64,000 nt of DNA from Sphingobacterium faecale (GTDB lineage Bacteria; Bacteroidota; Bacteroidia; Sphingobacteriales; Sphingobacteriaceae). The first letter of the stretch is position 1, and every line of letters begins with the position of its first letter. The stretch covers positions 1-64,000 of the forward strand of contig NZ_JAERTY010000015.1 of the NCBI RefSeq assembly GCF_016746095.1, given 5' to 3'. Position numbers and translations under genes: made by a program. Below, piece after piece: positions 1-64,000 of the stretch. The notes beneath the pieces are model-generated. The model was given only the letters and a program-made list of their open reading frames with translations. It was not told where the DNA came from and made no database searches.

Positions 1-51
1 GGTGTTAACAAAAACTCCCGCTGTATTACAGCGGGAGTTTTTGTTAACACC
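1..51. terminator. Perfect bidirectional terminator hairpin
   Basis: Two 23-nt perfectly complementary arms (1-23 and 29-51) enclose a 5-nt loop; the arms carry A-rich and T-rich tracts, so it can stop transcription on either strand. It separates whatever lies upstream of the window from lutB. Confidence 0.85.
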
Positions 52-128
52 AAATAAAACGGCTACGATAGCGCATTATCGTGTCAATTAAAATATACAC
101 TTTCAGAAAAAAAGAGTAGTTTTACCAC

Positions 129-1514
129 ATGGCCCAAAACGTTGCAGAGAAATTCTTAAAAGATAGCACGACAAAATCCTTTGACCTCCGTCACCGCGAA
201 ATAATCAATAACAACATTGATAAATACAGTGTGGCCTTCGAAAAAGGAAAAAGCAAGTTTAAAAATCTAGATAACTCCAAAGCCAAGGCAAATCTGATAA
301 AATGGAAGGTTATGGAAAACCTCGACAGATACCTTTTGGACTTCGAGGCCAACTTTACACGCAACGGAGGGAAGGTTATCTGGGCCAATGACGCCGAAGA
401 AGCACGCCAGGAGATATGGAAAATCATGGAAAGGCACAACGCCGGCTCTGTGATAAAATCGAAGTCCATGGCAACGGAAGAAATTGAGCTGAATCATTTC
501 CTCCAGACAAAGGGCATCAGTACTATCGAAAGCGACCTGGGGGAATATATTGTACAATTGCTAGACCAAAAGCCTTATCATTTTGTGACTCCAGCAATGC
601 ATTTGAGCCTCGAAGATATTGCCAAGCTATTTCACGAAAAATTCGACACGCCACTAGACGCCACAGCGGAGCAACTCACGATGAAGGCCCGCGAACTACT
701 CCGATCCCACTACACCAGTGCTGATGTCGGCATCACAGGCGCTAATTTCTTGATCGCGGACAGCGGAAGCATTGCCATCACAGAAAACGAAGGTAATGCA
801 CGATTGACCACAACTTTCCCTAAAATACATATTGCTGTCGTAGGAATAGAGAAAGTCATCCCCAACCTCTCGGACTTGGATCTATTTTGGCCCTTGCTTG
901 CTTCACATGGTACAGGACAAAACCTGACCGTATATAACAGCATCCTGAATGGGCCGAGAATGGATACCGATACCGATGGTCCAGACGAGATGTATGTGGT
1001 CCTATTGGACAATGGCCGCTCGCATCTCTTAGAAAAGAAAGAACAGCGCCAAGGCTTATACTGCATACGCTGTGGATCTTGCCTCAACGTATGTCCGGTC
1101 TACCAAAATATAGGAGGTCACACCTACGAAACAACCTACCAAGGTCCAATAGGCTCATTGATATCTCCACATTTGAATGGTATGAAAGAATTTAAACATC
1201 TTTCGTATGCTTCCAGCCTATGCGGCAAATGTACAGAAGTATGCCCCGTAGGGATCGATATACACAAAATGCTCTTGAATAACAGACGCGATGCTGTTCA
1301 GGAAAACCTCGCAGCTCCCAATGAAAAACGTATGTGGAGAGGATTCGCCTACATCATGCGCAAGCGGAGCCTGCTCGATTTCTTTGGAGGCAAGTTTAAG
1401 AATTTCTTTATGCGCTATTTCTTTAAGAAATCATGGGGCGATAAACGTACATTGCCCGAACTCCCTAAAAAATCCTTTGCGCAGCAATGGAAAGAAAAAG
1501 ACAAACATTCATAA
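129..1514 (+). CDS. lutB: Lactate utilization protein B (LutB), iron-sulfur LUD protein
   Basis: Component of the cytoplasmic LutABC complex that oxidises L-lactate to pyruvate. The 461-aa protein has the expected length: an N-terminal LUD domain (about residues 60-300) and two ferredoxin-like clusters, CIRCGSCLNVCP (from about 312) and CGKCTEVCP (from about 364), for two 4Fe-4S centres. The next gene is convergent serS, so lutA and lutC are not downstream; a terminator at 1-51 separates it from anything upstream. A weak -7-like TAGTTTTA lies just before the ATG. LldF is an older name for the same family. Family call is firm; being a complete Lut system is not shown here. Confidence 0.9.
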   Translation: MAQNVAEKFLKDSTTKSFDLRHREIINNNIDKYSVAFEKGKSKFKNLDNSKAKANLIKWKVMENLDRYLLDFEANFTRNGGKVIWANDAEEARQEIWKIMERHNAGSVIKSKSMATEEIELNHFLQTKGISTIESDLGEYIVQLLDQKPYHFVTPAMHLSLEDIAKLFHEKFDTPLDATAEQLTMKARELLRSHYTSADVGITGANFLIADSGSIAITENEGNARLTTTFPKIHIAVVGIEKVIPNLSDLDLFWPLLASHGTGQNLTVYNSILNGPRMDTDTDGPDEMYVVLLDNGRSHLLEKKEQRQGLYCIRCGSCLNVCPVYQNIGGHTYETTYQGPIGSLISPHLNGMKEFKHLSYASSLCGKCTEVCPVGIDIHKMLLNNRRDAVQENLAAPNEKRMWRGFAYIMRKRSLLDFFGGKFKNFFMRYFFKKSWGDKRTLPELPKKSFAQQWKEKDKHS

Positions 1515-1540
1515 AAAAGCGAGCCTAGGCTCGCTTTTTT
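1513..1540. terminator. Shared terminator between convergent lutB and serS
   Basis: A perfect palindrome with GCGAGCCTAGGCTCGC core flanked by six A and six T residues, placed between two convergent genes and usable by both. Confidence 0.85.
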
Positions 1541-1549
1541 TATGAATGT

Positions 1550-2821
1550 TTAATCGATATATTCAAATCCGGTATAAGGTACCAGTACCGAAGGGATTTT
1601 AATACCACGTTCGGTTTGATTGTTTTCTAAAATAGAAGCTACAATACGCGGCAGTGCCAAAGCCGAACCGTTCAGCGTATGCGCCAATTGCATCTTACCT
1701 TCTTCATTTTTGAAACGTACTTTCAACCGGTTAGACTGATAGGTTTCAAAGTTTGAAACAGAAGATACTTCCAGCCAACGCTCCTGTGCAGCACTGAACA
1801 CCTCCATATCATAGGTAAGTGCCGCAGTAAAACTCATATCGCCACCGCAAAGACGGAGCACACGGTAAGGCAATTCTAACTTCTGCAACAACCCTTGTAT
1901 ATAATTGCTCATCTCTTCGATCACTTCATACGACTTAGCTGGATGCACAATCTGCACCGCCTCTACCTTATCAAACTGATGTAATCGGTTCAGACCACGA
2001 ACATGTGCTCCATACGACCCAGCTTCCCTACGGAAACAAGGCGTATACGCACAGTGTCGGATCGGAAACTGTTCTTCCTTCACAATTACATCCCGATACA
2101 AATTGGTGACAGGCACCTCTGCCGTCGGAATAAGATAGAGATCATCATTCGTGACATGATACATTTGTCCCTCTTTATCGGGCAATTGTCCTGTAGCGAA
2201 GGCCGATGCTTCATTGACCATAATGGGCACCTCTACTTCCGTATATCCTGCCTCAGCAGCCTGATCCAAAAAATAATTGATTAAGGCACGCTGCAAACGA
2301 GCACCTTTACCTTTATAAACCGGAAAACCAGCCCCCGTCACCTTCACACCAAGTTCCAGGTCTACAATATCATATTTTGTCAACAGCTCCCAGTGCGGCA
2401 ACTTAGCCTCTCCCAGATCAGGTATAGTACCGTGTGTCAGCACCACCTCATTCTCTTCAGGAGTCGTACCTACCGGCACCGAACGATGTGGCAGATTGGG
2501 CAACTGTACAATTTTATGATTCAGTTCCTGTTCTACCTGAGACAATTTTTCGGTAAATTCTTTAAGTTGCTCTTTATACCGCGAGGAGTTTGCTTTAATG
2601 GATTCGGCTTCTTCTTTTTTTCCTTGACGCATCAAATCACCAATTTGCTTAGCGGACGAATTTGCTTCAGCAGCAATCGCATCGGATTCGTTCTGAATCT
2701 GACGACGTTGTTCATCCAAGCTAATGATTTCATCAACCAAAGCCACATCTTTAAAGTTTTTCACAGCCAATCTCTCAATGACTGCGTCCCTGTTTTCTCG
2801 GATAAAATTTAACTGCAACAT
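1550..2821 (-). CDS. serS: Seryl-tRNA synthetase
   Basis: Charges tRNA-Ser with serine in the cytoplasm. The 423-aa protein has the N-terminal antiparallel coiled-coil tRNA-binding arm (about residues 25-105, rich in E/K/Q) and a class II catalytic core with motif 2 (CFRREAGSYG, about 260-270) and motif 3 (NGSALALPR, near 385). Length is normal. Start is the ATG after a TATCTTTG -7 box (2842-2849, minus strand), giving a leader of about 15 nt. It is divergent from rsmI. Confidence 0.97.
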   Translation of the reverse strand: MLQLNFIRENRDAVIERLAVKNFKDVALVDEIISLDEQRRQIQNESDAIAAEANSSAKQIGDLMRQGKKEEAESIKANSSRYKEQLKEFTEKLSQVEQELNHKIVQLPNLPHRSVPVGTTPEENEVVLTHGTIPDLGEAKLPHWELLTKYDIVDLELGVKVTGAGFPVYKGKGARLQRALINYFLDQAAEAGYTEVEVPIMVNEASAFATGQLPDKEGQMYHVTNDDLYLIPTAEVPVTNLYRDVIVKEEQFPIRHCAYTPCFRREAGSYGAHVRGLNRLHQFDKVEAVQIVHPAKSYEVIEEMSNYIQGLLQKLELPYRVLRLCGGDMSFTAALTYDMEVFSAAQERWLEVSSVSNFETYQSNRLKVRFKNEEGKMQLAHTLNGSALALPRIVASILENNQTERGIKIPSVLVPYTGFEYID

Positions 2822-2841
2822 ATATTTTGAGTTTTATGTCG

Positions 2842-2849
2842 CAAAGATA
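2842..2849 (-). promoter_or_regulatory. Promoter -7 box of serS
   Basis: TATCTTTG on the minus strand matches the Bacteroidota TAnnTTTG consensus exactly, 20 nt before the serS start. A TTG-containing T-tract lies further upstream but at shorter than ideal spacing. Confidence 0.6.
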
Positions 2850-2877
2850 AGAAGTCTATTGCTCAAAAAATTACTTT

Positions 2878-2908
2878 TTGAGCCTTTTCCGTAAAATCTT
2901 TACCTTTG
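2878..2908 (+). promoter_or_regulatory. Promoter of rsmI (TTG-N20-TACCTTTG)
   Basis: TTG at 2878-2880 and TACCTTTG at 2901-2908 are 20 nt apart, an ideal Bacteroidota promoter. The -7 box ends 3 nt before the ATG at 2912, so the mRNA should start at or within a few bases of the start codon. Confidence 0.75.
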
Positions 2909-2911
2909 ACT

Positions 2912-3577
2912 ATGCTATACTTAGTCCCCACCCCCATTGGCAACTTAGAGGATATGACCTTTCGAGCCATACGCATATTGAAAGAATCGGATCTCATTCT
3001 TGCAGAAGACACACGCACCAGCGCTCCTCTACTAAAACACTTTGGTATAGAAAAAAAGGTATTTGCCCATCACCAGCACAATGAACACAAGGCCGTTGCC
3101 GAGATTATACGTTTTTTAAAAGAAGGCCAGCAGATCTCGTTGATCTCGGATGCGGGGACACCTGCCATCTCTGACCCCGGCTTTTTATTAGTCCGCGAAG
3201 CTATAAAAGAAGGCATCACGGTACAATGCCTTCCCGGAGCAACCGCATTTGTACCCGCGTTGGTCAACTCTGGATTGCCCAACGACAAATTCTGCTTTGA
3301 GGGATTTCTGCCCGTTAAAAAAGGGAGGCAGACCCGGATGAAGCAGCTTTCGGAGGAAAAAAGAACGATGATATTTTACGAATCACCGCACCGCCTATTA
3401 AAAACCATAGAAGAATTTATCACCTACTTTGGTGAAGACAGACAAGCTTCTATATCTCGTGAGCTCAGCAAGCTATACGAGGAGACCCTGCGCGGGACAT
3501 TGGCAGAATTAAAAGTACACTTTGAAAACAACCCGATAAAAGGGGAATTCGTCTTTTGCGTAGCGGGCCTAGAATAG
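2912..3577 (+). CDS. rsmI: 16S rRNA (cytidine1402-2'-O)-methyltransferase
   Basis: Methylates the ribose of C1402 in the decoding site of 16S rRNA using SAM. The 221-aa protein is a tetrapyrrole-methylase-fold enzyme with VPTPIGNLEDMT at the N terminus, AEDTRTS, SDAGTPAISDPG and LPGATAFVPAL motifs, all diagnostic of RsmI. An in-frame TTG at 2906 is part of the -7 promoter box, so the ATG at 2912 is the start chosen. The transcript is likely leaderless. Confidence 0.95.
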   Translation: MLYLVPTPIGNLEDMTFRAIRILKESDLILAEDTRTSAPLLKHFGIEKKVFAHHQHNEHKAVAEIIRFLKEGQQISLISDAGTPAISDPGFLLVREAIKEGITVQCLPGATAFVPALVNSGLPNDKFCFEGFLPVKKGRQTRMKQLSEEKRTMIFYESPHRLLKTIEEFITYFGEDRQASISRELSKLYEETLRGTLAELKVHFENNPIKGEFVFCVAGLE

Positions 3578-3695
3578 CATTAACACCACACTTAGGTAAA
3601 AGTTTGATTGACAGTTAGTGAATACAGCGCTTTTTATTTAAGTTTACTAGTAGATATATAGCACATTATTGATCACGATCATTATTCAATAAGAC

Positions 3696-4415
3696 ATGAG
3701 TTTAGATAAGTTTATACAAGACGGACAAGACATTAAAGTTGTAGAAAAAATATATGGCAAGATTGCTGATATGCTGACACATGGAGAGACCATTAGTTAT
3801 ATTGCACTACAAAAAAAACCAGCAGTAACCCTGCTCCCCGACAGCATCACCATCAGCGACAAACGGATTTTTCTCTGTGAATTTACCAAATTAGGACTAG
3901 CGACCAATTTTGAGATTTTCTCTTGGAAAGACATCAAAGATATTGCTTTCAAGGAAGAGATATTTGGCTCTAAAGTTACTGTTATTCCATTTACCGGCGA
4001 AAATCTCAGTATAGATTATATTCCCAAAGTACAGGCCCGTAAGTTATACCAGCTCATAAAAGAAGCTTTAGAGCATGTCAAGATTGAGCAGGACGAACCC
4101 GTTGCTACCACTAAGATTATAGCGCCTGTACGTGACATCTATGGAGAGCCAAAGAAAGAAAGTCCAGCACCTGCCGCACCGGTGTTCGAGACTCCGGCAC
4201 AACCGATCGTCGAACCTCCTGTAGAATCAGTAGAAGAGACCAAAGTAAAGCCGACTCCTTTCTTTGGACAAGCAACCCCGTCTCCTGTTTCTATTCCTGC
4301 AGAGGACGACGAACTCACGCTAAAATTAAAGAAGTTAAAAGCACTATTTGACAAACAGTTGATTTCTCAGGCAGAATACGAAAATAAAAAAGCAGAAATC
4401 CTATCCCAGCTATAA
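3696..4415 (+). CDS. PH-like domain protein with C-terminal SHOCT helix pair
   Basis: A 239-aa cytoplasmic protein. Residues about 1-125 look like a bacterial PH-type domain (ITISDKRIFLCEF, SWKDIKDIAF and a long closing helix). A Pro/Glu-rich linker (about 145-200) follows, then a SHOCT domain (KLKKLKALFDKQLISQAEYE, last 35 residues), a short oligomerisation/anchor module often at the end of such proteins. Exact role unknown. It ends 9 nt before lnt and is probably co-transcribed with it, which hints at an envelope role, but that is inference. Confidence 0.75.
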   Translation: MSLDKFIQDGQDIKVVEKIYGKIADMLTHGETISYIALQKKPAVTLLPDSITISDKRIFLCEFTKLGLATNFEIFSWKDIKDIAFKEEIFGSKVTVIPFTGENLSIDYIPKVQARKLYQLIKEALEHVKIEQDEPVATTKIIAPVRDIYGEPKKESPAPAAPVFETPAQPIVEPPVESVEETKVKPTPFFGQATPSPVSIPAEDDELTLKLKKLKALFDKQLISQAEYENKKAEILSQL

Positions 4416-4424
4416 AACGATCAC

Positions 4425-6047
4425 GTGAAACAAAATTATTTACTGGCACTACTCAGTGCCTTTATGCTTTGGCTTGCATGGCCGCCAGTTCCTTATACCG
4501 GACTCTTACTATTAGTCGCGTTTGTACCCCTATTGGTCGCTGTTGAAAACATCATCCGAGGCAACTACAGCAAAAAAGGAACGAAAATATTTCAAGTTAG
4601 TTTCTTGACGGGCCTTGTCTGGAACACCGCATCGATCTATTGGGTATTTAATGCCATGAACGCCTTTCTTCCTGCTGTAGTATCCTTAGGCATTGCATTG
4701 ATTCCCTTTGCACTGGCTCCCCTATTGATGGCCTTAGTCTTTAGGTTATACTATCAGCTGCGCAAGCGCCGACATATCGCCGTTAGTTTTGCAGGTCTTG
4801 TATCCCTATGGATAGGCTATGAGTACCTGCATCAAAGCTGGGGGTTGGCTTTTCCGTGGATGAATCTAGGGAATGGTCTTTCCAATGTACATCAATTGGT
4901 GCAGTGGTACAGTCTCACTGGTGTATACGGCGGCACACTATGGATTTGGTTAGCAAATATTTTTGCATTCCTCTACTATTGGCAATACAGAGAAAAGGTT
5001 GCCGCATTTTCTCAAAAGAAGCTAATTATCGGCATCCTAGCGATCGTATTATTACCGATAGGGATTTCGCTGTTCCAATACTCCACCTACGAAGAACATA
5101 TTAACCCTTCGGAAGTCGTCGTTGTACAACCCAATATAGACCCGTATCAGAAATTTGGTTCTATCACACCTGAACAGCAATTAGATAAATTATTTGAACT
5201 TTCGGCAAGTGTCGCCAAACCCAATACCGAATTCTTCTTATGGCCCGAAACCGCTATTTCGGACCGCAACGGTATCCATGAAGAAGATTTCAGAGCATAC
5301 CCTGCTTACGAAAAAAGCATTTCTTTTTTAGAGAAATACCATAACGGCAACATCCTATCGGGTATAGAGAGCTACCTCCTCTACCCGGATCAAAAGACAT
5401 TGACCGCGCGCGCCTTTGGCAATAAATACCTAGATAGCTTTAACGCTGCAGTATTGATCGATGGCTCTAGCAAAGTACAGTTTTACCACAAATCCAAATT
5501 GGTACCAGGTGTAGAGCAGATGCCTTTTGGTCGGGCTCTTTCCTTTATGAAGCCCCTCTTTGAACATTTTGGCGGTACTACCGGAGGTTATGGTTATGAC
5601 AAAGAGCCATCGGTATTTTACAGTCAAAGTGGAATAGGCGCTGCTCCCGTGATTTGCTATGAGTCCATCTGGGGTGAATATGTAGCCCAATACATAAAAA
5701 AAGGCGCACAGTTTATCGCTATCGTGACTAATGACGGCTGGTGGAAAGACACCTCAGGCAAAGACCAGCATTTGGCCTATGCCAAGCTAAGAGCGATCGA
5801 GAATAGACGATGGGTAGCTCGTTCGGCCAATACCGGGATATCCGGTTTTATTAATCAACGTGGAGATATTGTACAACGAACCGAATGGTGGGTACCAACG
5901 GCGCTGTCACAAGAAATCAATCTAAACGAAGAGCTGACCATATACACAAAATACGGGGATCTGATTGCCTATTTAGGATTGTTGGGCTGTCTAGTTAGCG
6001 TCGTATTAATAGCAATTCCAACGTCTACACGCAATAAAATTTCCTGA
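4425..6047 (+). CDS. lnt: Apolipoprotein N-acyltransferase
   Basis: Inner-membrane enzyme that adds the third acyl chain to the N-terminal cysteine of lipoproteins. 540 aa: several membrane segments in residues 1-220, then a nitrilase-fold periplasmic domain with the catalytic triad visible as E275 (LWPETAIS), K356 (YHKSKLVPGVE) and C411 (VICYESIWG), and a last membrane helix near 505-525. The start is GTG at 4425, 9 nt after the preceding stop. The many lipoproteins in this window are its likely substrates. Confidence 0.95.
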   Translation: MKQNYLLALLSAFMLWLAWPPVPYTGLLLLVAFVPLLVAVENIIRGNYSKKGTKIFQVSFLTGLVWNTASIYWVFNAMNAFLPAVVSLGIALIPFALAPLLMALVFRLYYQLRKRRHIAVSFAGLVSLWIGYEYLHQSWGLAFPWMNLGNGLSNVHQLVQWYSLTGVYGGTLWIWLANIFAFLYYWQYREKVAAFSQKKLIIGILAIVLLPIGISLFQYSTYEEHINPSEVVVVQPNIDPYQKFGSITPEQQLDKLFELSASVAKPNTEFFLWPETAISDRNGIHEEDFRAYPAYEKSISFLEKYHNGNILSGIESYLLYPDQKTLTARAFGNKYLDSFNAAVLIDGSSKVQFYHKSKLVPGVEQMPFGRALSFMKPLFEHFGGTTGGYGYDKEPSVFYSQSGIGAAPVICYESIWGEYVAQYIKKGAQFIAIVTNDGWWKDTSGKDQHLAYAKLRAIENRRWVARSANTGISGFINQRGDIVQRTEWWVPTALSQEINLNEELTIYTKYGDLIAYLGLLGCLVSVVLIAIPTSTRNKIS

Positions 6048-6109
6048 TCGGGGTACATCACAAACACACTCTTTCAGAAATAAATATAAATAAATACAGA
6101 CACAATAGT

Positions 6110-6117
6110 TAATTTTG
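6110..6117 (+). promoter_or_regulatory. -7 box of the cysteine desulfurase gene
   Basis: TAATTTTG fits TAnnTTTG and ends 5 nt before the ATG at 6123, implying a leaderless or nearly leaderless mRNA. No clear TTG lies 19-20 nt upstream. Confidence 0.5.
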
Positions 6118-6122
6118 TAACT

Positions 6123-7256
6123 ATGCAAGTATATCTAGACAACGCAGCTACTACTGCCATTGACCCAGCCGTCATTGAGGTAATGGTAGCAACTATGCAA
6201 AATGACTTTGGAAACCCTTCTTCTATACACACGCATGGCAGGCAGGTAAAAACAATTATAGAAAAAGCCCGCAAGACGATAGCTAATTTATTACACGCCT
6301 CCCCTTCGGAAATCTTTTTCACCTCCGGCGGTACAGAAGCAGATAATATGGCGATCATACGGTCTATAGAAGATTTTGGGATCACACATGCCATCACGTC
6401 TCCTATAGAACATCATGCCGTACTCCATACGCTAGAAGAATTGGAAAAAACGGGCAAAGTGCATTTGGATTTCCTACGTGTAGATAGCGAAGGACACATT
6501 GACCTACAGCACCTGGAAGAATTGTTACAAAAAAATCCCCGTAGCTTCGTTTCTATCATGCAGGCCAATAATGAGATCGGCAATCTTACTGACCTACATC
6601 AAGTGTCCGAGATATGTCAGCGCTATAATGCACTATTACATTCCGATACTGTACAGACAATGGGACATTATCCCCACGATCTCACCACACTTAAGATTGA
6701 CTTTATAACCGGCGCGGGGCACAAATTCCATGGCCCTAAAGGAGTTGGTTTCTTGTATATTAACGGCAAGAATAAAATAAAACCACTAATTTATGGAGGA
6801 GCCCAAGAGCGCAATATGCGTGGCGGAACAGAAAATATCTATGGTATTGCAGGAATTGCTAAAGCCTTAGAAATTGCTTACAGCCATATGGAAGAGCATC
6901 AGGCGCATATACAGGAGTTGAAGAGCTATATGATCGACCAGCTATCCAAAGCTATTCCCGATGTTCAGTTTAATGGATGTATTGATCCAAAGCGTTCTCT
7001 TTATACCGTTTTAAATATATCCCTACCGTGCACAGAAATGGCTGATGTATTACTGTTTAACCTAGACATTATGGGAATATCGGCATCAGGAGGTAGCGCT
7101 TGTAGTTCAGGCTCCGATATAGGTTCACATGTATTGGCTGGCATCAAAGCGGACAGTGAGCGCCCCTCCGTCCGTTTTTCATTCAGCAAATGGAACACCA
7201 AGGCAGAAATCGACTATGTGGTGTCCAAATTGAAAGAAATTTGCGAACATGATTAA
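6123..7256 (+). CDS. Cysteine desulfurase, NifS/IscS family
   Basis: PLP enzyme converting cysteine to alanine plus an enzyme-bound persulfide for Fe-S cluster or tRNA thiolation. 377 aa with the PLP lysine K201 in GAGHKFHGPKG, the pyridine-stacking EHHAV motif (about 96-100) and the persulfide cysteine C327 in ASGGSACSSGSD on the long IscS-type loop (group I). No isc or suf genes adjoin, so which acceptor it serves is unknown; it may be the general IscS-type enzyme. Confidence 0.93.
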   Translation: MQVYLDNAATTAIDPAVIEVMVATMQNDFGNPSSIHTHGRQVKTIIEKARKTIANLLHASPSEIFFTSGGTEADNMAIIRSIEDFGITHAITSPIEHHAVLHTLEELEKTGKVHLDFLRVDSEGHIDLQHLEELLQKNPRSFVSIMQANNEIGNLTDLHQVSEICQRYNALLHSDTVQTMGHYPHDLTTLKIDFITGAGHKFHGPKGVGFLYINGKNKIKPLIYGGAQERNMRGGTENIYGIAGIAKALEIAYSHMEEHQAHIQELKSYMIDQLSKAIPDVQFNGCIDPKRSLYTVLNISLPCTEMADVLLFNLDIMGISASGGSACSSGSDIGSHVLAGIKADSERPSVRFSFSKWNTKAEIDYVVSKLKEICEHD

Positions 7257-7257
7257 T

Positions 7258-7290
7258 AAAAAAAGGAATCTGGTTTAGATTCCTTTTTTT
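7258..7290. terminator. Bidirectional terminator
   Basis: AGGAATC/GATTCCT stem with flanking A and T runs, between the desulfurase stop and the convergent NlpE-like gene, whose stop codon it touches. Confidence 0.8.
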
Positions 7291-7705
7291 ATTTCATCTT
7301 AGCGAGCTGATAGCTTTCTGCCAGATCTCCCGTTATCTCATTCCCTGAGAGATCCAACTGCACGAGCAGCTCACTTTCAATTTTATATTTGTAATCAACA
7401 CCATCCAGAATCAACTTATTTTTATCGATTTCCCACTTTCCTTCTTTTACAAACTGTTCATTGGACTTACCGTCATACATATACGTCAGCGTGTAAGAAT
7501 GATCACGATGTAGTTCCAATAAAGTAGTAATAGCATCGCAATCAACGCACGGCAAATTTCCAGTATACACCCCGACTACATTGGCGGCTAACAACTCGAT
7601 ATTCTCCAGCTTATCCTTTGCTGTAGTTCTTTTTTTGTTGTTTATACAACCAACAAAAAAAGAACTGATTATTAAAGCTATAGATATGTAGTTAAAAATC
7701 CGCAT
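7289..7705 (-). CDS. NlpE-like copper-resistance-domain lipoprotein
   Basis: 138-aa lipoprotein: the start at 7705 gives a signal peptide MRIFNYISIALIISSFFVGC ending in a lipobox with Cys20. The body has the NlpE N-terminal signature VVGVYTGNLPCVDCDAI with a CxxC pair, followed by beta-strand-rich sequence. NlpE proteins are outer-membrane lipoproteins that report envelope or copper stress. An unusually good Shine-Dalgarno (AAAAGGAG) sits 4 nt before this ATG; the open frame extends 33 codons further upstream but that part lacks a signal peptide. Confidence 0.83.
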   Translation of the reverse strand: MRIFNYISIALIISSFFVGCINNKKRTTAKDKLENIELLAANVVGVYTGNLPCVDCDAITTLLELHRDHSYTLTYMYDGKSNEQFVKEGKWEIDKNKLILDGVDYKYKIESELLVQLDLSGNEITGDLAESYQLAKMK

Positions 7706-7879
7706 TTGTACTCCTTTTAAAAAAGCTTTCAAAAACAGTACCAAAAAAAAATTGGTCAGCTTATTAACATGCAAAATTTTTCGAATACAGCTTACATCAA
7801 GCATAAATACTTATCAGAAGCTATTAAACAACAAGTATACACATAGATAAGAAAACATTATATACCTTGTAACTAAGCA

Positions 7880-8212
7880 TTAATAATCATCATCCTCATC
7901 TATACCACGCAAGAGATTTAAAGCTGCCTGCAACTCGCCCATAGCATGTCTATTTCTCATCCTATTTGCAACTATTATCCCCTCTTCATAGATTTTTTCC
8001 GCAGACTCTTTCTCGTCCTGTTTCTCTAAAAACTTAGCATAGTGATAATATGTACCTACATAATCAGGGTAGACCGATACCATATGTGCAAATCCAGCCC
8101 TACTCTGTTCTATATCTCCTAGCTTGACATATTCCATCGTTAGCGCATAATGCAAAAAAGGATCCTGCGGTGTCTCCTTTATAAATTCCTTAAGCTGCTC
8201 TATCCTATCCAT
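7880..8212 (-). CDS. Small tetratricopeptide-repeat protein
   Basis: 110-aa soluble protein with two to three TPR-like helical pairs: LHYALTMEYVKLGDIEQSRAG, TYYHYAKFLEKQDEKESAEK and a third helix pair rich in Arg/Ala. It ends in an acidic tail DEDDDY. No enzyme motif; a protein-protein adaptor is likely. An upstream in-frame TTG at 8242 is inside a -7-like box (TTTCTTTG, minus strand), so the ATG at 8212 is preferred. Confidence 0.75.
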   Translation of the reverse strand: MDRIEQLKEFIKETPQDPFLHYALTMEYVKLGDIEQSRAGFAHMVSVYPDYVGTYYHYAKFLEKQDEKESAEKIYEEGIIVANRMRNRHAMGELQAALNLLRGIDEDDDY

Positions 8213-8356
8213 ATATTTTCTGATATCTAATAATCTCTGCAAAGAAAACTAAAGCCGTTTACAAAACAAAACACTAATTAAGACTATTGCTCAGCAACAG
8301 CAATGAACTGAGTTTGCAAATATTGTCAAACGCAACAGAAATTTAGTTTACCACAA

Positions 8357-8473
8357 CACGTCATTTCGACCGTAGTGGAGAACCTCGAGGAGCTCAACGC
8401 AGTTAAATCTATGGATAGCTATAAATTTAACCCTTTTTATCTGTGAATTTCTCCACAGGGTCGAAATGACGTG
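8357..8473. repeat. Dispersed palindromic element (REP/MITE-like)
   Basis: Nearly perfect 25-bp outer arms, CACGTCATTTCGACC... at 8357 and its complement ending at 8473, enclose about 65 bp. The same arms, with GTCATCTCGACCGTAGCGGAGA variants, recur six times inside the guide array at 15.2-16.9 kb. Elements of this type are widespread between genes in Bacteroidota. The remaining part of the 8243-8636 gap holds only the candidate etfB promoter. Confidence 0.8.
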
Positions 8474-8533
8474 AAACATATTATAACCAACAATCCAATA
8501 TTATGCACGCATAGGATTTTACATAAAATTGAC

Positions 8534-8541
8534 TATATTTG
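8534..8541 (+). promoter_or_regulatory. Candidate -7 box upstream of etfBA
   Basis: TATATTTG matches TAnnTTTG; it lies 96 nt before etfB and implies a leader of roughly 90 nt. No well-spaced TTG upstream, so only moderate support. Confidence 0.4.
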
Positions 8542-8636
8542 ATAAGTAAACTTAAGTGTTAATCAGTAGATTTACTGTATCAAGCGTTCTTAGCAACAAG
8601 TAATGAATTTATGGTTTAAAAATAAAAGATTAGTAT

Positions 8637-9374
8637 ATGAAGATATTAGTATGTATAAGTAATGTCCCGGACACTACATCGAAAATAACATTTACAAACG
8701 ACAACACAACATTCAATACTGCAGGGGTGCAGTATATCATCAACCCTTATGATGAAATTGCATTATCCAAAGCAGTCGATCTCGCCGCAGCTACTAACGG
8801 AACAGTAACAGCGATTACAGTAGGTGATGCGGGTACCGAACCTACGATCCGCAAAGCTTTAGCTATTGGTGCCGATAATGCTATCCGTATTGATGCGCTC
8901 CCTGCTGATGCATGGTTTGTAGCCAATCAGATTGCGACTTACGCAAGGGACAATAATTTTGATCTGATATTAACAGGACGGGAGTCTATTGATTACAATA
9001 GTGCTCAAGTAGCCGCTATGCTGGGTGAATTATTAGGGATACCTTCCGTTTCTGTTGCAAAAGGACTTCAGGTGAGTAACGGTCAAGCTAATATCGAACG
9101 TGAAATCGAAGGAGGAAAAGAAATGCTGACGTCCTCCCTTCCTGTTGTAGTCGGTACTGCGGAAGGAGTCGCTGAGCCTAAAATACCTAACATGCGCGGT
9201 ATTATGGGCGCCCGTAGTAAACCCTTAGAGGTAATTCCACCAGCAACTGTTGATCCCCTTACCAAGATTAAATCCTACGCGACACCTCCTTCCCGTGGCA
9301 GTGTGAATTTGATCGATGAGGATCAGGTAGAACAACTGGTCAACTTATTACATAACGAAGCGAAAGTCATTTAA
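8637..9374 (+). CDS. etfB: Electron transfer flavoprotein, beta subunit
   Basis: Small subunit of the EtfAB heterodimer, which carries electrons from acyl-CoA dehydrogenases to the quinone pool. 245 aa, usual length, beginning MKILVCISNVPDT and carrying the ETF-beta core DLILTGRESIDYNSAQVA and the AMP-binding region near VGTAEGVAEPKIPNMRG. etfA starts 16 nt downstream, a clear two-gene operon. Confidence 0.95.
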   Translation: MKILVCISNVPDTTSKITFTNDNTTFNTAGVQYIINPYDEIALSKAVDLAAATNGTVTAITVGDAGTEPTIRKALAIGADNAIRIDALPADAWFVANQIATYARDNNFDLILTGRESIDYNSAQVAAMLGELLGIPSVSVAKGLQVSNGQANIEREIEGGKEMLTSSLPVVVGTAEGVAEPKIPNMRGIMGARSKPLEVIPPATVDPLTKIKSYATPPSRGSVNLIDEDQVEQLVNLLHNEAKVI

Positions 9375-9389
9375 TAATTCAGAAATTTT

Positions 9390-10364
9390 ATGTCAGTATT
9401 AATATATATAGAGAATACAGAAGGTCAACTTAAAAAGTCTGCCTTTGAAGCTGCTTCCTATGGCAAGGCTATTGCAGAACAACTACAGACCGAAGCAATC
9501 GCGATTTCCATAGGAAATGTGCAAGATGACCAAATCCAAAAACTAGGAAGTTATGGAATTTCCAAAGTGCTTAACGTCTCTACAGACACTCTTAAGTCTT
9601 TTGTCAATCAAGCCTATGCTTCCATCATTGCATCGGCAGCAAAAAAGGAAAATGCATCTGTAGTGATACTTTCTAATACATTCAGTGGAAAAGGACTAGC
9701 TCCCCGCGTAGCGGCTAAACTAAGTGCCGGTATTGTCTCTGGGGCATCTGGTGTACCGCAGATCAGCGGAGATACCTTTGAAGTACAAACATCTGCCTTC
9801 TCCAACAAAGCAATAGCAACTGTATCAGTACAATCAGTAATAAAAGTCCTTACCGTCAACCCCAATGCATTCCCTGCCAAAGAAACAGGTGGATCTACGA
9901 CGATTGAGGCCTACACACCAGATATTGCTCAGGCTGACCTTAGCACTGTCGTGCAAGAAATAGTACGTGCTACCGACACCATATCACTACCCGAAGCAGA
10001 GATTGTAGTATCTGCAGGCAGAGGACTTAAGGGACCAGAGAACTGGGCTATGATCGAAGAATTAGCACAAGTTCTTGGCGCGGCCACGGCCTGCTCGAAA
10101 CCTGTTTCCGACGCAGGTTGGAGACCTCATTCGGAGCACGTGGGCCAGACTGGAATCGTTGTTAGCCCGAATTTGTATATTGCCATCGGTATATCCGGTG
10201 CTATACAGCACTTAGCAGGTGTTTCATCTTCCAAAACAATCGTCGTCATCAACAAAGATCCAGAAGCCCCTTTCTTCAAAGTAGCGGACTATGGTATAGT
10301 AGGAGATGCTTTTGTCATAGTTCCCAAACTGATAGAAGCATTAAAAAAACATAAAGGAAACTAA
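9390..10364 (+). CDS. etfA: Electron transfer flavoprotein, alpha subunit
   Basis: FAD-binding subunit of EtfAB. 324 aa; the C-terminal ETF-alpha FAD domain is marked by VVSAGRGLKGPENW, SDAGWRPHSEHVGQTG (FAD-contacting), LYIAIGISGAIQH and INKDPEAPFFKVADYGIVGD. The N-terminal half resembles EtfB fold. It is followed by a clear terminator at 10379-10403, so etfBA is a closed operon. Confidence 0.96.
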   Translation: MSVLIYIENTEGQLKKSAFEAASYGKAIAEQLQTEAIAISIGNVQDDQIQKLGSYGISKVLNVSTDTLKSFVNQAYASIIASAAKKENASVVILSNTFSGKGLAPRVAAKLSAGIVSGASGVPQISGDTFEVQTSAFSNKAIATVSVQSVIKVLTVNPNAFPAKETGGSTTIEAYTPDIAQADLSTVVQEIVRATDTISLPEAEIVVSAGRGLKGPENWAMIEELAQVLGAATACSKPVSDAGWRPHSEHVGQTGIVVSPNLYIAIGISGAIQHLAGVSSSKTIVVINKDPEAPFFKVADYGIVGDAFVIVPKLIEALKKHKGN

Positions 10365-10378
10365 AAACATCGATATAT

Positions 10379-10403
10379 AATGGCACCATTTGATGGTGCC
10401 ATT
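10379..10403 (+). terminator. Terminator of etfBA
   Basis: AATGGCACCAT/ATGGTGCCATT stem with a 3-nt loop followed by a modest T-rich stretch; the next promoter starts inside its trailing edge. Confidence 0.7.
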
Positions 10404-10432
10404 GTTAATTTCCAGCATTTTATCTAAGTTTG
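10402..10432 (+). promoter_or_regulatory. Promoter TTG-N20-TAAGTTTG
   Basis: TTG at 10402-10404 and TAAGTTTG at 10425-10432 with a 20-nt spacer. It drives the bifunctional-nuclease gene starting at 10481 and probably the permease behind it. Confidence 0.7.
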
Positions 10433-10480
10433 TATCATTGGAAAAGGGGGAGCCTAATCCATATCACGGAGTGTATTAGG

Positions 10481-11107
10481 ATGAAGAAACTAAAGTTAGA
10501 TATTGTCGGCTTATCATATAGTCAAACTCAGTCGGGCGCTTATGCATTAGTATTGGGTGAAGTAAATGGGAACAGACGCCTTCCTATTATTATTGGAGGA
10601 TTCGAAGCACAGGCTATTGCTGTGGAGATTGAAAAAATGACCCCTAGTAGGCCGCTCACACATGATCTTTTCAAATCTTTTGCAGATGCTTTTAGTATCG
10701 GCCTCGAAGAAGTATTGATATACAACCTCGTTGACGGAATATTTTTTGCTAAGATTGTATGTAACACCGCAGGAAAGCTCCTAGAAATTGATGCCCGGAC
10801 TTCCGATGCTGTAGCGCTAGCCGTACGTTTCGGCTGCCCGATATACACTTACGATTTTATCATGGCCTCGGCAGGCATTGTTATTGAAAACAATGACTTT
10901 GCATTTCTGGAAAATATATCTGCTGCCTCTAGCACCGAAAGCACGGCTCCCGAACAACAGGACGAACAACCTACCCCAACTCCAGCATCTCCATACGCAT
11001 CGCTCACCGATGAACAACTGGAAAACACCTTGCAAAAAGCGATTGCCAATGAGCAATACGAAGCTGCAGCCCGTATCCGAGATGAGATCGAAAGACGAAA
11101 ATCATAA
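10481..11107 (+). CDS. Bifunctional nuclease family protein (DUF151) with C-terminal UVR motif
   Basis: 208 aa. Residues about 1-130 form the bifunctional nuclease/DUF151 domain (LPIIIGGFEAQAIAVE, RPLTHDLF, IDARTSDAVALAVR); plant and bacterial members have reported DNase and RNase activity. After a Ser/Thr/Pro/Gln linker, the last 40 residues are a UvrB/UvrC interaction motif (LQKAIANEQYEAAARIRDEI). The ATG at 10481 is chosen because the upstream in-frame TTG belongs to the -7 promoter box. The permease gene follows after 9 nt. Confidence 0.85.
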   Translation: MKKLKLDIVGLSYSQTQSGAYALVLGEVNGNRRLPIIIGGFEAQAIAVEIEKMTPSRPLTHDLFKSFADAFSIGLEEVLIYNLVDGIFFAKIVCNTAGKLLEIDARTSDAVALAVRFGCPIYTYDFIMASAGIVIENNDFAFLENISAASSTESTAPEQQDEQPTPTPASPYASLTDEQLENTLQKAIANEQYEAAARIRDEIERRKS

Positions 11108-11116
11108 TACATCGAT

Positions 11117-12493
11117 ATGTCTATAAAATTAAGACTAACTGTCATGAACTTCCTACAGTTTTTCGTGTGGGGAGCATGGTTGATTACCATTGCCAATTAT
11201 TGGTTCGGTACCAAGCAATGGGACGGCACACAGTTTGGAGCTATCTTTTCGACCATGGGGATCGCATCCCTATTCATGCCGACACTGATGGGGATTATTG
11301 CAGACAGATGGGTCAATGCGGAGCGCCTTTATATCGGACTTCACTTGCTCTATGCGGTGTGTCTCATTTATTTGGCACAGGTATCAAATCCCGACAGCTT
11401 CTTTACGGTGATGTTGCTGGCCATGTGTTGTTACATGCCCACCCTAGCCCTCTCCAACTCTATTGCCTACAGCTCGCTGACGAAAGGAAACCATGACTTG
11501 ATTAAGGCCTTTCCTCTGATTAGAGTATGGGGCACTGTAGGTTTTATTGCAGCTATGTGGCTCACCAATCTTACAGGCAATAAAGCGACCGAGTACCAGT
11601 TTTATATTGCTGCTGGAGGATCCATATTTCTAGGCATCTATGCGATGTTCATGATTCCCAAATGCCCACCGCAACACCTTACTAAAGAAAATGCCAAGCT
11701 ATCCGAACTCTTGGGATTAGAAGCCTTCAAACTGTTTGGCAATTACAAGATGGCGCTCTTTTTTATATTCTCTATGTTCTTGGGTGCCGCCCTTCAATTG
11801 ACCAATGCCTATGGTGACGTATTCCTGAGCGAGTTCGCTTTTTATCCCAAATATGCAGATTCCTTAGTGGTAGAACGCTCGACCATCATCATGTCCATAT
11901 CACAGATATCAGAGACACTATTCATCTTGGCTATTCCATTTTTCTTAAAGCGCTTTGGTATCCGCAATGTCATGCTCTTCGCGATGATTGCCTGGGTATT
12001 ACGTTTCGGTCTTTTTGCTTATGGAGATCCATCTTCCGGTCTATGGATGATTATCCTATCCTGCATTGTCTATGGCATGGCATTCGACTTCTTTAACATA
12101 TCTGGATCACTTTTCGTAGAGACATCGACAGATTCAAAGATACGCTCCTCAGCGCAAGGGCTATTTATGATGATGACCAATGGAATTGGTGCAATCTTAG
12201 GTTCACAGGTCTCCGGTTGGCTGATAGATAAATATTATACGAAGCCCTTTGACACCCTAGCAGGTCTCGCAACACGGCTCGAAACCAGTACAGATAACCC
12301 AAAACTATTGGACTTTATTGCCGGTAAAGGAGTGCAAATCACGAATGGCACATTCGATTCTGCGATTTATTTAAAAGATTGGCAACATATATGGCTAGCA
12401 TTCGCTATCTATACCTTGGTGATTGTAATTGCCTTCTCGATTCTATTCAAGCACAAGCACGATCCCAAAGACTTAGAAAATACAGGTCATTAA
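11117..12493 (+). CDS. Nucleoside permease, MFS (NupG/XapB family)
   Basis: 458-aa polytopic membrane protein with about 12 hydrophobic segments. The N-terminal MNFLQFFVWGAWLITIANYW and ADRWVNAERLY are characteristic of the nucleoside:H+ symporter branch of the major facilitator superfamily. It probably imports nucleosides by proton symport. Co-transcribed with the upstream nuclease-family gene, a pairing that would suit use of nucleic-acid breakdown products, though this is inference. Confidence 0.88.
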   Translation: MSIKLRLTVMNFLQFFVWGAWLITIANYWFGTKQWDGTQFGAIFSTMGIASLFMPTLMGIIADRWVNAERLYIGLHLLYAVCLIYLAQVSNPDSFFTVMLLAMCCYMPTLALSNSIAYSSLTKGNHDLIKAFPLIRVWGTVGFIAAMWLTNLTGNKATEYQFYIAAGGSIFLGIYAMFMIPKCPPQHLTKENAKLSELLGLEAFKLFGNYKMALFFIFSMFLGAALQLTNAYGDVFLSEFAFYPKYADSLVVERSTIIMSISQISETLFILAIPFFLKRFGIRNVMLFAMIAWVLRFGLFAYGDPSSGLWMIILSCIVYGMAFDFFNISGSLFVETSTDSKIRSSAQGLFMMMTNGIGAILGSQVSGWLIDKYYTKPFDTLAGLATRLETSTDNPKLLDFIAGKGVQITNGTFDSAIYLKDWQHIWLAFAIYTLVIVIAFSILFKHKHDPKDLENTGH

Positions 12494-12497
12494 CATA

Positions 12498-12531
12498 CAA
12501 AAGGCTCTTCAGAAATTGAAGAGCCTTTTTT
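12498..12531. terminator. Bidirectional terminator
   Basis: AAAAGGCTCTTCA/TGAAGAGCCTTTT stem, loop 5 nt, T run after; serves the permease and the convergent small membrane protein. Confidence 0.85.
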
Positions 12532-12553
12532 GTTATCGTTTAAATATTTTTAT

Positions 12554-13054
12554 TTATCTCGCCTTGACCTCAGCTATCATCGTTAATACTGCATCAATAG
12601 TCGATTTGGCGGCATCTTTCATTTTTTGTGTACCGGCGTAATCCGCATCTAGTGTCACCTCTTTAGATTTTTCTTTGTACGTATATTTTAAGATATAGCG
12701 CGGCACTTGCTTTCCTTCCGTAGAATCTTTCCGTGCTGTAGTCATGTCGTCATCCACGTTCCAAAACCCCAACTCCATCGCTTTGCGGTGTAAGTACAAT
12801 AAGTCGTTGTCCCGCATTTTCAATGTATCCGTCAAAACCTGGTTATCCTTTGTCAGATAATGATAAATCCTTGTCTTAGAATTGTACGTATTCAACATCT
12901 CTCCAGGCGTACCATACGTAATCTCAATGGATTCAAAATCTGAAAATCGGTAAGGAGCATTTTTTATCATGGATGAATAATAAATACCACAGTAGACTAC
13001 AAATGGAACAATGATACAGATTCCTAGAAAAATTTTTCTTGCCTTATCGCTCAT
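12554..13054 (-). CDS. Hypothetical membrane-anchored protein
   Basis: 166 aa, not recognised. One N-terminal membrane helix (about residues 7-28, IFLGICIIVPFVVYCGIYYS) follows a short positively charged start, so the rest is probably periplasmic or outer-face. The body is mixed alpha/beta with SIEITYGTPGEM and a beta-rich YILKYTYKEKSKEVTLDADY. The ATG at 13054 follows a TACTTTTG -7 box (13071-13078, minus strand) by 16 nt; the longer frame would include the promoter. Confidence 0.7.
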   Translation of the reverse strand: MSDKARKIFLGICIIVPFVVYCGIYYSSMIKNAPYRFSDFESIEITYGTPGEMLNTYNSKTRIYHYLTKDNQVLTDTLKMRDNDLLYLHRKAMELGFWNVDDDMTTARKDSTEGKQVPRYILKYTYKEKSKEVTLDADYAGTQKMKDAAKSTIDAVLTMIAEVKAR

Positions 13055-13070
13055 AACTAAAAAATATGCA

Positions 13071-13078
13071 CAAAAGTA
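13071..13078 (-). promoter_or_regulatory. -7 box TACTTTTG for the 12554-13054 gene
   Basis: Exact TAnnTTTG match on the minus strand 16 nt before the ATG; a TTG upstream is closer than ideal. Confidence 0.5.
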
Positions 13079-13140
13079 CATATTTAAAATACAACCTGTG
13101 TCAGAGAAACGCAATTAGCACGTTGCTATTTAGTCAAAGC

Positions 13141-13168
13141 TTGATAAAATTTATTTTACTTATGTTTG
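13141..13168 (+). promoter_or_regulatory. Promoter TTG-N17-TATGTTTG
   Basis: TTG at 13141-13143 and TATGTTTG at 13161-13168, upstream of the TonB-C/MORN gene. Spacer slightly short. Confidence 0.55.
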
Positions 13169-13208
13169 TATACACTTCGTGCATAACAATCGTTGTTGAG
13201 TGGAAATA

Positions 13209-14201
13209 ATGAAGCATACAATTTTCTCTATCAGTAAATATCTAGTAGTCTTATTTTTTTTAGGCTTAACAAATCAGCTACAGGCGCAGGAAACCATCGT
13301 TACCTACATCAAAAAAGATGGAGGGTTCACACCTCTACAAGATTCTGCTGCATATACCAGCATAGTGCACCTCCAGCCCAATGAGGCAGGTTTATACCAA
13401 CTTCGTGAATACTATCCCAATGGCAACTTGAAGCGCCGGGGTTGGGTCAAAGCTGCAGACCCTAAACGATTGCGCTTTGAAGGCTTGGTAGAAGACTTTT
13501 ATGATAATGAAATACTAAAATCCACCTATCAGTACAGTAATGACAGGCTACTGGACACGGCAAAAAAATATTATAGGAACGGGGGGTTAAAAGAGACTAT
13601 CGTGCATTTAAAACCCACAACTCCCCCTACTGACCTCTCGCCTAGAGATCTGTCCGGCAGACTTGTCTATTATGCAGACTCATTGGGCCACGTTCAGGTT
13701 AGCAATGGCAATGGCATTGCCACAATAATACGTGATGAGACCAAAAAAGAACAAGGAGAATACATCAACGGGCTACGCGAAGGACATTGGACAGGCTTCC
13801 TTCATAATGGAAAGTCTCAGTTTGAAGAATGGTACAATAACGGAATTTTAGAAAAAGGAGTAACAACAGACAGCCTAGGGCAACAGCACAAGTACACACA
13901 GAAAGATGTTGAACCCGAATACCCAGGAGGCATCATGCAACTGAGAATGTTTATAGGCAACAACTATAGATACCCGGCTGAAGCTATTAAAGCGAACGTA
14001 TCGGGACAATTACTCATCAGCTTTGTAGTTGAGAAAACAGGAAAGACCTCCGAACATAAAATCATTAATGATCTAGGATATGGTACAGGGCAAAGAGCCA
14101 TCGAAGTACTAAAGAGAGCAAAAGACTGGACTCCGGGGTACCACCGCGGACTTCCTGTCCGAGTCGCCTACTCCGTCCCCATTCAGTTAAACCTGAACTA
14201 A
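13209..14201 (+). CDS. Exported MORN-type repeat protein with TonB C-terminal domain
   Basis: 330 aa. A signal peptide (first 21 residues, ending LQAQ) targets the periplasm. The middle has YwqK-like MORN variants (YYPNGNLKRRGWV, YYRNGGLKETI, NGLREGHWTGFLHNG). The last 95 residues are a TonB-C domain (EYPGGIMQLRMFI ... GQLLISFVVEKTGKTSEHKI ... RAIEVLKRAKDW) close to that of the protein at 28059-28943. Such proteins may interact with TonB-dependent transporters or act as envelope scaffolds; the substrate is unknown. ATG at 13209 starts the signal peptide; GTG at 13200 is an alternative. Confidence 0.8.
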   Translation: MKHTIFSISKYLVVLFFLGLTNQLQAQETIVTYIKKDGGFTPLQDSAAYTSIVHLQPNEAGLYQLREYYPNGNLKRRGWVKAADPKRLRFEGLVEDFYDNEILKSTYQYSNDRLLDTAKKYYRNGGLKETIVHLKPTTPPTDLSPRDLSGRLVYYADSLGHVQVSNGNGIATIIRDETKKEQGEYINGLREGHWTGFLHNGKSQFEEWYNNGILEKGVTTDSLGQQHKYTQKDVEPEYPGGIMQLRMFIGNNYRYPAEAIKANVSGQLLISFVVEKTGKTSEHKIINDLGYGTGQRAIEVLKRAKDWTPGYHRGLPVRVAYSVPIQLNLN

Positions 14202-14258
14202 GTAGTCTTAAATTCAAGCTGATCTGAGATAACACTTTTGCCAAACAAACAGGCAAAA

Positions 14259-14747
14259 CTAGAACTCTGACTCTGATGGAGGCTTTAAATACTTTTTGTA
14301 ATTCCCCTCTTTGATATAGTCTAGGTCTCCTTCTTTGCAGTAGCCTGTCAGATAAACGGAGTACTTATTACTATCTGCTTTGTCGGCGTCAAGTTCCTTG
14401 ATCACATCGGAAACACGTCTAGGCGTTTCAAAAAAATCAGACTCATATACGAGATAGTCCAACTTTTGATTCTTTTCAACACGTTTTTGAGATTCTGGTG
14501 GCAAAGCAAAAAGCGGGGTTAATTCAATGTCGCTCTCGAAAAGATCCCGTGGCTGGATTTGTAGAGCGCGACAAATAAGCAAAAAGTTATTAAGCGTAGT
14601 GCCTCTACCTTTTTCCAATGACAACACAGTCACCGTTGTTACTCCTGTCATATCCGCTACATCGTTTTGCGAATAAGCGAGTGACTCTCTCCGTAACCGG
14701 ATTTTTTCACCTAGTTCTTTTAATACACTCTTATTTAGCACACTCAC
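14259..14747 (-). CDS. XRE-family transcriptional regulator
   Basis: 162 aa with GTG start. Residues about 10-68 form a helix-turn-helix of the XRE/Cro type (GEKIRLRRESLAYSQNDVA, VTTVTVLSLEKGRGTTLNNFL). The C-terminal 90 residues (ESDIELTPLF ... VSDVIKELD ... YLTGYCKEGDLDYI) are not recognised. Two perfect TTTGCGCAAA palindromes lie in its upstream region (14767-14776 and 14803-14812), likely its operators. It is divergent from the guide-RNA locus and may control both itself and that locus; this is inference from layout. Confidence 0.8.
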   Translation of the reverse strand: MSVLNKSVLKELGEKIRLRRESLAYSQNDVADMTGVTTVTVLSLEKGRGTTLNNFLLICRALQIQPRDLFESDIELTPLFALPPESQKRVEKNQKLDYLVYESDFFETPRRVSDVIKELDADKADSNKYSVYLTGYCKEGDLDYIKEGNYKKYLKPPSESEF

Positions 14748-14766
14748 AAAACAAATAGAAACAATA

Positions 14767-14812
14767 TTTGCGCAAACATTGAAAAATATATTTTTATTAT
14801 ATTTTGCGCAAA
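14767..14812. promoter_or_regulatory. Twin TTTGCGCAAA operators
   Basis: Two identical 10-bp perfect palindromes, centres 36 bp apart (14767-14776 and 14803-14812), in the intergenic region between the XRE gene and the divergent guide locus. The second overlaps the TTG (-33) of the rightward promoter. An XRE dimer bound there would block that promoter. Confidence 0.7.
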
Positions 14813-14833
14813 TGATGTTTATTTGTATCTTTG
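14804..14833 (+). promoter_or_regulatory. Promoter TTG-N19-TATCTTTG directed into the guide-RNA locus
   Basis: TTG at 14804-14806 and TATCTTTG at 14826-14833, 19-nt spacer. No convincing gene follows for over 2 kb on this strand; a 14-codon frame at 14864-14908 is the only small one. Transcription from here would run through the tracr-like module and the repeat array. Confidence 0.65.
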
Positions 14834-15088
14834 ATTAGAGATAACCAACACTTATATATAAACATGAGAGACACACTATATAAGAACATCGTTAAATCCC
14901 CTGTTTAATTAAAGCAGGAGAATTACAAAAGAGGTATTAATCAAAGCAACAGTATTAGCGCCCAATTTTATACAAAAACCAATTATTGCTTAAAATCCTC
15001 CATTATTTTAGTTCACGTCATTTATGCTTTTTAGCATGAAACAGGAACAATATTGCTCTTTGACATATTGGTATGGGTAAAAATATTT

Positions 15089-15145
15089 GAGGCTGCTTGT
15101 TCAGCCGTAGGGTGAGGGTGTATTGCTACTCACTAAGTACCCTTA
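15089..15145 (+). ncRNA. Cas12f tracrRNA-like module, copy A
   Basis: Contains a GGCTG-CTTGTT-CAGCC hairpin (15091-15106), then a GGTGAG...CTCACT hairpin (about 15111-15134) and an anti-repeat AAGTACCCT (15135-15143) able to pair with AGGGTA in the repeats. From memory, the first hairpin closely resembles the GGCUGCUUG...CAGCC stem of the Un1Cas12f1 tracrRNA. About 90 nt upstream also fold (ATGCT/AGCAT hairpin at about 15024-15037; CAATAT/ATATTG), possibly its 5' part. A TTGAC (15059-15063) with AATATTTG (15083-15090) could be a local promoter. Exact RNA ends are unknown. Confidence 0.7.
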
Positions 15146-15182
15146 ATATTATTTCTGTAGATGCTCACAGTTTGTACATCTT

Positions 15183-15212
15183 GACGTCATCTCGACCGTA
15201 GCGGAGAGATCT
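15183..15212. repeat. Palindromic-element arm inserted in array repeat 1
   Basis: Only the left arm (GACGTCATCTCGACCGTAGC...) is present. The repeat sequence CACAGTTTGTA occurs on both sides, as if duplicated on insertion. Confidence 0.65.
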
Positions 15213-15374
15213 AACAATATATTATCACAGTTTGTAGGGTAGGAACAACCACATTAAAGATAGAGTCCTGTATATGGCCCCCTGTAGATGCTCACAGCTT
15301 GTAGCGTAGGAACAACGGCGAAGTACTTCTTTGCCCGTTTCGGTCGCCTGCAGATGATCCAACTGGTCTCCCCA

Positions 15375-15494
15375 GACGTCACCCTGAGCGGATCCGCCAG
15401 TTGGCGGAGAAGTCGAATGGGGCTAACGACATAATAGTTACTCCTTGACAGTCCGTAGATCTCTCAATTCCGCTTCGCTCCAATCGAGATGACG
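15375..15494. repeat. Palindromic element inserted in array repeat 3
   Basis: Arms GACGTCA...GCGGA and TTCCGCTTCGCTCC...GATGACG; a second small palindrome (CCGCCAGTTGGCGG) lies inside. Repeat halves CAACTGG and CAATTGG flank it. Confidence 0.65.
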
Positions 15495-15657
15495 AAAGGA
15501 ACAAAGCAAATGCAATTGGTAGGGTAATAACAACTCACTCGTGAACGAAAGCGTCAATTCCCTTCTATAGATGCTCACAATTTGTAGGGTATACACAACA
15601 GAGTCTTCAGATTTCATGATTGAACCCACCTGTAGATAGTCACAATTTGCACATTTT

Positions 15658-15756
15658 GACGTCATCTTGACCGTAGCGGAGAAATCTAAAAAACTGGATT
15701 TCAATCTTTATAACTCATAGATCTCTCTATTCCGCTTCGCTCCAATCGAGATGACG
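15658..15756. repeat. Palindromic element inserted in array repeat 5
   Basis: Arms GACGTCATCTTGACCGTAGC and its partner ending ATCGAGATGACG. Repeat halves 15629-15648 and about 15777-15797 flank it, sharing ATTTG. Confidence 0.65.
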
Positions 15757-15845
15757 AAAGGAACAAAGCAAATGTTATTTGTAGGGGTATACACAACCGA
15801 GTCTCGTCAACGAAAACTAAGCTTTTAACAAACAGACACCTTAGT

Positions 15846-16145
15846 TTACCACTCCTTAACAACCTCCCAGAGGTCGTTCCATTGCGGATTAAGCTTATTT
15901 ATAAGAATCTCTTTCTTTGCTCGGTTCCATTTCTTGAGCTGTTTCTCTCTGTCGATGGCTTCTTCAATAGTAGAGAAGGATTCATAATAAACACAAAGAC
16001 AGGAATTATACTGACTCGTAAACGAATTGGCATACCGCTTCTCACGGTGCTCAACCAACCTAGTGTATAAATCAGAAGTCACTCCAATATAGAGCACCGT
16101 TCGGTTTACATTAGTTAGCATGTATATCACACCACCTCTTTCCAT
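15846..16145 (-). CDS. Small GIY-YIG family nuclease
   Basis: 99 aa, a stand-alone GIY-YIG domain: GVIYMLTNVNRTVLYIG at the N terminus gives the family signature, R29 and the EHREKRYANSF segment follow, and the catalytic-type Glu lies in EEAIDREKQLKKWNR. Such short members are often found with GTCATCTCGACC-type palindromes in Bacteroidota (my recollection). It sits on the opposite strand between two tracr-like/array modules, suggesting it arrived with, or helps spread, the palindromic element; it may alternatively have no link with the guides. Confidence 0.85.
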   Translation of the reverse strand: MERGGVIYMLTNVNRTVLYIGVTSDLYTRLVEHREKRYANSFTSQYNSCLCVYYESFSTIEEAIDREKQLKKWNRAKKEILINKLNPQWNDLWEVVKEW

Positions 16146-16176
16146 AGTATTAAGATACTAAATTAAACAACATACA

Positions 16177-16232
16177 CGAGGCTGCTTGTTCAGCCGTAGA
16201 GTGAGGGTGTATTGCCACTCACTAAGTACCCT
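16177..16232 (+). ncRNA. Cas12f tracrRNA-like module, copy B
   Basis: Nearly identical to copy A over about 55 nt: same GGCTG/CAGCC hairpin, an AGTGAG...CTCACT hairpin and the AAGTACCCT anti-repeat. One difference from copy A turns a G-T pair into an A-T pair in the second stem, consistent with selection on RNA structure. Identity begins at GAGGCTGC; the structured upstream part and TTGAC of copy A are missing, so it may be transcribed by read-through or be inactive. Confidence 0.6.
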
Positions 16233-16282
16233 ATATTGAAAACACACAGGGCACCCTGTAGGTAATCAAAATTTATTCCCAT

Positions 16283-16377
16283 CACGTCATTTCGATTGAA
16301 GCGCAGTGGAATAGAGAGATCTAACGCTAGAAGTATCCTGTAAAACTAATAGATCTCTCCACAAGGTCGAGATGACG
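16283..16377. repeat. Palindromic element inserted in array repeat 6
   Basis: Arms CACGTCATTTCGATTGAAGC and a partner ending GGTCGAGATGACG; flanked by repeat halves 16255-16275 and about 16398-16417. Confidence 0.65.
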
Positions 16378-16540
16378 AAAGGAACAAAGCAAATATTATT
16401 TGTAGGGTAGTAACAACCCGATTAAAGCTAAATTATTCCCCCGACCTGTAGTTGATCACAGTGTGTAGGGTATTAAAAACGGCTTCTACTGTAACCCTTT
16501 TGCTTTAATCATCTTAATGACAATTTATTTGTCTTGTCCC

Positions 16541-16658
16541 CGTCATCTCGATTGTAGCGCAGCGGAATAGAGAGATCTAACGAAATAACATTTAATACTA
16601 GACAGTCCATAGATATTCCGATACTCGGAACAGGCACTCGACTGCGCTCGGTATGACG
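16541..16658. repeat. Palindromic element inserted in array repeat 8
   Basis: Arms CGTCATCTCGATTGTAGCGC and a partner ending CGCTCGGTATGACG. Copies of CAATTT(G) occur on both sides in the split repeat. Confidence 0.6.
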
Positions 16659-16860
16659 AAATGAATAAGCAAATACAATTTGATAGGGTAGTAACAACTC
16701 TTTGTTTTACAATCAGTCAATCTGAACACCTGTAGATGCTCACAGTTTGTAGGGTATTAACAAAGTATAGGTAAATACATCTAAGCCTCGTCGCCTGTAA
16801 ATGACCAAAATTTGTAGGGCAATTATTAATTGCAAAAGTAGTTAACCCTACATAGTTCAT

Positions 16861-16887
16861 AGATCTCTCCACAAGGTCGAGATGACG
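16861..16887. repeat. Right arm of palindromic element near array end
   Basis: AGATCTCTCCACAAGGTCGA followed by GATGACG; the left arm is missing. A repeat-like 3' half ending GGGAAACAACAAC follows at 16901-16927. Confidence 0.55.
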
Positions 16888-17030
16888 GGGTGTACGAAGC
16901 ATTCACAATTCATTGGGAAACAACAACACAGACCTAGGAATTCACTAAGCCACTACAACTATTAGGATACTTACAACAGACGTCAGAAACTTTTATCTCC
17001 CATACCAATACGTCTAGCAAACAACACACA

Positions 17031-17089
17031 ACTGCGGTAGCCTTGGCAAAAAAGATAAAACCGGCAAAATCGCTAAGGTTATACGCAGT
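17031..17089. repeat. Imperfect inverted repeat upstream of the sigma gene
   Basis: ACTGCGGTAGCCTTGGC at 17031-17047 faces GC-TAAGG-TTATACGCAGT at 17072-17089, making a long imperfect stem ending 30 nt before the sigma-factor ATG. It could be an RNA structure, an operator or an attenuator. No TAnnTTTG box with good spacing is seen here; TTATTTTG at 17089-17096 is the nearest. Confidence 0.5.
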
Positions 17090-17119
17090 TATTTTGACAG
17101 CACGCTAAACAATTAAAAC

Positions 17120-17920
17120 ATGAAGCTATGCAACACACAGCTCCACCTCTCCTTGCTCAAGGAGGGTAAGGAAAAAGGTTTGGATTATTTTTACCAAAAG
17201 TACTTCGACACATTCTGCTATCGGGCCGAACGTGCCACCGAAGACTTATGTGCAGCAGAGAGTATTGTACAGGAGGCTTTCTTTCGTCTGTGGCTCTTCC
17301 GAGAGCAGATCAAAGACAGTGAAGCCGTATTTAACTTTCTAAAGAAACAGATCCGAGCGGCGATTGGTATATACTACACCAAAACTAGGAATAGATTTCA
17401 ACGTAGTCTATTACGTTTAGATAGTATTGAAGACTATCAGGAATTCATGTTGGGTTACGATATGGAAACTGAGGATGAAATAGATACAGTTTATTTAGAA
17501 CAACTGGAGGAGGAGAAACAAAGTCAGCTTGAAAAACTCAATAAACTACTCCCCTTCCTCTCCGAACAGCAACAGAATTTCATCAAATTATGTTTACGAT
17601 ACAGCTTTAATTATGAACGAATTGCCTACTACCTAGGTGGAATATCGGATTATGAAGTCAGTTTACAAGTAGAAAAAACAATTAATGCCCTACGTCAGAT
17701 ATTTCAAAGCCAGGACAAACTCAATATCCTCAACACCCCTAGCTCAATAAAGTTAGAAGGCGAATTTTCGGCAGAACAGGCCGAAGTCTTACGTATGCGC
17801 TATGAACTTCAGATGTCATTCGATGAGATCTCAGAATCACTCCAACTAAGTTCATCCCTCGTCAAAAAAATATTTATAGAAGCACGAGCTAAAGTTAAAT
17901 CCACTAAAAAGACAGCATAA
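17120..17920 (+). CDS. ECF-type RNA polymerase sigma factor paired with nuclease-dead Cas12f
   Basis: 266 aa, against about 190 for ordinary ECF sigmas. Residues about 11-95 are sigma region 2 (LDYFYQKYFDTFCYRAERAT, ESIVQEAFFRLWLFREQI). An acidic linker (110-135) precedes a sigma-4-like block (about 136-195, LNKLLPFLSEQQQNFIKLCL, YERIAYYLGG). A further C-terminal block (about 211-260, LEGEFSAEQAEVLRMRYELQ, SFDEISESLQLSSSLVKKIF) looks like a second sigma-4/HTH. It should recruit core RNA polymerase. The Cas12f-like gene begins 3 nt after its stop, so the two are translated as a pair. Promoter specificity may be supplied by the guide RNA rather than by region 4. Confidence 0.85.
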   Translation: MKLCNTQLHLSLLKEGKEKGLDYFYQKYFDTFCYRAERATEDLCAAESIVQEAFFRLWLFREQIKDSEAVFNFLKKQIRAAIGIYYTKTRNRFQRSLLRLDSIEDYQEFMLGYDMETEDEIDTVYLEQLEEEKQSQLEKLNKLLPFLSEQQQNFIKLCLRYSFNYERIAYYLGGISDYEVSLQVEKTINALRQIFQSQDKLNILNTPSSIKLEGEFSAEQAEVLRMRYELQMSFDEISESLQLSSSLVKKIFIEARAKVKSTKKTA

Positions 17921-17923
17921 ATC

Positions 17924-19018
17924 ATGGAAAAAGACACTATTGTACTCACCAGAAAAATACAGTTACATATTGATTCGGACGACAAGGAAAAACGAGCCGA
18001 ATATTACAAGACGCTATTCGAGTGGCAGGATGTCGTATTCCGCGGAGCTAATATGGTGATGTCTCACCAGTACATACAAGAGCAGATGAAAGACCTGATC
18101 TACTTACAGGATGACGTAAAAATCAAACTAGCCGACCGCAACAAGGATGAAGAAGGCATACTAAATACATCACGAATGAATACGACCTATAAAATATTGT
18201 CCCGTTATTTTAAGGGCAAGATCCACTCCGATATCCTGTCCTGTATCAACATGACGCTGATAAAAACCTTCAATACCGAAAGGCTAGACTATTGGAAAGG
18301 TACCAAGTCCCTACGTAACTACAAAAAGGATATGCCCATTCCTTTTTCCGGCAGCCAGATCAAACTCCATAAGGATGAAAATAACAGAGATTTTAGGTTC
18401 ACACTTTTCAAAATTCCTTTCCGAACGTACCTTGGCAAAGACCGATCGGACAAACGAGTATTATTACAGCGCGCACTCGTAGGGCAGATCAAGATCTGCG
18501 GAAGCTCTATCAAGATCGTAAAAGGTAAGATTTTCTTACTAATCGCTCTGGAAATGCCTAAAAAGCAACAGGAACTAAAAGATCATATTATTGCCGAGGC
18601 CTCATTAGCTGTTGAGCATCCCATCACGGTACAGATTGAAAAAGAGAATTTTCAAATCGGGAATAAAGAAGAGTTTCTCTACCGTCGTATCGCAATACAA
18701 TCGGCCAGACATCGTATCCAACGGGCTGCAACGTTCTCCAGAGGCGGCCACGGACGTAAGAAGAAACTAAAAAGTCTAGATCAATACAACGAAAAGGAGA
18801 AAAAATACGTAGACAACAAACTTCACCTCTACAGCCGTAGATTGATAGACATCTGTATCAAGGCGCAAGCAGGCACTCTCCTGCTCGTCAACCAAAGTCT
18901 AAAGGAAGAAGTCGCTAAAGAAGACGAATTCCTCCTCCGAAATTGGTCTTACTATGGGCTTATCGAAAAAATAAAATATAAAGCTGATATAGCAGGAATA
19001 CAAGTTATTACGGAATAA
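17924..19018 (+). CDS. Nuclease-dead Cas12f/TnpB-family RNA-guided protein
   Basis: 364 aa. The C-terminal half is clearly Cas12f/TnpB: SSIKIVKGKIFLLIALEMP (about 194-212), GRKKKLKSLDQYNEKEKKYV and HLYSRRLIDICIKAQAGTLL (277-320), and the type V-F hallmark LLRNWSYYGLIEKIKYKADI (337-356). The RuvC-I GIDLG site is replaced by EASLAVEHP (Asp position is S227), and the RuvC-II Glu position by VNQSL (N323). The protein stops at GIQVITE, just where the Cys4 zinc finger and RuvC-III Asp normally follow. So it should bind guide RNA and DNA but not cleave. It is the partner of the sigma factor upstream; the guide array lies 5' of both. TnpB-derived repressors (TldR) are the main alternative class. Confidence 0.88.
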   Translation: MEKDTIVLTRKIQLHIDSDDKEKRAEYYKTLFEWQDVVFRGANMVMSHQYIQEQMKDLIYLQDDVKIKLADRNKDEEGILNTSRMNTTYKILSRYFKGKIHSDILSCINMTLIKTFNTERLDYWKGTKSLRNYKKDMPIPFSGSQIKLHKDENNRDFRFTLFKIPFRTYLGKDRSDKRVLLQRALVGQIKICGSSIKIVKGKIFLLIALEMPKKQQELKDHIIAEASLAVEHPITVQIEKENFQIGNKEEFLYRRIAIQSARHRIQRAATFSRGGHGRKKKLKSLDQYNEKEKKYVDNKLHLYSRRLIDICIKAQAGTLLLVNQSLKEEVAKEDEFLLRNWSYYGLIEKIKYKADIAGIQVITE

Positions 19019-19022
19019 ATAT

Positions 19023-19049
19023 AGGGCTGTTTCAAATGAGACAGTCCCC
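19023..19049 (+). terminator. Probable terminator after the Cas12f-like gene
   Basis: CTGTTTC/GAGACAG stem extended by GGG/CCC with a bulge, directly after the stop codon; no strong T run. The next gene is convergent. Confidence 0.5.
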
Positions 19050-20284
19050 TATCTATTATAAGGATATTCCTGTATCCAATTGAACCCACGCTTCCTCAGC
19101 TCAAAGTCCTCTGGTTTCTGCTTAACTAACTTGATGACTTCTGTACGACTATCAAAAACTTTCTTTAAGAAGACATCGCCATTATCATCAACAGAATAGT
19201 CGAATGTGTAATTATTTAGTGATATTGTCTTGTTGCCAACATCTATTGTTGGCGTTATCGCTATTTTCTTATAGTATTTATCCCGAACACTTTCATAACC
19301 TTCATATTCGAAAACAATAAACATCCAATCCTTGGGAATACTCTTCCGCTCGGTATTATCATCGTCAATACGGTAAATACCATAGAAGGCTGATTTCTTG
19401 AAATAGTGGTCAATTAGCTTATGCCTATTCAACAAGCCTGTAACCTGCTGCGCTACAAAAACAAGAAGAATCATAACTTTGAGTCCGATCATCAGCTTAT
19501 TTTTCCAAGACCGTGTGTATATCGGCCTTTCCAGTAGTTGCAACTGACCAAGACGCCCACGCACCAACAAATTGAACAAAGTTCGGATATAAGGTAAGAG
19601 CAAATAGAGCGATAATAAAAATAAGGCCGTCGAAAGGATCTTGACAGGGACATCAAAAAAATAGTTGGTCGCCATAATATTGATACTCACAGCTGTAGTG
19701 ATCAGCGCCCCGAGTACCATTGTCCTGCGAAACAGCAGGAGACCTGCCAGTACCTCTACGATACCTACGAAAATATTGTAGCCTTTGGAATAACCAAAAT
19801 AGGTCCAAGCCAGTCCCATTGGAGAAAACTCACCCAAAGGTTGCATCAGTCTACCCAGCCCCGGAGGAGGCATCTGCGAGTGAGTCAGCTTGACAACACC
19901 ATAATTGATCAGCATAAATGCGATGTAATATCTCGTAATCGCTGTCAACCAATAGTAACAGGTATTATAGCTCTTCCTGTCTCTATCCAACACAGACCAA
20001 ACCAGGGTCCCTAATACCGCAACAACCAAAAATACCGCCAAAGAAACCCAATCATACGAGGTGTCTCCGCTACCATTAGTATACACTGCGTAGTCATACT
20101 GATAATTTAGAATATGAATTGCAAACCAATGGCATAACTGGCGCATCGGCGTAGTCAGAAACTGAGTCAAATAACCCAACAACGAGAAAGCTCCATTATT
20201 CTTAAACAGGATAAACGAAAGAATGAAAATAAAACTGAAGCGAAAGCCTATTTTCCTTGATAGCGTCCATGATTGGTCAGTCAT
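19049..20284 (-). CDS. DoxX-like polytopic membrane protein
   Basis: 411 aa with about eight hydrophobic helices between residues 12 and 290, then a soluble C-terminal 120 residues (LLNRHKLIDHYFKKSAFYG ... FNWIQEYPYNR). The part LLINYGVVKLTHSQMPPPGLG and FVGIVEVLAGLLLFRR resembles the DoxX/quinol-oxidase-subunit-like membrane family. Substrate and partner unknown. It converges on the Cas12f-like gene with a 30-nt gap; there is no evidence that it belongs to that system. Confidence 0.7.
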   Translation of the reverse strand: MTDQSWTLSRKIGFRFSFIFILSFILFKNNGAFSLLGYLTQFLTTPMRQLCHWFAIHILNYQYDYAVYTNGSGDTSYDWVSLAVFLVVAVLGTLVWSVLDRDRKSYNTCYYWLTAITRYYIAFMLINYGVVKLTHSQMPPPGLGRLMQPLGEFSPMGLAWTYFGYSKGYNIFVGIVEVLAGLLLFRRTMVLGALITTAVSINIMATNYFFDVPVKILSTALFLLSLYLLLPYIRTLFNLLVRGRLGQLQLLERPIYTRSWKNKLMIGLKVMILLVFVAQQVTGLLNRHKLIDHYFKKSAFYGIYRIDDDNTERKSIPKDWMFIVFEYEGYESVRDKYYKKIAITPTIDVGNKTISLNNYTFDYSVDDNGDVFLKKVFDSRTEVIKLVKQKPEDFELRKRGFNWIQEYPYNR

Positions 20285-20458
20285 AAGTTAACATATTAAG
20301 TTACTGTTGAAGTTAGTAAAAATCATCCATCTCTATCCACCTTTAACTTTATTTAAGACTTCAATCCTGCCGTTCCTTTTATACCCAATCTTTCCATATC
20401 CACAGTAACAAACATTCCTACTTCGATAGATTTTATGTAGGTTTAAAAAGAAATAGCG

Positions 20459-21511
20459 ATGTATATGTCTATAGAAAACAGTTTTAGTATAATCGGGTGT
20501 ATTCTTTTAGGTTTTATCAGCTCCGTATCTGGACAAGAACTCTATTACTTTACCGATAAAGATTCTATTCAATTGGGGGTAAAATCAGCGACAGAAATAA
20601 TTGTCCCGCTTGGAAGACATAGAATAACGTACGAAATTGATTTTTCTAAACCTATCCTCTCTCCCATCTTTGAATTACCGGGAAGTCTAAACAAATCCCC
20701 ACTCGCGACGGATAATCCCGCTATGCCATCGGCTACGGTATATAATAGAAAAGGGGAGCCTCTTTACTACACCTTGTGGTTTGATAATGGCAGTGATTAT
20801 TTTTCGGAAGACCTACAACGTATTATCGCCTTAGATAATGGAAAAATTGGATTTGCCGACGAGGAGGGAAATATCAAAATCTCCCCTGAATGGGACTTTG
20901 CAATTCCATTCAACTATGGTTATGCAACAGTACTACGCGATGTCAAAAAAGAACGAATAGATGAAGAGCATTGGACTGTAGTGCCAAACTCCTCCAGCTC
21001 ATTCAAAGGATATATGAACAAAAACGGAAATCTGATCACACCGAGCAAAACAAAAAAACATGAAAAAGACTATGTCTTAGAAAATGGGGAATACCTCCCT
21101 TACCCGTTCAGCTATACCAAAGATGAACAAGACATTCTAAAGAGATTTGAAGAATATTACGAGATTATTAATGATATCTCTTTACACAATTATTACAGCT
21201 CGGATCCTAAACCAGAAGTATCCCTACAGTTTGAAATCATAAAAAGACCTACCGAACATTTTCCGTATTACAAGCTTCAAGGCTACCGCAAGCAGCGTAC
21301 AGAAGATGATTATATATTTTTGTTTCATGCCGAGGACCAAACTTTTCACTATATCGATTACCCCTATTCCTTAGAGCAAGAAAATATTAAGCCAATAAAA
21401 GAATACATACTGGAAAACCTGGAAAGAATCATCGAATACGACAAGCAAACGTCTAAACATCAATCATCATATCCCTTTGATATTGACCATGCCTATCAAA
21501 AGTGGAGATAA
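20459..21511 (+). CDS. Exported WG-repeat-like protein
   Basis: 350 aa, not assigned to a pathway. A signal peptide-like N terminus (to about residue 25, SVSGQE) suggests export. The middle resembles WG repeats (IIALDNGKIGFADEEGNIKI ... FNYGYATV ... FKGYMNKNGNLITP), which are beta-rich units of unknown ligand. The last third is rich in aromatic and charged residues. A second Met two codons in is an alternative start. Monocistronic. Confidence 0.7.
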   Translation: MYMSIENSFSIIGCILLGFISSVSGQELYYFTDKDSIQLGVKSATEIIVPLGRHRITYEIDFSKPILSPIFELPGSLNKSPLATDNPAMPSATVYNRKGEPLYYTLWFDNGSDYFSEDLQRIIALDNGKIGFADEEGNIKISPEWDFAIPFNYGYATVLRDVKKERIDEEHWTVVPNSSSSFKGYMNKNGNLITPSKTKKHEKDYVLENGEYLPYPFSYTKDEQDILKRFEEYYEIINDISLHNYYSSDPKPEVSLQFEIIKRPTEHFPYYKLQGYRKQRTEDDYIFLFHAEDQTFHYIDYPYSLEQENIKPIKEYILENLERIIEYDKQTSKHQSSYPFDIDHAYQKWR

Positions 21512-21571
21512 AAACAAAAAGAACAGTATAACAGTAGCCTAAATTTTATTACATGAAGGGGAAATTTGACA

Positions 21572-22927
21572 TTAGTCTACTTTGCTTATAAACCAATCGA
21601 TATATTCTGGCAACTTTGTTCCCAAATAATACGGAAGGTTCAGTAATTTATAAGGCTTTCCATTTGGTGTAACGGTATCCTCAACTCTTAGGTCTCCTCC
21701 ATATATCCGAACTGCGAAATGATGATCCACTCTTTCCAAAAATTGATGAAGAGACTTCAATGAACCTGTAGCACCAGACTTTACTTCAATAGGTATTACC
21801 AACCCCTTGGCAACAAGAAGAGCGTCAACCTCTGCACTGGACTGAGCCTTATCCCTAACCCAAAAGTGAGGCATTGATGTTGAGGAAAACTGTATAGAGA
21901 TCAGCTCTTGTACAATCAAATGAGGAACTAATGCCCCTTTATATGCAGGACTCAAATCTTTCATCGCAAGCATATCAGACTGAATACCTGCCGCATAATT
22001 AATGAGTCCTGTATCTAAGAACTGTAATCTAGGCGACTTCTTAATATCGCTCCGAATCGGAGGAGTCACATCAGTAGTAGGATAAATCAACCTTATAATT
22101 TTAGCATTATCTAAGGTCCGGAATGACTCTCCAATTTCCCGTGAACGGTAGTTTGAATTACCAAAACCCTGAAATTTAACACGTTCATCTAAATACAAAG
22201 GAGCTGTATCCATAATGTGTTTAATAATCTTACGTTCCGTATCATTAGAAGCGTATTTCTCCACATCGTTTTTATATGTCCCCCAAATACTCTCGTATTT
22301 AGAAATAAGGTCAGATAGATTAGATGTTACCAAATCCGCTTTAACAATCTCTGGCATTCCTCCTATGATTGCAAATCTGTGAAATTCATCCATTAAAATC
22401 TGATGAGCAACTTTAGAAACAGGAATTTTATTCAGGTATCCGGCAAGATTAGTCTTACTATTGGCTTCTAGATACTCTTGAAAATTCAAAGGATGCAAAT
22501 ACAAAAACTCAACCCTACCGACTGGAAAACTAGGAATCTCCTGCATAGCAAATTCGAGAAGAGAACCTGCACTAATAACATGTAGTTCTGACATCTCTTC
22601 ATAGAAGTAGCGTAATAATTGAATTGCAGCAGGACTCTCTTGAATCTCGTCTATAAAGAGAATGGTATCTGAAATGTCCTTCGAAGGAACTTCGTGAACA
22701 AGAAAGAGAGCTTCAACAATGTCTTGTACATTATCAAAGTTTTCAAAATATCGTCGATCTGCGGGCTTTTCTAAATTAAGAATAATACGATGCTTGTATT
22801 TCTTTGAAAAATCACGTATTAAAGTCGTTTTACCAACCTGCCTTGCTCCTCGTAAAATCAAAGGCTTTCGATCTACACGACCTCTCCAATTATCCAAAAA
22901 CCCCTGAATAGCTCTCTTGAATTCCAT
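21572..22927 (-). CDS. AAA-type ATPase with DUF4143 domain
   Basis: 451 aa. Walker A GARQVGKTT (about residues 27-35), Walker B ILFIDEIQE, an arginine-rich sensor region, then a C-terminal DUF4143 domain (ending near PIEVKSGATGSLKSL, which resembles a PD-(D/E)xK-like E-V-K signature). Proteins of this kind are abundant in Bacteroidota with no settled function; several are suspected of mobile-element or defence roles. The ATG at 22927 starts EFKRAIQGFLDNW, the usual family N terminus; a TATATTTG -7 box lies 33 nt upstream (22960-22967, minus strand). Confidence 0.85.
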   Translation of the reverse strand: MEFKRAIQGFLDNWRGRVDRKPLILRGARQVGKTTLIRDFSKKYKHRIILNLEKPADRRYFENFDNVQDIVEALFLVHEVPSKDISDTILFIDEIQESPAAIQLLRYFYEEMSELHVISAGSLLEFAMQEIPSFPVGRVEFLYLHPLNFQEYLEANSKTNLAGYLNKIPVSKVAHQILMDEFHRFAIIGGMPEIVKADLVTSNLSDLISKYESIWGTYKNDVEKYASNDTERKIIKHIMDTAPLYLDERVKFQGFGNSNYRSREIGESFRTLDNAKIIRLIYPTTDVTPPIRSDIKKSPRLQFLDTGLINYAAGIQSDMLAMKDLSPAYKGALVPHLIVQELISIQFSSTSMPHFWVRDKAQSSAEVDALLVAKGLVIPIEVKSGATGSLKSLHQFLERVDHHFAVRIYGGDLRVEDTVTPNGKPYKLLNLPYYLGTKLPEYIDWFISKVD

Positions 22928-22942
22928 AACAAAAGTTAAAAA

Positions 22943-23075
22943 TGTAACAAAAGCAAACCCAAATATACACACTTATTGTCACAAAATAAACCCAGTTTTA
23001 TCCAATATCTGTAATAAAATAAAGCCAGTATCAACAAACTATTGTAACAAAGTAAGGCCAAATTAAAAAACAAGA
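22943..23075. repeat. Four degenerate 33-34-bp tandem repeats upstream of the ATPase
   Basis: TGTAACAAAA, TGTCACAAAATAAACCCAGT, TGTAATAAAATAAAGCCAGT and TGTAACAAAGTAAGGCCAAA begin at 22943, 22977, 23010 and 23043, a period of 34, 33 and 33 bp (about three helical turns). They overlap the ATPase promoter region and extend upstream; an iterated binding site is plausible. Confidence 0.55.
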
Positions 23076-23187
23076 AGATAAAACTTCTTTCGATCCACAG
23101 TTTATTTCCATAACCTTCCCACTTTAAAAGAAACTAAAAAATCAACGGCAAATTCCTAAATTTGAGCAATACAGCATTCGTACACAC

Positions 23188-24363
23188 ATGGACAGAAACA
23201 CGCCTACCTTTATATCCCTAACCGGAGAAAACAGCCACAAAATAGTAATCCCTCCCGGACAGGGGAGTTTTTCTATAGGAACGAAAAATATGTCCAAAGG
23301 GAAATACGATGTACTGGTTATGGAAGGTAGCGCAATCAACTGGGATGTATTCAACGAAATGTACACACCACATGGAAAACAAAATGCAGATCGTTATCCT
23401 AATGGTGACTGGCCTCGTTTTTTCTATTACTCGGGAGATGATACAGGTTTCATCCAATGGTCGGAAAAGCGAAGGATAGAAAACCTGAACTGGGCTCCGA
23501 TAGGCCCAATGAGAGCAGACCTCAGCAAGGCCGACATCTATGAACTCAGCATCCACGCTACAGCCAATCCGATCGAATTAATACTGAGCGAAAATATCAA
23601 AAAACTACACCTCTCCGGCAATCTGGCCAACATACAGATTAAAGCCAGTCCTGGTACTACGCTCGTACAATTTGCTCCAGATACCGGTACAGCAGCTGAT
23701 AACAACTACAGCTTACCGGAATTCCCATCATTACAGATAGCATCCTCCGTACATGTAGATAATACTGTGATCGGGGCAGCAGTCGACTGTAGCAGCTTAT
23801 TGCAGTTCAAAAACATACAAAGTCTGAATCTGAGCGGTAATATCACCAATCTACAGGCTATCGCCCAACTACATGAGCTCGAATATCTGGGATTACGGAC
23901 GATGCCCGATCTAACAGGCATGCCAGCACTGAAAATATGGCAAAAACTCAAAAGCTTCATCGGTTGGAATATCGAGGAGACACAAGGTAAGATCCTACAA
24001 CAGGAACTTAAAAAACTGCTTAAAGAACGGGAGATGGAATACTCCTCCGTATCGAAGCTGCGTAAAAAAATATGGTTTACAACCGAATATGGAATCCCAT
24101 TTACCAATTGGGAAGGAAAAAATGCCAAAATCGCAACCAAAGCATACAAATCGGCACTTAAAGTAATAGGTAAAGCGAAGACGGAAGCAGAAGTGGAACA
24201 AGCTATTATCGAATTGATAGACCTGATCAATACCTTGTCCAATATAGAAACTGTCGAGCGAGAAGATACAGGTACTGCCGTAGGGCAACTCGTTGCTTCT
24301 TCCCGACTCGACCTGCCACAGGAACTCGCCGCACAATGGTTTGATGACAGACGGGACTTTTAA
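23188..24363 (+). CDS. Leucine-rich-repeat-like cytoplasmic protein
   Basis: 391 aa, no signal peptide. Residues about 115-265 carry irregular leucine-rich strands (IKKLHLSGNLANI, IQSLNLSGNITNLQAIAQLHELEYLGL). The C-terminal 120 residues are helical and charged (KILQQELKKLLKEREM ... VEQAIIELIDLINTL) and end with an acidic tail. Similar proteins occur in Bacteroidota; function unknown. Stop is 6 nt from the convergent NlpC/P60 gene. Confidence 0.7.
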   Translation: MDRNTPTFISLTGENSHKIVIPPGQGSFSIGTKNMSKGKYDVLVMEGSAINWDVFNEMYTPHGKQNADRYPNGDWPRFFYYSGDDTGFIQWSEKRRIENLNWAPIGPMRADLSKADIYELSIHATANPIELILSENIKKLHLSGNLANIQIKASPGTTLVQFAPDTGTAADNNYSLPEFPSLQIASSVHVDNTVIGAAVDCSSLLQFKNIQSLNLSGNITNLQAIAQLHELEYLGLRTMPDLTGMPALKIWQKLKSFIGWNIEETQGKILQQELKKLLKEREMEYSSVSKLRKKIWFTTEYGIPFTNWEGKNAKIATKAYKSALKVIGKAKTEAEVEQAIIELIDLINTLSNIETVEREDTGTAVGQLVASSRLDLPQELAAQWFDDRRDF

Positions 24364-24369
24364 CGAGAC

Positions 24370-24933
24370 CTAGCTTGTAGGTGTACCGCAACGCTTCAGA
24401 TACTTGTAATACCACACATCTTTAAGATTCGAAATAACGACTCCCTGTTTGGTGGATACATGTACAAACTTTCCATTGTGCAGGTAAACACCCACGTGAT
24501 CTATATCCCGTCCTCCAAAAGAAAAAAACACTAAATCTCCTTCCTTAAGTTGGTCATCATACTTTCGCTTGATCCGCTCCGCCATATCGCGCGAGGTACG
24601 GGGCAGGTCTTTACGGTACACTTCATTGTATACCATCCCCACAAAAGCAGAACAGTCGATTCCCGAGCGTGTCAACCCTCCCATACGATGCGGGCTTCCG
24701 ATCCAATCATCAATAAAAGAGTAAAGATCTGCATTCAGTGATTTTGAATCTGTACCCAACAAATCTGCATAATATGCAGTTAAATTACCTTTGTTTTTCT
24801 TGCCTGCCAAAGTGCCACTCCCTACCGTCGGTTTATGATTATTTCCGTAAAGCGTCTTCTTTTTAGCACCACAGGATGCAAAAACAAAGGGAACGAGGAG
24901 TAGTAAAATAAATAAGTGTTTCGTTAGTGTCAT
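24370..24933 (-). CDS. NlpC/P60-family peptidoglycan endopeptidase lipoprotein
   Basis: 187 aa. Lipoprotein signal peptide ends FVFASC (Cys20). The C-terminal NlpC/P60 domain has the catalytic Cys in SGIDCSAFVGMVY (about 92-104), His in RDIDHVGVYLHNG and the third polar residue in KFVHVSTKQGVVIS. It probably cleaves peptide stems of murein from the outer membrane side. Length is typical of the Spr/MepS type. Regulation not visible. Confidence 0.92.
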   Translation of the reverse strand: MTLTKHLFILLLLVPFVFASCGAKKKTLYGNNHKPTVGSGTLAGKKNKGNLTAYYADLLGTDSKSLNADLYSFIDDWIGSPHRMGGLTRSGIDCSAFVGMVYNEVYRKDLPRTSRDMAERIKRKYDDQLKEGDLVFFSFGGRDIDHVGVYLHNGKFVHVSTKQGVVISNLKDVWYYKYLKRCGTPTS

Positions 24934-25109
24934 AGCGTATCCTCCTATTTATTACGAATATAATAGCTCACAATAATACTATAAAACATATAGTTTTCCA
25001 CATATGTGATTTAAACATGACCCATTTCAAACATAAAACACTCCTAAATGATAGTGGTTTCTTTAAAACCTTTTCTATCCTTTCTCCCATTTCACTGATA
25101 TTTTTCTTT

Positions 25110-25117
25110 TAAATTTG
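25110..25117 (+). promoter_or_regulatory. -7 box TAAATTTG of the 25122 gene
   Basis: Exact TAnnTTTG match ending 4 nt before the ATG, implying a leaderless mRNA. No clear TTG at -33. Confidence 0.5.
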
Positions 25118-25121
25118 TATT

Positions 25122-26021
25122 ATGAATAACAAAATCAACAACGCGCTACTCTTAGCGTTATGTACCCTCTCTACAGGGTTGTATATCGGATGTAACAATT
25201 CTCGCCAGCAGAATGACACAACCAGCGCAGCACAGGACACGATTCCGCAAAAAGTATCCGAAAGTCTAGCAGGGGACAGCTTATCACATCAGGATATCGG
25301 TTTCGGTTTATTCGATGATTCGCGTAAGCAACTTATCTTGATCGACGACGAAGAACGTCCTTCAAACGTGAAAGAGCTAAGCTATGTATGGGCTAATGAA
25401 AAAGCATACCAATTTGATTTTGTAAAAATGCAGCAGGAAAGCGAAGATTATAATGGAAGGCAGACTCCAGACAACTTCAGCAATCTCCCAGGAGCCGTGT
25501 TCCAACTTCATGAAAAAACATCCCCAGGTGAAGCCTATGCTTTCCTCGCCAACGACAGCTTCCATAAAACCCGAAAAGCAGTTGCCGTCAAACAGAACTT
25601 GGTGGATGCCCATAAAAGCAATGTGATTACAGAGTTAAAAAAAAGCTACCAAAGCCCAATAAAAACCATAAAACTCATCGCAACGACAGCAGAGAAAGAC
25701 AGTATCTTTCTAGCACAATTAGCGCCTTTAGCGGATACCCTAACAGTACTACTAGTTGCCAAATCCAATACAAGTCCAACCCTATTTATACAAGAATTCA
25801 AAGCCGAGTATAACGAGATGAGCACCTGGAGAGTAGATGATGGCGGTCAGTTTCCGATGGAGGATTTTACCATCCTAAATGTCTTTCGCTACAACAATAA
25901 AATTGAACTGGTCACGTCATTTCCGGGACCTGAGGGTGGAAGTTTCTCCTTCATAACACCAGATAAACAAAACCGCTATCGGACGCTCAAAGAAGCCTAT
26001 GCATATTGGTCACCTTTGTAG
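25122..26021 (+). CDS. Hypothetical lipoprotein
   Basis: 299 aa, unrecognised. The N terminus ends in a lipobox (LYIGC, Cys24) followed by a Gln/Ser/Thr-rich spacer, so it is likely membrane-anchored. The rest is mixed alpha/beta without clear motifs (YVWANEKAYQFDFVKMQQES, EDFTILNVFRYNNKIELVTS). It precedes an ECF sigma/anti-sigma pair after 80 nt, but that pair probably has its own promoter. Confidence 0.7.
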   Translation: MNNKINNALLLALCTLSTGLYIGCNNSRQQNDTTSAAQDTIPQKVSESLAGDSLSHQDIGFGLFDDSRKQLILIDDEERPSNVKELSYVWANEKAYQFDFVKMQQESEDYNGRQTPDNFSNLPGAVFQLHEKTSPGEAYAFLANDSFHKTRKAVAVKQNLVDAHKSNVITELKKSYQSPIKTIKLIATTAEKDSIFLAQLAPLADTLTVLLVAKSNTSPTLFIQEFKAEYNEMSTWRVDDGGQFPMEDFTILNVFRYNNKIELVTSFPGPEGGSFSFITPDKQNRYRTLKEAYAYWSPL

Positions 26022-26101
26022 AGAGAATCACGCTCGATATCTTAATTTAACATTAAATAACTGATACTCTGAAAAAAAAGCACTAATTTGACGGCAATTT
26101 T

Positions 26102-26674
26102 ATGAAACTATACAATGCTGACCTTCCTCCTTATGAAGAAGATACTGTCCTCTTAGCTCAGTATCTTCAAGAAAATGATATGGAAGCCTTAGGCAAGCTG
26201 TATAGCAAACATGCCGAAATGGTATACTATGTATGCTTACGCTACTTTAAAGAGGAGGAAAAGAGTAAAGATGCCGTGATGCAGATCTTTGAAGAGCTAA
26301 TAACCAAGATTAAAAAACAGGATATCAAGAGCTTTCCAAAGTGGCTTTATGTAGTAAGTAAGAACTTTTGTCTCATGGATTTACGTTCAAAAAAAGGCAA
26401 AGAAGAAATTTCAGTCGATGAATTTGTGGAATTTCCGATAAGTATGCATCAGGAAGAAAGCTATTCAGAAAAAGAAGGTAAACTCTCTTCGCTGGAACAA
26501 TGTATGGAAAAGCTTCCAGAAAAGCAAAGAGTCACTGTAGACCTTTTTTTCATCAATGAGCATTGCTACAAAGAAGTAGTAGAAATAACGGGATATAGCA
26601 TGAATGAAGTAAAAAGCTATATCCAAAACGGAAAAAGAAACTTAAAAAACTGTATGGATAGAGCTGATGCATAA
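26102..26674 (+). CDS. ECF RNA polymerase sigma factor
   Basis: 190 aa, standard ECF length. Region 2: ALGKLYSKHAEMVYYVCLRY and KSKDAVMQIFEELITKIKKQ, with FPKWLYVVSKNFCLMDLRSK (about 80-100). Region 4: MEKLPEKQRVTVDLFFINEH and YKEVVEITGYSMNEVKSYIQ. It directs RNA polymerase to an unknown regulon. The stop codon overlaps the next gene's start by 8 nt, the usual sigma/anti-sigma coupling in Bacteroidota. It is clearly distinct from the longer sigma factor at 17120. Confidence 0.92.
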   Translation: MKLYNADLPPYEEDTVLLAQYLQENDMEALGKLYSKHAEMVYYVCLRYFKEEEKSKDAVMQIFEELITKIKKQDIKSFPKWLYVVSKNFCLMDLRSKKGKEEISVDEFVEFPISMHQEESYSEKEGKLSSLEQCMEKLPEKQRVTVDLFFINEHCYKEVVEITGYSMNEVKSYIQNGKRNLKNCMDRADA

Positions 26675-27998
26675 ACTCACATTCGATATTGCCCACCTAC
26701 GTAAGTACGTCAATGGCGAATTGTCTTCCAAGGAAATGCACGAAGTAGAACGTGCTGCCCATGATGACGAGATGCTATCCGACATCCTTATGGGCTTAGA
26801 GATCGAAAAAAGTGAAGGGAATCCAGCAGTATCGTTTATCGACATACACCATAAAATAGTTAACCGAACGCAACGAAAATCAGCTTCAAGTTCTCTATTG
26901 CACAACAGACCCCTGCAGATCGCTGCTTCTATTTTAATAATACTAAGTGGCTTATTGTTTTGGTATAATCAAGATCAGCACCCAAAAACTGAACAAACTC
27001 TTATTGCTGATGCACAGCAGGAAATTATAGGTCCGAGTCATGATCGTATCGCTGAGATATCATCTACTCCTGATAGTACTGTAAAACTGTTTTCAAACCC
27101 AGATTATTCCCCTCCGCGGGAAACAAATGAAAATATCCAAAGGCATCAAAATCTTTCTGGTAACCCGCACAGTAGAAAACTAACCGAACAGGAAAGCCAA
27201 ATTTTAGCTTATACTCCTACTGAAAAGAATATTGATTTTAATCAGGATCTTGCAGGCACATTGAATCTTAGCCACCCCAAGCATGAGAATGATGTCATTA
27301 TCATCAATACAGAAGGGCAGGACAAGTATAATCTGATGGCCTCCAATCAAAAAAAACAAACGCAACCTAAAATAGCGGATACCAGAGTAAGTAGTAATCC
27401 CAACACGCCACTATCTAGTGCTCAAATGAGAGCGCGGCTTAGTAGTTTAGGGCTAGATTCGCAGACCGATCTAATCTGGGGACAAGTGCTGGATCAACGA
27501 TCTAAACAACCTCTGGCAGGCGTAGAAGTAACAGATACCCAAAATGACAATGTAGTTCTAACTGATGCAGATGGAAGGTTTTTATATGCAGCAAACAATA
27601 AAAAAAGTTTAAAAATAATTGCATCAGGATACAGAGCAAAAGAAGTTAAAGCGGAGGACGGTTCACAGACCATACTATTATCTCCTTTAGAGGACCTATT
27701 GGACGATATTGGTTATGAATCCAAAGTCCTCAAATCGGGCAAGAGTATCCCTACCATTGGATGGGAAAAATATATGACATATCTATTTGCGGAAATTGAC
27801 AAAACTACGGAAAAGGAATATGATTTATCTGTACGTATGGAACTTAATAAAGACGGGAGACCTACCAATGTATCTATTATAAGATCTTCGGATAAAGAGC
27901 TAAATGCAAAGGTAATCTACCTTATTGAAAATGGTTCTGCTTGGGAAACAGGTGTAGACTCGAAAAACATCTATCTTCAGATCAAACCCCGAAAATAA
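26667..27998 (+). CDS. Membrane-spanning anti-sigma-like protein with carboxypeptidase-regulatory domain
   Basis: 443 aa. The cytoplasmic N terminus (LRKYVNGELSSKEMHEVERA) resembles an anti-sigma ZAS-like helical domain without the zinc ligands. A single membrane helix (about 88-105, ASILIILSGLLFW) follows, then a disordered Thr/Asn/Gln-rich stretch. A CarboxypepD_reg-like beta domain follows (about 270-335, GQVLDQRSKQPLAGVEV, LTDADGRFLYAANN), then a C-terminal TonB-C-like segment. Likely an envelope sensor controlling the sigma factor whose 3' end it overlaps. Confidence 0.8.
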   Translation: MHKLTFDIAHLRKYVNGELSSKEMHEVERAAHDDEMLSDILMGLEIEKSEGNPAVSFIDIHHKIVNRTQRKSASSSLLHNRPLQIAASILIILSGLLFWYNQDQHPKTEQTLIADAQQEIIGPSHDRIAEISSTPDSTVKLFSNPDYSPPRETNENIQRHQNLSGNPHSRKLTEQESQILAYTPTEKNIDFNQDLAGTLNLSHPKHENDVIIINTEGQDKYNLMASNQKKQTQPKIADTRVSSNPNTPLSSAQMRARLSSLGLDSQTDLIWGQVLDQRSKQPLAGVEVTDTQNDNVVLTDADGRFLYAANNKKSLKIIASGYRAKEVKAEDGSQTILLSPLEDLLDDIGYESKVLKSGKSIPTIGWEKYMTYLFAEIDKTTEKEYDLSVRMELNKDGRPTNVSIIRSSDKELNAKVIYLIENGSAWETGVDSKNIYLQIKPRK

Positions 27999-28023
27999 GC
28001 TTTTTCTATAACTCTATAAATAA

Positions 28024-28046
28024 TTCAAGCCCATCACGGGCTTGAA
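28024..28046. terminator. Terminator hairpin
   Basis: TTCAAGCCC/GGGCTTGAA with a 5-nt loop and A run after; between convergent genes. Confidence 0.75.
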
Positions 28047-28058
28047 AAAAATAAAACA

Positions 28059-28943
28059 TCATTGTTGTACGGTGCTCAATCTAATTGGGAGGTTATAAGA
28101 TACGCGCACAGGCCTTCCATTCTGAATACCTAGTGTCCAGCGCTTTGCCCTTTTGAGAAGTTCAATAGCTTGATTTCCGGTACCGAATCCCAAGTCACGT
28201 TTGACTTCAAAAGAACTCAACCTTCCGTCTCTCTCTACCACAAAAGAAACCTGTATGAGCCCTGCAACCTCATGATCAACTGCTGACGATGGAAATTGAT
28301 AATTACGTGCAACCCACTCTACAAAAGCTTTCATACCCCCGGGAGGTTCTGGCATGATTTCTACCGTTTCAAACGTACCCTCGCCATCATCTCTTCCCTC
28401 TATATCACTTCCCATAGACTTCCCAAGAGCACCACCATTCCGTTTTTCCTTACCAAAAGTCCCCTTGGGCACAAGTGCTCCCCCAGCCTGTCCTTTCATC
28501 GAAATAGCAGCTATCATCTTTCGGGCTCCAAGTGTCTCTGAGGTCTCTACAATATCCTCTTTAAGGGATGCCTTATTTGTAGGATTCACTTCAGTGAATT
28601 TTATCAAATCAACCGCCGGCACATCCTGTGCAACTTGCTGTGCTACTCCTGATTCTTTAAGGATAACGATCTCTTCCGAGGCTGGTTCCGACTTCTCTAT
28701 TTCAACAGTGATTAGCGACGCATTAAGTAAAGAAAGGTCGGATTCTACCCCTTGACTTTTCTTGGGATATATAAAAGAGAGGCTACACAATGCTCCGACG
28801 AATAAAATAACGCCCCCTAATGAAATACCTATGGCTTTGTCTCCAAAAAGCCTCAATTGATACGCTCCATAGGCTTTATTTCGGTCAACAAAAACGACAT
28901 CCATCCATTCTTTGTTGAAAATAACTGATTTTGAAAATAGCAT
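28059..28943 (-). CDS. TonB-like energy transducer
   Basis: 294 aa. A short cytoplasmic N terminus with KAYGAYQLRLF (TonB-family signature in Bacteroidota), one membrane helix (about 36-56), a long variable periplasmic linker and a C-terminal TonB-C domain (PGGMKAFVEWVARNYQFPSS ... LIQVSFVVERDGRLSSFEVK). It likely couples inner-membrane proton motive force to outer-membrane receptors. No exbB/exbD adjoin. The linker lacks the usual Pro-rich repeat. Confidence 0.85.
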   Translation of the reverse strand: MLFSKSVIFNKEWMDVVFVDRNKAYGAYQLRLFGDKAIGISLGGVILFVGALCSLSFIYPKKSQGVESDLSLLNASLITVEIEKSEPASEEIVILKESGVAQQVAQDVPAVDLIKFTEVNPTNKASLKEDIVETSETLGARKMIAAISMKGQAGGALVPKGTFGKEKRNGGALGKSMGSDIEGRDDGEGTFETVEIMPEPPGGMKAFVEWVARNYQFPSSAVDHEVAGLIQVSFVVERDGRLSSFEVKRDLGFGTGNQAIELLKRAKRWTLGIQNGRPVRVSYNLPIRLSTVQQ

Positions 28944-29073
28944 AGCAAAAAGTGTTTGGGTTTATAAATCTCTTTTATACTATGATGAAAGAAACCTCCA
29001 CTTTCCACAAAAATCTAAAAACTGAGCATACTATATTATTCAGATACTACATCAAAACAATTAAAGAGAAAGA

Positions 29074-29187
29074 TTATTGTACGCGGGATATTATCTTGGA
29101 ATATATCTTAAACAATAAAATGGCTGCTAAAACAAGCCCTGCAATACCAGCTACAACTACAACAGGTTGTTCAAAAAAATTTACCAT
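29074..29187 (-). CDS. Putative 37-aa single-pass membrane peptide
   Basis: A short frame with ATG at 29187 and TAA at 29074-29076 encodes VNFFEQPVVVVAGIAG then a hydrophobic run and a KIYSKIISRVQ basic tail, i.e. one membrane helix flanked by an acidic N side and a basic C side. An imperfect -7-like TAACCTTG lies upstream on the same strand. It is too short for length-based gene callers; the frame on the plus strand across this 339-nt gap (28952-29359) looks spurious. Function unknown. Confidence 0.5.
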   Translation of the reverse strand: MVNFFEQPVVVVAGIAGLVLAAILLFKIYSKIISRVQ

Positions 29188-29268
29188 AACATTTAGATCA
29201 AGGTTAACTAGCTCTAAGATAACAATAATGTTGCAACACCAAAATATTTTTTATCATTTTTTTTCCTT

Positions 29269-29276
29269 TATATTTG
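29269..29276 (+). promoter_or_regulatory. -7 box TATATTTG of the HYC_CC_PP gene
   Basis: Exact TAnnTTTG match ending 6 nt before the ATG at 29283; again little or no 5' leader. Confidence 0.55.
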
Positions 29277-29282
29277 CTCTTA

Positions 29283-29708
29283 ATGAAAAGATTCCTAGCC
29301 ATACTAGTATGCTTCGTCTATATGACGGTCTCCTTCGGAGGCTCTGTATACATGCATAATTGTTGCGGAGGAACCTCAATCAGCCTATATGAAAAAGCAG
29401 GACACGACATATGTCCTATGTGTACTCACGAAGAAAAAAACAACTCAGAATCTTCAAAACATAAAACTTGTTCTGATGGCAAATGCAGTGATATCGAGAT
29501 TAAAATCGACCAACTCGCCAATAAGCTATTCTCAGGGCATTCTTATTTTTACTCAGCCGTGGCACCGGCTATCTTAACCCGCCTCTGGATTAGTCTCAAG
29601 CCCATCAGTTTAGAGTTAAAGAACGAAAAATTCGCTTTAAGGGACAGCTTTGTGTTTAAAGATGTCGCACCCCCAACATTTCTTTTAAATTGTATTTTCA
29701 GAATTTAG
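29283..29708 (+). CDS. HYC_CC_PP family small Cys-rich exported protein
   Basis: 141 aa. A hydrophobic N terminus (residues 2-20) acts as signal or anchor. HNCCGGTSISLY, CPMCTH, CSDGKC and a C-terminal VAPPTF follow the spaced His/Cys and Pro-Pro pattern of the HYC_CC_PP family, which is commonly found just upstream of TonB-dependent receptors in Bacteroidota. The Cys/His content suggests metal binding, and the next gene is a metal-type receptor. An in-frame TTG at 29274 is part of the promoter box, so the ATG at 29283 is used. Confidence 0.75.
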   Translation: MKRFLAILVCFVYMTVSFGGSVYMHNCCGGTSISLYEKAGHDICPMCTHEEKNNSESSKHKTCSDGKCSDIEIKIDQLANKLFSGHSYFYSAVAPAILTRLWISLKPISLELKNEKFALRDSFVFKDVAPPTFLLNCIFRI

Positions 29709-29882
29709 AATAGTATTTTCTTTGTTATTAAACATGGGGTATTGCGTACGTATTCCTCATACATTAAATCACGTAAGAGAATCATTATTTTTTGGATATT
29801 ACCGGTCCAGTGAAAAAACTATTCGATTCAATCTAAAAGGCAAACTATTAATAATAGTTCCCTTAGAATAAGTTAAATACAT

Positions 29883-32489
29883 ATGAACACAATATATAAA
29901 GTCACATCATTAATTATATTTATTTTTATAACGCAGATTACAATAGCACAAACCCTTAGTACAGCTGTTTTTGAAGTACCGGGGAACTGTGGTATGTGTA
30001 AAAAACGTATTGAAACAGCCGCCAAAATATCAGGTGTTGAATCGGCGGTATGGGATAATAAAACCCACAAAATCACGACAAAGTATAATTCGAAACAAGT
30101 AGACCTGACTCAAATCCAACAAGCTATTGCCAAAGCAGGCCATGACACCCCATTGGTCAAAGCAGAAGACGATGTATACGCCAAGCTACATGAATGCTGT
30201 CTATATGAGCGACTAGGTGACGAAAAAAAAGACGAACATGCAGATCACAATCATGATGATCACGCTGGACATAACCATGATGACCATGATCATCACGATC
30301 ACGAGCACATCATAACGGGTGTCGTTGTAAATGAAGATGGAAAAGCGGAACTTACTCCGATTGTCGGCGTGAATATCAAATGGCTCGAAGCTCCTTCAAA
30401 ACAGACTACAAGTAATGAAAATGGGGTATTCAAGATCAAACATGAAAAAGGATACAAACACCTCGTTTTCTCCCATCCTGGCATGCAGGCAGACACGATA
30501 GTAGTGAAAGACCTTCATGAGGTACTTGTAATTCACTCTAAAGACAATGTATTGTCGGAGGTGGTCGTGTCTCGAAGCAAAAAAGCGACCTATATCAACA
30601 AACTAAATCCAAATCGGATGGAAGTCCTAACAACAAAGGAGCTATTCAAAGCTGCATGTTGTGACTTGAGCGAAAGCTTCTCGACCAATGCGTCTGTCGA
30701 TGTCGTGAGTAATGATGCGGTAACAGGCAGCAAGCAGATCCAGATGTTGGGCTTAAGTGGTATCTATACACAGTTGACAGTCGAAGGGCTACCAGGCCCC
30801 CGTGGTTTTGCAACACCGCTAGGTTTGAATAGTATCGCTGGAACATGGATCAACTCTATAGAAATTTCAAAAGGCATCGGATCTGTTGTTAATGGATTTG
30901 AAAACATGGCTGGACAGATCAATATCGAATTAAAAAAACCACATGACTCAGACAGGTTGTTTTTCAATGCTTATGCTAATAACATGGGTCGTACGGACGT
31001 AAACTTAAATCTAGCACAAAAACTAAATGACAAGTGGTCGGTAGGCTTTTTATTGCATGACAACTTCATGTATAACAAAAACATGAACTATAGCAACAAT
31101 GGCTTCAGAGATGCACCTGTGGGTAACCTATTCTCTGGAATCAACAGGTGGCACTACGAAGATGGAAAGGGGGTGATTGCACAATTCGGAGTTAAATATC
31201 TAAAAGATGACCGTACAGGAGGTCAAACCGACTTCAACAAATCCACAGATAAAAGTACCACCAACAGGTATGGTCTCGGTTTTGATAATCAACGTATAGA
31301 AGGATTTGCCAAAATAGGTTATGTATTCCCAGAAAATAGACTGAGAAGTATTGGCTTACAACTATCTGCTTCGAACTATAAACAAGACAGCTACTTTGGA
31401 CTTAATAACTACCTAAGCGATCAAAGTAGTGGCTATGCTAACCTTATCTTTCATGATGTAATCGGATCGGTTGCACATAAATACAAAGTGGGAGCTTCTG
31501 TATCCTATGACGATTACAATGAAACCATAAATGCTTTTAATTTTAAAAGAAAAGAAGCGGTTACAGGTGCATTTGCGGAATATACTTACAGCCCGACAGA
31601 GAGTTTTGATGCTGTCTTAGGTTTACGTCAAGACTATAACTCTTTATACGGTTGGTTTACAACACCAAGAGCTGTCGTACGTTATGCACCGACATCGACT
31701 ACTACAATCCGCTTAAGTTCTGGAAGAGGGCAACGTACAGCAAATATATTTGCTGAAAACATGAGCATATTCGCCTCTAGCCGTACTATAGATTTTGCAG
31801 CCCTGTCAAACCAGAACAATGCTTATGGATTGAAACCAGAGGTATCTTGGAACACTGGACTGACCTTTGACCAAGACTTCCAATTATTCGGAAGGGAAGC
31901 TGGAATATCCATGGAATTATTCCATAATAACTTCCAGGATCAGGTTGTTATCGATTTTGAGAACCCAAGAGCGGTATCTTTCTATAACCTAGAGGGCAAA
32001 TCATTCTCTAACAGCTTGCAGACGGAGCTTCGTTTTATGCCTGCTCAACACTTTGAAGCTAGATTTGCGTACAGACTATTGGATGTACAGACAGACTATG
32101 CCAGTGGGCGTCTACAGAAGCCATTGACAGCAAAACATAGAGGTTTTATGAACCTTGCTTACAATCTGCATAGCGGATGGTCCTTTGATTACACACTAAA
32201 TGTAGTAGGTAAGAAGAGAATGCCGTCTACGACAGCTAACCCTATAGAGTATCAACTACCGGAAAACTCTAAGTCTTACGTGACAATGAATGCACAGGTC
32301 AGTAGAAAATTAGGAAAAAACAAAAATATAGACATCTATGTGGGGGGTGAAAACTTAACAAATTACTACCAGAAAGATCCGATATTAGGTTTTGACCAAC
32401 CCTTTGGCCAATATTTTGACACCAACTTATTATGGGGTCCTCTAACAGGTAGAATGTTCTACACTGGTGTGAGATACCACATAAAGTAA
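29883..32489 (+). CDS. TonB-dependent receptor with N-terminal HMA and His-rich metal-binding region
   Basis: 868 aa, outer-membrane beta barrel. Signal peptide (1-22); a heavy-metal-associated domain with GNCGMC (C36, C39); CC at 105-106; a His/Asp stretch at 119-142; a carboxypeptidase-like beta domain (about 143-225); TonB plug (VLTTKELFKAACCDLSESFS, VEGLPGPRGFATPLGLNS); barrel ending TGRMFYTGVRYHIK with the terminal aromatic rule roughly kept. It probably imports a metal or metal chelate (copper or zinc are reasonable guesses). The upstream HYC_CC_PP gene is its likely partner. Confidence 0.9.
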   Translation: MNTIYKVTSLIIFIFITQITIAQTLSTAVFEVPGNCGMCKKRIETAAKISGVESAVWDNKTHKITTKYNSKQVDLTQIQQAIAKAGHDTPLVKAEDDVYAKLHECCLYERLGDEKKDEHADHNHDDHAGHNHDDHDHHDHEHIITGVVVNEDGKAELTPIVGVNIKWLEAPSKQTTSNENGVFKIKHEKGYKHLVFSHPGMQADTIVVKDLHEVLVIHSKDNVLSEVVVSRSKKATYINKLNPNRMEVLTTKELFKAACCDLSESFSTNASVDVVSNDAVTGSKQIQMLGLSGIYTQLTVEGLPGPRGFATPLGLNSIAGTWINSIEISKGIGSVVNGFENMAGQINIELKKPHDSDRLFFNAYANNMGRTDVNLNLAQKLNDKWSVGFLLHDNFMYNKNMNYSNNGFRDAPVGNLFSGINRWHYEDGKGVIAQFGVKYLKDDRTGGQTDFNKSTDKSTTNRYGLGFDNQRIEGFAKIGYVFPENRLRSIGLQLSASNYKQDSYFGLNNYLSDQSSGYANLIFHDVIGSVAHKYKVGASVSYDDYNETINAFNFKRKEAVTGAFAEYTYSPTESFDAVLGLRQDYNSLYGWFTTPRAVVRYAPTSTTTIRLSSGRGQRTANIFAENMSIFASSRTIDFAALSNQNNAYGLKPEVSWNTGLTFDQDFQLFGREAGISMELFHNNFQDQVVIDFENPRAVSFYNLEGKSFSNSLQTELRFMPAQHFEARFAYRLLDVQTDYASGRLQKPLTAKHRGFMNLAYNLHSGWSFDYTLNVVGKKRMPSTTANPIEYQLPENSKSYVTMNAQVSRKLGKNKNIDIYVGGENLTNYYQKDPILGFDQPFGQYFDTNLLWGPLTGRMFYTGVRYHIK

Positions 32490-32490
32490 T

Positions 32491-32526
32491 AAAAAAGGCC
32501 GTTTGTAAAACAAACGGCCTTTTTTT
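32491..32526. terminator. Bidirectional terminator
   Basis: Perfect GGCCGTTTG/CAAACGGCC stem with six-A and six-T flanks and a 5-nt loop; overlaps the convergent maf stop. Confidence 0.85.
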
Positions 32527-33124
32527 AGGAAGATAATACGATCCGCTTGAGCTCCTCGTAGAGTCGACTGGTCGGGAGTCCGACGACATTCTCAAAGGAT
32601 CCTTCAATAGCCTCCACCCCTATTCGACCAATCCATTCCTGAATCCCGTAAGAACCGGCCTTGTCATAAGGCTTGTATTTGTCCAGATAGTATTCAATCT
32701 CTTCACCATCCAGCGTTCGAAAACAAACAACTGTATCGCTTGTAAAACTTTTTACCTGTCCGCGATAGGCTATGGCGACTCCTGTATAGACGTGATGCAC
32801 GCTACCGCTCAAACCCGACAAAACTGCCCGCGCTTCATCTACATTTTTAGGCTTCCCAAGCACAGCACCTACTCCATCTACTACCACTGTATCAGCCGTA
32901 ATAACAATGTGTTCGAAAAAGCCAGGTTCTGCAAAAGCCTTGATTTTTTCTACCGCAACATATTCGGCAGCATCCTGAGGCAGTACTTCTGTCGGTATCG
33001 ACTCATCGATTTCACGGATGATAACCTCAAAATCTAAATCCAGCGACGTCAAAAGTTCTTTCCTGCGCGGAGATTGCGATCCTAAAACAATGGGAATCTT
33101 CGCTATAACTTTTAAAAAAAACAT
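32525..33124 (-). CDS. maf: Maf-like nucleoside triphosphate pyrophosphatase
   Basis: 199 aa. House-cleaning pyrophosphatase acting on modified or non-canonical NTPs. SQSPRRKELLTSL (phosphate loop with conserved Ser/Arg), DESIPTEV, ITADTVVVDG (Asp base) and YGIQEWIG are the Maf signatures. Translated 1 nt after the kdsC-like stop, so the pair is an operon. Two residues before IVLGSQS suggest that the initiator could lie a few codons downstream. Confidence 0.92.
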   Translation of the reverse strand: MFFLKVIAKIPIVLGSQSPRRKELLTSLDLDFEVIIREIDESIPTEVLPQDAAEYVAVEKIKAFAEPGFFEHIVITADTVVVDGVGAVLGKPKNVDEARAVLSGLSGSVHHVYTGVAIAYRGQVKSFTSDTVVCFRTLDGEEIEYYLDKYKPYDKAGSYGIQEWIGRIGVEAIEGSFENVVGLPTSRLYEELKRIVLSS

Positions 33125-33125
33125 G

Positions 33126-33644
33126 TTATATACTTTTTATTAGAACTTCTGTATGCCATTTATTCTGAAGTCGTAGGACCTTTTCTATAATCTCGCGCAC
33201 GATTCCTTCCCCGCCCCGCTTGGTAGAGACATAATGACTTATGCGCTTGATATCTTCAACGGCATCCGCTGGCGCAATAGCTGCACCGACCTGCTGCATA
33301 CAGCTATAGTCGGGCATATCATCCCCTATAAAGGCCATATCCGCTAGACGCAGATTATAACGAGCAGCGAGCTCCTCGAGTAGTCTAAGCTTATCCGAAA
33401 CACCCAAATGTACCTCAGGAACATGAAGCCCCTCCATACGTTTCAACACGCCTTGAGAAAGCCCTCCTGTGAGTACGAAAATCAATAAGCCCTGTTTGAT
33501 TGCATACTGTATAGCATAACCATCCTTGACATTGAAAGTCCGCAATTGCTCTCCATTTTCGTTGACTAAAATAGCACCGTCTGTCAACACACCGTCGACA
33601 TCTAATACGACGCATTTTATATTTTTTAACGTAGAATAAATCAT
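33126..33644 (-). CDS. KdsC-like HAD phosphatase
   Basis: 172 aa, HAD superfamily, C0 type without cap. Motif I VVLDVDGVLTDGAI, motif II VLTGG, motif III K-R and motif IV FIGDDMPD are present. It matches 3-deoxy-D-manno-octulosonate-8-phosphate phosphatase (last step but one to Kdo, for LPS), but homologous sugar-phosphate or nucleotide phosphatases cannot be excluded. maf is immediately downstream. Confidence 0.85.
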   Translation of the reverse strand: MIYSTLKNIKCVVLDVDGVLTDGAILVNENGEQLRTFNVKDGYAIQYAIKQGLLIFVLTGGLSQGVLKRMEGLHVPEVHLGVSDKLRLLEELAARYNLRLADMAFIGDDMPDYSCMQQVGAAIAPADAVEDIKRISHYVSTKRGGEGIVREIIEKVLRLQNKWHTEVLIKSI

Positions 33645-33787
33645 AACTAATACAAAGGTAACTAATAATTGCAGATATGCTAAACCACCTCCTTACTCAG
33701 AATAGCCATAGATTTATCAATATAAACCAGAAAAATCAAAACTTTGTCACAAAATAGTTGTTATCGCAACTTTTATATCAACAGCTC

Positions 33788-34050
33788 TTGACTGCTATCA
33801 ATTCTTGACGTAACTTTGTGTTAACAATTCGGAAATCTACACAAGTATCTGAATAGAAAAAAGAGTTGTTTTAAAATAGTCTTTTCATAATTTAGGTTTA
33901 TAATTGGTTAGTAGCAAACCTTGGCGCCCATCGTCAAGGTTTTGTTCTTTTATAACCCCACACAAGGAGATCCAACAGATACCTTACACACAGTTCCACA
34001 AATGCAGTCCCCTTATAGAATAAAAAAAGGGCATAATAATGCCCTTTTTT
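33788..34050 (+). ncRNA. Candidate small RNA with own promoter and terminator
   Basis: An ideal promoter, TTG (33788-33790), 20-nt spacer, TAACTTTG (33811-33818), is followed by about 225 nt with no credible reading frame. A hairpin AAACCTTG/CAAGGTTT lies at about 33918-33944, and a strong intrinsic terminator GGGCAT/ATGCCC plus T6 at 34022-34050. The likely transcript is about 33823-34050. I cannot match it to tmRNA, RNase P, SRP or a known riboswitch; 6S RNA is one possibility not shown. The terminator also serves floA from the other side. Confidence 0.5.
34022..34050. terminator. Bidirectional terminator (candidate sRNA / floA)
   Basis: AAAAAAGGGCAT/ATGCCCTTTTTT stem with a 4-nt loop. Confidence 0.85.
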
Positions 34051-34066
34051 ATAACAGTGTCTTGGT

Positions 34067-35050
34067 CTAAGACTTATTCTTGTCCGTTCCTTTAGGGTTG
34101 GATATAGATGAACGCATATCGGTATCCGCTTGGATATTCTGCATTTTGTAATAATCCATTACTCCCAGGTTACCGCTACGGAATGCTTCTGCCATCGCTA
34201 ACGGTACCTGCGCTTCTGCTTCAATTACCTTGGCCTTAGCTTCCTGTGCTTTCGCTCTCATCTCCTGCTCATTCGCAACCGCCATAGCACGACGCTCCTC
34301 AGCACGAGCATTAGCCACCTTAAGGTCAGCCTCTGCTTGATCGGTCTGTAACTTTGCACCTACGTTTTCGCCGATATCGATATCAGCAATATCGATCGAT
34401 AAGATTTCGAATGCAGTTCCCGAGTCCAGACCTTTGGATAACACCGTTTTAGAAATACGGTCAGGATTTTCCAAAACCTCTTTATGATTTGCAGAAGAAC
34501 CTATAGTCGTAACAATACCTTCACCCACACGAGCTAAGATTGTTTCTTCTCCGGCACCACCCACCAACTGATTAATATTGGCACGTACTGTAACTCTCGC
34601 TTTCGCAATCAGCTGTATACCATCTTTAGCAACTGCTGCGACTGGAGGGGTATTAATAACCTGAGGATTAACAGAAAGTTGAACAGCATCAAAAACATCA
34701 CGACCAGCCAAATCTATAGCTGTAGCGAGTTTAAAGTCCAAAGGAATGTTGGCTTTATCAGCCGAGATCAGTGCTTTAATAACTTTATTAACATTTCCGC
34801 CAGCAAGATAGTGCGTCTCGATATCATTTGTGCTGATACGAAGACCTGCTTTAGTGGAAGTAATCATTGCATTGGTAACCAGTGCGGGAGAAACCTTACG
34901 TAAACGCATCAACACTAAGTTCAAAAGACTGATACGTACATTAGAGAGTTGAGCAGTAAACCAAAGATTGACCGGCAATAAGTAAAGTAATAAAAACAAG
35001 GCTACTACAGCGCCGATGATGGTTAGAATTAAAGAAACGTCTGAATTCAT
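34067..35050 (-). CDS. floA: Flotillin-like protein FloA
   Basis: 327 aa. N-terminal membrane hairpin/helix (about 6-28), SPFH-type domain ([27 protein letters not shown]-type strands, [20 protein letters not shown]), and a C-terminal Ala/Glu-rich coiled coil ([20 protein letters not shown]). Matches the bacterial UPF0365/FloA family that organises membrane microdomains. A partner NfeD gene is not adjacent. Start at ATG 35050. Confidence 0.93.
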
Positions 35051-35162
35051 ATATTGAAATTAAAAAAAATAGCTCTTTAAAGATAGAGATTTATTTTTAT
35101 TTTATGGCACAATGTGCTTCATATTATTCTAAAACCTTACAAAGAAATTTTAAACATTTATA

Positions 35163-35170
35163 TACCTTTG
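35163..35170 (+). promoter_or_regulatory. -7 box TACCTTTG before the signalling operon
   Basis: Exact TAnnTTTG match about 90 nt before the hybrid kinase start; no clean TTG upstream. Confidence 0.45.
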
Positions 35171-35260
35171 TAATAATCTGGCCTAGTCCGACAAAGTGAG
35201 AAGCAAAATGTAAACGGGATATTTTCACTTTTTTTACATCGTTTTTAGAGACCTTTACCC

Positions 35261-38200
35261 ATGAATAAACGAAACAAATTAAAAACACAGGTTTTTATAA
35301 GTATTGGCATCGCTACAGCTATCATTTTATTGTCAATACTTTATTTGTTTAACCAATTTTCTAACTATATGGTTAGAAACGATGAAATCATTAAAAACTC
35401 ACAAGATCAACTTCAGGCTGCAACGATCATAAACACCGATTTTTACAACCTCACCAGAGCACAAATAGATAAAGTAAAAGGACAATCACAAGCAGATTTT
35501 GAAATATCTACATATATAGAAAAGCTAAAAAAACAAGTTATCACTTTAGAAAACATCAGTGCGGAAAACAGTGAAAATGCGAAACGCCTCATCGAGCGTA
35601 TTAAAGTCGTATTAAAAAGTAGTCATGGACTCGACGAAAGAGAGCAGAAAGATAAAGTGATCAACTTTTGGATTGCTGAACAGGAAGAAAACCTGGAATC
35701 CACTAATATATTTATTGGCTCTATAATCGCTAATAGGGCCAAGGAGATGGCTAGCAATGAAAAATATATTAACGATGTCAAGTCCGTTACCACTGTATTG
35801 ATAGCCATTAGTCTTTTGATAATAGCGTATGTCTTTTATAAAATTTTTCAGCTTCTTTACCAACTGCGTAAATCCACTAGTGAGTTAAAAATAGTAAATA
35901 AGGAATTTGAAGAGGCACGGGATAAAATTGAAAACACGAATTGGGTATTAGAAAACAGCGCGTATCTGGCAGATAAAATAAGTGGTATAGATGAAAGTCA
36001 AAAGATCAGTAATATCGTCATTAATTTACTGCATCAACAAACGTCATTACAGGCTGCCGCAATATACATCAGAAAACCAGACTCCTATGAATTCGAACAA
36101 ATGGCGTCATTAGGATTAAAAGATAATTCAAGCTTATTTAGATTCACGAGTGGAGAGGGGCTTTTAGGAATGATTGTTGAAAGCAAAGAATTTATCATAC
36201 ATACTATAAAAGATGTGAACCATCTGAATACCCAAACAGCACTGGTAAATCAGTTTCCAGCAACAGTGTTCATATCCCCTTTAATACATGAAAATCATTG
36301 CCTCGGAATTATCGAAGTGGCAATCTTTTGTAAAGAAGAAGATCAAAAGAAACATAAAGATTATCTAAGCCGAATTAGCCGTATAATCGCAACACGGATT
36401 AAATTTGGTCAGAGCCACCTATTAGTAGAACAGTTACTAGAAGAGACCCAGCGACAAACAGAAGAATTAGAGGCGCAGCAGGAAGAACTAAGAATAACAA
36501 ATGAAGAACTGATTCATAAAACGCACCTCTTGGAGTCTTCGGAAGAAGAACTACGCGTTCAACAAGAAGAACTAACACAGACTAATACGGAATTGAATCA
36601 GAAAGCGGCTGAAGTAGAGAAAAGGAACAACGAGCTCAATGATGCTCATAAGGTAGTCGAACAAAAAATAAACGAAGTAGAGCAGGCAAGTAAATACAAA
36701 TCAGAATTCATGGCAAATATGAGCCACGAATTACGCACACCATTAAATAGCATCTTGATATTAGCAAAACTACTCCAGGACAACAAGACAAAAAACCTAA
36801 ATGCAGAGCAAGTAAAATATGCCAGCGTAATACATGGCGCGGGGACGGATCTTTTGGAGCTAATCAACGAGCTATTAGACCTAGCGAAGATTGAATCGGG
36901 AAAGATTGATTTGAATATCGATAATATATATACGAGGGATTTTGTCAATGAGACGGAAGAGCTTTTCCGCGCAGTTGCGAAAGATAAGGGCATCATATTT
37001 ACAACTACTATCGCAGCAGATGTACCTGCAGACTTCTCATCCGACGAATATAGATTGCAACAGGTCGTCAAAAACTTTCTATCCAATGCTTTTAAGTTTA
37101 CACCATTGAACGGCTCGGTCAGTTTCAACATTAGGATACAGGCCAACAATCTCTTCTTTGAAGTAAAAGATTCGGGCAAAGGAATTACAAAAGAAAAACA
37201 AGAACTCATATTCGAAGCATTTAGACAAGAAGATGGTTCAACCAGTCGCAAATATGGAGGCACAGGCCTTGGGCTGTCTATCAGTCGCGAGATTGCATCA
37301 TTACTGGGCGGAAGAGTGACATTGGAGAGTGAACCTGAGATAGGTAGTACCTTTACCTTGATAATCCCATATACGTCTTCTGAAGACATAAAAATAACGA
37401 GACAGAATTTTATACAAGAGAAACAAGAAACTGAAAAAGCAGTTGCCCAACAAGCATTAGAACAGAAAACCCCTGAACAAGAAGACAGGAAAATCCTTAT
37501 TATAGAAGATGATATCAACTTTGCTGATATATTGAAGGGATTTGCAGAAGAATACGGTTTTGCAGTTAATCTGGCCCATGACGGAGCGAAAGGGTTTGAA
37601 GAAGCATTACAGACTTTGCCCGATGCAATCATACTTGATGTCATGCTTCCGATTGCAGATGGATGGGAAGTACTGAAAATGCTTAAAGAAAATCCTAAAA
37701 CAAAACACATCCCCGTACACATGATGTCTGCTGCGACATTCAACAAAAAAGATTTTCTTGAAAAAGGGGCAATCGGCTTTATGCATAAGCCTGTAACAGC
37801 AGATACCATACAAAATACATTCGAGACAATAAATCTTAACCTAAGTCAATCTGTCAAAAAAATCTTATTGATTGAAGACCAAGAGCTGCAGAGCGAGTTT
37901 ATCAAAGACTCATTTGCGGAGCACAACATCAATGTCATTCAAGCATTTTCATTATCTGCAGCCTGGGACAAACTTATTGAAGAAGCTAATATTGACTGTA
38001 TTATCTTAGACATGCAGCTTCCGGATGGCAACGGCCTAGACTTAATCGAAAAAATAAAAGAAACACCAAGACTGGTCAATATCCCCATCATTATAAATAC
38101 GGCATATGAACTTCCTAAAGAGCAGTATGATAAAATAATTGCCGATGCCAAAGCAACTATTCTAAAATCAGACAAATCCAGCGATCGATTAATTGACGAG

Positions 38201-38656
38201 GTGAACCTGTTCTTAAATAAAATAAACGACTCCTCCTACCAACCCATCAAAAACATAGGGAGCATCCAGCAGATGAGTAATCTGAGAGGGAAGCGTGTAC
38301 TCGTAGCAGATGACGATATGCGGAATATATTTGCACTAACAACCTCGTTACAGAGCTTCGAGATGGAAATAGAAATCGCCAATAACGGAAAAGAAGCGGT
38401 ACAGATCATGAGTAATCCCGACAACAAAATTGATATCATTTTAATGGATATCATGATGCCCGAGATGGATGGGTATGAAGCCATAAGAATCATTCGTGAG
38501 GATCTCAAATACAAAAACATCCCAATTCTTGCTGTTACAGCAAAAGCGATGAAAGGTGATCGAGAGAAATCAATACAGATTGGTGCAAATGACTACGTAA
38601 GCAAACCCATAGATATAGACAAACTAACATCATTAATGCAGGTATGGTTGGGCTAA
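35261..38656 (+). CDS. Hybrid sensor histidine kinase with GAF and three receiver domains
   Basis: 1131 aa inner-membrane kinase. Membrane helices at about 12-31 and 175-196 frame an extracytoplasmic helical sensor. A GAF domain (about 232-380) and a Gln/Glu-rich coiled coil (386-478) follow. HisKA carries H489 (MSHELRTPLNS), HATPase has NFLSNAFKFT, DSGKG and GGTGLGLSI. Three receivers have phosphoacceptors D793 (ILDVMLP), D917 (ILDMQLP) and D1063 (LMDIMMP). Its 3' end overlaps the CheR gene by 13 nt. A phosphorelay with the CheR/CheB and second kinase is likely. Confidence 0.93.
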   Translation: MNKRNKLKTQVFISIGIATAIILLSILYLFNQFSNYMVRNDEIIKNSQDQLQAATIINTDFYNLTRAQIDKVKGQSQADFEISTYIEKLKKQVITLENISAENSENAKRLIERIKVVLKSSHGLDEREQKDKVINFWIAEQEENLESTNIFIGSIIANRAKEMASNEKYINDVKSVTTVLIAISLLIIAYVFYKIFQLLYQLRKSTSELKIVNKEFEEARDKIENTNWVLENSAYLADKISGIDESQKISNIVINLLHQQTSLQAAAIYIRKPDSYEFEQMASLGLKDNSSLFRFTSGEGLLGMIVESKEFIIHTIKDVNHLNTQTALVNQFPATVFISPLIHENHCLGIIEVAIFCKEEDQKKHKDYLSRISRIIATRIKFGQSHLLVEQLLEETQRQTEELEAQQEELRITNEELIHKTHLLESSEEELRVQQEELTQTNTELNQKAAEVEKRNNELNDAHKVVEQKINEVEQASKYKSEFMANMSHELRTPLNSILILAKLLQDNKTKNLNAEQVKYASVIHGAGTDLLELINELLDLAKIESGKIDLNIDNIYTRDFVNETEELFRAVAKDKGIIFTTTIAADVPADFSSDEYRLQQVVKNFLSNAFKFTPLNGSVSFNIRIQANNLFFEVKDSGKGITKEKQELIFEAFRQEDGSTSRKYGGTGLGLSISREIASLLGGRVTLESEPEIGSTFTLIIPYTSSEDIKITRQNFIQEKQETEKAVAQQALEQKTPEQEDRKILIIEDDINFADILKGFAEEYGFAVNLAHDGAKGFEEALQTLPDAIILDVMLPIADGWEVLKMLKENPKTKHIPVHMMSAATFNKKDFLEKGAIGFMHKPVTADTIQNTFETINLNLSQSVKKILLIEDQELQSEFIKDSFAEHNINVIQAFSLSAAWDKLIEEANIDCIILDMQLPDGNGLDLIEKIKETPRLVNIPIIINTAYELPKEQYDKIIADAKATILKSDKSSDRLIDEVNLFLNKINDSSYQPIKNIGSIQQMSNLRGKRVLVADDDMRNIFALTTSLQSFEMEIEIANNGKEAVQIMSNPDNKIDIILMDIMMPEMDGYEAIRIIREDLKYKNIPILAVTAKAMKGDREKSIQIGANDYVSKPIDIDKLTSLMQVWLG

Positions 38657-39477
38657 AAAAAAGTGAGTTTATCAGTTTTTCTGATCTTGATGAAGTTGTT
38701 TATCTACTAAAAAACATCTCTGAGTTCGATCTGACTGGCTATTCAAAATCGTCACTTAAGCGTAGAATAGAGCGTTTTCTTAGTATGGAAAAAATGGACT
38801 TAGTGGACTTAAAAAGTGCCATTTTAAATATCGATGGATTTGAAAACTACTTCATACAGGAACTAATGGTCAATGTAACTGAAATGTTTAGAGACCCACA
38901 ATTTTTCAGACAATTAAAAGCCAAAACTTTTCCGTACCTCCAGACCTATCCACAGCTTCGCATCTGGAGTGCTGGCTGTGCAACAGGAGAAGAAGCTTAT
39001 TCATTGGCAATACTCCTCAAAGAAAACAACTTACTGAATAGATCATTCATATATGGAACTGATGTTAGCTTGAAAGCTTTAGATTTTGCCAGAAAAGGGG
39101 TGTATCCGTTAGCAAAAATAAAATCCTACACAGATAACTTTAATAAAGCAGGGCTTGCTTCAGAATTTTCCTCCCATTATACGGCTATGTATGATGCTGC
39201 AATCATAAACAATGAGTATAGAAATAAAATCCTTTTTTCTACACATAATTTGGTCTCGGATCATGTGTTTAATGAGTTTCAGCTGATCCTATGCAGGAAT
39301 GTAATGATCTATTTTGATAAGGAGCTACAAGAACACGTGCTACAGCTATTCTATGAATCTCTAGCCTTATTTGGCTTTCTTTGTTTAGGGAGTAAAGAAA
39401 GTCTCTACGGACATGCTATCAAGGACAGGTTTAAAGTCATTGATAGCAACTTAAACATTTATCAAAAGGTCAAATGA
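38644..39477 (+). CDS. cheR: CheR-type protein-glutamate methyltransferase
   Basis: 277 aa. An N-terminal helical region (about 1-75, TGYSKSSLKRRIERFLSM) and a SAM-binding methyltransferase domain: MFRDPQFFRQL, RIWSAGCATGEEAYSLAI, YGTDVSLKALDFARKGVY, ILCRNVMIYFDKELQ. Overlaps the preceding kinase (13 nt) and the next gene (ATGA, 4 nt). In Bacteroidota such genes belong to kinase clusters that lack motility genes, so its target is probably not a flagellar chemoreceptor. Confidence 0.93.
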   Translation: MVGLKKSEFISFSDLDEVVYLLKNISEFDLTGYSKSSLKRRIERFLSMEKMDLVDLKSAILNIDGFENYFIQELMVNVTEMFRDPQFFRQLKAKTFPYLQTYPQLRIWSAGCATGEEAYSLAILLKENNLLNRSFIYGTDVSLKALDFARKGVYPLAKIKSYTDNFNKAGLASEFSSHYTAMYDAAIINNEYRNKILFSTHNLVSDHVFNEFQLILCRNVMIYFDKELQEHVLQLFYESLALFGFLCLGSKESLYGHAIKDRFKVIDSNLNIYQKVK

Positions 39478-40052
39478 AAGGCAAAAAGGATAACATAGTG
39501 CTAATCGGTGGCTCGGCAGGTTCCTTATTATTGATAACAGAAATATTGGAAAACCTACCTGCACGTCTTGACTATGCTCTATGTATCATTATTCATCGTA
39601 GCTCAACATTCAGCAGCGAGATTGAAAAGAGTCTTTCGATCAAGCTTAATAGGCCAGTAATAGCTATTACGGACAAAACTCCTATTAAAAATGGAATCAT
39701 CTATTTTGCTCCACCTGGATATCATATACTAATCGATCCACCAGGCACGTTTGCGCTCGACAGTTCAGAACATGTCAATTATGCGAAGCCATCAATAGAC
39801 GTCTTATTTGAAAGCTGTGCACAGATATATGGCCAATACTGTACTGCTTTTCTATTATCCGGAGCCAATGCAGATGGTGCTCGCGGTCTAAAAGCGATTG
39901 AAGAATTTGGAGGTAAAACCTTCATTCAAAACCCTAGCGATGCCTTAATAGAGACCATGCCTATTTCAGGAATCCAGGAATCCCGCTTATCCACTATTCT
40001 TAAAAACCAAGATATAATACGTTACTTTAGCGACAATCTCCAGTTATCATGA
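39474..40052 (+). CDS. cheB: CheB-type methylesterase (no receiver domain)
   Basis: 192 aa, CheB catalytic domain only: IVLIGGSAGSLLLI (nucleophile Ser), IIIHRSS, YFAPPGYHILID, and LLSGANADGARGLKAI (Asp) with the Ser-His-Asp pattern. Normal CheB has an N-terminal receiver that gates activity; it is absent here, so control must come from a partner, perhaps the kinases' own receivers. ATGA overlaps at both ends couple it to cheR and the next kinase. Confidence 0.92.
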   Translation: MKGKKDNIVLIGGSAGSLLLITEILENLPARLDYALCIIIHRSSTFSSEIEKSLSIKLNRPVIAITDKTPIKNGIIYFAPPGYHILIDPPGTFALDSSEHVNYAKPSIDVLFESCAQIYGQYCTAFLLSGANADGARGLKAIEEFGGKTFIQNPSDALIETMPISGIQESRLSTILKNQDIIRYFSDNLQLS

Positions 40053-41671
40053 AAAACATAAACTTATTAATACTTGACGATAAAGAAGAAAACATCATAA
40101 GCTTAAGAGCACTGTTATCAGATATCGAGAACATCAACATTATCTGTTCTACAAATCCTAATGAAGCACTTAAGCTCTGCTGGAAAAATGATATAGCATT
40201 AGCATTAGTGGACGTTCAGATGCCCGAAATAAATGGATTTGAATTTGTTTCTCTTTTGAAATCAAACCCAAAAACCAGCCATATTATGGCCGTGATGGTC
40301 ACCGCAATATCCAAAGAAGACAAATATCTGATCAAAGGACTACAAAGCGGAGCTGTAGATTACCTCTACAAACCGCTCAATCCAGAAATAACTATCGCTA
40401 AAGTAACTTCTTTCATCAAACAAATTCATATCCAAGAAGAAATTATCCAAAAGAATACGGAGCTCGAAGAATCCAAAAAGGCTCTGATAAAAGCGAATCA
40501 GGAAGCTGAACAAGCTCGAAAATCTAAAGAAATCTTTCTAGCAAATATGAGCCATGAAATCAGAACGCCAATTAACGGTATAAAGGGTATCGTACACATG
40601 CTAAAGAATGCTAATCTGAACCTTGAACAATTGGGTTGGGTCAATAGGTTGGAGATTGCTTCTAACTCGCTACTCCTCATCATCAATGATATACTGGATA
40701 TCTCGAAAATCGACTCGGGAATGATGAAAATTGAAATGGAAGACTTCCATTTCACAAATGTCCTTTTAGACTTGGTGCAGATGTTTAAAATCAAAGCATC
40801 TGATAAAAACCTAGAATTCGAAGTCATTTTAGATCCAAAATTACCCACGCATGTCCACTTTGACTCCCTACGTCTAGAGCAGATTATAAGCAACTTTGTA
40901 TCAAACAGCCTCAAGTTTACAGAAAATGGAAAAATTACACTCACAGTGGAGTCTTTGGAAGTTAATGATGAACTACATCGGATTAAATTTCTGGTAACCG
41001 ATACCGGTATCGGCATAAAGCCGGATTCTGTAGATAAGATATTCCTTGCTTTTGAACAGGGAGATGATGGTATCACTAAAAAATTTGGCGGCACAGGATT
41101 AGGCCTAGCTATCGTCAAACGATTGGCAGAGCTTCTAAATGGAGAAGTACATGCACAAAGCGTATATGGACAAGGTTCTAATTTTTCTTTTATTGTCGAC
41201 ATCAAGGAAGTAAAAGATAAAGTAACAGTCAAAAGAGAGATAAACCTTCCCTACTCCCAATTCCCAAAACTGAATAGCATAAACGTACTAGTTGCAGAAG
41301 ACAATGAGCTTAATAGTTTTATGCTGGCCCATATGCTACAAACCTGGGACTGTAAAGTCACGGTTGTCAAGAATGGACTATTGGCGCTGGAAGCGTTAGA
41401 AAAAGACAATTTTAACTTAATACTAATGGATACACATATGCCTGTTATGAGTGGTTTCGAAGCTATTAAAGAAATAAGGGGAAATCTAGATTCCCAACGT
41501 AGACAGACCCCCATAATCACAATCTCAGCATCGGTTCTAGAACATGAGCAGCAGGCAGCCTTCCAAGTGGGAGCAGACGAAGTCATTGGCAAACCATTTG
41601 ATCCCACAGAACTTTATAAAAAAATAACAAAAGTATGTCGAGGTGAGAAAGTCAGTAATTTGCCATTTTGA
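40049..41671 (+). CDS. Receiver-histidine kinase-receiver hybrid protein
   Basis: 540 aa, cytoplasmic with no membrane helix. N-terminal receiver (1-120, ILDDKEENI, LALVDVQMPEINGFE, K in YKPLNPEI), coiled coil, HisKA (FLANMSHEIRTPINGIKGIV), HATPase (ISNFVSNSLKFTENG, TDTGIGI, FGGTGLGLAIVK) and C-terminal receiver (VLVAEDNELN, LILMDTHMPVMSGFE). Last gene of the overlapping four-gene signalling cluster. Confidence 0.93.
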   Translation: MKNINLLILDDKEENIISLRALLSDIENINIICSTNPNEALKLCWKNDIALALVDVQMPEINGFEFVSLLKSNPKTSHIMAVMVTAISKEDKYLIKGLQSGAVDYLYKPLNPEITIAKVTSFIKQIHIQEEIIQKNTELEESKKALIKANQEAEQARKSKEIFLANMSHEIRTPINGIKGIVHMLKNANLNLEQLGWVNRLEIASNSLLLIINDILDISKIDSGMMKIEMEDFHFTNVLLDLVQMFKIKASDKNLEFEVILDPKLPTHVHFDSLRLEQIISNFVSNSLKFTENGKITLTVESLEVNDELHRIKFLVTDTGIGIKPDSVDKIFLAFEQGDDGITKKFGGTGLGLAIVKRLAELLNGEVHAQSVYGQGSNFSFIVDIKEVKDKVTVKREINLPYSQFPKLNSINVLVAEDNELNSFMLAHMLQTWDCKVTVVKNGLLALEALEKDNFNLILMDTHMPVMSGFEAIKEIRGNLDSQRRQTPIITISASVLEHEQQAAFQVGADEVIGKPFDPTELYKKITKVCRGEKVSNLPF

Positions 41672-41871
41672 GCTTAAATTCCACTTATAATTCTTTTATT
41701 TTTAGTACCTTTAAGCGTTATATTTCACAACTGACAGAAGTTGCTTAAAGTTTGTTTTCTTGACTAAAGAGCCTTCCTTTTAGCTCCATCTAGTTAAACC
41801 AAATGAAACGAGTATGGTCAGGACATATTTTAAAGTCCAAGGGCTTGTACTTTTAATTTAATCACATTTCA

Positions 41872-42405
41872 ATGAAAAAACTATTTTTTATCCCTGTCCT
41901 AGCTGCAGTTGTCTCTTTAGCAGCTTGCGGAGGAAACAACACCAAATCAGAAAGTTCAACGCAGAACAACACGGAAGAGACTGCATCGGAGTCTACTGTA
42001 GAGACGGTACCTGGTATTGAAAACGTAACGATTTCAAACAACTGGACTGTAGAAGGTAATGACCAAATGAAATTCAACACGGAATTGATCCGTGTAAAGG
42101 CAGGAGAACCTTTGGAATTGACATTGAAAAATGTGGGTAAAATGCCAAAAGAATCAATGGGCCATAACCTGATAATATTAAAATCTGGGGTGGACCTCCC
42201 TACTTTCGGCGGGGAAGCAGCAGCAGCGGCAGATAACGAATACATTCCTAAATCGGCATTGTCATCTATCGTAGCACACACTAAACTATTAGGCCCAGGT
42301 GAAGAAGACAAAATCTCTGTAACTTTGGAAAAAGGAGTATACACCTATATCTGTAGCTTCCCGGGACACTATGCATTAATGCAAGGTAAAATCGTAGCGG
42401 AATAA
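41872..42405 (+). CDS. Azurin-like blue copper lipoprotein
   Basis: 177 aa. Lipoprotein signal peptide ending SLAACG (Cys19), a Ser/Thr/Glu linker and an azurin domain. Copper ligands are visible: His in SMGHNLII (after the Gly), and Cys, His, Met in YICSFPGHYALMQG. Azurins shuttle electrons in the periplasm; here one anchored to a membrane, perhaps the outer. A TACTTTTA-like -7 sequence (41845-41852) lies 20 nt upstream. Confidence 0.93.
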   Translation: MKKLFFIPVLAAVVSLAACGGNNTKSESSTQNNTEETASESTVETVPGIENVTISNNWTVEGNDQMKFNTELIRVKAGEPLELTLKNVGKMPKESMGHNLIILKSGVDLPTFGGEAAAAADNEYIPKSALSSIVAHTKLLGPGEEDKISVTLEKGVYTYICSFPGHYALMQGKIVAE

Positions 42406-42428
42406 TATTACATTCCCTCATAAATTAT

Positions 42429-42453
42429 AAAAGGCACGGTTTCGTGCCTTTTT
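42429..42453 (+). terminator. Terminator of the azurin gene
   Basis: GGCACG/CGTGCC hairpin with A-rich 5' flank and T run. Confidence 0.8.
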
Positions 42454-42537
42454 ATTTATGAGGGTTTTTTGACTCAATATTTTGGAATTACTTGGAGATA
42501 AGTCTTAACTTAGCCTCAAAATTTAAAATTCGCAATC

Positions 42538-43944
42538 ATGCAATACGATGTTATAGTTATAGGTAGTGGTCCTGGCGGTTATGTAGCCGCTATCCGTTGC
42601 GCTCAATTAGGTCTAAAAACTGCAGTAATCGAAAAGTACAGTACGTTTGGGGGAACTTGTCTTAACGTAGGCTGTATCCCTTCCAAAGCTTTACTTGATA
42701 CTTCAGAGCATTATCACAATGCAGCTCATTCTTTTGCGACTCATGGAATCAGCCTTAGCAATCTTAAAATAGATGTTAAGAAAATGATCGAGCGTAAAGA
42801 TGATGTTATAGCCCAAAATACAGCAGGAATCACTTATTTGTTCAAAAAGAACAAAATCGACTCGTACGAAGGTGTAGGTTCTTTTATCAATAAGAACACG
42901 ATAAAAATTACTAAAAAAGACGGTGCCACAGAAGAACTTACAACTAAAAATGTAATCATCGCAACAGGTTCAAAACCGACAGCATTGCCATTCTTACCTA
43001 TCGACAAACAACGTATCATCACTTCTACAGAAGCCTTAAACCTTTCTGAGGTTCCTAAACACCTTATCATTATTGGTGGTGGAGTAATCGGTCTCGAATT
43101 AGGATCTGTTTATGCTCGCTTAGGTGCAAAAGTATCTGTAATTGAATACGCTAAATCAATCATCAGTACAATGGATGGTGGTCTAGGTAAAGAATTACAA
43201 CGTGTTCTAAAAAAATCTTTAGGCATGGAGTTTTTCTTGGGACACAAAGTAACTGGAGCAACAGCAAAGGGTAAAAAAGTAACTGTTACTGCTGAAGATA
43301 GTAAAGGACAGGCAGTTTCTTTCGAAGGTGATTACTGTATCGTATCTGTAGGACGTGTAGCTTATACAAAAGATCTAGGCTTAGAGAACATTGGCATCAC
43401 TCCAGAAGAGAGAGGCAATAAAATCCCGGTAAACGATCATTTAGAAACAGTTGTTGAAGGCGTATATGCTATCGGCGATGTGATCAAAGGAGCTATGTTG
43501 GCCCACAAAGCAGAAGACGAAGGTATCTATGTTGCTGAGCGTATCGCTGGACAAAAACCACATATCGATTACAATTTAATCCCTGGGGTGGTCTATACAT
43601 GGCCAGAGGTAGCATCAGTAGGTCAGACTGAAGAGCAATTAAAAGAAGCAGGTAAAAAATACAAATCAGGATCATTCTCTTTCAAAGCGTCTGGTCGTGC
43701 GAAAGCATCTGGAGATACAGACGGATTTGTTAAGGTATTGGCAGATGCAGAGACAGACGAAGTATTAGGTGTACATATGATTGGTCCACGCGCGGCAGAC
43801 ATGATTGCTGAAGCAGTGGTAGCGATGGAATACAGAGCATCTGCAGAAGATATCGGTAGAATCTGTCATGCTCACCCTACGTTTACCGAAGCATTGAAAG
43901 AAGCTGCATTGGCCGCCACGGCTAATAGAGCTATCCATGCTTAA
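42538..43944 (+). CDS. lpdA: Dihydrolipoyl dehydrogenase, paralogue 1
   Basis: 468 aa E3 flavoprotein. FAD site IGSGPGGYVAAIRCAQ, redox disulfide GGTCLNVGCIPSK, NAD site IIGGGVIGLELGSVYARLGA, and the C-terminal active His in HAHPTFTEALKEA. Reoxidises dihydrolipoamide of pyruvate, 2-oxoglutarate or branched-chain dehydrogenase complexes. No E1/E2 genes adjoin. A second paralogue lies 1.1 kb downstream. Confidence 0.96.
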   Translation: MQYDVIVIGSGPGGYVAAIRCAQLGLKTAVIEKYSTFGGTCLNVGCIPSKALLDTSEHYHNAAHSFATHGISLSNLKIDVKKMIERKDDVIAQNTAGITYLFKKNKIDSYEGVGSFINKNTIKITKKDGATEELTTKNVIIATGSKPTALPFLPIDKQRIITSTEALNLSEVPKHLIIIGGGVIGLELGSVYARLGAKVSVIEYAKSIISTMDGGLGKELQRVLKKSLGMEFFLGHKVTGATAKGKKVTVTAEDSKGQAVSFEGDYCIVSVGRVAYTKDLGLENIGITPEERGNKIPVNDHLETVVEGVYAIGDVIKGAMLAHKAEDEGIYVAERIAGQKPHIDYNLIPGVVYTWPEVASVGQTEEQLKEAGKKYKSGSFSFKASGRAKASGDTDGFVKVLADAETDEVLGVHMIGPRAADMIAEAVVAMEYRASAEDIGRICHAHPTFTEALKEAALAATANRAIHA

Positions 43945-43971
43945 TCCTAGAAGAACTTAGAAAAACAAAAG

Positions 43972-44026
43972 AAATGCCTTTTGCTAAAACCGTTCAATAA
44001 CACGGACATAGGCGAAAGGCATTTTT
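43972..44026 (+). terminator. Terminator after lpdA
   Basis: Long stem AAATGCCTTTTGC/GCGAAAGGCATTT (one mismatch) with an inner CCG/CGG pair, then T5. Confidence 0.75.
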
Positions 44027-44058
44027 CCTTTATAAAAACTTAGCTTAATTTTACGCCT

Positions 44059-44469
44059 ATGAACTTTCACACACGAAAATGGGTAAAACCTGAGGATTTG
44101 AATCCCAACGGTTCTTTGTTTGGTGGTACACTATTGCGATGGATTGACGAAGAAGCGGTAATCTACGCTATTGTACAATTAGGAAATCCACATGTGGTTA
44201 CGAAGTTTATTTCAGAGATAAACTTTGTCAGCTCAGCGAAACAAGGGGATATCATCGAACTGGGAATAACCGCCTCAGAATTTGGAAGGACCTCCATTAC
44301 TATGCGATGCGAGGTAAGAAATAAAATAACCAGAAAAACGATACTATCTATTGATAAACTGGTTTTTGTCAACCTCGATGCTGAAGGTACACCAACACCT
44401 CATGGCAAAACAGAAATCACTTATGCCTATATGAGTGTAGACAAATTTACAAAGGACGGATCATCGTAA
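44059..44469 (+). CDS. Hotdog-fold acyl-CoA thioesterase
   Basis: 136 aa, YciA/acyl-CoA hydrolase type: NPNGSLFGGTLLRWIDEEAV with the catalytic Asp and the typical GG...D pattern, then KFISEINFVSSAKQGDIIEL. Hydrolyses acyl-CoA thioesters; acyl-chain preference unknown. Cytoplasmic, probably multimeric. Confidence 0.88.
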   Translation: MNFHTRKWVKPEDLNPNGSLFGGTLLRWIDEEAVIYAIVQLGNPHVVTKFISEINFVSSAKQGDIIELGITASEFGRTSITMRCEVRNKITRKTILSIDKLVFVNLDAEGTPTPHGKTEITYAYMSVDKFTKDGSS

Positions 44470-44497
44470 CATCCTTTGTAAAATAGGTATATCTTAT

Positions 44498-44824
44498 TTA
44501 AACCACCTTTTGGGGAGCAGCTATTTCCTTCTTAACATCGCGTTCGACCCAAAAAGAAACGACAGGAATCAATGATACCACAAAGTACTTGACCACTCTC
44601 GAAAACTTCCAGTTGTAAGTCTGCCAACAGGCAAGCAAAAGTATCACAAACAATACCACCAAGAAACCATGAATAGACCCAGCAATACGAACTGCACCGT
44701 TTCTTATATCATCAGGAACTTCCATAAAGTGATGTAAAACATACTTAATAGGCATAGCAATAAAGAATAGAATAATCGTGGAAATAGCCTCCCAAAGAGC
44801 AACTTGCTGAAAAATACGTATCAT
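44498..44824 (-). CDS. DUF3817 small membrane protein
   Basis: 108 aa with three hydrophobic helices (about 10-30, 48-66, 78-95) and a charged C-terminal tail (ERDVKKEIAAPQ). FQQVALWEAISTIILFFIAM and SIHGFLVVLF fit DUF3817. Function unknown. The ATG at 44824 is chosen because the upstream in-frame TTG belongs to a TATTTTTG -7 box (44843-44850, minus strand). Confidence 0.8.
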   Translation of the reverse strand: MIRIFQQVALWEAISTIILFFIAMPIKYVLHHFMEVPDDIRNGAVRIAGSIHGFLVVLFVILLLACWQTYNWKFSRVVKYFVVSLIPVVSFWVERDVKKEIAAPQKVV

Positions 44825-44842
44825 GGTATAAATTATTTTCAG

Positions 44843-44850
44843 CAAAAATA
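44843..44850 (-). promoter_or_regulatory. -7 box TATTTTTG of the DUF3817 gene
   Basis: Exact TAnnTTTG match on the minus strand, 18 nt before the start codon. Confidence 0.5.
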
Positions 44851-45045
44851 AACCAATCTTTGACCTCTAAGGTATCATTTGATAGAATTGACTGGCCTTT
44901 GACAATCTATTCCTCTGGATCTCATGTTTTTATTCATTACCATTTAATTGTCAGATAAAGTATGGAGCACCTTCAAATACGGTCTTTAGAAGCCAAAAGA
45001 ACTGAAACAGCAGCCAATAATACCGATACTTTCAATAAAAAAACG

Positions 45046-45053
45046 TATTTTTG
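45046..45053 (+). promoter_or_regulatory. -7 box TATTTTTG of the second lpd gene
   Basis: Exact TAnnTTTG match 34 nt before the ATG at 45088; no clear TTG at -33. Confidence 0.5.
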
Positions 45054-45087
45054 ATAGCAAATTGTTTAATATAAATACAGAAAATAT

Positions 45088-46476
45088 ATGAACTACGACA
45101 TCATCGTGATTGGAAGTGGCCCAGGCGGTTACGTTGCAGCCATACGTGCAGCTCAACTAGGCTTTAAGACTGCCGTTGTAGAGCGTGAAGCTTTGGGTGG
45201 CATCTGCTTGAACTGGGGATGTATACCGACCAAAGCTTTATTGAAAAGTGCACAAGTTTTCGAATACCTAAACCATGCTGAAGAGTACGGTATTAAAGTA
45301 CAGGGTGGAGAGGCAGACTTTGGTGCAGTTGTGAAAAGAAGTCGCGGTGTTGCTGACGGTATGAGCAAGGGTATACAATTCTTGATGAAAAAAAACAAGA
45401 TTGATGTTATATTGGGCACTGCCAAAATTAAAAAAGGTGGTAAAATCGATGTAAAAGCAGCAGACGGAAGCACTAAAGAATACACGGCAAAACACACTAT
45501 CCTAGCGACCGGTGCACGTTCGAGAGAATTGCCAAACCTACCGCAAGATGGCAAAAAAATCATCGGATACCGTCAGGCAATGAACCTACCAACACAACCT
45601 AAATCGCTTGTAGTTGTTGGTTCTGGTGCAATCGGTGTTGAATTTGCTTATTTCTATAATGCAATGGGTACTAAAGTAACTATCGTAGAATTTATGGACA
45701 GAATCGTCCCTGTTGAAGACGAAGAAGTATCTAAACAACTAGAAAAATCACTGAAGAAAGCAGGAATCGATATATTAACAAAATCTGAAGTACAGTCTGT
45801 TGATACAAGCGGAGCGCTTTCTAAAGTAAGCATCAAAACGGCTAAAGGTACGGAAGTAATCGAAGCTGAAGTCGTACTTTCGGCTGTGGGTATAACACCT
45901 AACATTGAAAACTTAGGTCTAGAAGAAGTTGGGGTAAAAGTAGATAAAGGTCGCGTATTGGTAGATGACTACTACAAAACAAATATAGACGGTGTATATG
46001 CAATAGGTGATATCGTAAAAGGTCAAGCTCTAGCACACGTAGCTTCTGCAGAAGGTATAACCTGTGTGGAGAAAATCAAAGGTCTACATGTAGAGCCGAT
46101 TGATTACAACAACATCCCTGGATGTACTTATTGTTCTCCTGAGATTGCATCTGTTGGATACACAGAGAAAGCTGCACGTGAAGCTGGATATGAAGTTAAA
46201 GTTGGTAAATTCCCTTTCTCAGCTTCAGGTAAAGCTTCAGCAGCAGGCGCTAAAGACGGTTTCGTAAAACTAATCTTTGACGCCAAATATGGTGAGTTTT
46301 TAGGTGCACATATGATTGGAGCTAACGTTACTGAAATGATAGCAGAAATTGTTGTCGCTCGTAAGTTAGAGACTACAGGTCATGAAATGATTAAATCAGT
46401 ACACCCGCACCCAACGATGAGCGAAGCTATTATGGAAGCTGCCGCTGATGCATACGGAGAAGTGATTCACCTATAG
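45088..46476 (+). CDS. lpdA: Dihydrolipoyl dehydrogenase, paralogue 2
   Basis: 462 aa. FAD site IGSGPGGYVAAIRAAQ, redox disulfide GGICLNWGCIPTKALLKSAQ, NAD site VVGSGAIGVEFAYFYNAMGT, C-terminal HPHPTMSEAIMEAA. The disulfide motif CLNWGC is typical of the pyruvate dehydrogenase-type E3 group, unlike CLNVGC of paralogue 1, so the two probably serve different complexes. Bracketed by its own promoter and terminator. Confidence 0.95.
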   Translation: MNYDIIVIGSGPGGYVAAIRAAQLGFKTAVVEREALGGICLNWGCIPTKALLKSAQVFEYLNHAEEYGIKVQGGEADFGAVVKRSRGVADGMSKGIQFLMKKNKIDVILGTAKIKKGGKIDVKAADGSTKEYTAKHTILATGARSRELPNLPQDGKKIIGYRQAMNLPTQPKSLVVVGSGAIGVEFAYFYNAMGTKVTIVEFMDRIVPVEDEEVSKQLEKSLKKAGIDILTKSEVQSVDTSGALSKVSIKTAKGTEVIEAEVVLSAVGITPNIENLGLEEVGVKVDKGRVLVDDYYKTNIDGVYAIGDIVKGQALAHVASAEGITCVEKIKGLHVEPIDYNNIPGCTYCSPEIASVGYTEKAAREAGYEVKVGKFPFSASGKASAAGAKDGFVKLIFDAKYGEFLGAHMIGANVTEMIAEIVVARKLETTGHEMIKSVHPHPTMSEAIMEAAADAYGEVIHL

Positions 46477-46490
46477 TTTTTTACAAATAA

Positions 46491-46527
46491 AAAAAAAGGC
46501 AGATTATTAATAATCTGCCTTTTTTTT
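46491..46527. terminator. Bidirectional terminator
   Basis: Extended perfect palindrome with GGCAGATTA/TAATCTGCC core and A7/T8 flanks, shared by lpd and the convergent LacI-type gene. Confidence 0.85.
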
Positions 46528-47536
46528 ATTTGAACACCAACTTGGATGGAAACACAATCTCCTGAAGTCCTATTTTATCACTGTTATCGAGGATATCAAA
46601 AAGTATCTCTGCGGCCTTCCTTCCCTGCTCATCGGGATATTGTTCTATACTTGCTAAAGGAGGATTTTCCATATACTTCCAAAGCGGATAATTAGCAAAG
46701 CTTATAAAGTGCATATCCTGACCTACACCAATCCCCTTACTACGTGCGTACCGTATAACATCTAAGGTAACATAATCATTAAAAGAAACTATCGCAGATG
46801 GGCGCTCAGGCAACACACATAATTGTTCCATCGCGATGTGATTTCCTTCTTCCGTAAGGTCGGTATGTACTACATATTTTTCGTTATATTCATAACCCTG
46901 TTTTCGCAGAGCTTCACGAAATGAAGATGTTCGTTCTGTTGCTGCCAACAATGTTTCGGGACCATTAATCAGCGCTATATTCTTATGTCCTCTAGAGACA
47001 AAAGCCTCAATTGCCTCCTCCATACCGGAAGCTAGATTACAGTAAACCCGATTTACAGCAGCAGATTCAGGTACACAGTCAAAAAAAACAATGGGTATCT
47101 GCGAACTTGCTAGGATATCTACAAAACTCAAGTCAGTCGTATTTTTGCCTAATGACATCAATATTCCATCGACACGATGCTTCTTAAATGTAGTAATAAT
47201 TTGATTCTCCCGATTAGCATCGTCCAATGATTGTCCCAATAGCACCGTATATTTCCTATCTTCTGCTACAGCTTCAATTGCACTGATTGCCGAAGAGAAA
47301 AAAGGCTCTGATAAAGTAGGCAGAACCACTCCTATTGTAAACGTTTTTCGTTGCTTAAAAAATATAGCCGTCTGATTGGGTTCATAATTCAACTCTTCGG
47401 CCATTTTTTTTACCCGCATTGTCGTGACCAATCCGATACTGGGATGATCGTTGAGGGCTCTTGATACCGTAGACGGTGATATCTTTAGTTTTCTTGCTAT
47501 TTCTTTAATCGTAGTCGGTTTGTTCAACTTCGTCAT
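46526..47536 (-). CDS. LacI-family transcriptional regulator
   Basis: 336 aa. N-terminal HTH (TTIKEIARKLKISPSTVSRA, hinge-proximal LNYEPNQTA) and a periplasmic-binding-protein-like sensor (TIGVVLPTLSEPFFSSAISA, DGILMSLGKNTTD, ALINGPETLLAATERTSSFR). Likely controls a sugar-use gene set elsewhere; no carbohydrate genes adjoin. Start follows a short AT-rich gap to the protease gene on the same strand. Confidence 0.93.
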   Translation of the reverse strand: MTKLNKPTTIKEIARKLKISPSTVSRALNDHPSIGLVTTMRVKKMAEELNYEPNQTAIFFKQRKTFTIGVVLPTLSEPFFSSAISAIEAVAEDRKYTVLLGQSLDDANRENQIITTFKKHRVDGILMSLGKNTTDLSFVDILASSQIPIVFFDCVPESAAVNRVYCNLASGMEEAIEAFVSRGHKNIALINGPETLLAATERTSSFREALRKQGYEYNEKYVVHTDLTEEGNHIAMEQLCVLPERPSAIVSFNDYVTLDVIRYARSKGIGVGQDMHFISFANYPLWKYMENPPLASIEQYPDEQGRKAAEILFDILDNSDKIGLQEIVFPSKLVFK

Positions 47537-47582
47537 GACACAATTCTATTTATAATAAACCTCCTCATACCCAAAGATAACT

Positions 47583-49106
47583 TTATTCTTTTAACCGCAA
47601 AGTTTCCTCATTAAACTTAAACATACCTAGGTCACTGACCCTTTTATTTACGTTCATGATATTCCTACTATTCTCATTACGGATCCTATCGGCAGTTGCA
47701 ATAGCTGATTTTGTAGCGGTTGAATAATAACCCTTCGTGATATGAAGAATTGCTTCAGCAATGAAGCCCTCTTGTGGATCTCCAAAATCTTTCAAAAAAT
47801 CCTCTCTGGTGGTCTTGTTTAATGCCAATCCGCCAAAATAATCACCAAAAGCATCCGCATTAAACATCTGAAAAGATGTCGCATAAATCTCCACCTTTTC
47901 TTTACCTCTTTCAATAGGAATTCCAAAAAAGCCGACCGGCTTACCGTAAGTCTTTTCAGAACCTATAACCTGCACATTCATATATGGCTTCAAGACATTG
48001 ATTAAAAGCTCGCTAGCAGAAGCCGTTGACTTTGTCACCAAAAAATAAACAGTACCAAGATTCAAATTGCCCTTTTTCTGAAAATTTACTGGACCGAAAG
48101 CACTGTCTTGTGCAGTCCATTTAAAATCATCACTCAAGACTTTGTTAACTTTGCAAGTGTACATTCGCTTTTTGTCCGCTGAAATCGGTACAATCCTATC
48201 CGCTAGATATTCGGCTGTATTTACTGCCCCTCCCCCATTATACCTCAAATCTACAATTAGCGAATTAACTCCAGTCGATTCAAAATCTCTAAACACCTTC
48301 TCAAAATCTGTATACATCTGTGTATAAGCACCTTTATTTATAATATTTACGAATGAGCTAAACGCCAAATAGCCAATTTTCCTACCTTCAACTTCGAGAA
48401 CCTTATTACTCAGGATAGGATTAAGTCTATACTGACTACTTACAATAATCTTTTCCGTATCGATTGATGTCGGCGTACGCCACCTTACCGTTATCGACGA
48501 AGATGACAATGCGGCATTAATACTCTTAAAACCCTCTGCCTTTTGCACATTGTAATCAATCCTTGAGTTACCATTAATACTCAATATACGATCCCCTCGT
48601 CGAATTCCCGCAACATAGGCTGGTGAATTGATATCAACCATACGAACATACAAATAGGCATTATTTCCATTATTATAAGCTTCCTGTGTCTGTAGATAAA
48701 ACACAGACATCCCAAAACTGGTGGACACCGCATCTTGTATCTCGCTACTCACCACACCTGCTCTATCTAGAAAACTGTAACGATCAATAGGTTTGTTTGT
48801 ATTGGGATCATTTGGCGTCAATGATACCAAAAAGTCTAGAACATCTTCCGCTGTTTCATACTTTTTGGTCAACGATCGCAAAGTAGATGGAGTCGAAATA
48901 TCGTTAACATTCCTAGGGATAAGGTATTCCTGCCATAAAGACAAAAGCTTCATATAGTAGAGGGTAGAATCTTTAATAAAACTCTCATCCGTTTCTACAT
49001 CTTCAACTTTTGGAATTTCCTCGTCGCGCTCAATTCGATCTTTTTTACATCCAACAAAACTAGCTAATAACACTAAAAATGTGATGTAAGCAACAATTCT
49101 CCTCAT
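47583..49106 (-). CDS. S41-family C-terminal processing protease, lipoprotein
   Basis: 507 aa. Lipoprotein signal peptide (ends SFVGC). A PDZ domain (YVRMVDINSPAYVAGIRRGD RILSINGNS split, about 155-185), then a tail-specific protease domain with SLIVDLRYNGGGAVNTAEYL, catalytic Ser in TKSTASASELLINVL and Lys in GSEKTYGKPVG. Acts in the periplasm on unknown substrates. The shared strand and 46-nt gap suggest it may be read with the HAD-like genes upstream. Confidence 0.88.
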   Translation of the reverse strand: MRRIVAYITFLVLLASFVGCKKDRIERDEEIPKVEDVETDESFIKDSTLYYMKLLSLWQEYLIPRNVNDISTPSTLRSLTKKYETAEDVLDFLVSLTPNDPNTNKPIDRYSFLDRAGVVSSEIQDAVSTSFGMSVFYLQTQEAYNNGNNAYLYVRMVDINSPAYVAGIRRGDRILSINGNSRIDYNVQKAEGFKSINAALSSSSITVRWRTPTSIDTEKIIVSSQYRLNPILSNKVLEVEGRKIGYLAFSSFVNIINKGAYTQMYTDFEKVFRDFESTGVNSLIVDLRYNGGGAVNTAEYLADRIVPISADKKRMYTCKVNKVLSDDFKWTAQDSAFGPVNFQKKGNLNLGTVYFLVTKSTASASELLINVLKPYMNVQVIGSEKTYGKPVGFFGIPIERGKEKVEIYATSFQMFNADAFGDYFGGLALNKTTREDFLKDFGDPQEGFIAEAILHITKGYYSTATKSAIATADRIRNENSRNIMNVNKRVSDLGMFKFNEETLRLKE

Positions 49107-49127
49107 ATATTTCCAATTATTTTTAGA

Positions 49128-49685
49128 CTAAATACCTTCATCCACAAAGACAACGTCTTCTTTGTCAATACCATATTCTGATGCAATATAATCAATTGGC
49201 ACCAAAGATTTAAACTCAAGCTCATCGACAAAAAATACTTTTAACAGATGCTTGATCGAATCCGCCTTTCCCCACTGTAAAAACTTCAATTTGTTTAATT
49301 GCTCAACAGGGTTACCTTTTGTCAATACCGCAACCTGCTTTTTCTCTCCTACCAGTCGGACCAACAGATCGGCTTGTGCTTCAGGTAGTATCAACTTAAG
49401 TGGAAGCTGTGCATTAGCCTGTAAGCGCTGCAAATTGACCTCGTACTTATCATCGATTCCAAACATCAACTTTGCTGCCGGAAACACGGCTTCCTCACCA
49501 TGATAGTCATACACTTTCTTCATAAATTCGGCCATATCACTAGCCCTGGCAGCACCTTCAGTAAATTCATAAAAACTACCGAACAGATAGTAGACCTGCA
49601 ATAAATAATCACGTCTAGAAAAAAGCACATCGTCCAATTCGAACAAATAAAGTACTTTATCAAAAGAAATTTCGCTTAACTTCAT
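49128..49685 (-). CDS. HAD-like protein with altered nucleophile motif
   Basis: 185 aa. Layout is HAD-like: YLFELDDVLFSRRDYLLQVY at motif I, AVLTKGNPVEQLNKLKFLQW at motif II/III and VVFVDEGI near the C terminus at motif IV. The usual nucleophile D of DxD is Glu here (FELDD), which would abolish ordinary phosphatase chemistry; it may be a binding protein. ATGA overlap with the gene upstream (49682). Role unknown. Confidence 0.65.
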   Translation of the reverse strand: MKLSEISFDKVLYLFELDDVLFSRRDYLLQVYYLFGSFYEFTEGAARASDMAEFMKKVYDYHGEEAVFPAAKLMFGIDDKYEVNLQRLQANAQLPLKLILPEAQADLLVRLVGEKKQVAVLTKGNPVEQLNKLKFLQWGKADSIKHLLKVFFVDELEFKSLVPIDYIASEYGIDKEDVVFVDEGI

Positions 49686-50152
49686 TTGGAAACTGCTAAT
49701 ATAAATGAATCCCCAGAGTCGGACAGCATGCCCAGACCATTGAAGTCAACAGACTCAGATCTACCGCTCAAAACATCATATCCTCCTACAAAAAGACTTA
49801 ATTTAAGCTCCTTTGCTGGATTGTCTAAAACAGAAAGCGACTTCAAATTTTTAATCCCAGGGCATAAGACCCGAATTCCATATTCCTCGAAAAGAATTAA
49901 AGAGCTACTCAATGTAGCTATTTCATCTATATCCAGAGGCAGAACGTAATCACACCCAAAATCCAAGGCAGTTTTAAGGACTTCATGTGCATAGGTTGGA
50001 CTAACTCCTTCTGGTATTTTATGATATCGATTTCCGAACAAAGCGGGCACCTCATCAGAAGTCGCCAACACCAATTCAAATTTTCCGGATAATTGTTGCG
50101 CTACACGCATCGAAAAAGAGCGCGTGGCACAAGTCAGTAAAAGTTTTTTCAT
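49682..50152 (-). CDS. Small protein resembling a pre-ATP-grasp (Rossmann-like) domain
   Basis: 156 aa. MKKLLLTCATRSFSMRVAQQ, ELVLATSDEVPALFG, KTALDFGCDYVLPLDIDEIA and SLILFEEYGIRVLCPG follow the order of the N-terminal domain of ATP-grasp enzymes such as carbamoyl-phosphate synthase-like ligases, but no ATP-grasp catalytic domain follows. Overlaps the HAD-like gene by 4 nt and follows lolD by 8 nt, so the three may be co-transcribed. Function not recognised. Confidence 0.55.
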   Translation of the reverse strand: MKKLLLTCATRSFSMRVAQQLSGKFELVLATSDEVPALFGNRYHKIPEGVSPTYAHEVLKTALDFGCDYVLPLDIDEIATLSSSLILFEEYGIRVLCPGIKNLKSLSVLDNPAKELKLSLFVGGYDVLSGRSESVDFNGLGMLSDSGDSFILAVSK

Positions 50153-50160
50153 GTAGTTTT

Positions 50161-50817
50161 CTAGCCGTAAACAAGTCCGTCTCGCATATGAATCGTCCGG
50201 TCTGAAATACTGGCCAGCTCTTCGTTGTGTGTGACGATAATAAACGTTTGATTCATCGAATCCCGTAGATTAAAAAATAGTTGATGTAATGATGCTGCAT
50301 TCTCGGAATCTAAGTTCCCAGAGGGTTCGTCCGCTAGCACCAAGGAAGGGTTGTTAATCAATGCCCGTGCTACGGAAACGCGCTGTTGCTCGCCTCCCGA
50401 CAGCTGGCTCGGCTTGTGGTGCGCGCGCTCCGTCACCCCCAAAATATCTAATAGTTCCATCCCCTTTGCTTCAGCCTTCTGTTTGGAAGTCCCATTAATA
50501 AAAGCTGGGATGCAAATATTTTCTAGAGCCGTAAACTCGGGCAACAGATGATGAAACTGAAACACAAAGCCAATATGTTTATTCCTAAAAGCACTCATTT
50601 CGTTGGCTGAAAGGGTATGTATGGCTGTATCATTGATAAAGAGCTCCCCCTTATCTGCCTTATCCAATGTACCGATAATGTGCAAAAAAGTACTCTTACC
50701 AGCTCCTGACGCGCCGACAATAGAGACAATCTCGCCACGCTGCACCTCAATATCAACACCTTTGAGGATAGCGAGTGAACCAAAAGACTTATGAATATCT
50801 GTTGCTTTAAGAATCAT
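50161..50817 (-). CDS. lolD: Lipoprotein-releasing ABC transporter ATPase LolD
   Basis: 218 aa. Walker [10 protein letters not shown], signature [12 protein letters not shown], Walker [14 protein letters not shown]-loop IIVTHNEE. Closely fits LolD/MacB-type ATPases that, with LolCE, extract triacylated lipoproteins from the inner membrane. LolC/E genes are not in the window. Consistent with the number of lipoprotein genes here. Confidence 0.88.
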
Positions 50818-50906
50818 ATGGCGAATTTACTAAAAAGAATGAAAATCTATGGCTTTATAACAGCTACCTATCTATATTGCTTTAATTAGGGATTCAAAAT
50901 AAAGCC

Positions 50907-50937
50907 TTGCCTCTTCCGAATAAAAACCCTATTTTTA
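50907..50937 (+). promoter_or_regulatory. Promoter of sucC (TTG-N20-TATTTTTA)
   Basis: TTG at 50907-50909, 20-nt spacer and TATTTTTA at 50930-50937, about 18 nt before the ATG. Confidence 0.6.
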
Positions 50938-50955
50938 CGTCAAATTTTTTTATCA

Positions 50956-52152
50956 ATGAACATTCACGAATATCAAGGAAAAGAAATACTTAAGAGTTTT
51001 GGTGTAAGAGTCCAAGAAGGAATCGTTGCTGAAACGCCTGAGCAAGCAGTTGAAGCTGCTAAGAGAATGAAAGAAGAATTCAACTCGGATTGGGTTGTGA
51101 TTAAAGCACAAATTCATGCAGGTGGCCGTGGTAAAGGTGGTGGTGTAAAGTTGGCTAAAAACCATGATGAGGTGTTGCAGCGCGCAACCGATATCATCGG
51201 TATGCAACTTGTTACTCCGCAGACTGGTCCTGAAGGTAAAAAAGTTAACAAAGTGCTCGTTGCACAGGACGTTTACTACCCTGGTGATAGCGAAACCAAA
51301 GAGTTCTACATGTCTGTATTGTTAGACCGTGGTACAGGCCGCAACATCATCATGTACTCTACAGAGGGTGGTATGGATATCGAAGAAGTAGCTGAGAAAA
51401 CTCCGCACTTGATCTTCAAAGAAGAAATCGATCCTAAAGTTGGCTTACAAGGATTCCAAGCACGTAAAATCGCCTTCAACCTAGGTTTGACAGGTGCTGC
51501 ACATAAAGACATGGTTAAATTCGTAGCTGCTTTATACAAAGCTTACGATTCAATCGATGCTTCTATGTTTGAGATCAACCCTGTATTAAAAACATCAGAT
51601 GATAAAATATTGGCTGTTGATGCTAAAGTAAATTTAGATGAGAACGCATTATACCGTCATGCTGACATCGCTGCTATGCGTGATATCACAGAAGAAGACC
51701 CAACAGAAGTTGAAGCTGGAGAATCTAACTTGAACTATGTTAAATTAGATGGTAACGTAGGCTGTATGGTAAACGGTGCTGGTCTAGCAATGGCTACAAT
51801 GGATATCATTAAGTTGGCTGGCGGTGAGCCTGCAAACTTCTTAGACGTAGGTGGTACAGCAAATGCAGAAACAGTAAAAGCTGGTTTTAACATAATTTTG
51901 AAAGATCCTAACGTAAAAGCTATCTTAATTAACATCTTTGGTGGTATCGTACGTTGTGATCGCGTAGCACAGGGTGTAATTGATGCTTACAACGAAATCG
52001 GTAACATTCCAGTGCCAATTATCGTACGTCTTCAAGGTACAAATGCAGCAGAAGCGAAAAAATTAATCGACGAATCTGGGTTACAGGTTTACTCAGCAAT
52101 CTTATTGAAAGAAGCTGCTGAATTGGTAACAAAAGTATTAGGAGATAAATAG
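50956..52152 (+). CDS. sucC: Succinyl-CoA synthetase, beta subunit
   Basis: 398 aa, ADP-forming-type length. ATP-grasp domain (MNIHEYQGKEILKSFGVRVQ, VVIKAQIHAGGRGKGGGVKL) and C-terminal CoA-ligase domain (VNGAGLAMATMDIIKLAGGE, NIFGGIVRCDRVAQGVIDAY). TCA cycle, substrate-level phosphorylation. sucD is not adjacent, as is usual for this group. Ends at a strong terminator. Confidence 0.97.
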   Translation: MNIHEYQGKEILKSFGVRVQEGIVAETPEQAVEAAKRMKEEFNSDWVVIKAQIHAGGRGKGGGVKLAKNHDEVLQRATDIIGMQLVTPQTGPEGKKVNKVLVAQDVYYPGDSETKEFYMSVLLDRGTGRNIIMYSTEGGMDIEEVAEKTPHLIFKEEIDPKVGLQGFQARKIAFNLGLTGAAHKDMVKFVAALYKAYDSIDASMFEINPVLKTSDDKILAVDAKVNLDENALYRHADIAAMRDITEEDPTEVEAGESNLNYVKLDGNVGCMVNGAGLAMATMDIIKLAGGEPANFLDVGGTANAETVKAGFNIILKDPNVKAILINIFGGIVRCDRVAQGVIDAYNEIGNIPVPIIVRLQGTNAAEAKKLIDESGLQVYSAILLKEAAELVTKVLGDK

Positions 52153-52169
52153 ACTTTCAACAATAATAT

Positions 52170-52203
52170 AAAAAAGGGGTGAAATAAATTTCACCCCTTT
52201 TTT
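52170..52203 (+). terminator. Terminator of sucC
   Basis: AAAAAAGGGGTGAAAT...ATTTCACCCCTTTTTT near-perfect palindrome. Confidence 0.85.
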
Positions 52204-52345
52204 ATTACTCTATATTTTTTAAGACCAACACCGCTTCAAACGAAAATATGATATCTGTAAAACTGATTTTTAACATATGTAAAAATTTATTACTATTATA
52301 AAGCCGATTTTTGTAATGTCAATACTATATATATCAGAAGCAACT

Positions 52346-53491
52346 ATGAGCGCTATTCTTTCAAAAAAGACAATAATCAGATTAGTCATTATTTGGCTCG
52401 TCGTCCTAATATTTAGTCTTTTCGGACATACTTTCAATCAGGAGTTAAGTCCAACGAGTGGAACGGTATTATTTGTCTTACTACTAAGCACGATTATATA
52501 CTCTTCATTTGGAGTGGTCAAGGAAGCTGATGAATTGGCCCATAAGCTAGGCGAGCCCTATGGTACACTGATACTAACACTATCTATCGTCTCTATAGAA
52601 GTTATTCTCATCTCGGCAGTAATGTTAGGCCCAGGTGAATCCGCAGAAATTGCCAAAGATTCTATTTTTTCGGTAATGATGATTATCATGAATCTCGTTG
52701 TTGGGATATGTCTATTATTCGGTGGATTGAAGTATGGGGAACAGGAGTACAATGCGCAAGGAACCATGACCTATCTATCCATGATCATCATGCTGTCTGG
52801 GATATCGATGCTACTACCAAACTTTATCCAAGGTGCTGGAAATGGCATTTTCTCCAATGTGCAGGCGATCGGCATATCTAGTCTTATCATCATACTGTAT
52901 ACGTTCTTTCTTGCCTACCAGATGAAAGGCTATAGACACCTTTATCTGCAACCGTGGCAGGGACAGATGGAAATCCGCTATAAAGACAGGAACCTAAGGA
53001 CTAATGAAGAGGAAAGTAATGGAGGCAATGTGGATAAAAAGGAAATCATAATACGCAGCATGTTGCTCATCACGATAATACTCCCTATTGTATTGCTATC
53101 ACATCATATGGCTAGTGTGGTAGACTATGGAATCAAAACGACCAATCTTCCTCCACTCTTGGGCGGTATTCTAATTGCGATTATCGTATTTACCCCAGAG
53201 TCGATGACAGCCGTAAAAGCTGCGCTGAACAATGAGTTTCAACGGGCGATCAATCTTTGTCACGGGGCTTTTGTCTCGACAGTAGGACTTACAATCCCCT
53301 CCGTACTTATCATCGGTTTAATAACGGGTAAGACCGTTGCATTAGGACTTACCGCGACAGAGACGATTTTATTCGTTATAACACTCCTATTGAGTCTGAT
53401 GAGTTTCTTAGGCAAACGCACGTCCCCTATCCTGGGTGTCATGCATATTGTCCTATTCGTTCTATTTATTCTTTTGGTATTTAACCCTTAA
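52346..53491 (+). CDS. chaA: Cation/H+ antiporter, ChaA-like (CaCA family)
   Basis: 381 aa, about 11 membrane helices. Two alpha-repeat-like motifs: GEPYGTLILTLSIVSIEVIL near residues 62-85 and HGAFVSTVGLTIPSVLIIGL with LLGGILIAIIVFTPESMTAV in the C-terminal half. Exchanges Ca2+, Na+ or K+ for protons. An acidic/Asn-rich loop (NEEESNGGN) separates the halves. The ATG at 52316 is an alternative start; the later one is chosen because it begins right before the first helix. Exact ion not shown. Confidence 0.88.
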   Translation: MSAILSKKTIIRLVIIWLVVLIFSLFGHTFNQELSPTSGTVLFVLLLSTIIYSSFGVVKEADELAHKLGEPYGTLILTLSIVSIEVILISAVMLGPGESAEIAKDSIFSVMMIIMNLVVGICLLFGGLKYGEQEYNAQGTMTYLSMIIMLSGISMLLPNFIQGAGNGIFSNVQAIGISSLIIILYTFFLAYQMKGYRHLYLQPWQGQMEIRYKDRNLRTNEEESNGGNVDKKEIIIRSMLLITIILPIVLLSHHMASVVDYGIKTTNLPPLLGGILIAIIVFTPESMTAVKAALNNEFQRAINLCHGAFVSTVGLTIPSVLIIGLITGKTVALGLTATETILFVITLLLSLMSFLGKRTSPILGVMHIVLFVLFILLVFNP

Positions 53492-53498
53492 CGATAGA

Positions 53499-54503
53499 TT
53501 ATCCAATGGGCATCCGAGCCAACGGTCCGATGTCCTGGCCTACAAAATCTTTCTTAAGATATTTATGATAACCAGCGATGGCAATCATCGCTGCGTTATC
53601 TGTACAGTATTCGAATTTGGGGATGAATACATTCCATTTATAACGCTCCCCCATTGCTAATAGCTCTGTGCGTAATCCCGAATTGGCAGATACGCCACCA
53701 GCTATTGCAATATTCTTTACCCCCGTCTGCTTCGCCGCTTTCTTGAGCTTATTCAGCAAAATAGACACAATACGCCCCTGTACAGACGCACATACATCAT
53801 CTCTATATTCTTCCAAAAAAGAGGGATTTTCAACCACTTTACGTTGCACTAAATAGAGTATGGCGGTCTTAAGTCCGGAGAAACTAAAATCCAATCCCGG
53901 TATCTGAGGCTCGGGAAGACTAAATGCTTTTGGATCGCCCAACTGTGCATACTTGTCAATCAATGGCCCTCCTGGATAAGGCAGGTTTAATATCTTTGCA
54001 GTCTTATCGAAAGCTTCCCCTGCGGCATCGTCCAATGTCTGTCCGATCAACTCCATATCAAAATAATCCTTGACCAATACAATCTGGGTATGTCCCCCCG
54101 AAACAGTCAAACATAAAAAAGGAAAAGAGGGGCGAGGATCATCAATAAAATGAGCTAGAATATGCGCTTGCATATGGTTGACTTCAATCAGTGGAATCTG
54201 ACGCGCAAGAGCAAAGGACTTCGCAAAAGAGGTACCGACCAATAATGAACCCAATAACCCTGGTCCTCTTGTAAAAGCAACCGCATCTATATCATTTTTT
54301 GTAACTTTGGCCTGTATTATTGCTTGGTCTACGGTCGGTATTATATTTTGTTGGTGTACCCTCGATGCTAATTCAGGAACTACACCGCCATATTTCGCAT
54401 GAATTGCTTGACTCGCAATAATATTTGACTTAATTTCACCATCTATACAGATGGAGGCTGAAGTTTCATCACAAGAAGATTCTATTCCGAGGATAATTGC
54501 CAT
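53499..54503 (-). CDS. tsaD: tRNA N6-threonylcarbamoyltransferase TsaD
   Basis: 334 aa. Universal enzyme for t6A37 in ANN-decoding tRNAs. IETSCDE-type start (GIESSCDETSASI), metal-binding HMQAH, SGGHTQIVL, PYPGGP, SGLKTA and CTDNAAMIA are all present. Essential in most bacteria. Its start lies 7 nt inside the divergent tamB start. Confidence 0.97.
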   Translation of the reverse strand: MAIILGIESSCDETSASICIDGEIKSNIIASQAIHAKYGGVVPELASRVHQQNIIPTVDQAIIQAKVTKNDIDAVAFTRGPGLLGSLLVGTSFAKSFALARQIPLIEVNHMQAHILAHFIDDPRPSFPFLCLTVSGGHTQIVLVKDYFDMELIGQTLDDAAGEAFDKTAKILNLPYPGGPLIDKYAQLGDPKAFSLPEPQIPGLDFSFSGLKTAILYLVQRKVVENPSFLEEYRDDVCASVQGRIVSILLNKLKKAAKQTGVKNIAIAGGVSANSGLRTELLAMGERYKWNVFIPKFEYCTDNAAMIAIAGYHKYLKKDFVGQDIGPLARMPIG

Positions 54504-57500
54504 TTGAGGAAGTAATTTTAAAATACAAAAGTATCAAAAAAATACTAAAAATAACGCTAATAACTCTCGCTAGTATCCTTTTGCTAGTTGTTCTTGCTGT
54601 TTTATCCCTTCAATTTCAGTCTGTACAAACCTATGTCTCAAAGAAGGTGGCAACTTACCTATCAAACGAGCTGAACAGCGACATTACAATAGACTATGTA
54701 TATTTTAAACCTTTTTCTTCAATCACCATAAAAGGATTCAATGTCAAAGACAGTCACGGTGTACCAATACTCGCCGCAAATGAGCTTTCGGCCAGTATAT
54801 CACTAACGCAAATCTTTAACAATAAGATAGCCGTAGAAGAACTGACCCTCAAAGAAGGATTTGTTAATATCGAATTGTATAAAGACAGTTCAAATTTCTC
54901 TTCCATAGCAAAATACTTTAGCCCCAAAAAAGACAAGAAACCACAGAAAAAGAAACAGATTGACCTCAGACTGGAGAAAGCAACCTTTGTAAACAACCAT
55001 TTCAAATTACGCAACTATAATTTCAAAGGACATAATAAAGGAGTAGATTTTGCCAATCTAGATATTACCGAATTTTCGGCTGTATTGGATAAAATCAAAA
55101 TTGACTCCGTAATAGCGGCAGATATTTCAGGATTTACGCTCCGTGAAAGGTCAGGTTTATTTATCCAACAGCTGGACGCCTCGGCTTCCTATGGTGCAAA
55201 AAAGATGGAGTTTAAAAACCTGCTCTTAAAGACTAATCGTTCAGTCGTACAGGATTACGTCTGCTTTGAATACGACAAAATAGGGGATTTCTCGGAATTT
55301 ATAACTGATGTAAAAATAACGAGTAATCTAAAAAATGCCTCCGTTGATTCGAAGGATATCGAGTACTTTGCTCCGACCATGCGTTACGTGGTTTTTAAAA
55401 CCAATGTACACCAGGCATCTCTAAAAGGTACAGTATCCAATATCGATGCCCGAAACGTGCATCTATCTACAGGGAAAAACACAGAACTAAAAGGCAATCT
55501 CTCGATAAAGGGCCTACCCGATATCGACAAGACACTATTTAAAGTCCAACTAGCAAAATTGCAGACATCTCCGAAAGATGTCGAATTGCTCGTTTCTCAA
55601 CTCGCAAACAAGAAGGAATTTGTTTTACCTGAACAAATACATCAATTTCAACAAACAACATTCCAAGGTAGGTTTGATGGGTTCTACAACGACTTTTTGG
55701 TGGATGGTAATTTCAACACTGCAATTGGAAATATTATCACGAAAAGTAATATCAACCTAAAAAAGGAACTCAAATATAAAGGACAGCTGTCTTCGAAGCA
55801 ACTGAATGTTGGAACTTTACTAGCTATTAATACGGTAGGCAATACCGGATTCGAACTCGATTTTAAAGGACAGGGGTTAAATATGGAAGAGCTACTGTTA
55901 CAGTTTTCAGGAAAACTAAGCAACAGTAAGTTACTAAATTATTCCTATGATCAAATTTCAGTCAATGCCTCGCTTAAAGATAAAATACTGGAAATAAATG
56001 GAAATGTAGCAGATGAGAACCTGACTATAGACTACCAGTCTACTCTTGATTGGAAACAGGAATCCCCGAGCTATCTACTCGATACCGAAATCCACTATGC
56101 CAATCTAAATAAACTGGGCTTTATCGATAAGGATAGTGTGGCAATACATGGTGCTCATATCAATACGAATCTAATTGGAAATTCCTTAAATACACTGACA
56201 GGACACCTGGACGCAACGGCGATCCAGTTATCCACGATAAAAGGTAATTTCAACATCAAATCACTCCAATTCAAAGCTGAAGGAACTGAAAGTGACAGGT
56301 CATTAATGCTAAATTCCGATATATTGGATGCGAAAATGGTCGGAGTTATTGATTTAAATACTATAGTCCCCTATTTCAAGTCATTAGCCATGCGTTATGC
56401 TCCAGCCATAGGTATAGATACACATCCCTACAATCCACAAGACTTTAATCTGGACATTCATATAAAATCGTTTACACCTATAGCGGCACTATTAGATCCT
56501 TCGCTCAGCCTACATGACGGAGCCCATCTAACTGCGATATTCTCTTCAGAACAATACACTGCTCAATTTGTCGCTTTCAGCCCATCAGTGCTTTATAAAG
56601 GGGTCAAACTAACCAATCTTTCAATTAAGGAGAATGCAGACGACAAAGCGTTTTCCCTGGATGTACTAGCCGACCGAATGAGCCTAGGCGACAGCACCTA
56701 TATCAATAATATCGTCATCCGTAATGTATTAGCAAATGACAGCCTATTATTTAACGTTCGCATGTCTGAAAAAAATGCTATCAACTACCTAGACCTAAAC
56801 GGGAACATACATTTTGCACATAATGCACCTGCTTATATTAAGTTTAAGCCCTCCTCTATTATCATCAATAAGGAATCTTGGCAACTTAACGATAATGCCG
56901 CTATGCGAGTTTCTAAGGGGAAATTTTATATTTCCAACCTCATCCTAAGTCAAGCGCAGCAACGTATCAAACTGAACGGTATTCTGTCTAACGAAAACGA
57001 CAAAATAAATGTTCAATTCGATAAATTCAGCTTGACTTCTCTTCATGGTATAACGAGTCCTTTAGGTATTGAGCTCAGTGGTTTTCTCAGTGGTGAGGTC
57101 GAAATAACTTCACTCTTTAAAACCCCCTTTGCTTCAGGCAACATATCCACAACACCCATCATATATAATGGTCTACCTATCGGCCAATTAAATCTGAAAG
57201 CGGATTTTGATCCTAATATCGGTACAGCAAACGTCGATATGGCACTTATGGACGAGCGAAATAGAGGGGTTAATCTTCAAGGAACCTACAATTTCTACAA
57301 CGATAATGAACCATTGAATCTGTCAGGAAAACTCAATGAAACTGATTTAATGCTATTTCAGCCCTTTCTTAAAAACCTGGTGTCTGATCTACAGGGTAAA
57401 TCAACTGCGGACGTCAATATAAAAGGGACGTTCAAAAATCCGAAAATCACAGGAGTAGGCCGTTTTAGCAATGCTCAATTTGTGGTTAACTACCTTAAGA

Positions 57501-58930
57501 CGCGCTATTTTGTAGACAATCAAATGGCAATGGTAGAAAATAATGCTATTATGTTGCAGAATCTGCAAATCCGGGACAGCAAAAATCAAGTCGCTACGGC
57601 AAATGGTATCATTAACCTTTCTAAGTTAGCTTCGCCCTATATTGATGTAGATGTCAATGGAACGAACTTTATGATTTTGAATACGACCTATAAGGACAAC
57701 AATCAATACTTCGGTACAGCGCATGCCACGGGGACATTCCGCTTTAAGGGCTATACCTCCGCTATTGACATTGATATCAATGCAAAATCGGAGAAAGGGA
57801 CGGTACTGACCATTCCATTCAACAGTGCGATGACGGTATCGGATAGCGATTTTATCTACTTCATCAGCAAAGACTCCACAGAAAACGAAAAGCAACAGCG
57901 AAAATCATTATTCAAAGGAATAACGATGAATATGAACTTCAGTCTAACAGCGGACGCTGAAATCAATCTTCAGACGAACCCAGGTTCGTTAAAAGGAAAT
58001 GGACTGGGAGAAATTGGCATGAAGATAACCTCCTTGGGAGATTTCGAAATGTTTGGCGATTACACCGTCAACACTGGAAAATTCCACTTTACAGCACAAG
58101 ACTTTATCAATAAATACTTTGACATTAAAGAAGGTGGGACTATCCGCTGGACAGGTAACCCGAGTGAAGCAAACATAAACCTAACTGCAATATACCAGCA
58201 AAGAACGGCTATCGGACCACTCTATAATGCTGCTGGAAGAACCGGAGATGATGAACGCGTACTCGCTCAGGCAGATATGTTAATAAAAGGCACTCTGGAA
58301 CAGCCAGACATTACTTTCGACCTTAATTTTCCGCAAAACCCTTATATAAAAGACCAACTTCAGAGCTATTTAAGTGATATCAACAACGTCAACCAACAGG
58401 CACTAAGTCTGATCGTGAGACGTAGTTTTACGCCCAACTCGACGAGTGAAATTGGAAAAGAGGTCAACAGTACGTTACTATCTGCGGGAACAGAAATTGC
58501 ATTCAACCAACTGAACAATATCATCTCTCAATCGCTCAATGTAAACTTCTTCGATCTAAACATCCGGTCTTTCAATGATGCATCTGCTTCGGTAAGACTA
58601 TTGAACGATCGCCTCATTCTAACTGGAGGGATTACGGATCGAACCAACTATCAAGCCAATGACCTTACCTTCTTTAGGGAGGGAATAACCACAGATGCGG
58701 AGCTGACCTATAGACTACGAAAAGACGGCAATCTTATCTTGAGAGCATATAATAGACCTTACACGCGAAACTTCCTGATACGGATGAATGAAGGGGAGTA
58801 TATCAGTGCCTTTGGGGTGGTATACCGTCAGGAGTTTGACACATTCCAGGAATTCTGGAAAAAAATGTGGAACTGGGGCTACCGTAAGGAACAAAAGCCA
58901 AAAGAAGAAACGAAAAAAAAAGATAAGTAG
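54497..58930 (+). CDS. tamB: TamB/DUF490 translocation and assembly module protein
   Basis: 1477 aa. N-terminal membrane anchor (about 13-33), then a very long beta-rich (beta-taco) periplasmic body, and a C-terminal DUF490 domain (FKGITMNMNFSLTADAEINL, GEIGMKITSLGDFEMFGDYT, EQPDITFDLNFPQNPYIKDQ). It bridges the envelope to move lipids or help barrel insertion. It ends in a Lys/Glu-rich tail. No ATG precedes the anchor: TTG at 54497 is the likely start and overlaps tsaD's start divergently by 7 nt. A BamA-like TamA gene is not adjacent. Confidence 0.92.
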   Translation: MPFEEVILKYKSIKKILKITLITLASILLLVVLAVLSLQFQSVQTYVSKKVATYLSNELNSDITIDYVYFKPFSSITIKGFNVKDSHGVPILAANELSASISLTQIFNNKIAVEELTLKEGFVNIELYKDSSNFSSIAKYFSPKKDKKPQKKKQIDLRLEKATFVNNHFKLRNYNFKGHNKGVDFANLDITEFSAVLDKIKIDSVIAADISGFTLRERSGLFIQQLDASASYGAKKMEFKNLLLKTNRSVVQDYVCFEYDKIGDFSEFITDVKITSNLKNASVDSKDIEYFAPTMRYVVFKTNVHQASLKGTVSNIDARNVHLSTGKNTELKGNLSIKGLPDIDKTLFKVQLAKLQTSPKDVELLVSQLANKKEFVLPEQIHQFQQTTFQGRFDGFYNDFLVDGNFNTAIGNIITKSNINLKKELKYKGQLSSKQLNVGTLLAINTVGNTGFELDFKGQGLNMEELLLQFSGKLSNSKLLNYSYDQISVNASLKDKILEINGNVADENLTIDYQSTLDWKQESPSYLLDTEIHYANLNKLGFIDKDSVAIHGAHINTNLIGNSLNTLTGHLDATAIQLSTIKGNFNIKSLQFKAEGTESDRSLMLNSDILDAKMVGVIDLNTIVPYFKSLAMRYAPAIGIDTHPYNPQDFNLDIHIKSFTPIAALLDPSLSLHDGAHLTAIFSSEQYTAQFVAFSPSVLYKGVKLTNLSIKENADDKAFSLDVLADRMSLGDSTYINNIVIRNVLANDSLLFNVRMSEKNAINYLDLNGNIHFAHNAPAYIKFKPSSIIINKESWQLNDNAAMRVSKGKFYISNLILSQAQQRIKLNGILSNENDKINVQFDKFSLTSLHGITSPLGIELSGFLSGEVEITSLFKTPFASGNISTTPIIYNGLPIGQLNLKADFDPNIGTANVDMALMDERNRGVNLQGTYNFYNDNEPLNLSGKLNETDLMLFQPFLKNLVSDLQGKSTADVNIKGTFKNPKITGVGRFSNAQFVVNYLKTRYFVDNQMAMVENNAIMLQNLQIRDSKNQVATANGIINLSKLASPYIDVDVNGTNFMILNTTYKDNNQYFGTAHATGTFRFKGYTSAIDIDINAKSEKGTVLTIPFNSAMTVSDSDFIYFISKDSTENEKQQRKSLFKGITMNMNFSLTADAEINLQTNPGSLKGNGLGEIGMKITSLGDFEMFGDYTVNTGKFHFTAQDFINKYFDIKEGGTIRWTGNPSEANINLTAIYQQRTAIGPLYNAAGRTGDDERVLAQADMLIKGTLEQPDITFDLNFPQNPYIKDQLQSYLSDINNVNQQALSLIVRRSFTPNSTSEIGKEVNSTLLSAGTEIAFNQLNNIISQSLNVNFFDLNIRSFNDASASVRLLNDRLILTGGITDRTNYQANDLTFFREGITTDAELTYRLRKDGNLILRAYNRPYTRNFLIRMNEGEYISAFGVVYRQEFDTFQEFWKKMWNWGYRKEQKPKEETKKKDK
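54526..54533 (-). promoter_or_regulatory. -7 box TACTTTTG of tsaD
   Basis: Exact TAnnTTTG match on the minus strand 22 nt before the tsaD ATG, lying inside the tamB coding sequence. Confidence 0.5.
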
Positions 58931-58939
58931 TTTTTAGAT

Positions 58940-60094
58940 TTAGCGCCAAATACTGACAGCTTGAACCTTGTTATCTTCCGCAAATTGATTGGCTAAAGCA
59001 TTAAACCGTGACCTCAACAATATCTGTCTGCCCGCAAAGGTTTTGGTATAATACAGATCTGCGTCACCCACCTGCTGCTGCCAATTATTCAAAAAATCGG
59101 TCGCCAATGCCGTTTTTTTGCCCAACACTACGGGTACTGCATGATAGTCCTGCTGATTGAAAAGGCCTAATACCTTACTCTTTCTTACGATGATAAATCG
59201 AGGCTCATCAACAGGGTTGACAATTTCTTGGATCATCTGAATAAAGCGGGACTGTTCATAAGCTGTTCCACCCTCCATATGACAATAGACATTACCGTCT
59301 TCATCTCCAAAAGTCAGCACCTTCAACTCATCAATCGGTGTATGAAACAGTTGGGCTTTACATACGGTCATTAATAATGCATTTCCAATTTGATAGATGT
59401 CCTTGGTGATGTCTCTATACTTGTGGTAATACTGAAAAGACCGGACAGTCTGTCTTCCATAGAAAACTGTCGCGACTCCAAACATTCCCATTATAGCATA
59501 GCCTGCTGATTGTCCTAGGCTTATTCTCATAAATTTGCCTAAAACCTGAGTTGAGGTCTCCATAAAGAACAATTTAGAAAGGGTCTTTCACCATTCACTT
59601 TTCAAATGATGGGCTACATCCACAACAATGGTCTTTACACCTGCAGCCTTGAGACCCTAAACGACCTTACCGAGATTCAGAAAGTTTGATTTCTTACGCT
59701 CAATGACGTCATACTCGTGTGTATAGTCTACGACTATTAGCTCTTCTTTTTTATTGTCACAAGCGGCATGCAAACTTTGATAAGTGGCAACTGTAATTAG
59801 TTTTGGTTCGTGTATACTACAAGTAATCCAATCGGGCTCATTATCTTCCTGTAGGAACAACTCGCAAAAACGTTGAATCCACTGATTTCGGATAGCAATA
59901 GTAGGGGCCAGTATTAAGGTAGGAGTTCCAATTCGTAACATAACCTCTAGGCCCAGAACAGTTTTCCCTGATCCAGGTGGGGCTATCACATGAAGATGCT
60001 CATCACTTAGATGCTCATCCAACGCATCCAAAACACGTTTTTGATAACTTCTCCAAGGGTATTTAAATTGTATTCTATCAGAAAAAACAGACAT
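58940..60094 (-). pseudogene. Decayed DEAD/DEAH-box helicase gene
   Basis: Reading on the minus strand, 60094-59657 encodes a helicase N terminus (YPWRSYQKRVLDALDEHL, Walker A APPGSGKTVLG, TLILAPTIAIRNQWIQRF, KLITVATYQSLHAA) that ends at a stop. The continuing sequence in another frame reads LKAAGVKTIVVDVAHHLKSEW, a Walker B whose E is V and whose next W codon is TGA. The central several hundred residues are missing, and 59572-58940 encodes a C-terminal part (MFGVATVFYGRQTVRSFQYY ... VQAVSIWR). Thus: internal deletion, at least one frameshift and an internal stop. Neither fragment is likely functional. Confidence 0.8.
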
Positions 60095-60213
60095 AAACTA
60101 ACTATACAATTTTAGTAGACACTTCAATTCATAACTCGAACAGGCGAACAATTGTAAGGGTAACACGAAAAAAACAATACTTTCTTCATACACTGGATCA
60201 TAAACTAAAATAT

Positions 60214-60239
60214 AAAAGCTCTCCATCTGGAGAGCTTTT
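60214..60239. terminator. Terminator of tex
   Basis: AAAAGCTCTCC/GGAGAGCTTTT stem with a 4-nt loop at the 3' end of the minus-strand tex gene. Confidence 0.8.
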
Positions 60240-60243
60240 ATTG

Positions 60244-62463
60244 TTATTTAAATCTACTGGCCAATGCTGCCAACTTAGAGGCCATATCCGTCTCAGGAGC
60301 CTTCTGTTCTCTTTTATCTGTACGTTTGCGAGGGGCTTTGTCTTCTGTTTTCATAGACAAGCCAATACGGTTACGCCGCTCGTCAACTTCGGTAACTGTT
60401 ACCATAACGCTCTGTTGTACTTTTACAATCTCATGTGGATCTGACACAAAGTGATTGGCCAACTGGCTGAGATGTACGAGACCATCCTGATGTACGCCGA
60501 TATCTACAAATGCGCCAAAATTGGTAATATTAGTAACGATTCCAGGTAATTTCATACCGACTTTAAGATCCTTGATCGCGTTTATACCTTCTGTAAAAGA
60601 AAATGCTTCAAATTGCTCGCGTGGATCCAATCCTGGTTTGGCAAGTTCTGCTAGAATATCATTTAAGGTCGGTAGACCTACCTCATCACTAATGTATTTT
60701 TTTAAATCGATACGCTTTCTCAGCTGCGCATCGGTCATCAGCTCCCCAACCTCTACACCTAAATCTTTGGCCATCTGCTCGACGAGATTATACCGTTCAG
60801 GATGCACTGCTGATGAGTCTAGAGGGTGCTGTCCATTACGGATACGTAAGAAACCTGCAGCTTGTTCAAATGCTTTATCCCCCAAACGTGGTACTTTTTT
60901 GAGTTCACGTCTAGAACCGAAAGGGCCATTCTCTTTTCTATAATTTACAATCTGCTGCGCCAACGATGGGCCTAAGCCAGAGATATACGCTAAAATCTGC
61001 TTTGAGGCAGTATTCAATTCTACGCCTACTGCATTAACACAGGAAATAACAGTATCGTCCAACGCTGATTGTAACTTATTCTGATCTACGTCATGTTGGT
61101 ACTGTCCGACACCAATTGATTTAGGATCTATCTTAACCAGCTCTGCCAAAGGATCCATTAGTCGTCGTCCGATAGATACGGCTCCGCGCACGGTTACATC
61201 ATAGTCCGGGAACTCTTCGCGGGCTGTCTCCGATGCAGAATAAATAGATGCTCCACTTTCATTGACCATCACTAGGGTCACGCCAGACAAATTAAGTTTA
61301 CGAACGAAATCTTCGGTCTCACGGCCAGCAGTCCCATTGCCTATTGCAATAGCTTCGACATCGTATTTACGAACCAAATGTTGTACTGTTTTCTCCGCTT
61401 CGATACTTCCGCCAGCTCCGGTATGTGGGAAAATAGCGGTATTTTCCAATAGGTTGCCCTGCGCATCCAATACCACGGTCTTACATCCCGTACGGAATCC
61501 TGGATCTATCGCCAATAGGCGCTTCTGTCCCAATGGTGCGGCTAATAATAGCTGCCTTACATTGTCTGCAAAAACTTTGATAGCCTCCTCGTCTGCCTTT
61601 TGGCGGGTCAACACCCGGACCTCAGTCTCCATAGATGGTTTCAACAAACGCTTATAACCATCTAACAAAGCTAACTCCACTTGTTTAGAGGCTTCATTAT
61701 TACCTTTAATATATATCTTTTCTACACGAGGTAATATTTCTTGTTCATCGACTTCGATATCGAGATAAAGCAATTCTTCTTTTTCACCACGACGCATAGC
61801 TAGGACACGATGTGAGGGCGCACTGCTCAAAGATTCATTCCATTCGAAATAATCCTTATACTTCAATGCCTGCTCTTCTTTACCTGGCACAACACGGGAG
61901 ACAAAATGTCCTTTATCCAAAAACAACTTACGTACACATGCTCTTACTTCAGCATCTTCTGCGATGGTCTCTGCGATTATATCTCTAGCCCCAGCAAAGG
62001 CTTCTTCGACAGTATTAACACCAAGCTCCGCATTGATATATTGTTCGGCCTGTGCCTCGATATCGCCAGCTGATTGCTCCAATAAAAAATCCGCCAGAGG
62101 CTGTAAACCTTTCTCCCGAGCCATCGATGCTCTAGTTTTGCGCTTTGGCTTGTAGGGTAAGTAGATGTCCTCCAAAGCGGCCATAGTACCCACCGCATTG
62201 ATCTGCTGTGCGAGCTCAGGAGTGAGCTTACCTTGGTCTTCAATAGATTTCAAAACAGCTTCCCTACGCTTATCCAAATCACGTAATTGTTGAATTCGAT
62301 CACGAATAGCAGTGATCTGCACCTCATCTAGACTACCTGTTAACTCTTTTCGATAGCGTGAAATAAAGGGGATAGTAGCGCCTTCATCCAAAAGCTCGAT
62401 AGTTGTTCTTACCTGTCGATCAGTGAGTGACAGCTCATTCGAAATAATAATTTCGTGTAACAT
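60244..62463 (-). CDS. tex: Tex-family RNA-binding transcription accessory protein
   Basis: 739 aa, the family's usual length. Tex N-terminal domain (TIPFISRYRKELTGSLDEVQ), YqgF/RNase H-like core (LLAIDPGFRTGCKTVVLDAQ, IGNGTAGRETEDFVR), HhH region (LAYISGLGPSLAQQIVNYRK) and C-terminal S1 domain (GIVTNITNFGAFVDIGVHQD GLVHLSQL split). A basic tail ends it. Nucleic-acid binding, presumably at transcribing RNA polymerase; exact role not known. Confidence 0.95.
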   Translation of the reverse strand: MLHEIIISNELSLTDRQVRTTIELLDEGATIPFISRYRKELTGSLDEVQITAIRDRIQQLRDLDKRREAVLKSIEDQGKLTPELAQQINAVGTMAALEDIYLPYKPKRKTRASMAREKGLQPLADFLLEQSAGDIEAQAEQYINAELGVNTVEEAFAGARDIIAETIAEDAEVRACVRKLFLDKGHFVSRVVPGKEEQALKYKDYFEWNESLSSAPSHRVLAMRRGEKEELLYLDIEVDEQEILPRVEKIYIKGNNEASKQVELALLDGYKRLLKPSMETEVRVLTRQKADEEAIKVFADNVRQLLLAAPLGQKRLLAIDPGFRTGCKTVVLDAQGNLLENTAIFPHTGAGGSIEAEKTVQHLVRKYDVEAIAIGNGTAGRETEDFVRKLNLSGVTLVMVNESGASIYSASETAREEFPDYDVTVRGAVSIGRRLMDPLAELVKIDPKSIGVGQYQHDVDQNKLQSALDDTVISCVNAVGVELNTASKQILAYISGLGPSLAQQIVNYRKENGPFGSRRELKKVPRLGDKAFEQAAGFLRIRNGQHPLDSSAVHPERYNLVEQMAKDLGVEVGELMTDAQLRKRIDLKKYISDEVGLPTLNDILAELAKPGLDPREQFEAFSFTEGINAIKDLKVGMKLPGIVTNITNFGAFVDIGVHQDGLVHLSQLANHFVSDPHEIVKVQQSVMVTVTEVDERRNRIGLSMKTEDKAPRKRTDKREQKAPETDMASKLAALASRFK

Positions 62464-62489
62464 AAATTGGGAATAATCAAATAAGAAAG

Positions 62490-62524
62490 AGAAAGCTGTT
62501 GAACCTATGTTTCAACAGCTTTCC
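62490..62524. terminator. Terminator of tatA
   Basis: GAAAGCTGTTGAA/TTCAACAGCTTTC stem with a 7-nt loop, downstream of tatA on the minus strand. Confidence 0.7.
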
Positions 62525-62545
62525 ATATAATTAAAATGTGTGTTC

Positions 62546-63067
62546 TTAAGCTTGTCTTGAAGGAGAGTTTGTTGCTGGAGATTCTTCTTCGCCGTTTTTA
62601 GATTGTCCTTCTTTTGTTTCTACAGACTCTACCGTAGTATCTTCGCTAGAAACATGGTCATTGTAACCATACTTATAGTATTCGGTATCATCAACGGGAT
62701 GACCACCAGGATTGTGCTGGTAAGTGTTCTCCGGAGCGGAAAACTGTGGAAATTTCTTTTCGCCCTCAGTTTCGGCAATAGTCTGATCTTCCGAAGAACC
62801 TTCAGCTGTATTTACAACTGTATCTTCTGTCTTGGGAACATTTGTTTGAGGCTTATCTTCGACTGTAACATCTAAATCCTTTTCAAAATTATTGATTTGA
62901 TCTGAAATCTCTCTTTTTATTCCCTCAGAAGCGTCTTTAAACTCACGAATACCTTTTCCTAGGCCTCTAGCTAACTCTGGTAATTTCTTTCCTCCGAATA
63001 ATAATAGTATTACGATTACTATTAAAATCATCTCCTGCGTACCAATATTCAAAAATGCTAATGTCAT
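62546..63067 (-). CDS. tatA: Sec-independent translocase subunit TatA with extended acidic tail
   Basis: 173 aa. The N terminus has the TatA/TatE pattern: transmembrane helix (QEMILIVIVILLLFGGKKLP) then amphipathic helix (ARGLGKGIREFKDASEGIKR). About 110 further residues are acidic, Thr/Ser/Glu-rich and low complexity, longer than classical TatA. Forms the pore or membrane-thinning element for folded Tat substrates. tatC is not adjacent. Confidence 0.88.
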   Translation of the reverse strand: MTLAFLNIGTQEMILIVIVILLLFGGKKLPELARGLGKGIREFKDASEGIKREISDQINNFEKDLDVTVEDKPQTNVPKTEDTVVNTAEGSSEDQTIAETEGEKKFPQFSAPENTYQHNPGGHPVDDTEYYKYGYNDHVSSEDTTVESVETKEGQSKNGEEESPATNSPSRQA

Positions 63068-63177
63068 AACGTTAAAACTTTAGAAAAGCTAAGGTAAGTG
63101 TATTATCTTTTTACATCAATAGCTAGTTGTAATTATTTAGACACATTCGCCAGCATATTTTTCCCTTCAAACTTTCG

Positions 63178-63185
63178 TACCTTTG
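63178..63185 (+). promoter_or_regulatory. -7 box TACCTTTG of the MATE gene
   Basis: Exact TAnnTTTG match 18 nt before the ATG at 63204. Confidence 0.5.
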
Positions 63186-63203
63186 CAGACTAGTTCAAAA
63201 AAC

Positions 63204-64000
63204 ATGTTCCAAAATATAAAAAATAATCGCTCTTACTACCTAAGTACAATGGCATTAGCCGGTCCTGTTGTTATTTCTCAACTGGGACACACGCTGGTTC
63301 AGACTGCGGATACAATGATAGTTGGACATTTTGCTGGAACCATATCCCTTGCTGCTGTCTCTCTGACCCACTCTGTATTTATGGTGGTACTTGTAATAGG
63401 ACTTGGCATTGCTTATGGACTGACTCCATTGATTGCACAGGAAAATGGAAAATCAAATAAAGAAGAATGTAGCAAACTACTATCCAATAGTTTTTGGATA
63501 AATATAGTTTCCGGTATTTTACTATTTTGTATCGTTTACTTTGGTTCTATGTTTGCGATGCAGCACGCAGACCAAGATCCAAAGGTGGTCAATGAAGCCA
63601 AACCTTATCTTCTCCTACTCAGTTTATCCATATTACCGTTGATGACGTTCAATACCTTCAAGCAATTTGCCGAGGGATTGGGTTTTACAAAACAAGCGAT
63701 GCAGGTTACGATATGGGGAAACGTACTGAATGTTGTACTTGCCATTATATTAGTTAAAGGGATGTTTGGCTTCCCTCCTATGGGAATCCGTGGAGTGGGT
63801 ATTGCTACACTTATCGATCGCATACTCATGATGTTGGTCATGATGTTCTATGTATTACGATCCAAACACTTTAAAAGTTATATCATTCATTTTAAGTTTT
63901 TCTCTGTGCAGAAAGCAAGAGTTACCTCAATTCTCAAAATAGGAACACCTGTCGCTATGCAGTATGTCTTTGAAATAGGGGCTTTTGCAGGTGCATCGCT
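63204..64000 (+). CDS. MATE-family efflux transporter (3' truncated by the window end)
   Basis: At least 265 codons from the ATG at 63204 with no stop before the window ends. YYLSTMALAGPVVISQLGHT, QTADTMIVGHFAGTISLAAV and VIGLGIAYGLTPLIAQENG are typical of the first half of a MATE exporter (Na+ or H+ coupled, NorM/DinF-like). Several membrane helices are visible. Substrate unknown. Confidence 0.9.
   Translation, partial: MFQNIKNNRSYYLSTMALAGPVVISQLGHTLVQTADTMIVGHFAGTISLAAVSLTHSVFMVVLVIGLGIAYGLTPLIAQENGKSNKEECSKLLSNSFWINIVSGILLFCIVYFGSMFAMQHADQDPKVVNEAKPYLLLLSLSILPLMTFNTFKQFAEGLGFTKQAMQVTIWGNVLNVVLAIILVKGMFGFPPMGIRGVGIATLIDRILMMLVMMFYVLRSKHFKSYIIHFKFFSVQKARVTSILKIGTPVAMQYVFEIGAFAGAS

What the first reader, a model, noticed from the sequence alone, without database searches (positions are those of the whole stretch)
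15089..16232. Two copies of a Cas12f-type tracrRNA module with a compensating change
Copies at 15089-15145 and 16177-16232 share GGCTG/CAGCC, a second hairpin and an AAGTACCCT anti-repeat complementary to AGGGTA in the repeats. Copy B's G-to-A change strengthens a stem pair. I recall that the first hairpin matches the Un1Cas12f1 tracrRNA stem closely. Each copy heads its own half-array, so the locus may be a tandem duplication of tracr plus array.
Basis: partly seen in the sequence, partly recalled or inferred. Interest (0 to 1): 0.85.

Follow-up and report, generated by a model that had tools for sequence, protein, structure and literature searches.

The report
Duplicated guide-RNA units for RNA-guided transcription
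The two matching RNA elements look like real scaffolds of guide RNAs for a nuclease-dead Cas12f paired with a sigma factor, a kind of RNA-guided gene switch that is already known, here organised as several guide units behind one leader and probably aimed at nutrient-uptake genes.

Summary
The two modules (15089-15145, 16178-16234) are 91% identical and belong to an RNA family conserved in the genus (Sphingobacterium). It shows covariation (105 distinct copies), and its anti-repeat varies together with the array repeats. A covariance model finds it in 51 of 149 genomes at E<1e-10, exactly those with a near-full-length homolog of the adjacent Cas12f-like protein. That protein is closest to PDB 9n9c 'Nuclease-deactivated Cas12f', the gene before it to the 'RpoE' of 9n9q: a dCas12f-sigma RNA-guided transcription system, not a nuclease CRISPR system.

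Several modules per locus are common (38 of 58 loci have two or more). A boxA-like element precedes the first module in 40 of 56 loci and none of 64 later modules, which suggests one long precursor. Three of 11 guides match sense-oriented sites upstream of SusC/TonB-receptor genes of the same genome, against 1 of 1650 shuffled guides. Eight guides have no accepted target, and the recalled 5'-G motif is not seen.

The 'compensating' change is one-sided (G-U to A-U). Transcription, processing and activation are inferred. Known kind; the tandem-unit, boxA-led organisation may be a new variant.

The parts
15055..15071 (+). boxA-like antitermination element GCTCTTTGACATATTGG ahead of unit 1
   Evidence: Same motif before the first module in 40 of 56 loci and before 0 of 64 later modules; a close form lies between 16S and 23S rRNA genes in the own genome, L385
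15089..15145 (+). guide-RNA scaffold (tracr) module A
   Evidence: Model R1, 71.9 bits (this copy is in the model's alignment); covariation
15154..15828 (+). half-array 1: degenerate repeats of about 36 nt and guides g1 (15250-15280), g2 (15317-15347), g3 (15535-15564), g4 (15600-15629), g5 (15798-15828); some repeats interrupted by REP-like inverted elements
   Evidence: Repeat families D1-D8; guide start read from the repeat end ...ACAAC and supported by matches that begin at guide position 1 (g4; a guide of G067)
15846..16145 (-). GIY-YIG endonuclease-like ORF between the two units
   Evidence: PF01541 E=9.6e-17; found between units in the five closest loci only
16178..16234 (+). guide-RNA scaffold (tracr) module B
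   Evidence: Model R1, 71.5 bits (this copy is in the model's alignment); covariation
16260..16957 (+). half-array 2: degenerate repeats and guides g6 (16418-16445), g7 (16481-16510), g8 (16699-16728), g9 (16765-16794), g10 (about 16831-16860, uncertain), g11 (about 16928-16957, uncertain)
   Evidence: Repeats; g6-g9 shared with the closest relative L059
17120..17920 (+). ECF-type sigma factor, cognate of dCas12f
   Evidence: Only PDB match at E<=0.1 is 9n9q_C 'RpoE', E=2.6e-37; Sigma70_r4; sigma70-ECF TIGR02937
17924..19018 (+). nuclease-dead Cas12f homolog
   Evidence: 9n9c_A 'Nuclease-deactivated Cas12f' E=8.1e-123; opposite the RuvC-I Asp and RuvC-II Glu of Cas12f 9nzo it has Ser and Asn, and it ends before RuvC-III (which residues are catalytic is recalled); PADLOC Cas12f E=4.5e-59
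14259..14747 (-). Xre-type HTH gene, divergent from the array; possible regulator of the locus
   Evidence: PF01381; homologs upstream of the first module in 35 of 58 loci, window included

Best explanation
The modules are the structured 5' scaffold (tracr part) of guide RNAs for a dCas12f-sigma RNA-guided transcription system. One RNA, made under boxA antitermination, carries both scaffold copies and both half-arrays. The anti-repeat of each scaffold pairs with the 3' part of the repeats to give guide RNAs with about 30-nt guides. dCas12f loaded with such a guide binds sites upstream of SusC/TonB-dependent receptor genes without cutting and brings the linked sigma factor and RNA polymerase, which starts transcription downstream. 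Extra scaffold copies keep scaffold dosage and cis pairing high along a long, degenerate array. Shown here: structure by covariation, co-occurrence, loss of catalytic residues, boxA-like position, guide matches. Inferred: transcription, processing, dosage role, recruitment, activation.
For: Closest solved structures are the nuclease-deactivated Cas12f 9n9c and the RpoE of 9n9q. Covariation score 0.295 against 0.147 shuffled, 0/500. Anti-repeat/repeat stacks 5.98 in the own locus against 5.08 when loci are permuted, 0/2000. Strong modules in exactly the 51 of 149 genomes with near-full-length dCas12f; modules in 56 of 58 loci, the two without holding dCas12f fragments. boxA-like element only before first modules; motif confirmed between 16S and 23S genes in the three loci scanned. 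g4 matches 26 of 30 nt upstream of a TonB-receptor gene in the own genome (E=5.7e-4) and 27 of 30 at the corresponding site in two relatives (E=2.4e-5). g1 matches 15 nt exactly upstream of a SusC-type operon, with the same site in the sister genome G009; g7 matches 15 of its first 16 nt upstream of a third. 3 of 11 guides score 14 or more in upstream regions of 40 SusC-like genes, all sense, against 1 of 1650 shuffled guides. g1 is identical in 3 genomes and g7 in 4.
Against: Eight of 11 guides have no accepted target (g11 was compared only with SusC-upstream regions and the window). g8's 15-nt exact match lies inside a coding gene, so a 15-nt match alone can be chance; g1 and g7 had E of about 2 and 4 in the whole-genome search. 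The base before the three sites is A or T, not the G that I recall for this system. In G067 a perfect 29-nt guide match lies antisense over the start codon of a response-regulator-like gene, which does not look like activation. The g4 site is kept in two relatives whose dCas12f loci lack g4. In G009 the receptor downstream of the g1 site is only 34% identical to the one in the own genome. Five loci have dCas12f and a module but no sigma gene within 3 kb. There are no transcript data. The SusC test set was chosen after g1, g4 and g7 had been found by whole-genome search.
Confidence: 0.8

Rival explanations
1. Guide RNAs for dCas12f used mainly for repression (roadblock at promoters or start codons), as in the TnpB-derived TldR repressors, the linked sigma factor being secondary.
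For: Five loci have module and dCas12f without sigma within 3 kb; two of these genomes (G080, G048) have a 47-48% identical sigma elsewhere, G028 and G030 only weak matches and G043 none at E<=0.001. A 29/29 guide match lies antisense over a start codon in G067.
Against: Sigma is within 3 kb in 51 of 58 loci; the three own-genome target sites lie 212, 565 and 696 nt upstream of genes in sense orientation; the closest solved relative of sigma is in a PDB entry of the same series as the dCas12f.
Confidence: 0.12
2. A degenerate type V-F CRISPR-Cas immune locus, still working or recently dead, whose tracr-array unit was duplicated.
For: Cas12f profile match, repeats of about 36 nt with about 30-nt spacers.
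Against: RuvC-I and II residues replaced and RuvC-III absent; no Cas1/Cas2 among the 13 proteins of the neighbourhood scanned; some guides match the own chromosome and some are conserved between genomes over all 24 compared nt; scaffold shows covariation.
Confidence: 0.04
3. Each scaffold copy is an independent small RNA gene with its own promoter, so the locus holds two separately controlled guide sets.
For: Copies A and B have different upstream sequences, each shared with close relatives; in other clades too the sequence just before later modules is conserved, for example TTTTCAAAATTATATAT in the L067 type and TTAAACAACAAC in the L077/L078 type. Copy B lies beside the divergent start of the GIY-YIG gene.
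Against: One boxA-like element per locus, only before the first module (40 of 56 versus 0 of 64); only one weak terminator-like site on the + strand between the units (15922-15941); no motif common to all upstream regions beyond A+T richness.
Confidence: 0.25

Closest known systems
dCas12f-sigmaE RNA-guided transcription systems (PDB 9n9c, 9n9m, 9n9o, 9n9q; the associated 2025 reports from the Sternberg and Chang groups are recalled; searches of the library did not find them)
   Same: Nuclease-dead Cas12f (E=8e-123 to 9n9c_A), adjacent sigma factor (E=2.6e-37 to 9n9q_C), guide RNA with repeat-derived part, some guides matching upstream of own genes
   Different: Several scaffold-plus-array units per locus behind one boxA-like leader; heavily degenerate array with REP-like insertions; recalled 5'-G motif not seen at three sites; some relatives lack the linked sigma. 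Whether these features are already described could not be checked.
Type V-F CRISPR-Cas12f (e.g. 9nzo; 8hr5 is listed as 'Transposase')
   Same: Effector homology (9nzo E=4.8e-42), scaffold with anti-repeat, repeat-spacer array
   Different: Catalytic residues lost, no adaptation genes among the neighbours scanned, some guides match the own chromosome
TldR (nuclease-dead TnpB-derived RNA-guided transcription factors; recalled, and named in the abstract of PMC13418256 seen in a search listing)
   Same: Exapted nuclease-dead RuvC-family effector controlling genes by RNA guide
   Different: Here closest to Cas12f, with array guides and, mostly, a dedicated sigma factor
boxA-led CRISPR arrays (Stringer et al. 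2020, seen only as cited in passages of PMC7862264)
   Same: boxA upstream of a long repeat-spacer array
   Different: Array serves a predicted transcription system and contains several scaffold copies

Membership tests
dCas12f-sigma RNA-guided transcription system | Cas12f homolog of the nuclease-dead branch | tested here: met
   9n9c_A over residues 1-362 of 364, E=8.1e-123
dCas12f-sigma RNA-guided transcription system | RuvC catalytic residues lost | tested here: met
   Alignment to 9nzo: D to S, E to N, third motif absent; alignment only
dCas12f-sigma RNA-guided transcription system | Linked ECF sigma of the cognate branch | tested here: met
   9n9q_C E=2.6e-37; within 3 kb in 51 of 58 loci
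dCas12f-sigma RNA-guided transcription system | Structured guide RNA encoded beside the pair | tested here: met
   Covariation and co-occurrence; no RNA data
dCas12f-sigma RNA-guided transcription system | Guides match upstream of own genes | tested here: met
   3 of 11 guides accepted; 8 of 11 not
dCas12f-sigma RNA-guided transcription system | 5'-G target-adjacent motif (recalled) | tested here: not met
   Base before the match is A (g1), T (g4, own genome; A in G009 and G083), A (g7); the motif may differ between homologs, and three sites are few
dCas12f-sigma RNA-guided transcription system | RNA-guided transcription in cells | not testable with these tools
   Needs experiment
Type V-F CRISPR-Cas immunity | Active RuvC nuclease | tested here: not met
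   by alignment
Type V-F CRISPR-Cas immunity | Adaptation genes cas1/cas2 nearby | tested here: not met
   None among 13 proteins between 8.6 and 24.4 kb, the pair included, scanned with Pfam or NCBIfam; a few ORFs there and the rest of the genome were not scanned
Type V-F CRISPR-Cas immunity | Spacers against mobile elements | not tested
   Guides were compared with host genomes only
TldR-type repressor | TnpB-derived effector without sigma partner | tested here: not met
   Closest to Cas12f structures, sigma adjacent

The most novel reading that the evidence does not exclude
One antiterminated RNA with several scaffold-array units works as a heritable, reprogrammable regulon list: it directs a dCas12f-sigma holoenzyme to many TonB-receptor operons at once. 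Scaffold copies multiply with the array, guides turn over between species without an adaptation module, and lineages that lost the sigma factor have turned the same RNA-protein pair into a repressor.
Probability: 0.35. Interest if true: 0.8.

Novelty: new variant of a known kind. Interest (0 to 1): 0.6.

Why it matters
If right, this is a natural multiplex gene-activation array: one RNA gene that sets which nutrient-uptake operons an environmental bacterium can switch on. It offers testable native targets, a covariance model of the scaffold, and a design idea (several scaffold copies behind one boxA) for long guide arrays. The loci with module and dCas12f but no cognate sigma make it possible to ask how such a system changes from activation to another use.

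Tried and rejected
Rfam: no family in the window at gathering scores and none at E<=0.5 at the g4 target loci. The sigma-70-type promoter scan of 14700-17200 gave no more hits than shuffles (7 against 6.8), although one of its two best (10 of 12) lies at 15060-15087, just before copy A and overlapping the boxA-like element; 4 terminator-like sites were found against 1.7 expected. A Bacteroidetes-type promoter reading (recalled) upstream of copy A was considered and dropped, because it would start transcription inside the first hairpin (inference).

Whole-genome hits not accepted as targets: g8 (15 nt exact, inside a coding gene), g9, g2 and g5 (inside coding genes, not starting at guide position 1, or at chance level). 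g6 is a near miss: guide positions 3-17 match exactly, in sense, about 25 nt before the start codon of a gene that looks by eye like an amidohydrolase, in G000 (E=0.63) and at the corresponding place in G053, whose array lacks g6; left open. A 27-nt partial g2 match in G009 lies near another SusC-like gene, but beyond the 3' end of the HTH gene between them, and that dCas12f locus lacks g2. g3 and g10 gave no hit that starts at the guide's 5' end. For g6 the test string included two repeat letters. Further hits of the lists up to E=10 were not all inspected.

Literature: searches for the dCas12f-sigma reports found none in the library (look-up); passages searched in PMC13186708 and PMC13418256 held nothing on it. 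A search for multiple or tandem tracrRNA phrases listed 14 papers, judged from titles and abstract starts, none of which seemed to describe such loci; that is no proof of absence in print. Stringer 2020 is not held. No structure was predicted.

Limits of the counts: 58 of the 62 dCas12f places were examined with flanks; left out were G081:C83, G081:C211, G057:1174390 and G039:5307840. L071, the locus with six modules, has two in-frame stops in its dCas12f reading. Of the 16 of 56 loci without the boxA-like element, L073 and L108 have their contig end within 300 nt of the first module. The boxA pattern was written after the upstream sequences had been seen. In the anti-repeat test 13 of 53 loci were left out for want of a usable repeat, and related species are not independent.

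Full report
OBSERVATION. The two copies exist where stated: 15089-15145 and 16178-16234, in a 64-nt direct repeat of 91% identity, with no third copy found in the genome. Both have the GGCTG/CAGCC hairpin, the second hairpin and the AAGTACCCT anti-repeat. The G-to-A difference changes a G-U to an A-U pair and is one-sided (GU 84, GC 11, AU 10 of 105). Folded alone, single copies are not exceptional (z -0.56 and -1.88); the case for structure rests on comparison.

IDENTITY OF THE LOCUS. The ORF at 17924-19018 matches PDB 9n9c 'Nuclease-deactivated Cas12f' over residues 1-362 of 364 (E=8.1e-123) and Cas12f 9nzo more weakly (E=4.8e-42). Opposite the RuvC-I Asp and RuvC-II Glu it has Ser and Asn, and the protein ends before RuvC-III (which residues are catalytic is recalled). 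The ORF at 17120-17920 has one PDB match at E<=0.1, 9n9q_C 'RpoE' (E=2.6e-37). No Cas1 or Cas2 is among the 13 proteins of the neighbourhood scanned. Named relatives are nearly all titled Sphingobacterium (one MAG contig is titled Neobacillus), the nearest S. paucimobilis HER1398 with 99% identity in dCas12f. Of 149 genomes from 54 genera, 53, all of one genus, have a dCas12f match; two of these (G024, G026) hold only partial or broken copies.

THE MODULE IS A CONSERVED RNA. 58 of the 62 dCas12f places were examined with flanks (window). 105 distinct module copies were aligned. For the two-hairpin structure 93.5% of cells pair (84.7% in shuffles), 8 pairs show changes on both sides, and the covariation score is 0.295 against 0.147 in shuffles (0/500) and at most 0.117 when partners are slid. 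The strongest signal is the inner part of helix 2 (GC, CG and AU types). A model built from them finds 121 matches at E<1e-5 in 56 of 58 loci; L112 and L113, with broken or partial dCas12f, have none. The model was built from 105 of these copies, so matches at those places are by construction; new ones include L092, L103 and L104. Across 149 genomes 51 have a match at E<1e-10, the same 51 that have near-full-length dCas12f; four more (G050, G052, G060, G090) have only weak matches. All 51 loci with a sigma match within 3 kb have a module. The anti-repeat pairs with the 3' part of the repeats: mean stack 5.98 in the own locus, 5.08 with loci permuted (0/2000), 1.6 with shuffled repeats (40 of 53 loci usable, relatedness not removed). 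Where scaffold and repeat are adjacent the whole can form a single-guide-like fold: L095 z=-4.7, L071 first unit z=-2.8, L102 z=-1.5.

COPY NUMBER AND TRANSCRIPTION. By my count, 38 of 58 loci have two or more modules, up to six (L071, whose dCas12f reading has two in-frame stops). In close relatives the A-type and B-type flanks are each conserved, so this duplication predates the strain. A motif like GYTCTTTGACNTATTGG lies 27-420 nt before the first module in 40 of 56 loci (34 of the 38 multi-module loci) and within 500 nt before none of 64 later modules; the opposite strand gives 5 hits in 738 kb (the pattern was written after seeing the sequences). A close form lies between 16S and 23S rRNA genes in the own genome, G067 and G047, in the three loci scanned. 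This is a boxA position (recalled); boxA upstream of CRISPR arrays is described in passages of PMC7862264 that I read. The inference is one antiterminated precursor for all units. Against it, sequences just before later modules are conserved within clades and could be promoters. No transcript data were available.

GUIDES AND TARGETS. Guides of about 30 nt follow the repeat end ...ACAAC. The register is supported by matches that begin at guide position 1: g4, and a 29/29 match of a G067 guide. In the own genome g4 matches 26 of 30 nt, 565 nt upstream of a TonB-receptor gene; the corresponding site in G009 and G083 matches 27 of 30, although those dCas12f loci lack g4. g1 matches 15 nt exactly, 212 nt upstream of a gene with a sub-threshold AhpC-TSA match that is followed by a SusC-type receptor gene; the same site in G009 lies before another SusC-type receptor, 34% identical. 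g7 matches 15 of its first 16 nt, 696 nt upstream of a redoxin-like gene followed by a SusC-like gene. In upstream regions of the 40 best-scoring of 172 SusC-like matches (116,621 bases) g1, g4 and g7 score 15, 20 and 14, all in sense, against 1 of 1650 shuffled guides at 14 or more; the other eight do not exceed 11. The three were first seen in a whole-genome search, so this test measures their specificity and is not an unbiased hit rate. g1 is identical in three genomes, g7 in four. The base before the sites is A, T and A, so the recalled 5'-G motif is not supported here. g8 has a 15-nt exact match inside a coding gene, and g6 a 15-nt near miss before a start codon; neither was accepted. In G067 the 29/29 match lies antisense over a start codon.

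MECHANISM. Best supported: guide RNAs for dCas12f-sigma that bring RNA polymerase to SusC-type genes. Steps shown: scaffold structure, co-variation with repeats, loss of catalytic residues, sigma linkage, guide matches, boxA-like position. Steps inferred: transcription, processing, loading, recruitment, activation, and a dosage or cis-pairing role for extra scaffolds. Repression is the main functional rival: five loci (L093, L094, L095, L097, L099) have module and dCas12f but no sigma within 3 kb. Two of those genomes (G080, G048) have a 47-48% identical sigma elsewhere; G028 and G030 have only weak matches and G043 none at E<=0.001.

NOVELTY. The system type is known (PDB entries above; reports recalled). 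What may be new is the tandem-unit organisation behind one boxA-like element, the SusC targets of this genus and the sigma-less loci. The main papers were not available, so priority could not be checked.

Noticed in passing
window 14259-14747 (-): An Xre-type HTH gene divergent from the array has homologs upstream of the first module in 35 of 58 loci, also where sigma is missing; a conserved third gene, perhaps a switch or autoregulator. The g4 target gene also has a divergent HTH_3 gene beside it.
   Followed up: partly
L093, L094, L095, L097, L099: dCas12f with a module but no sigma gene within 3 kb; a 47-48% identical sigma sits elsewhere in G080 and G048, while G043 has no sigma match at E<=0.001.
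   Followed up: partly
window 15185, 15484, 15746, 16285, 16367, 16541, 16877: REP-like inverted elements (core TCGAGATGACG) repeatedly sit inside or beside array repeats; two more cores at 8359 and 8461. A related core occurs in 3 of 40 SusC-upstream regions, and leader coding regions of some SusC-type operons seem by eye to contain the element in frame (translations).
   Followed up: no
L245:3278 and L246 (reverse strand, about 4121): The g1 target site and its flanks are nearly the same in G000 and G009, but the receptor genes downstream are only 34% identical and the HTH-like genes on the other side look different: possible exchange of receptor genes behind a conserved upstream region.
   Followed up: no
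window 15846-16145 (-): GIY-YIG ORF between the two units, found at this place in the five closest loci only; possibly mobile.
   Followed up: no
window 21575-22972 (-): Protein matching the PADLOC candidate defence family PDC-S01 (E=3.1e-187).
   Followed up: no
L106 array, G067:C1:4748631-4748659: A guide with a perfect 29-nt match antisense over the start codon of a gene that looks by eye like a response regulator.
   Followed up: partly
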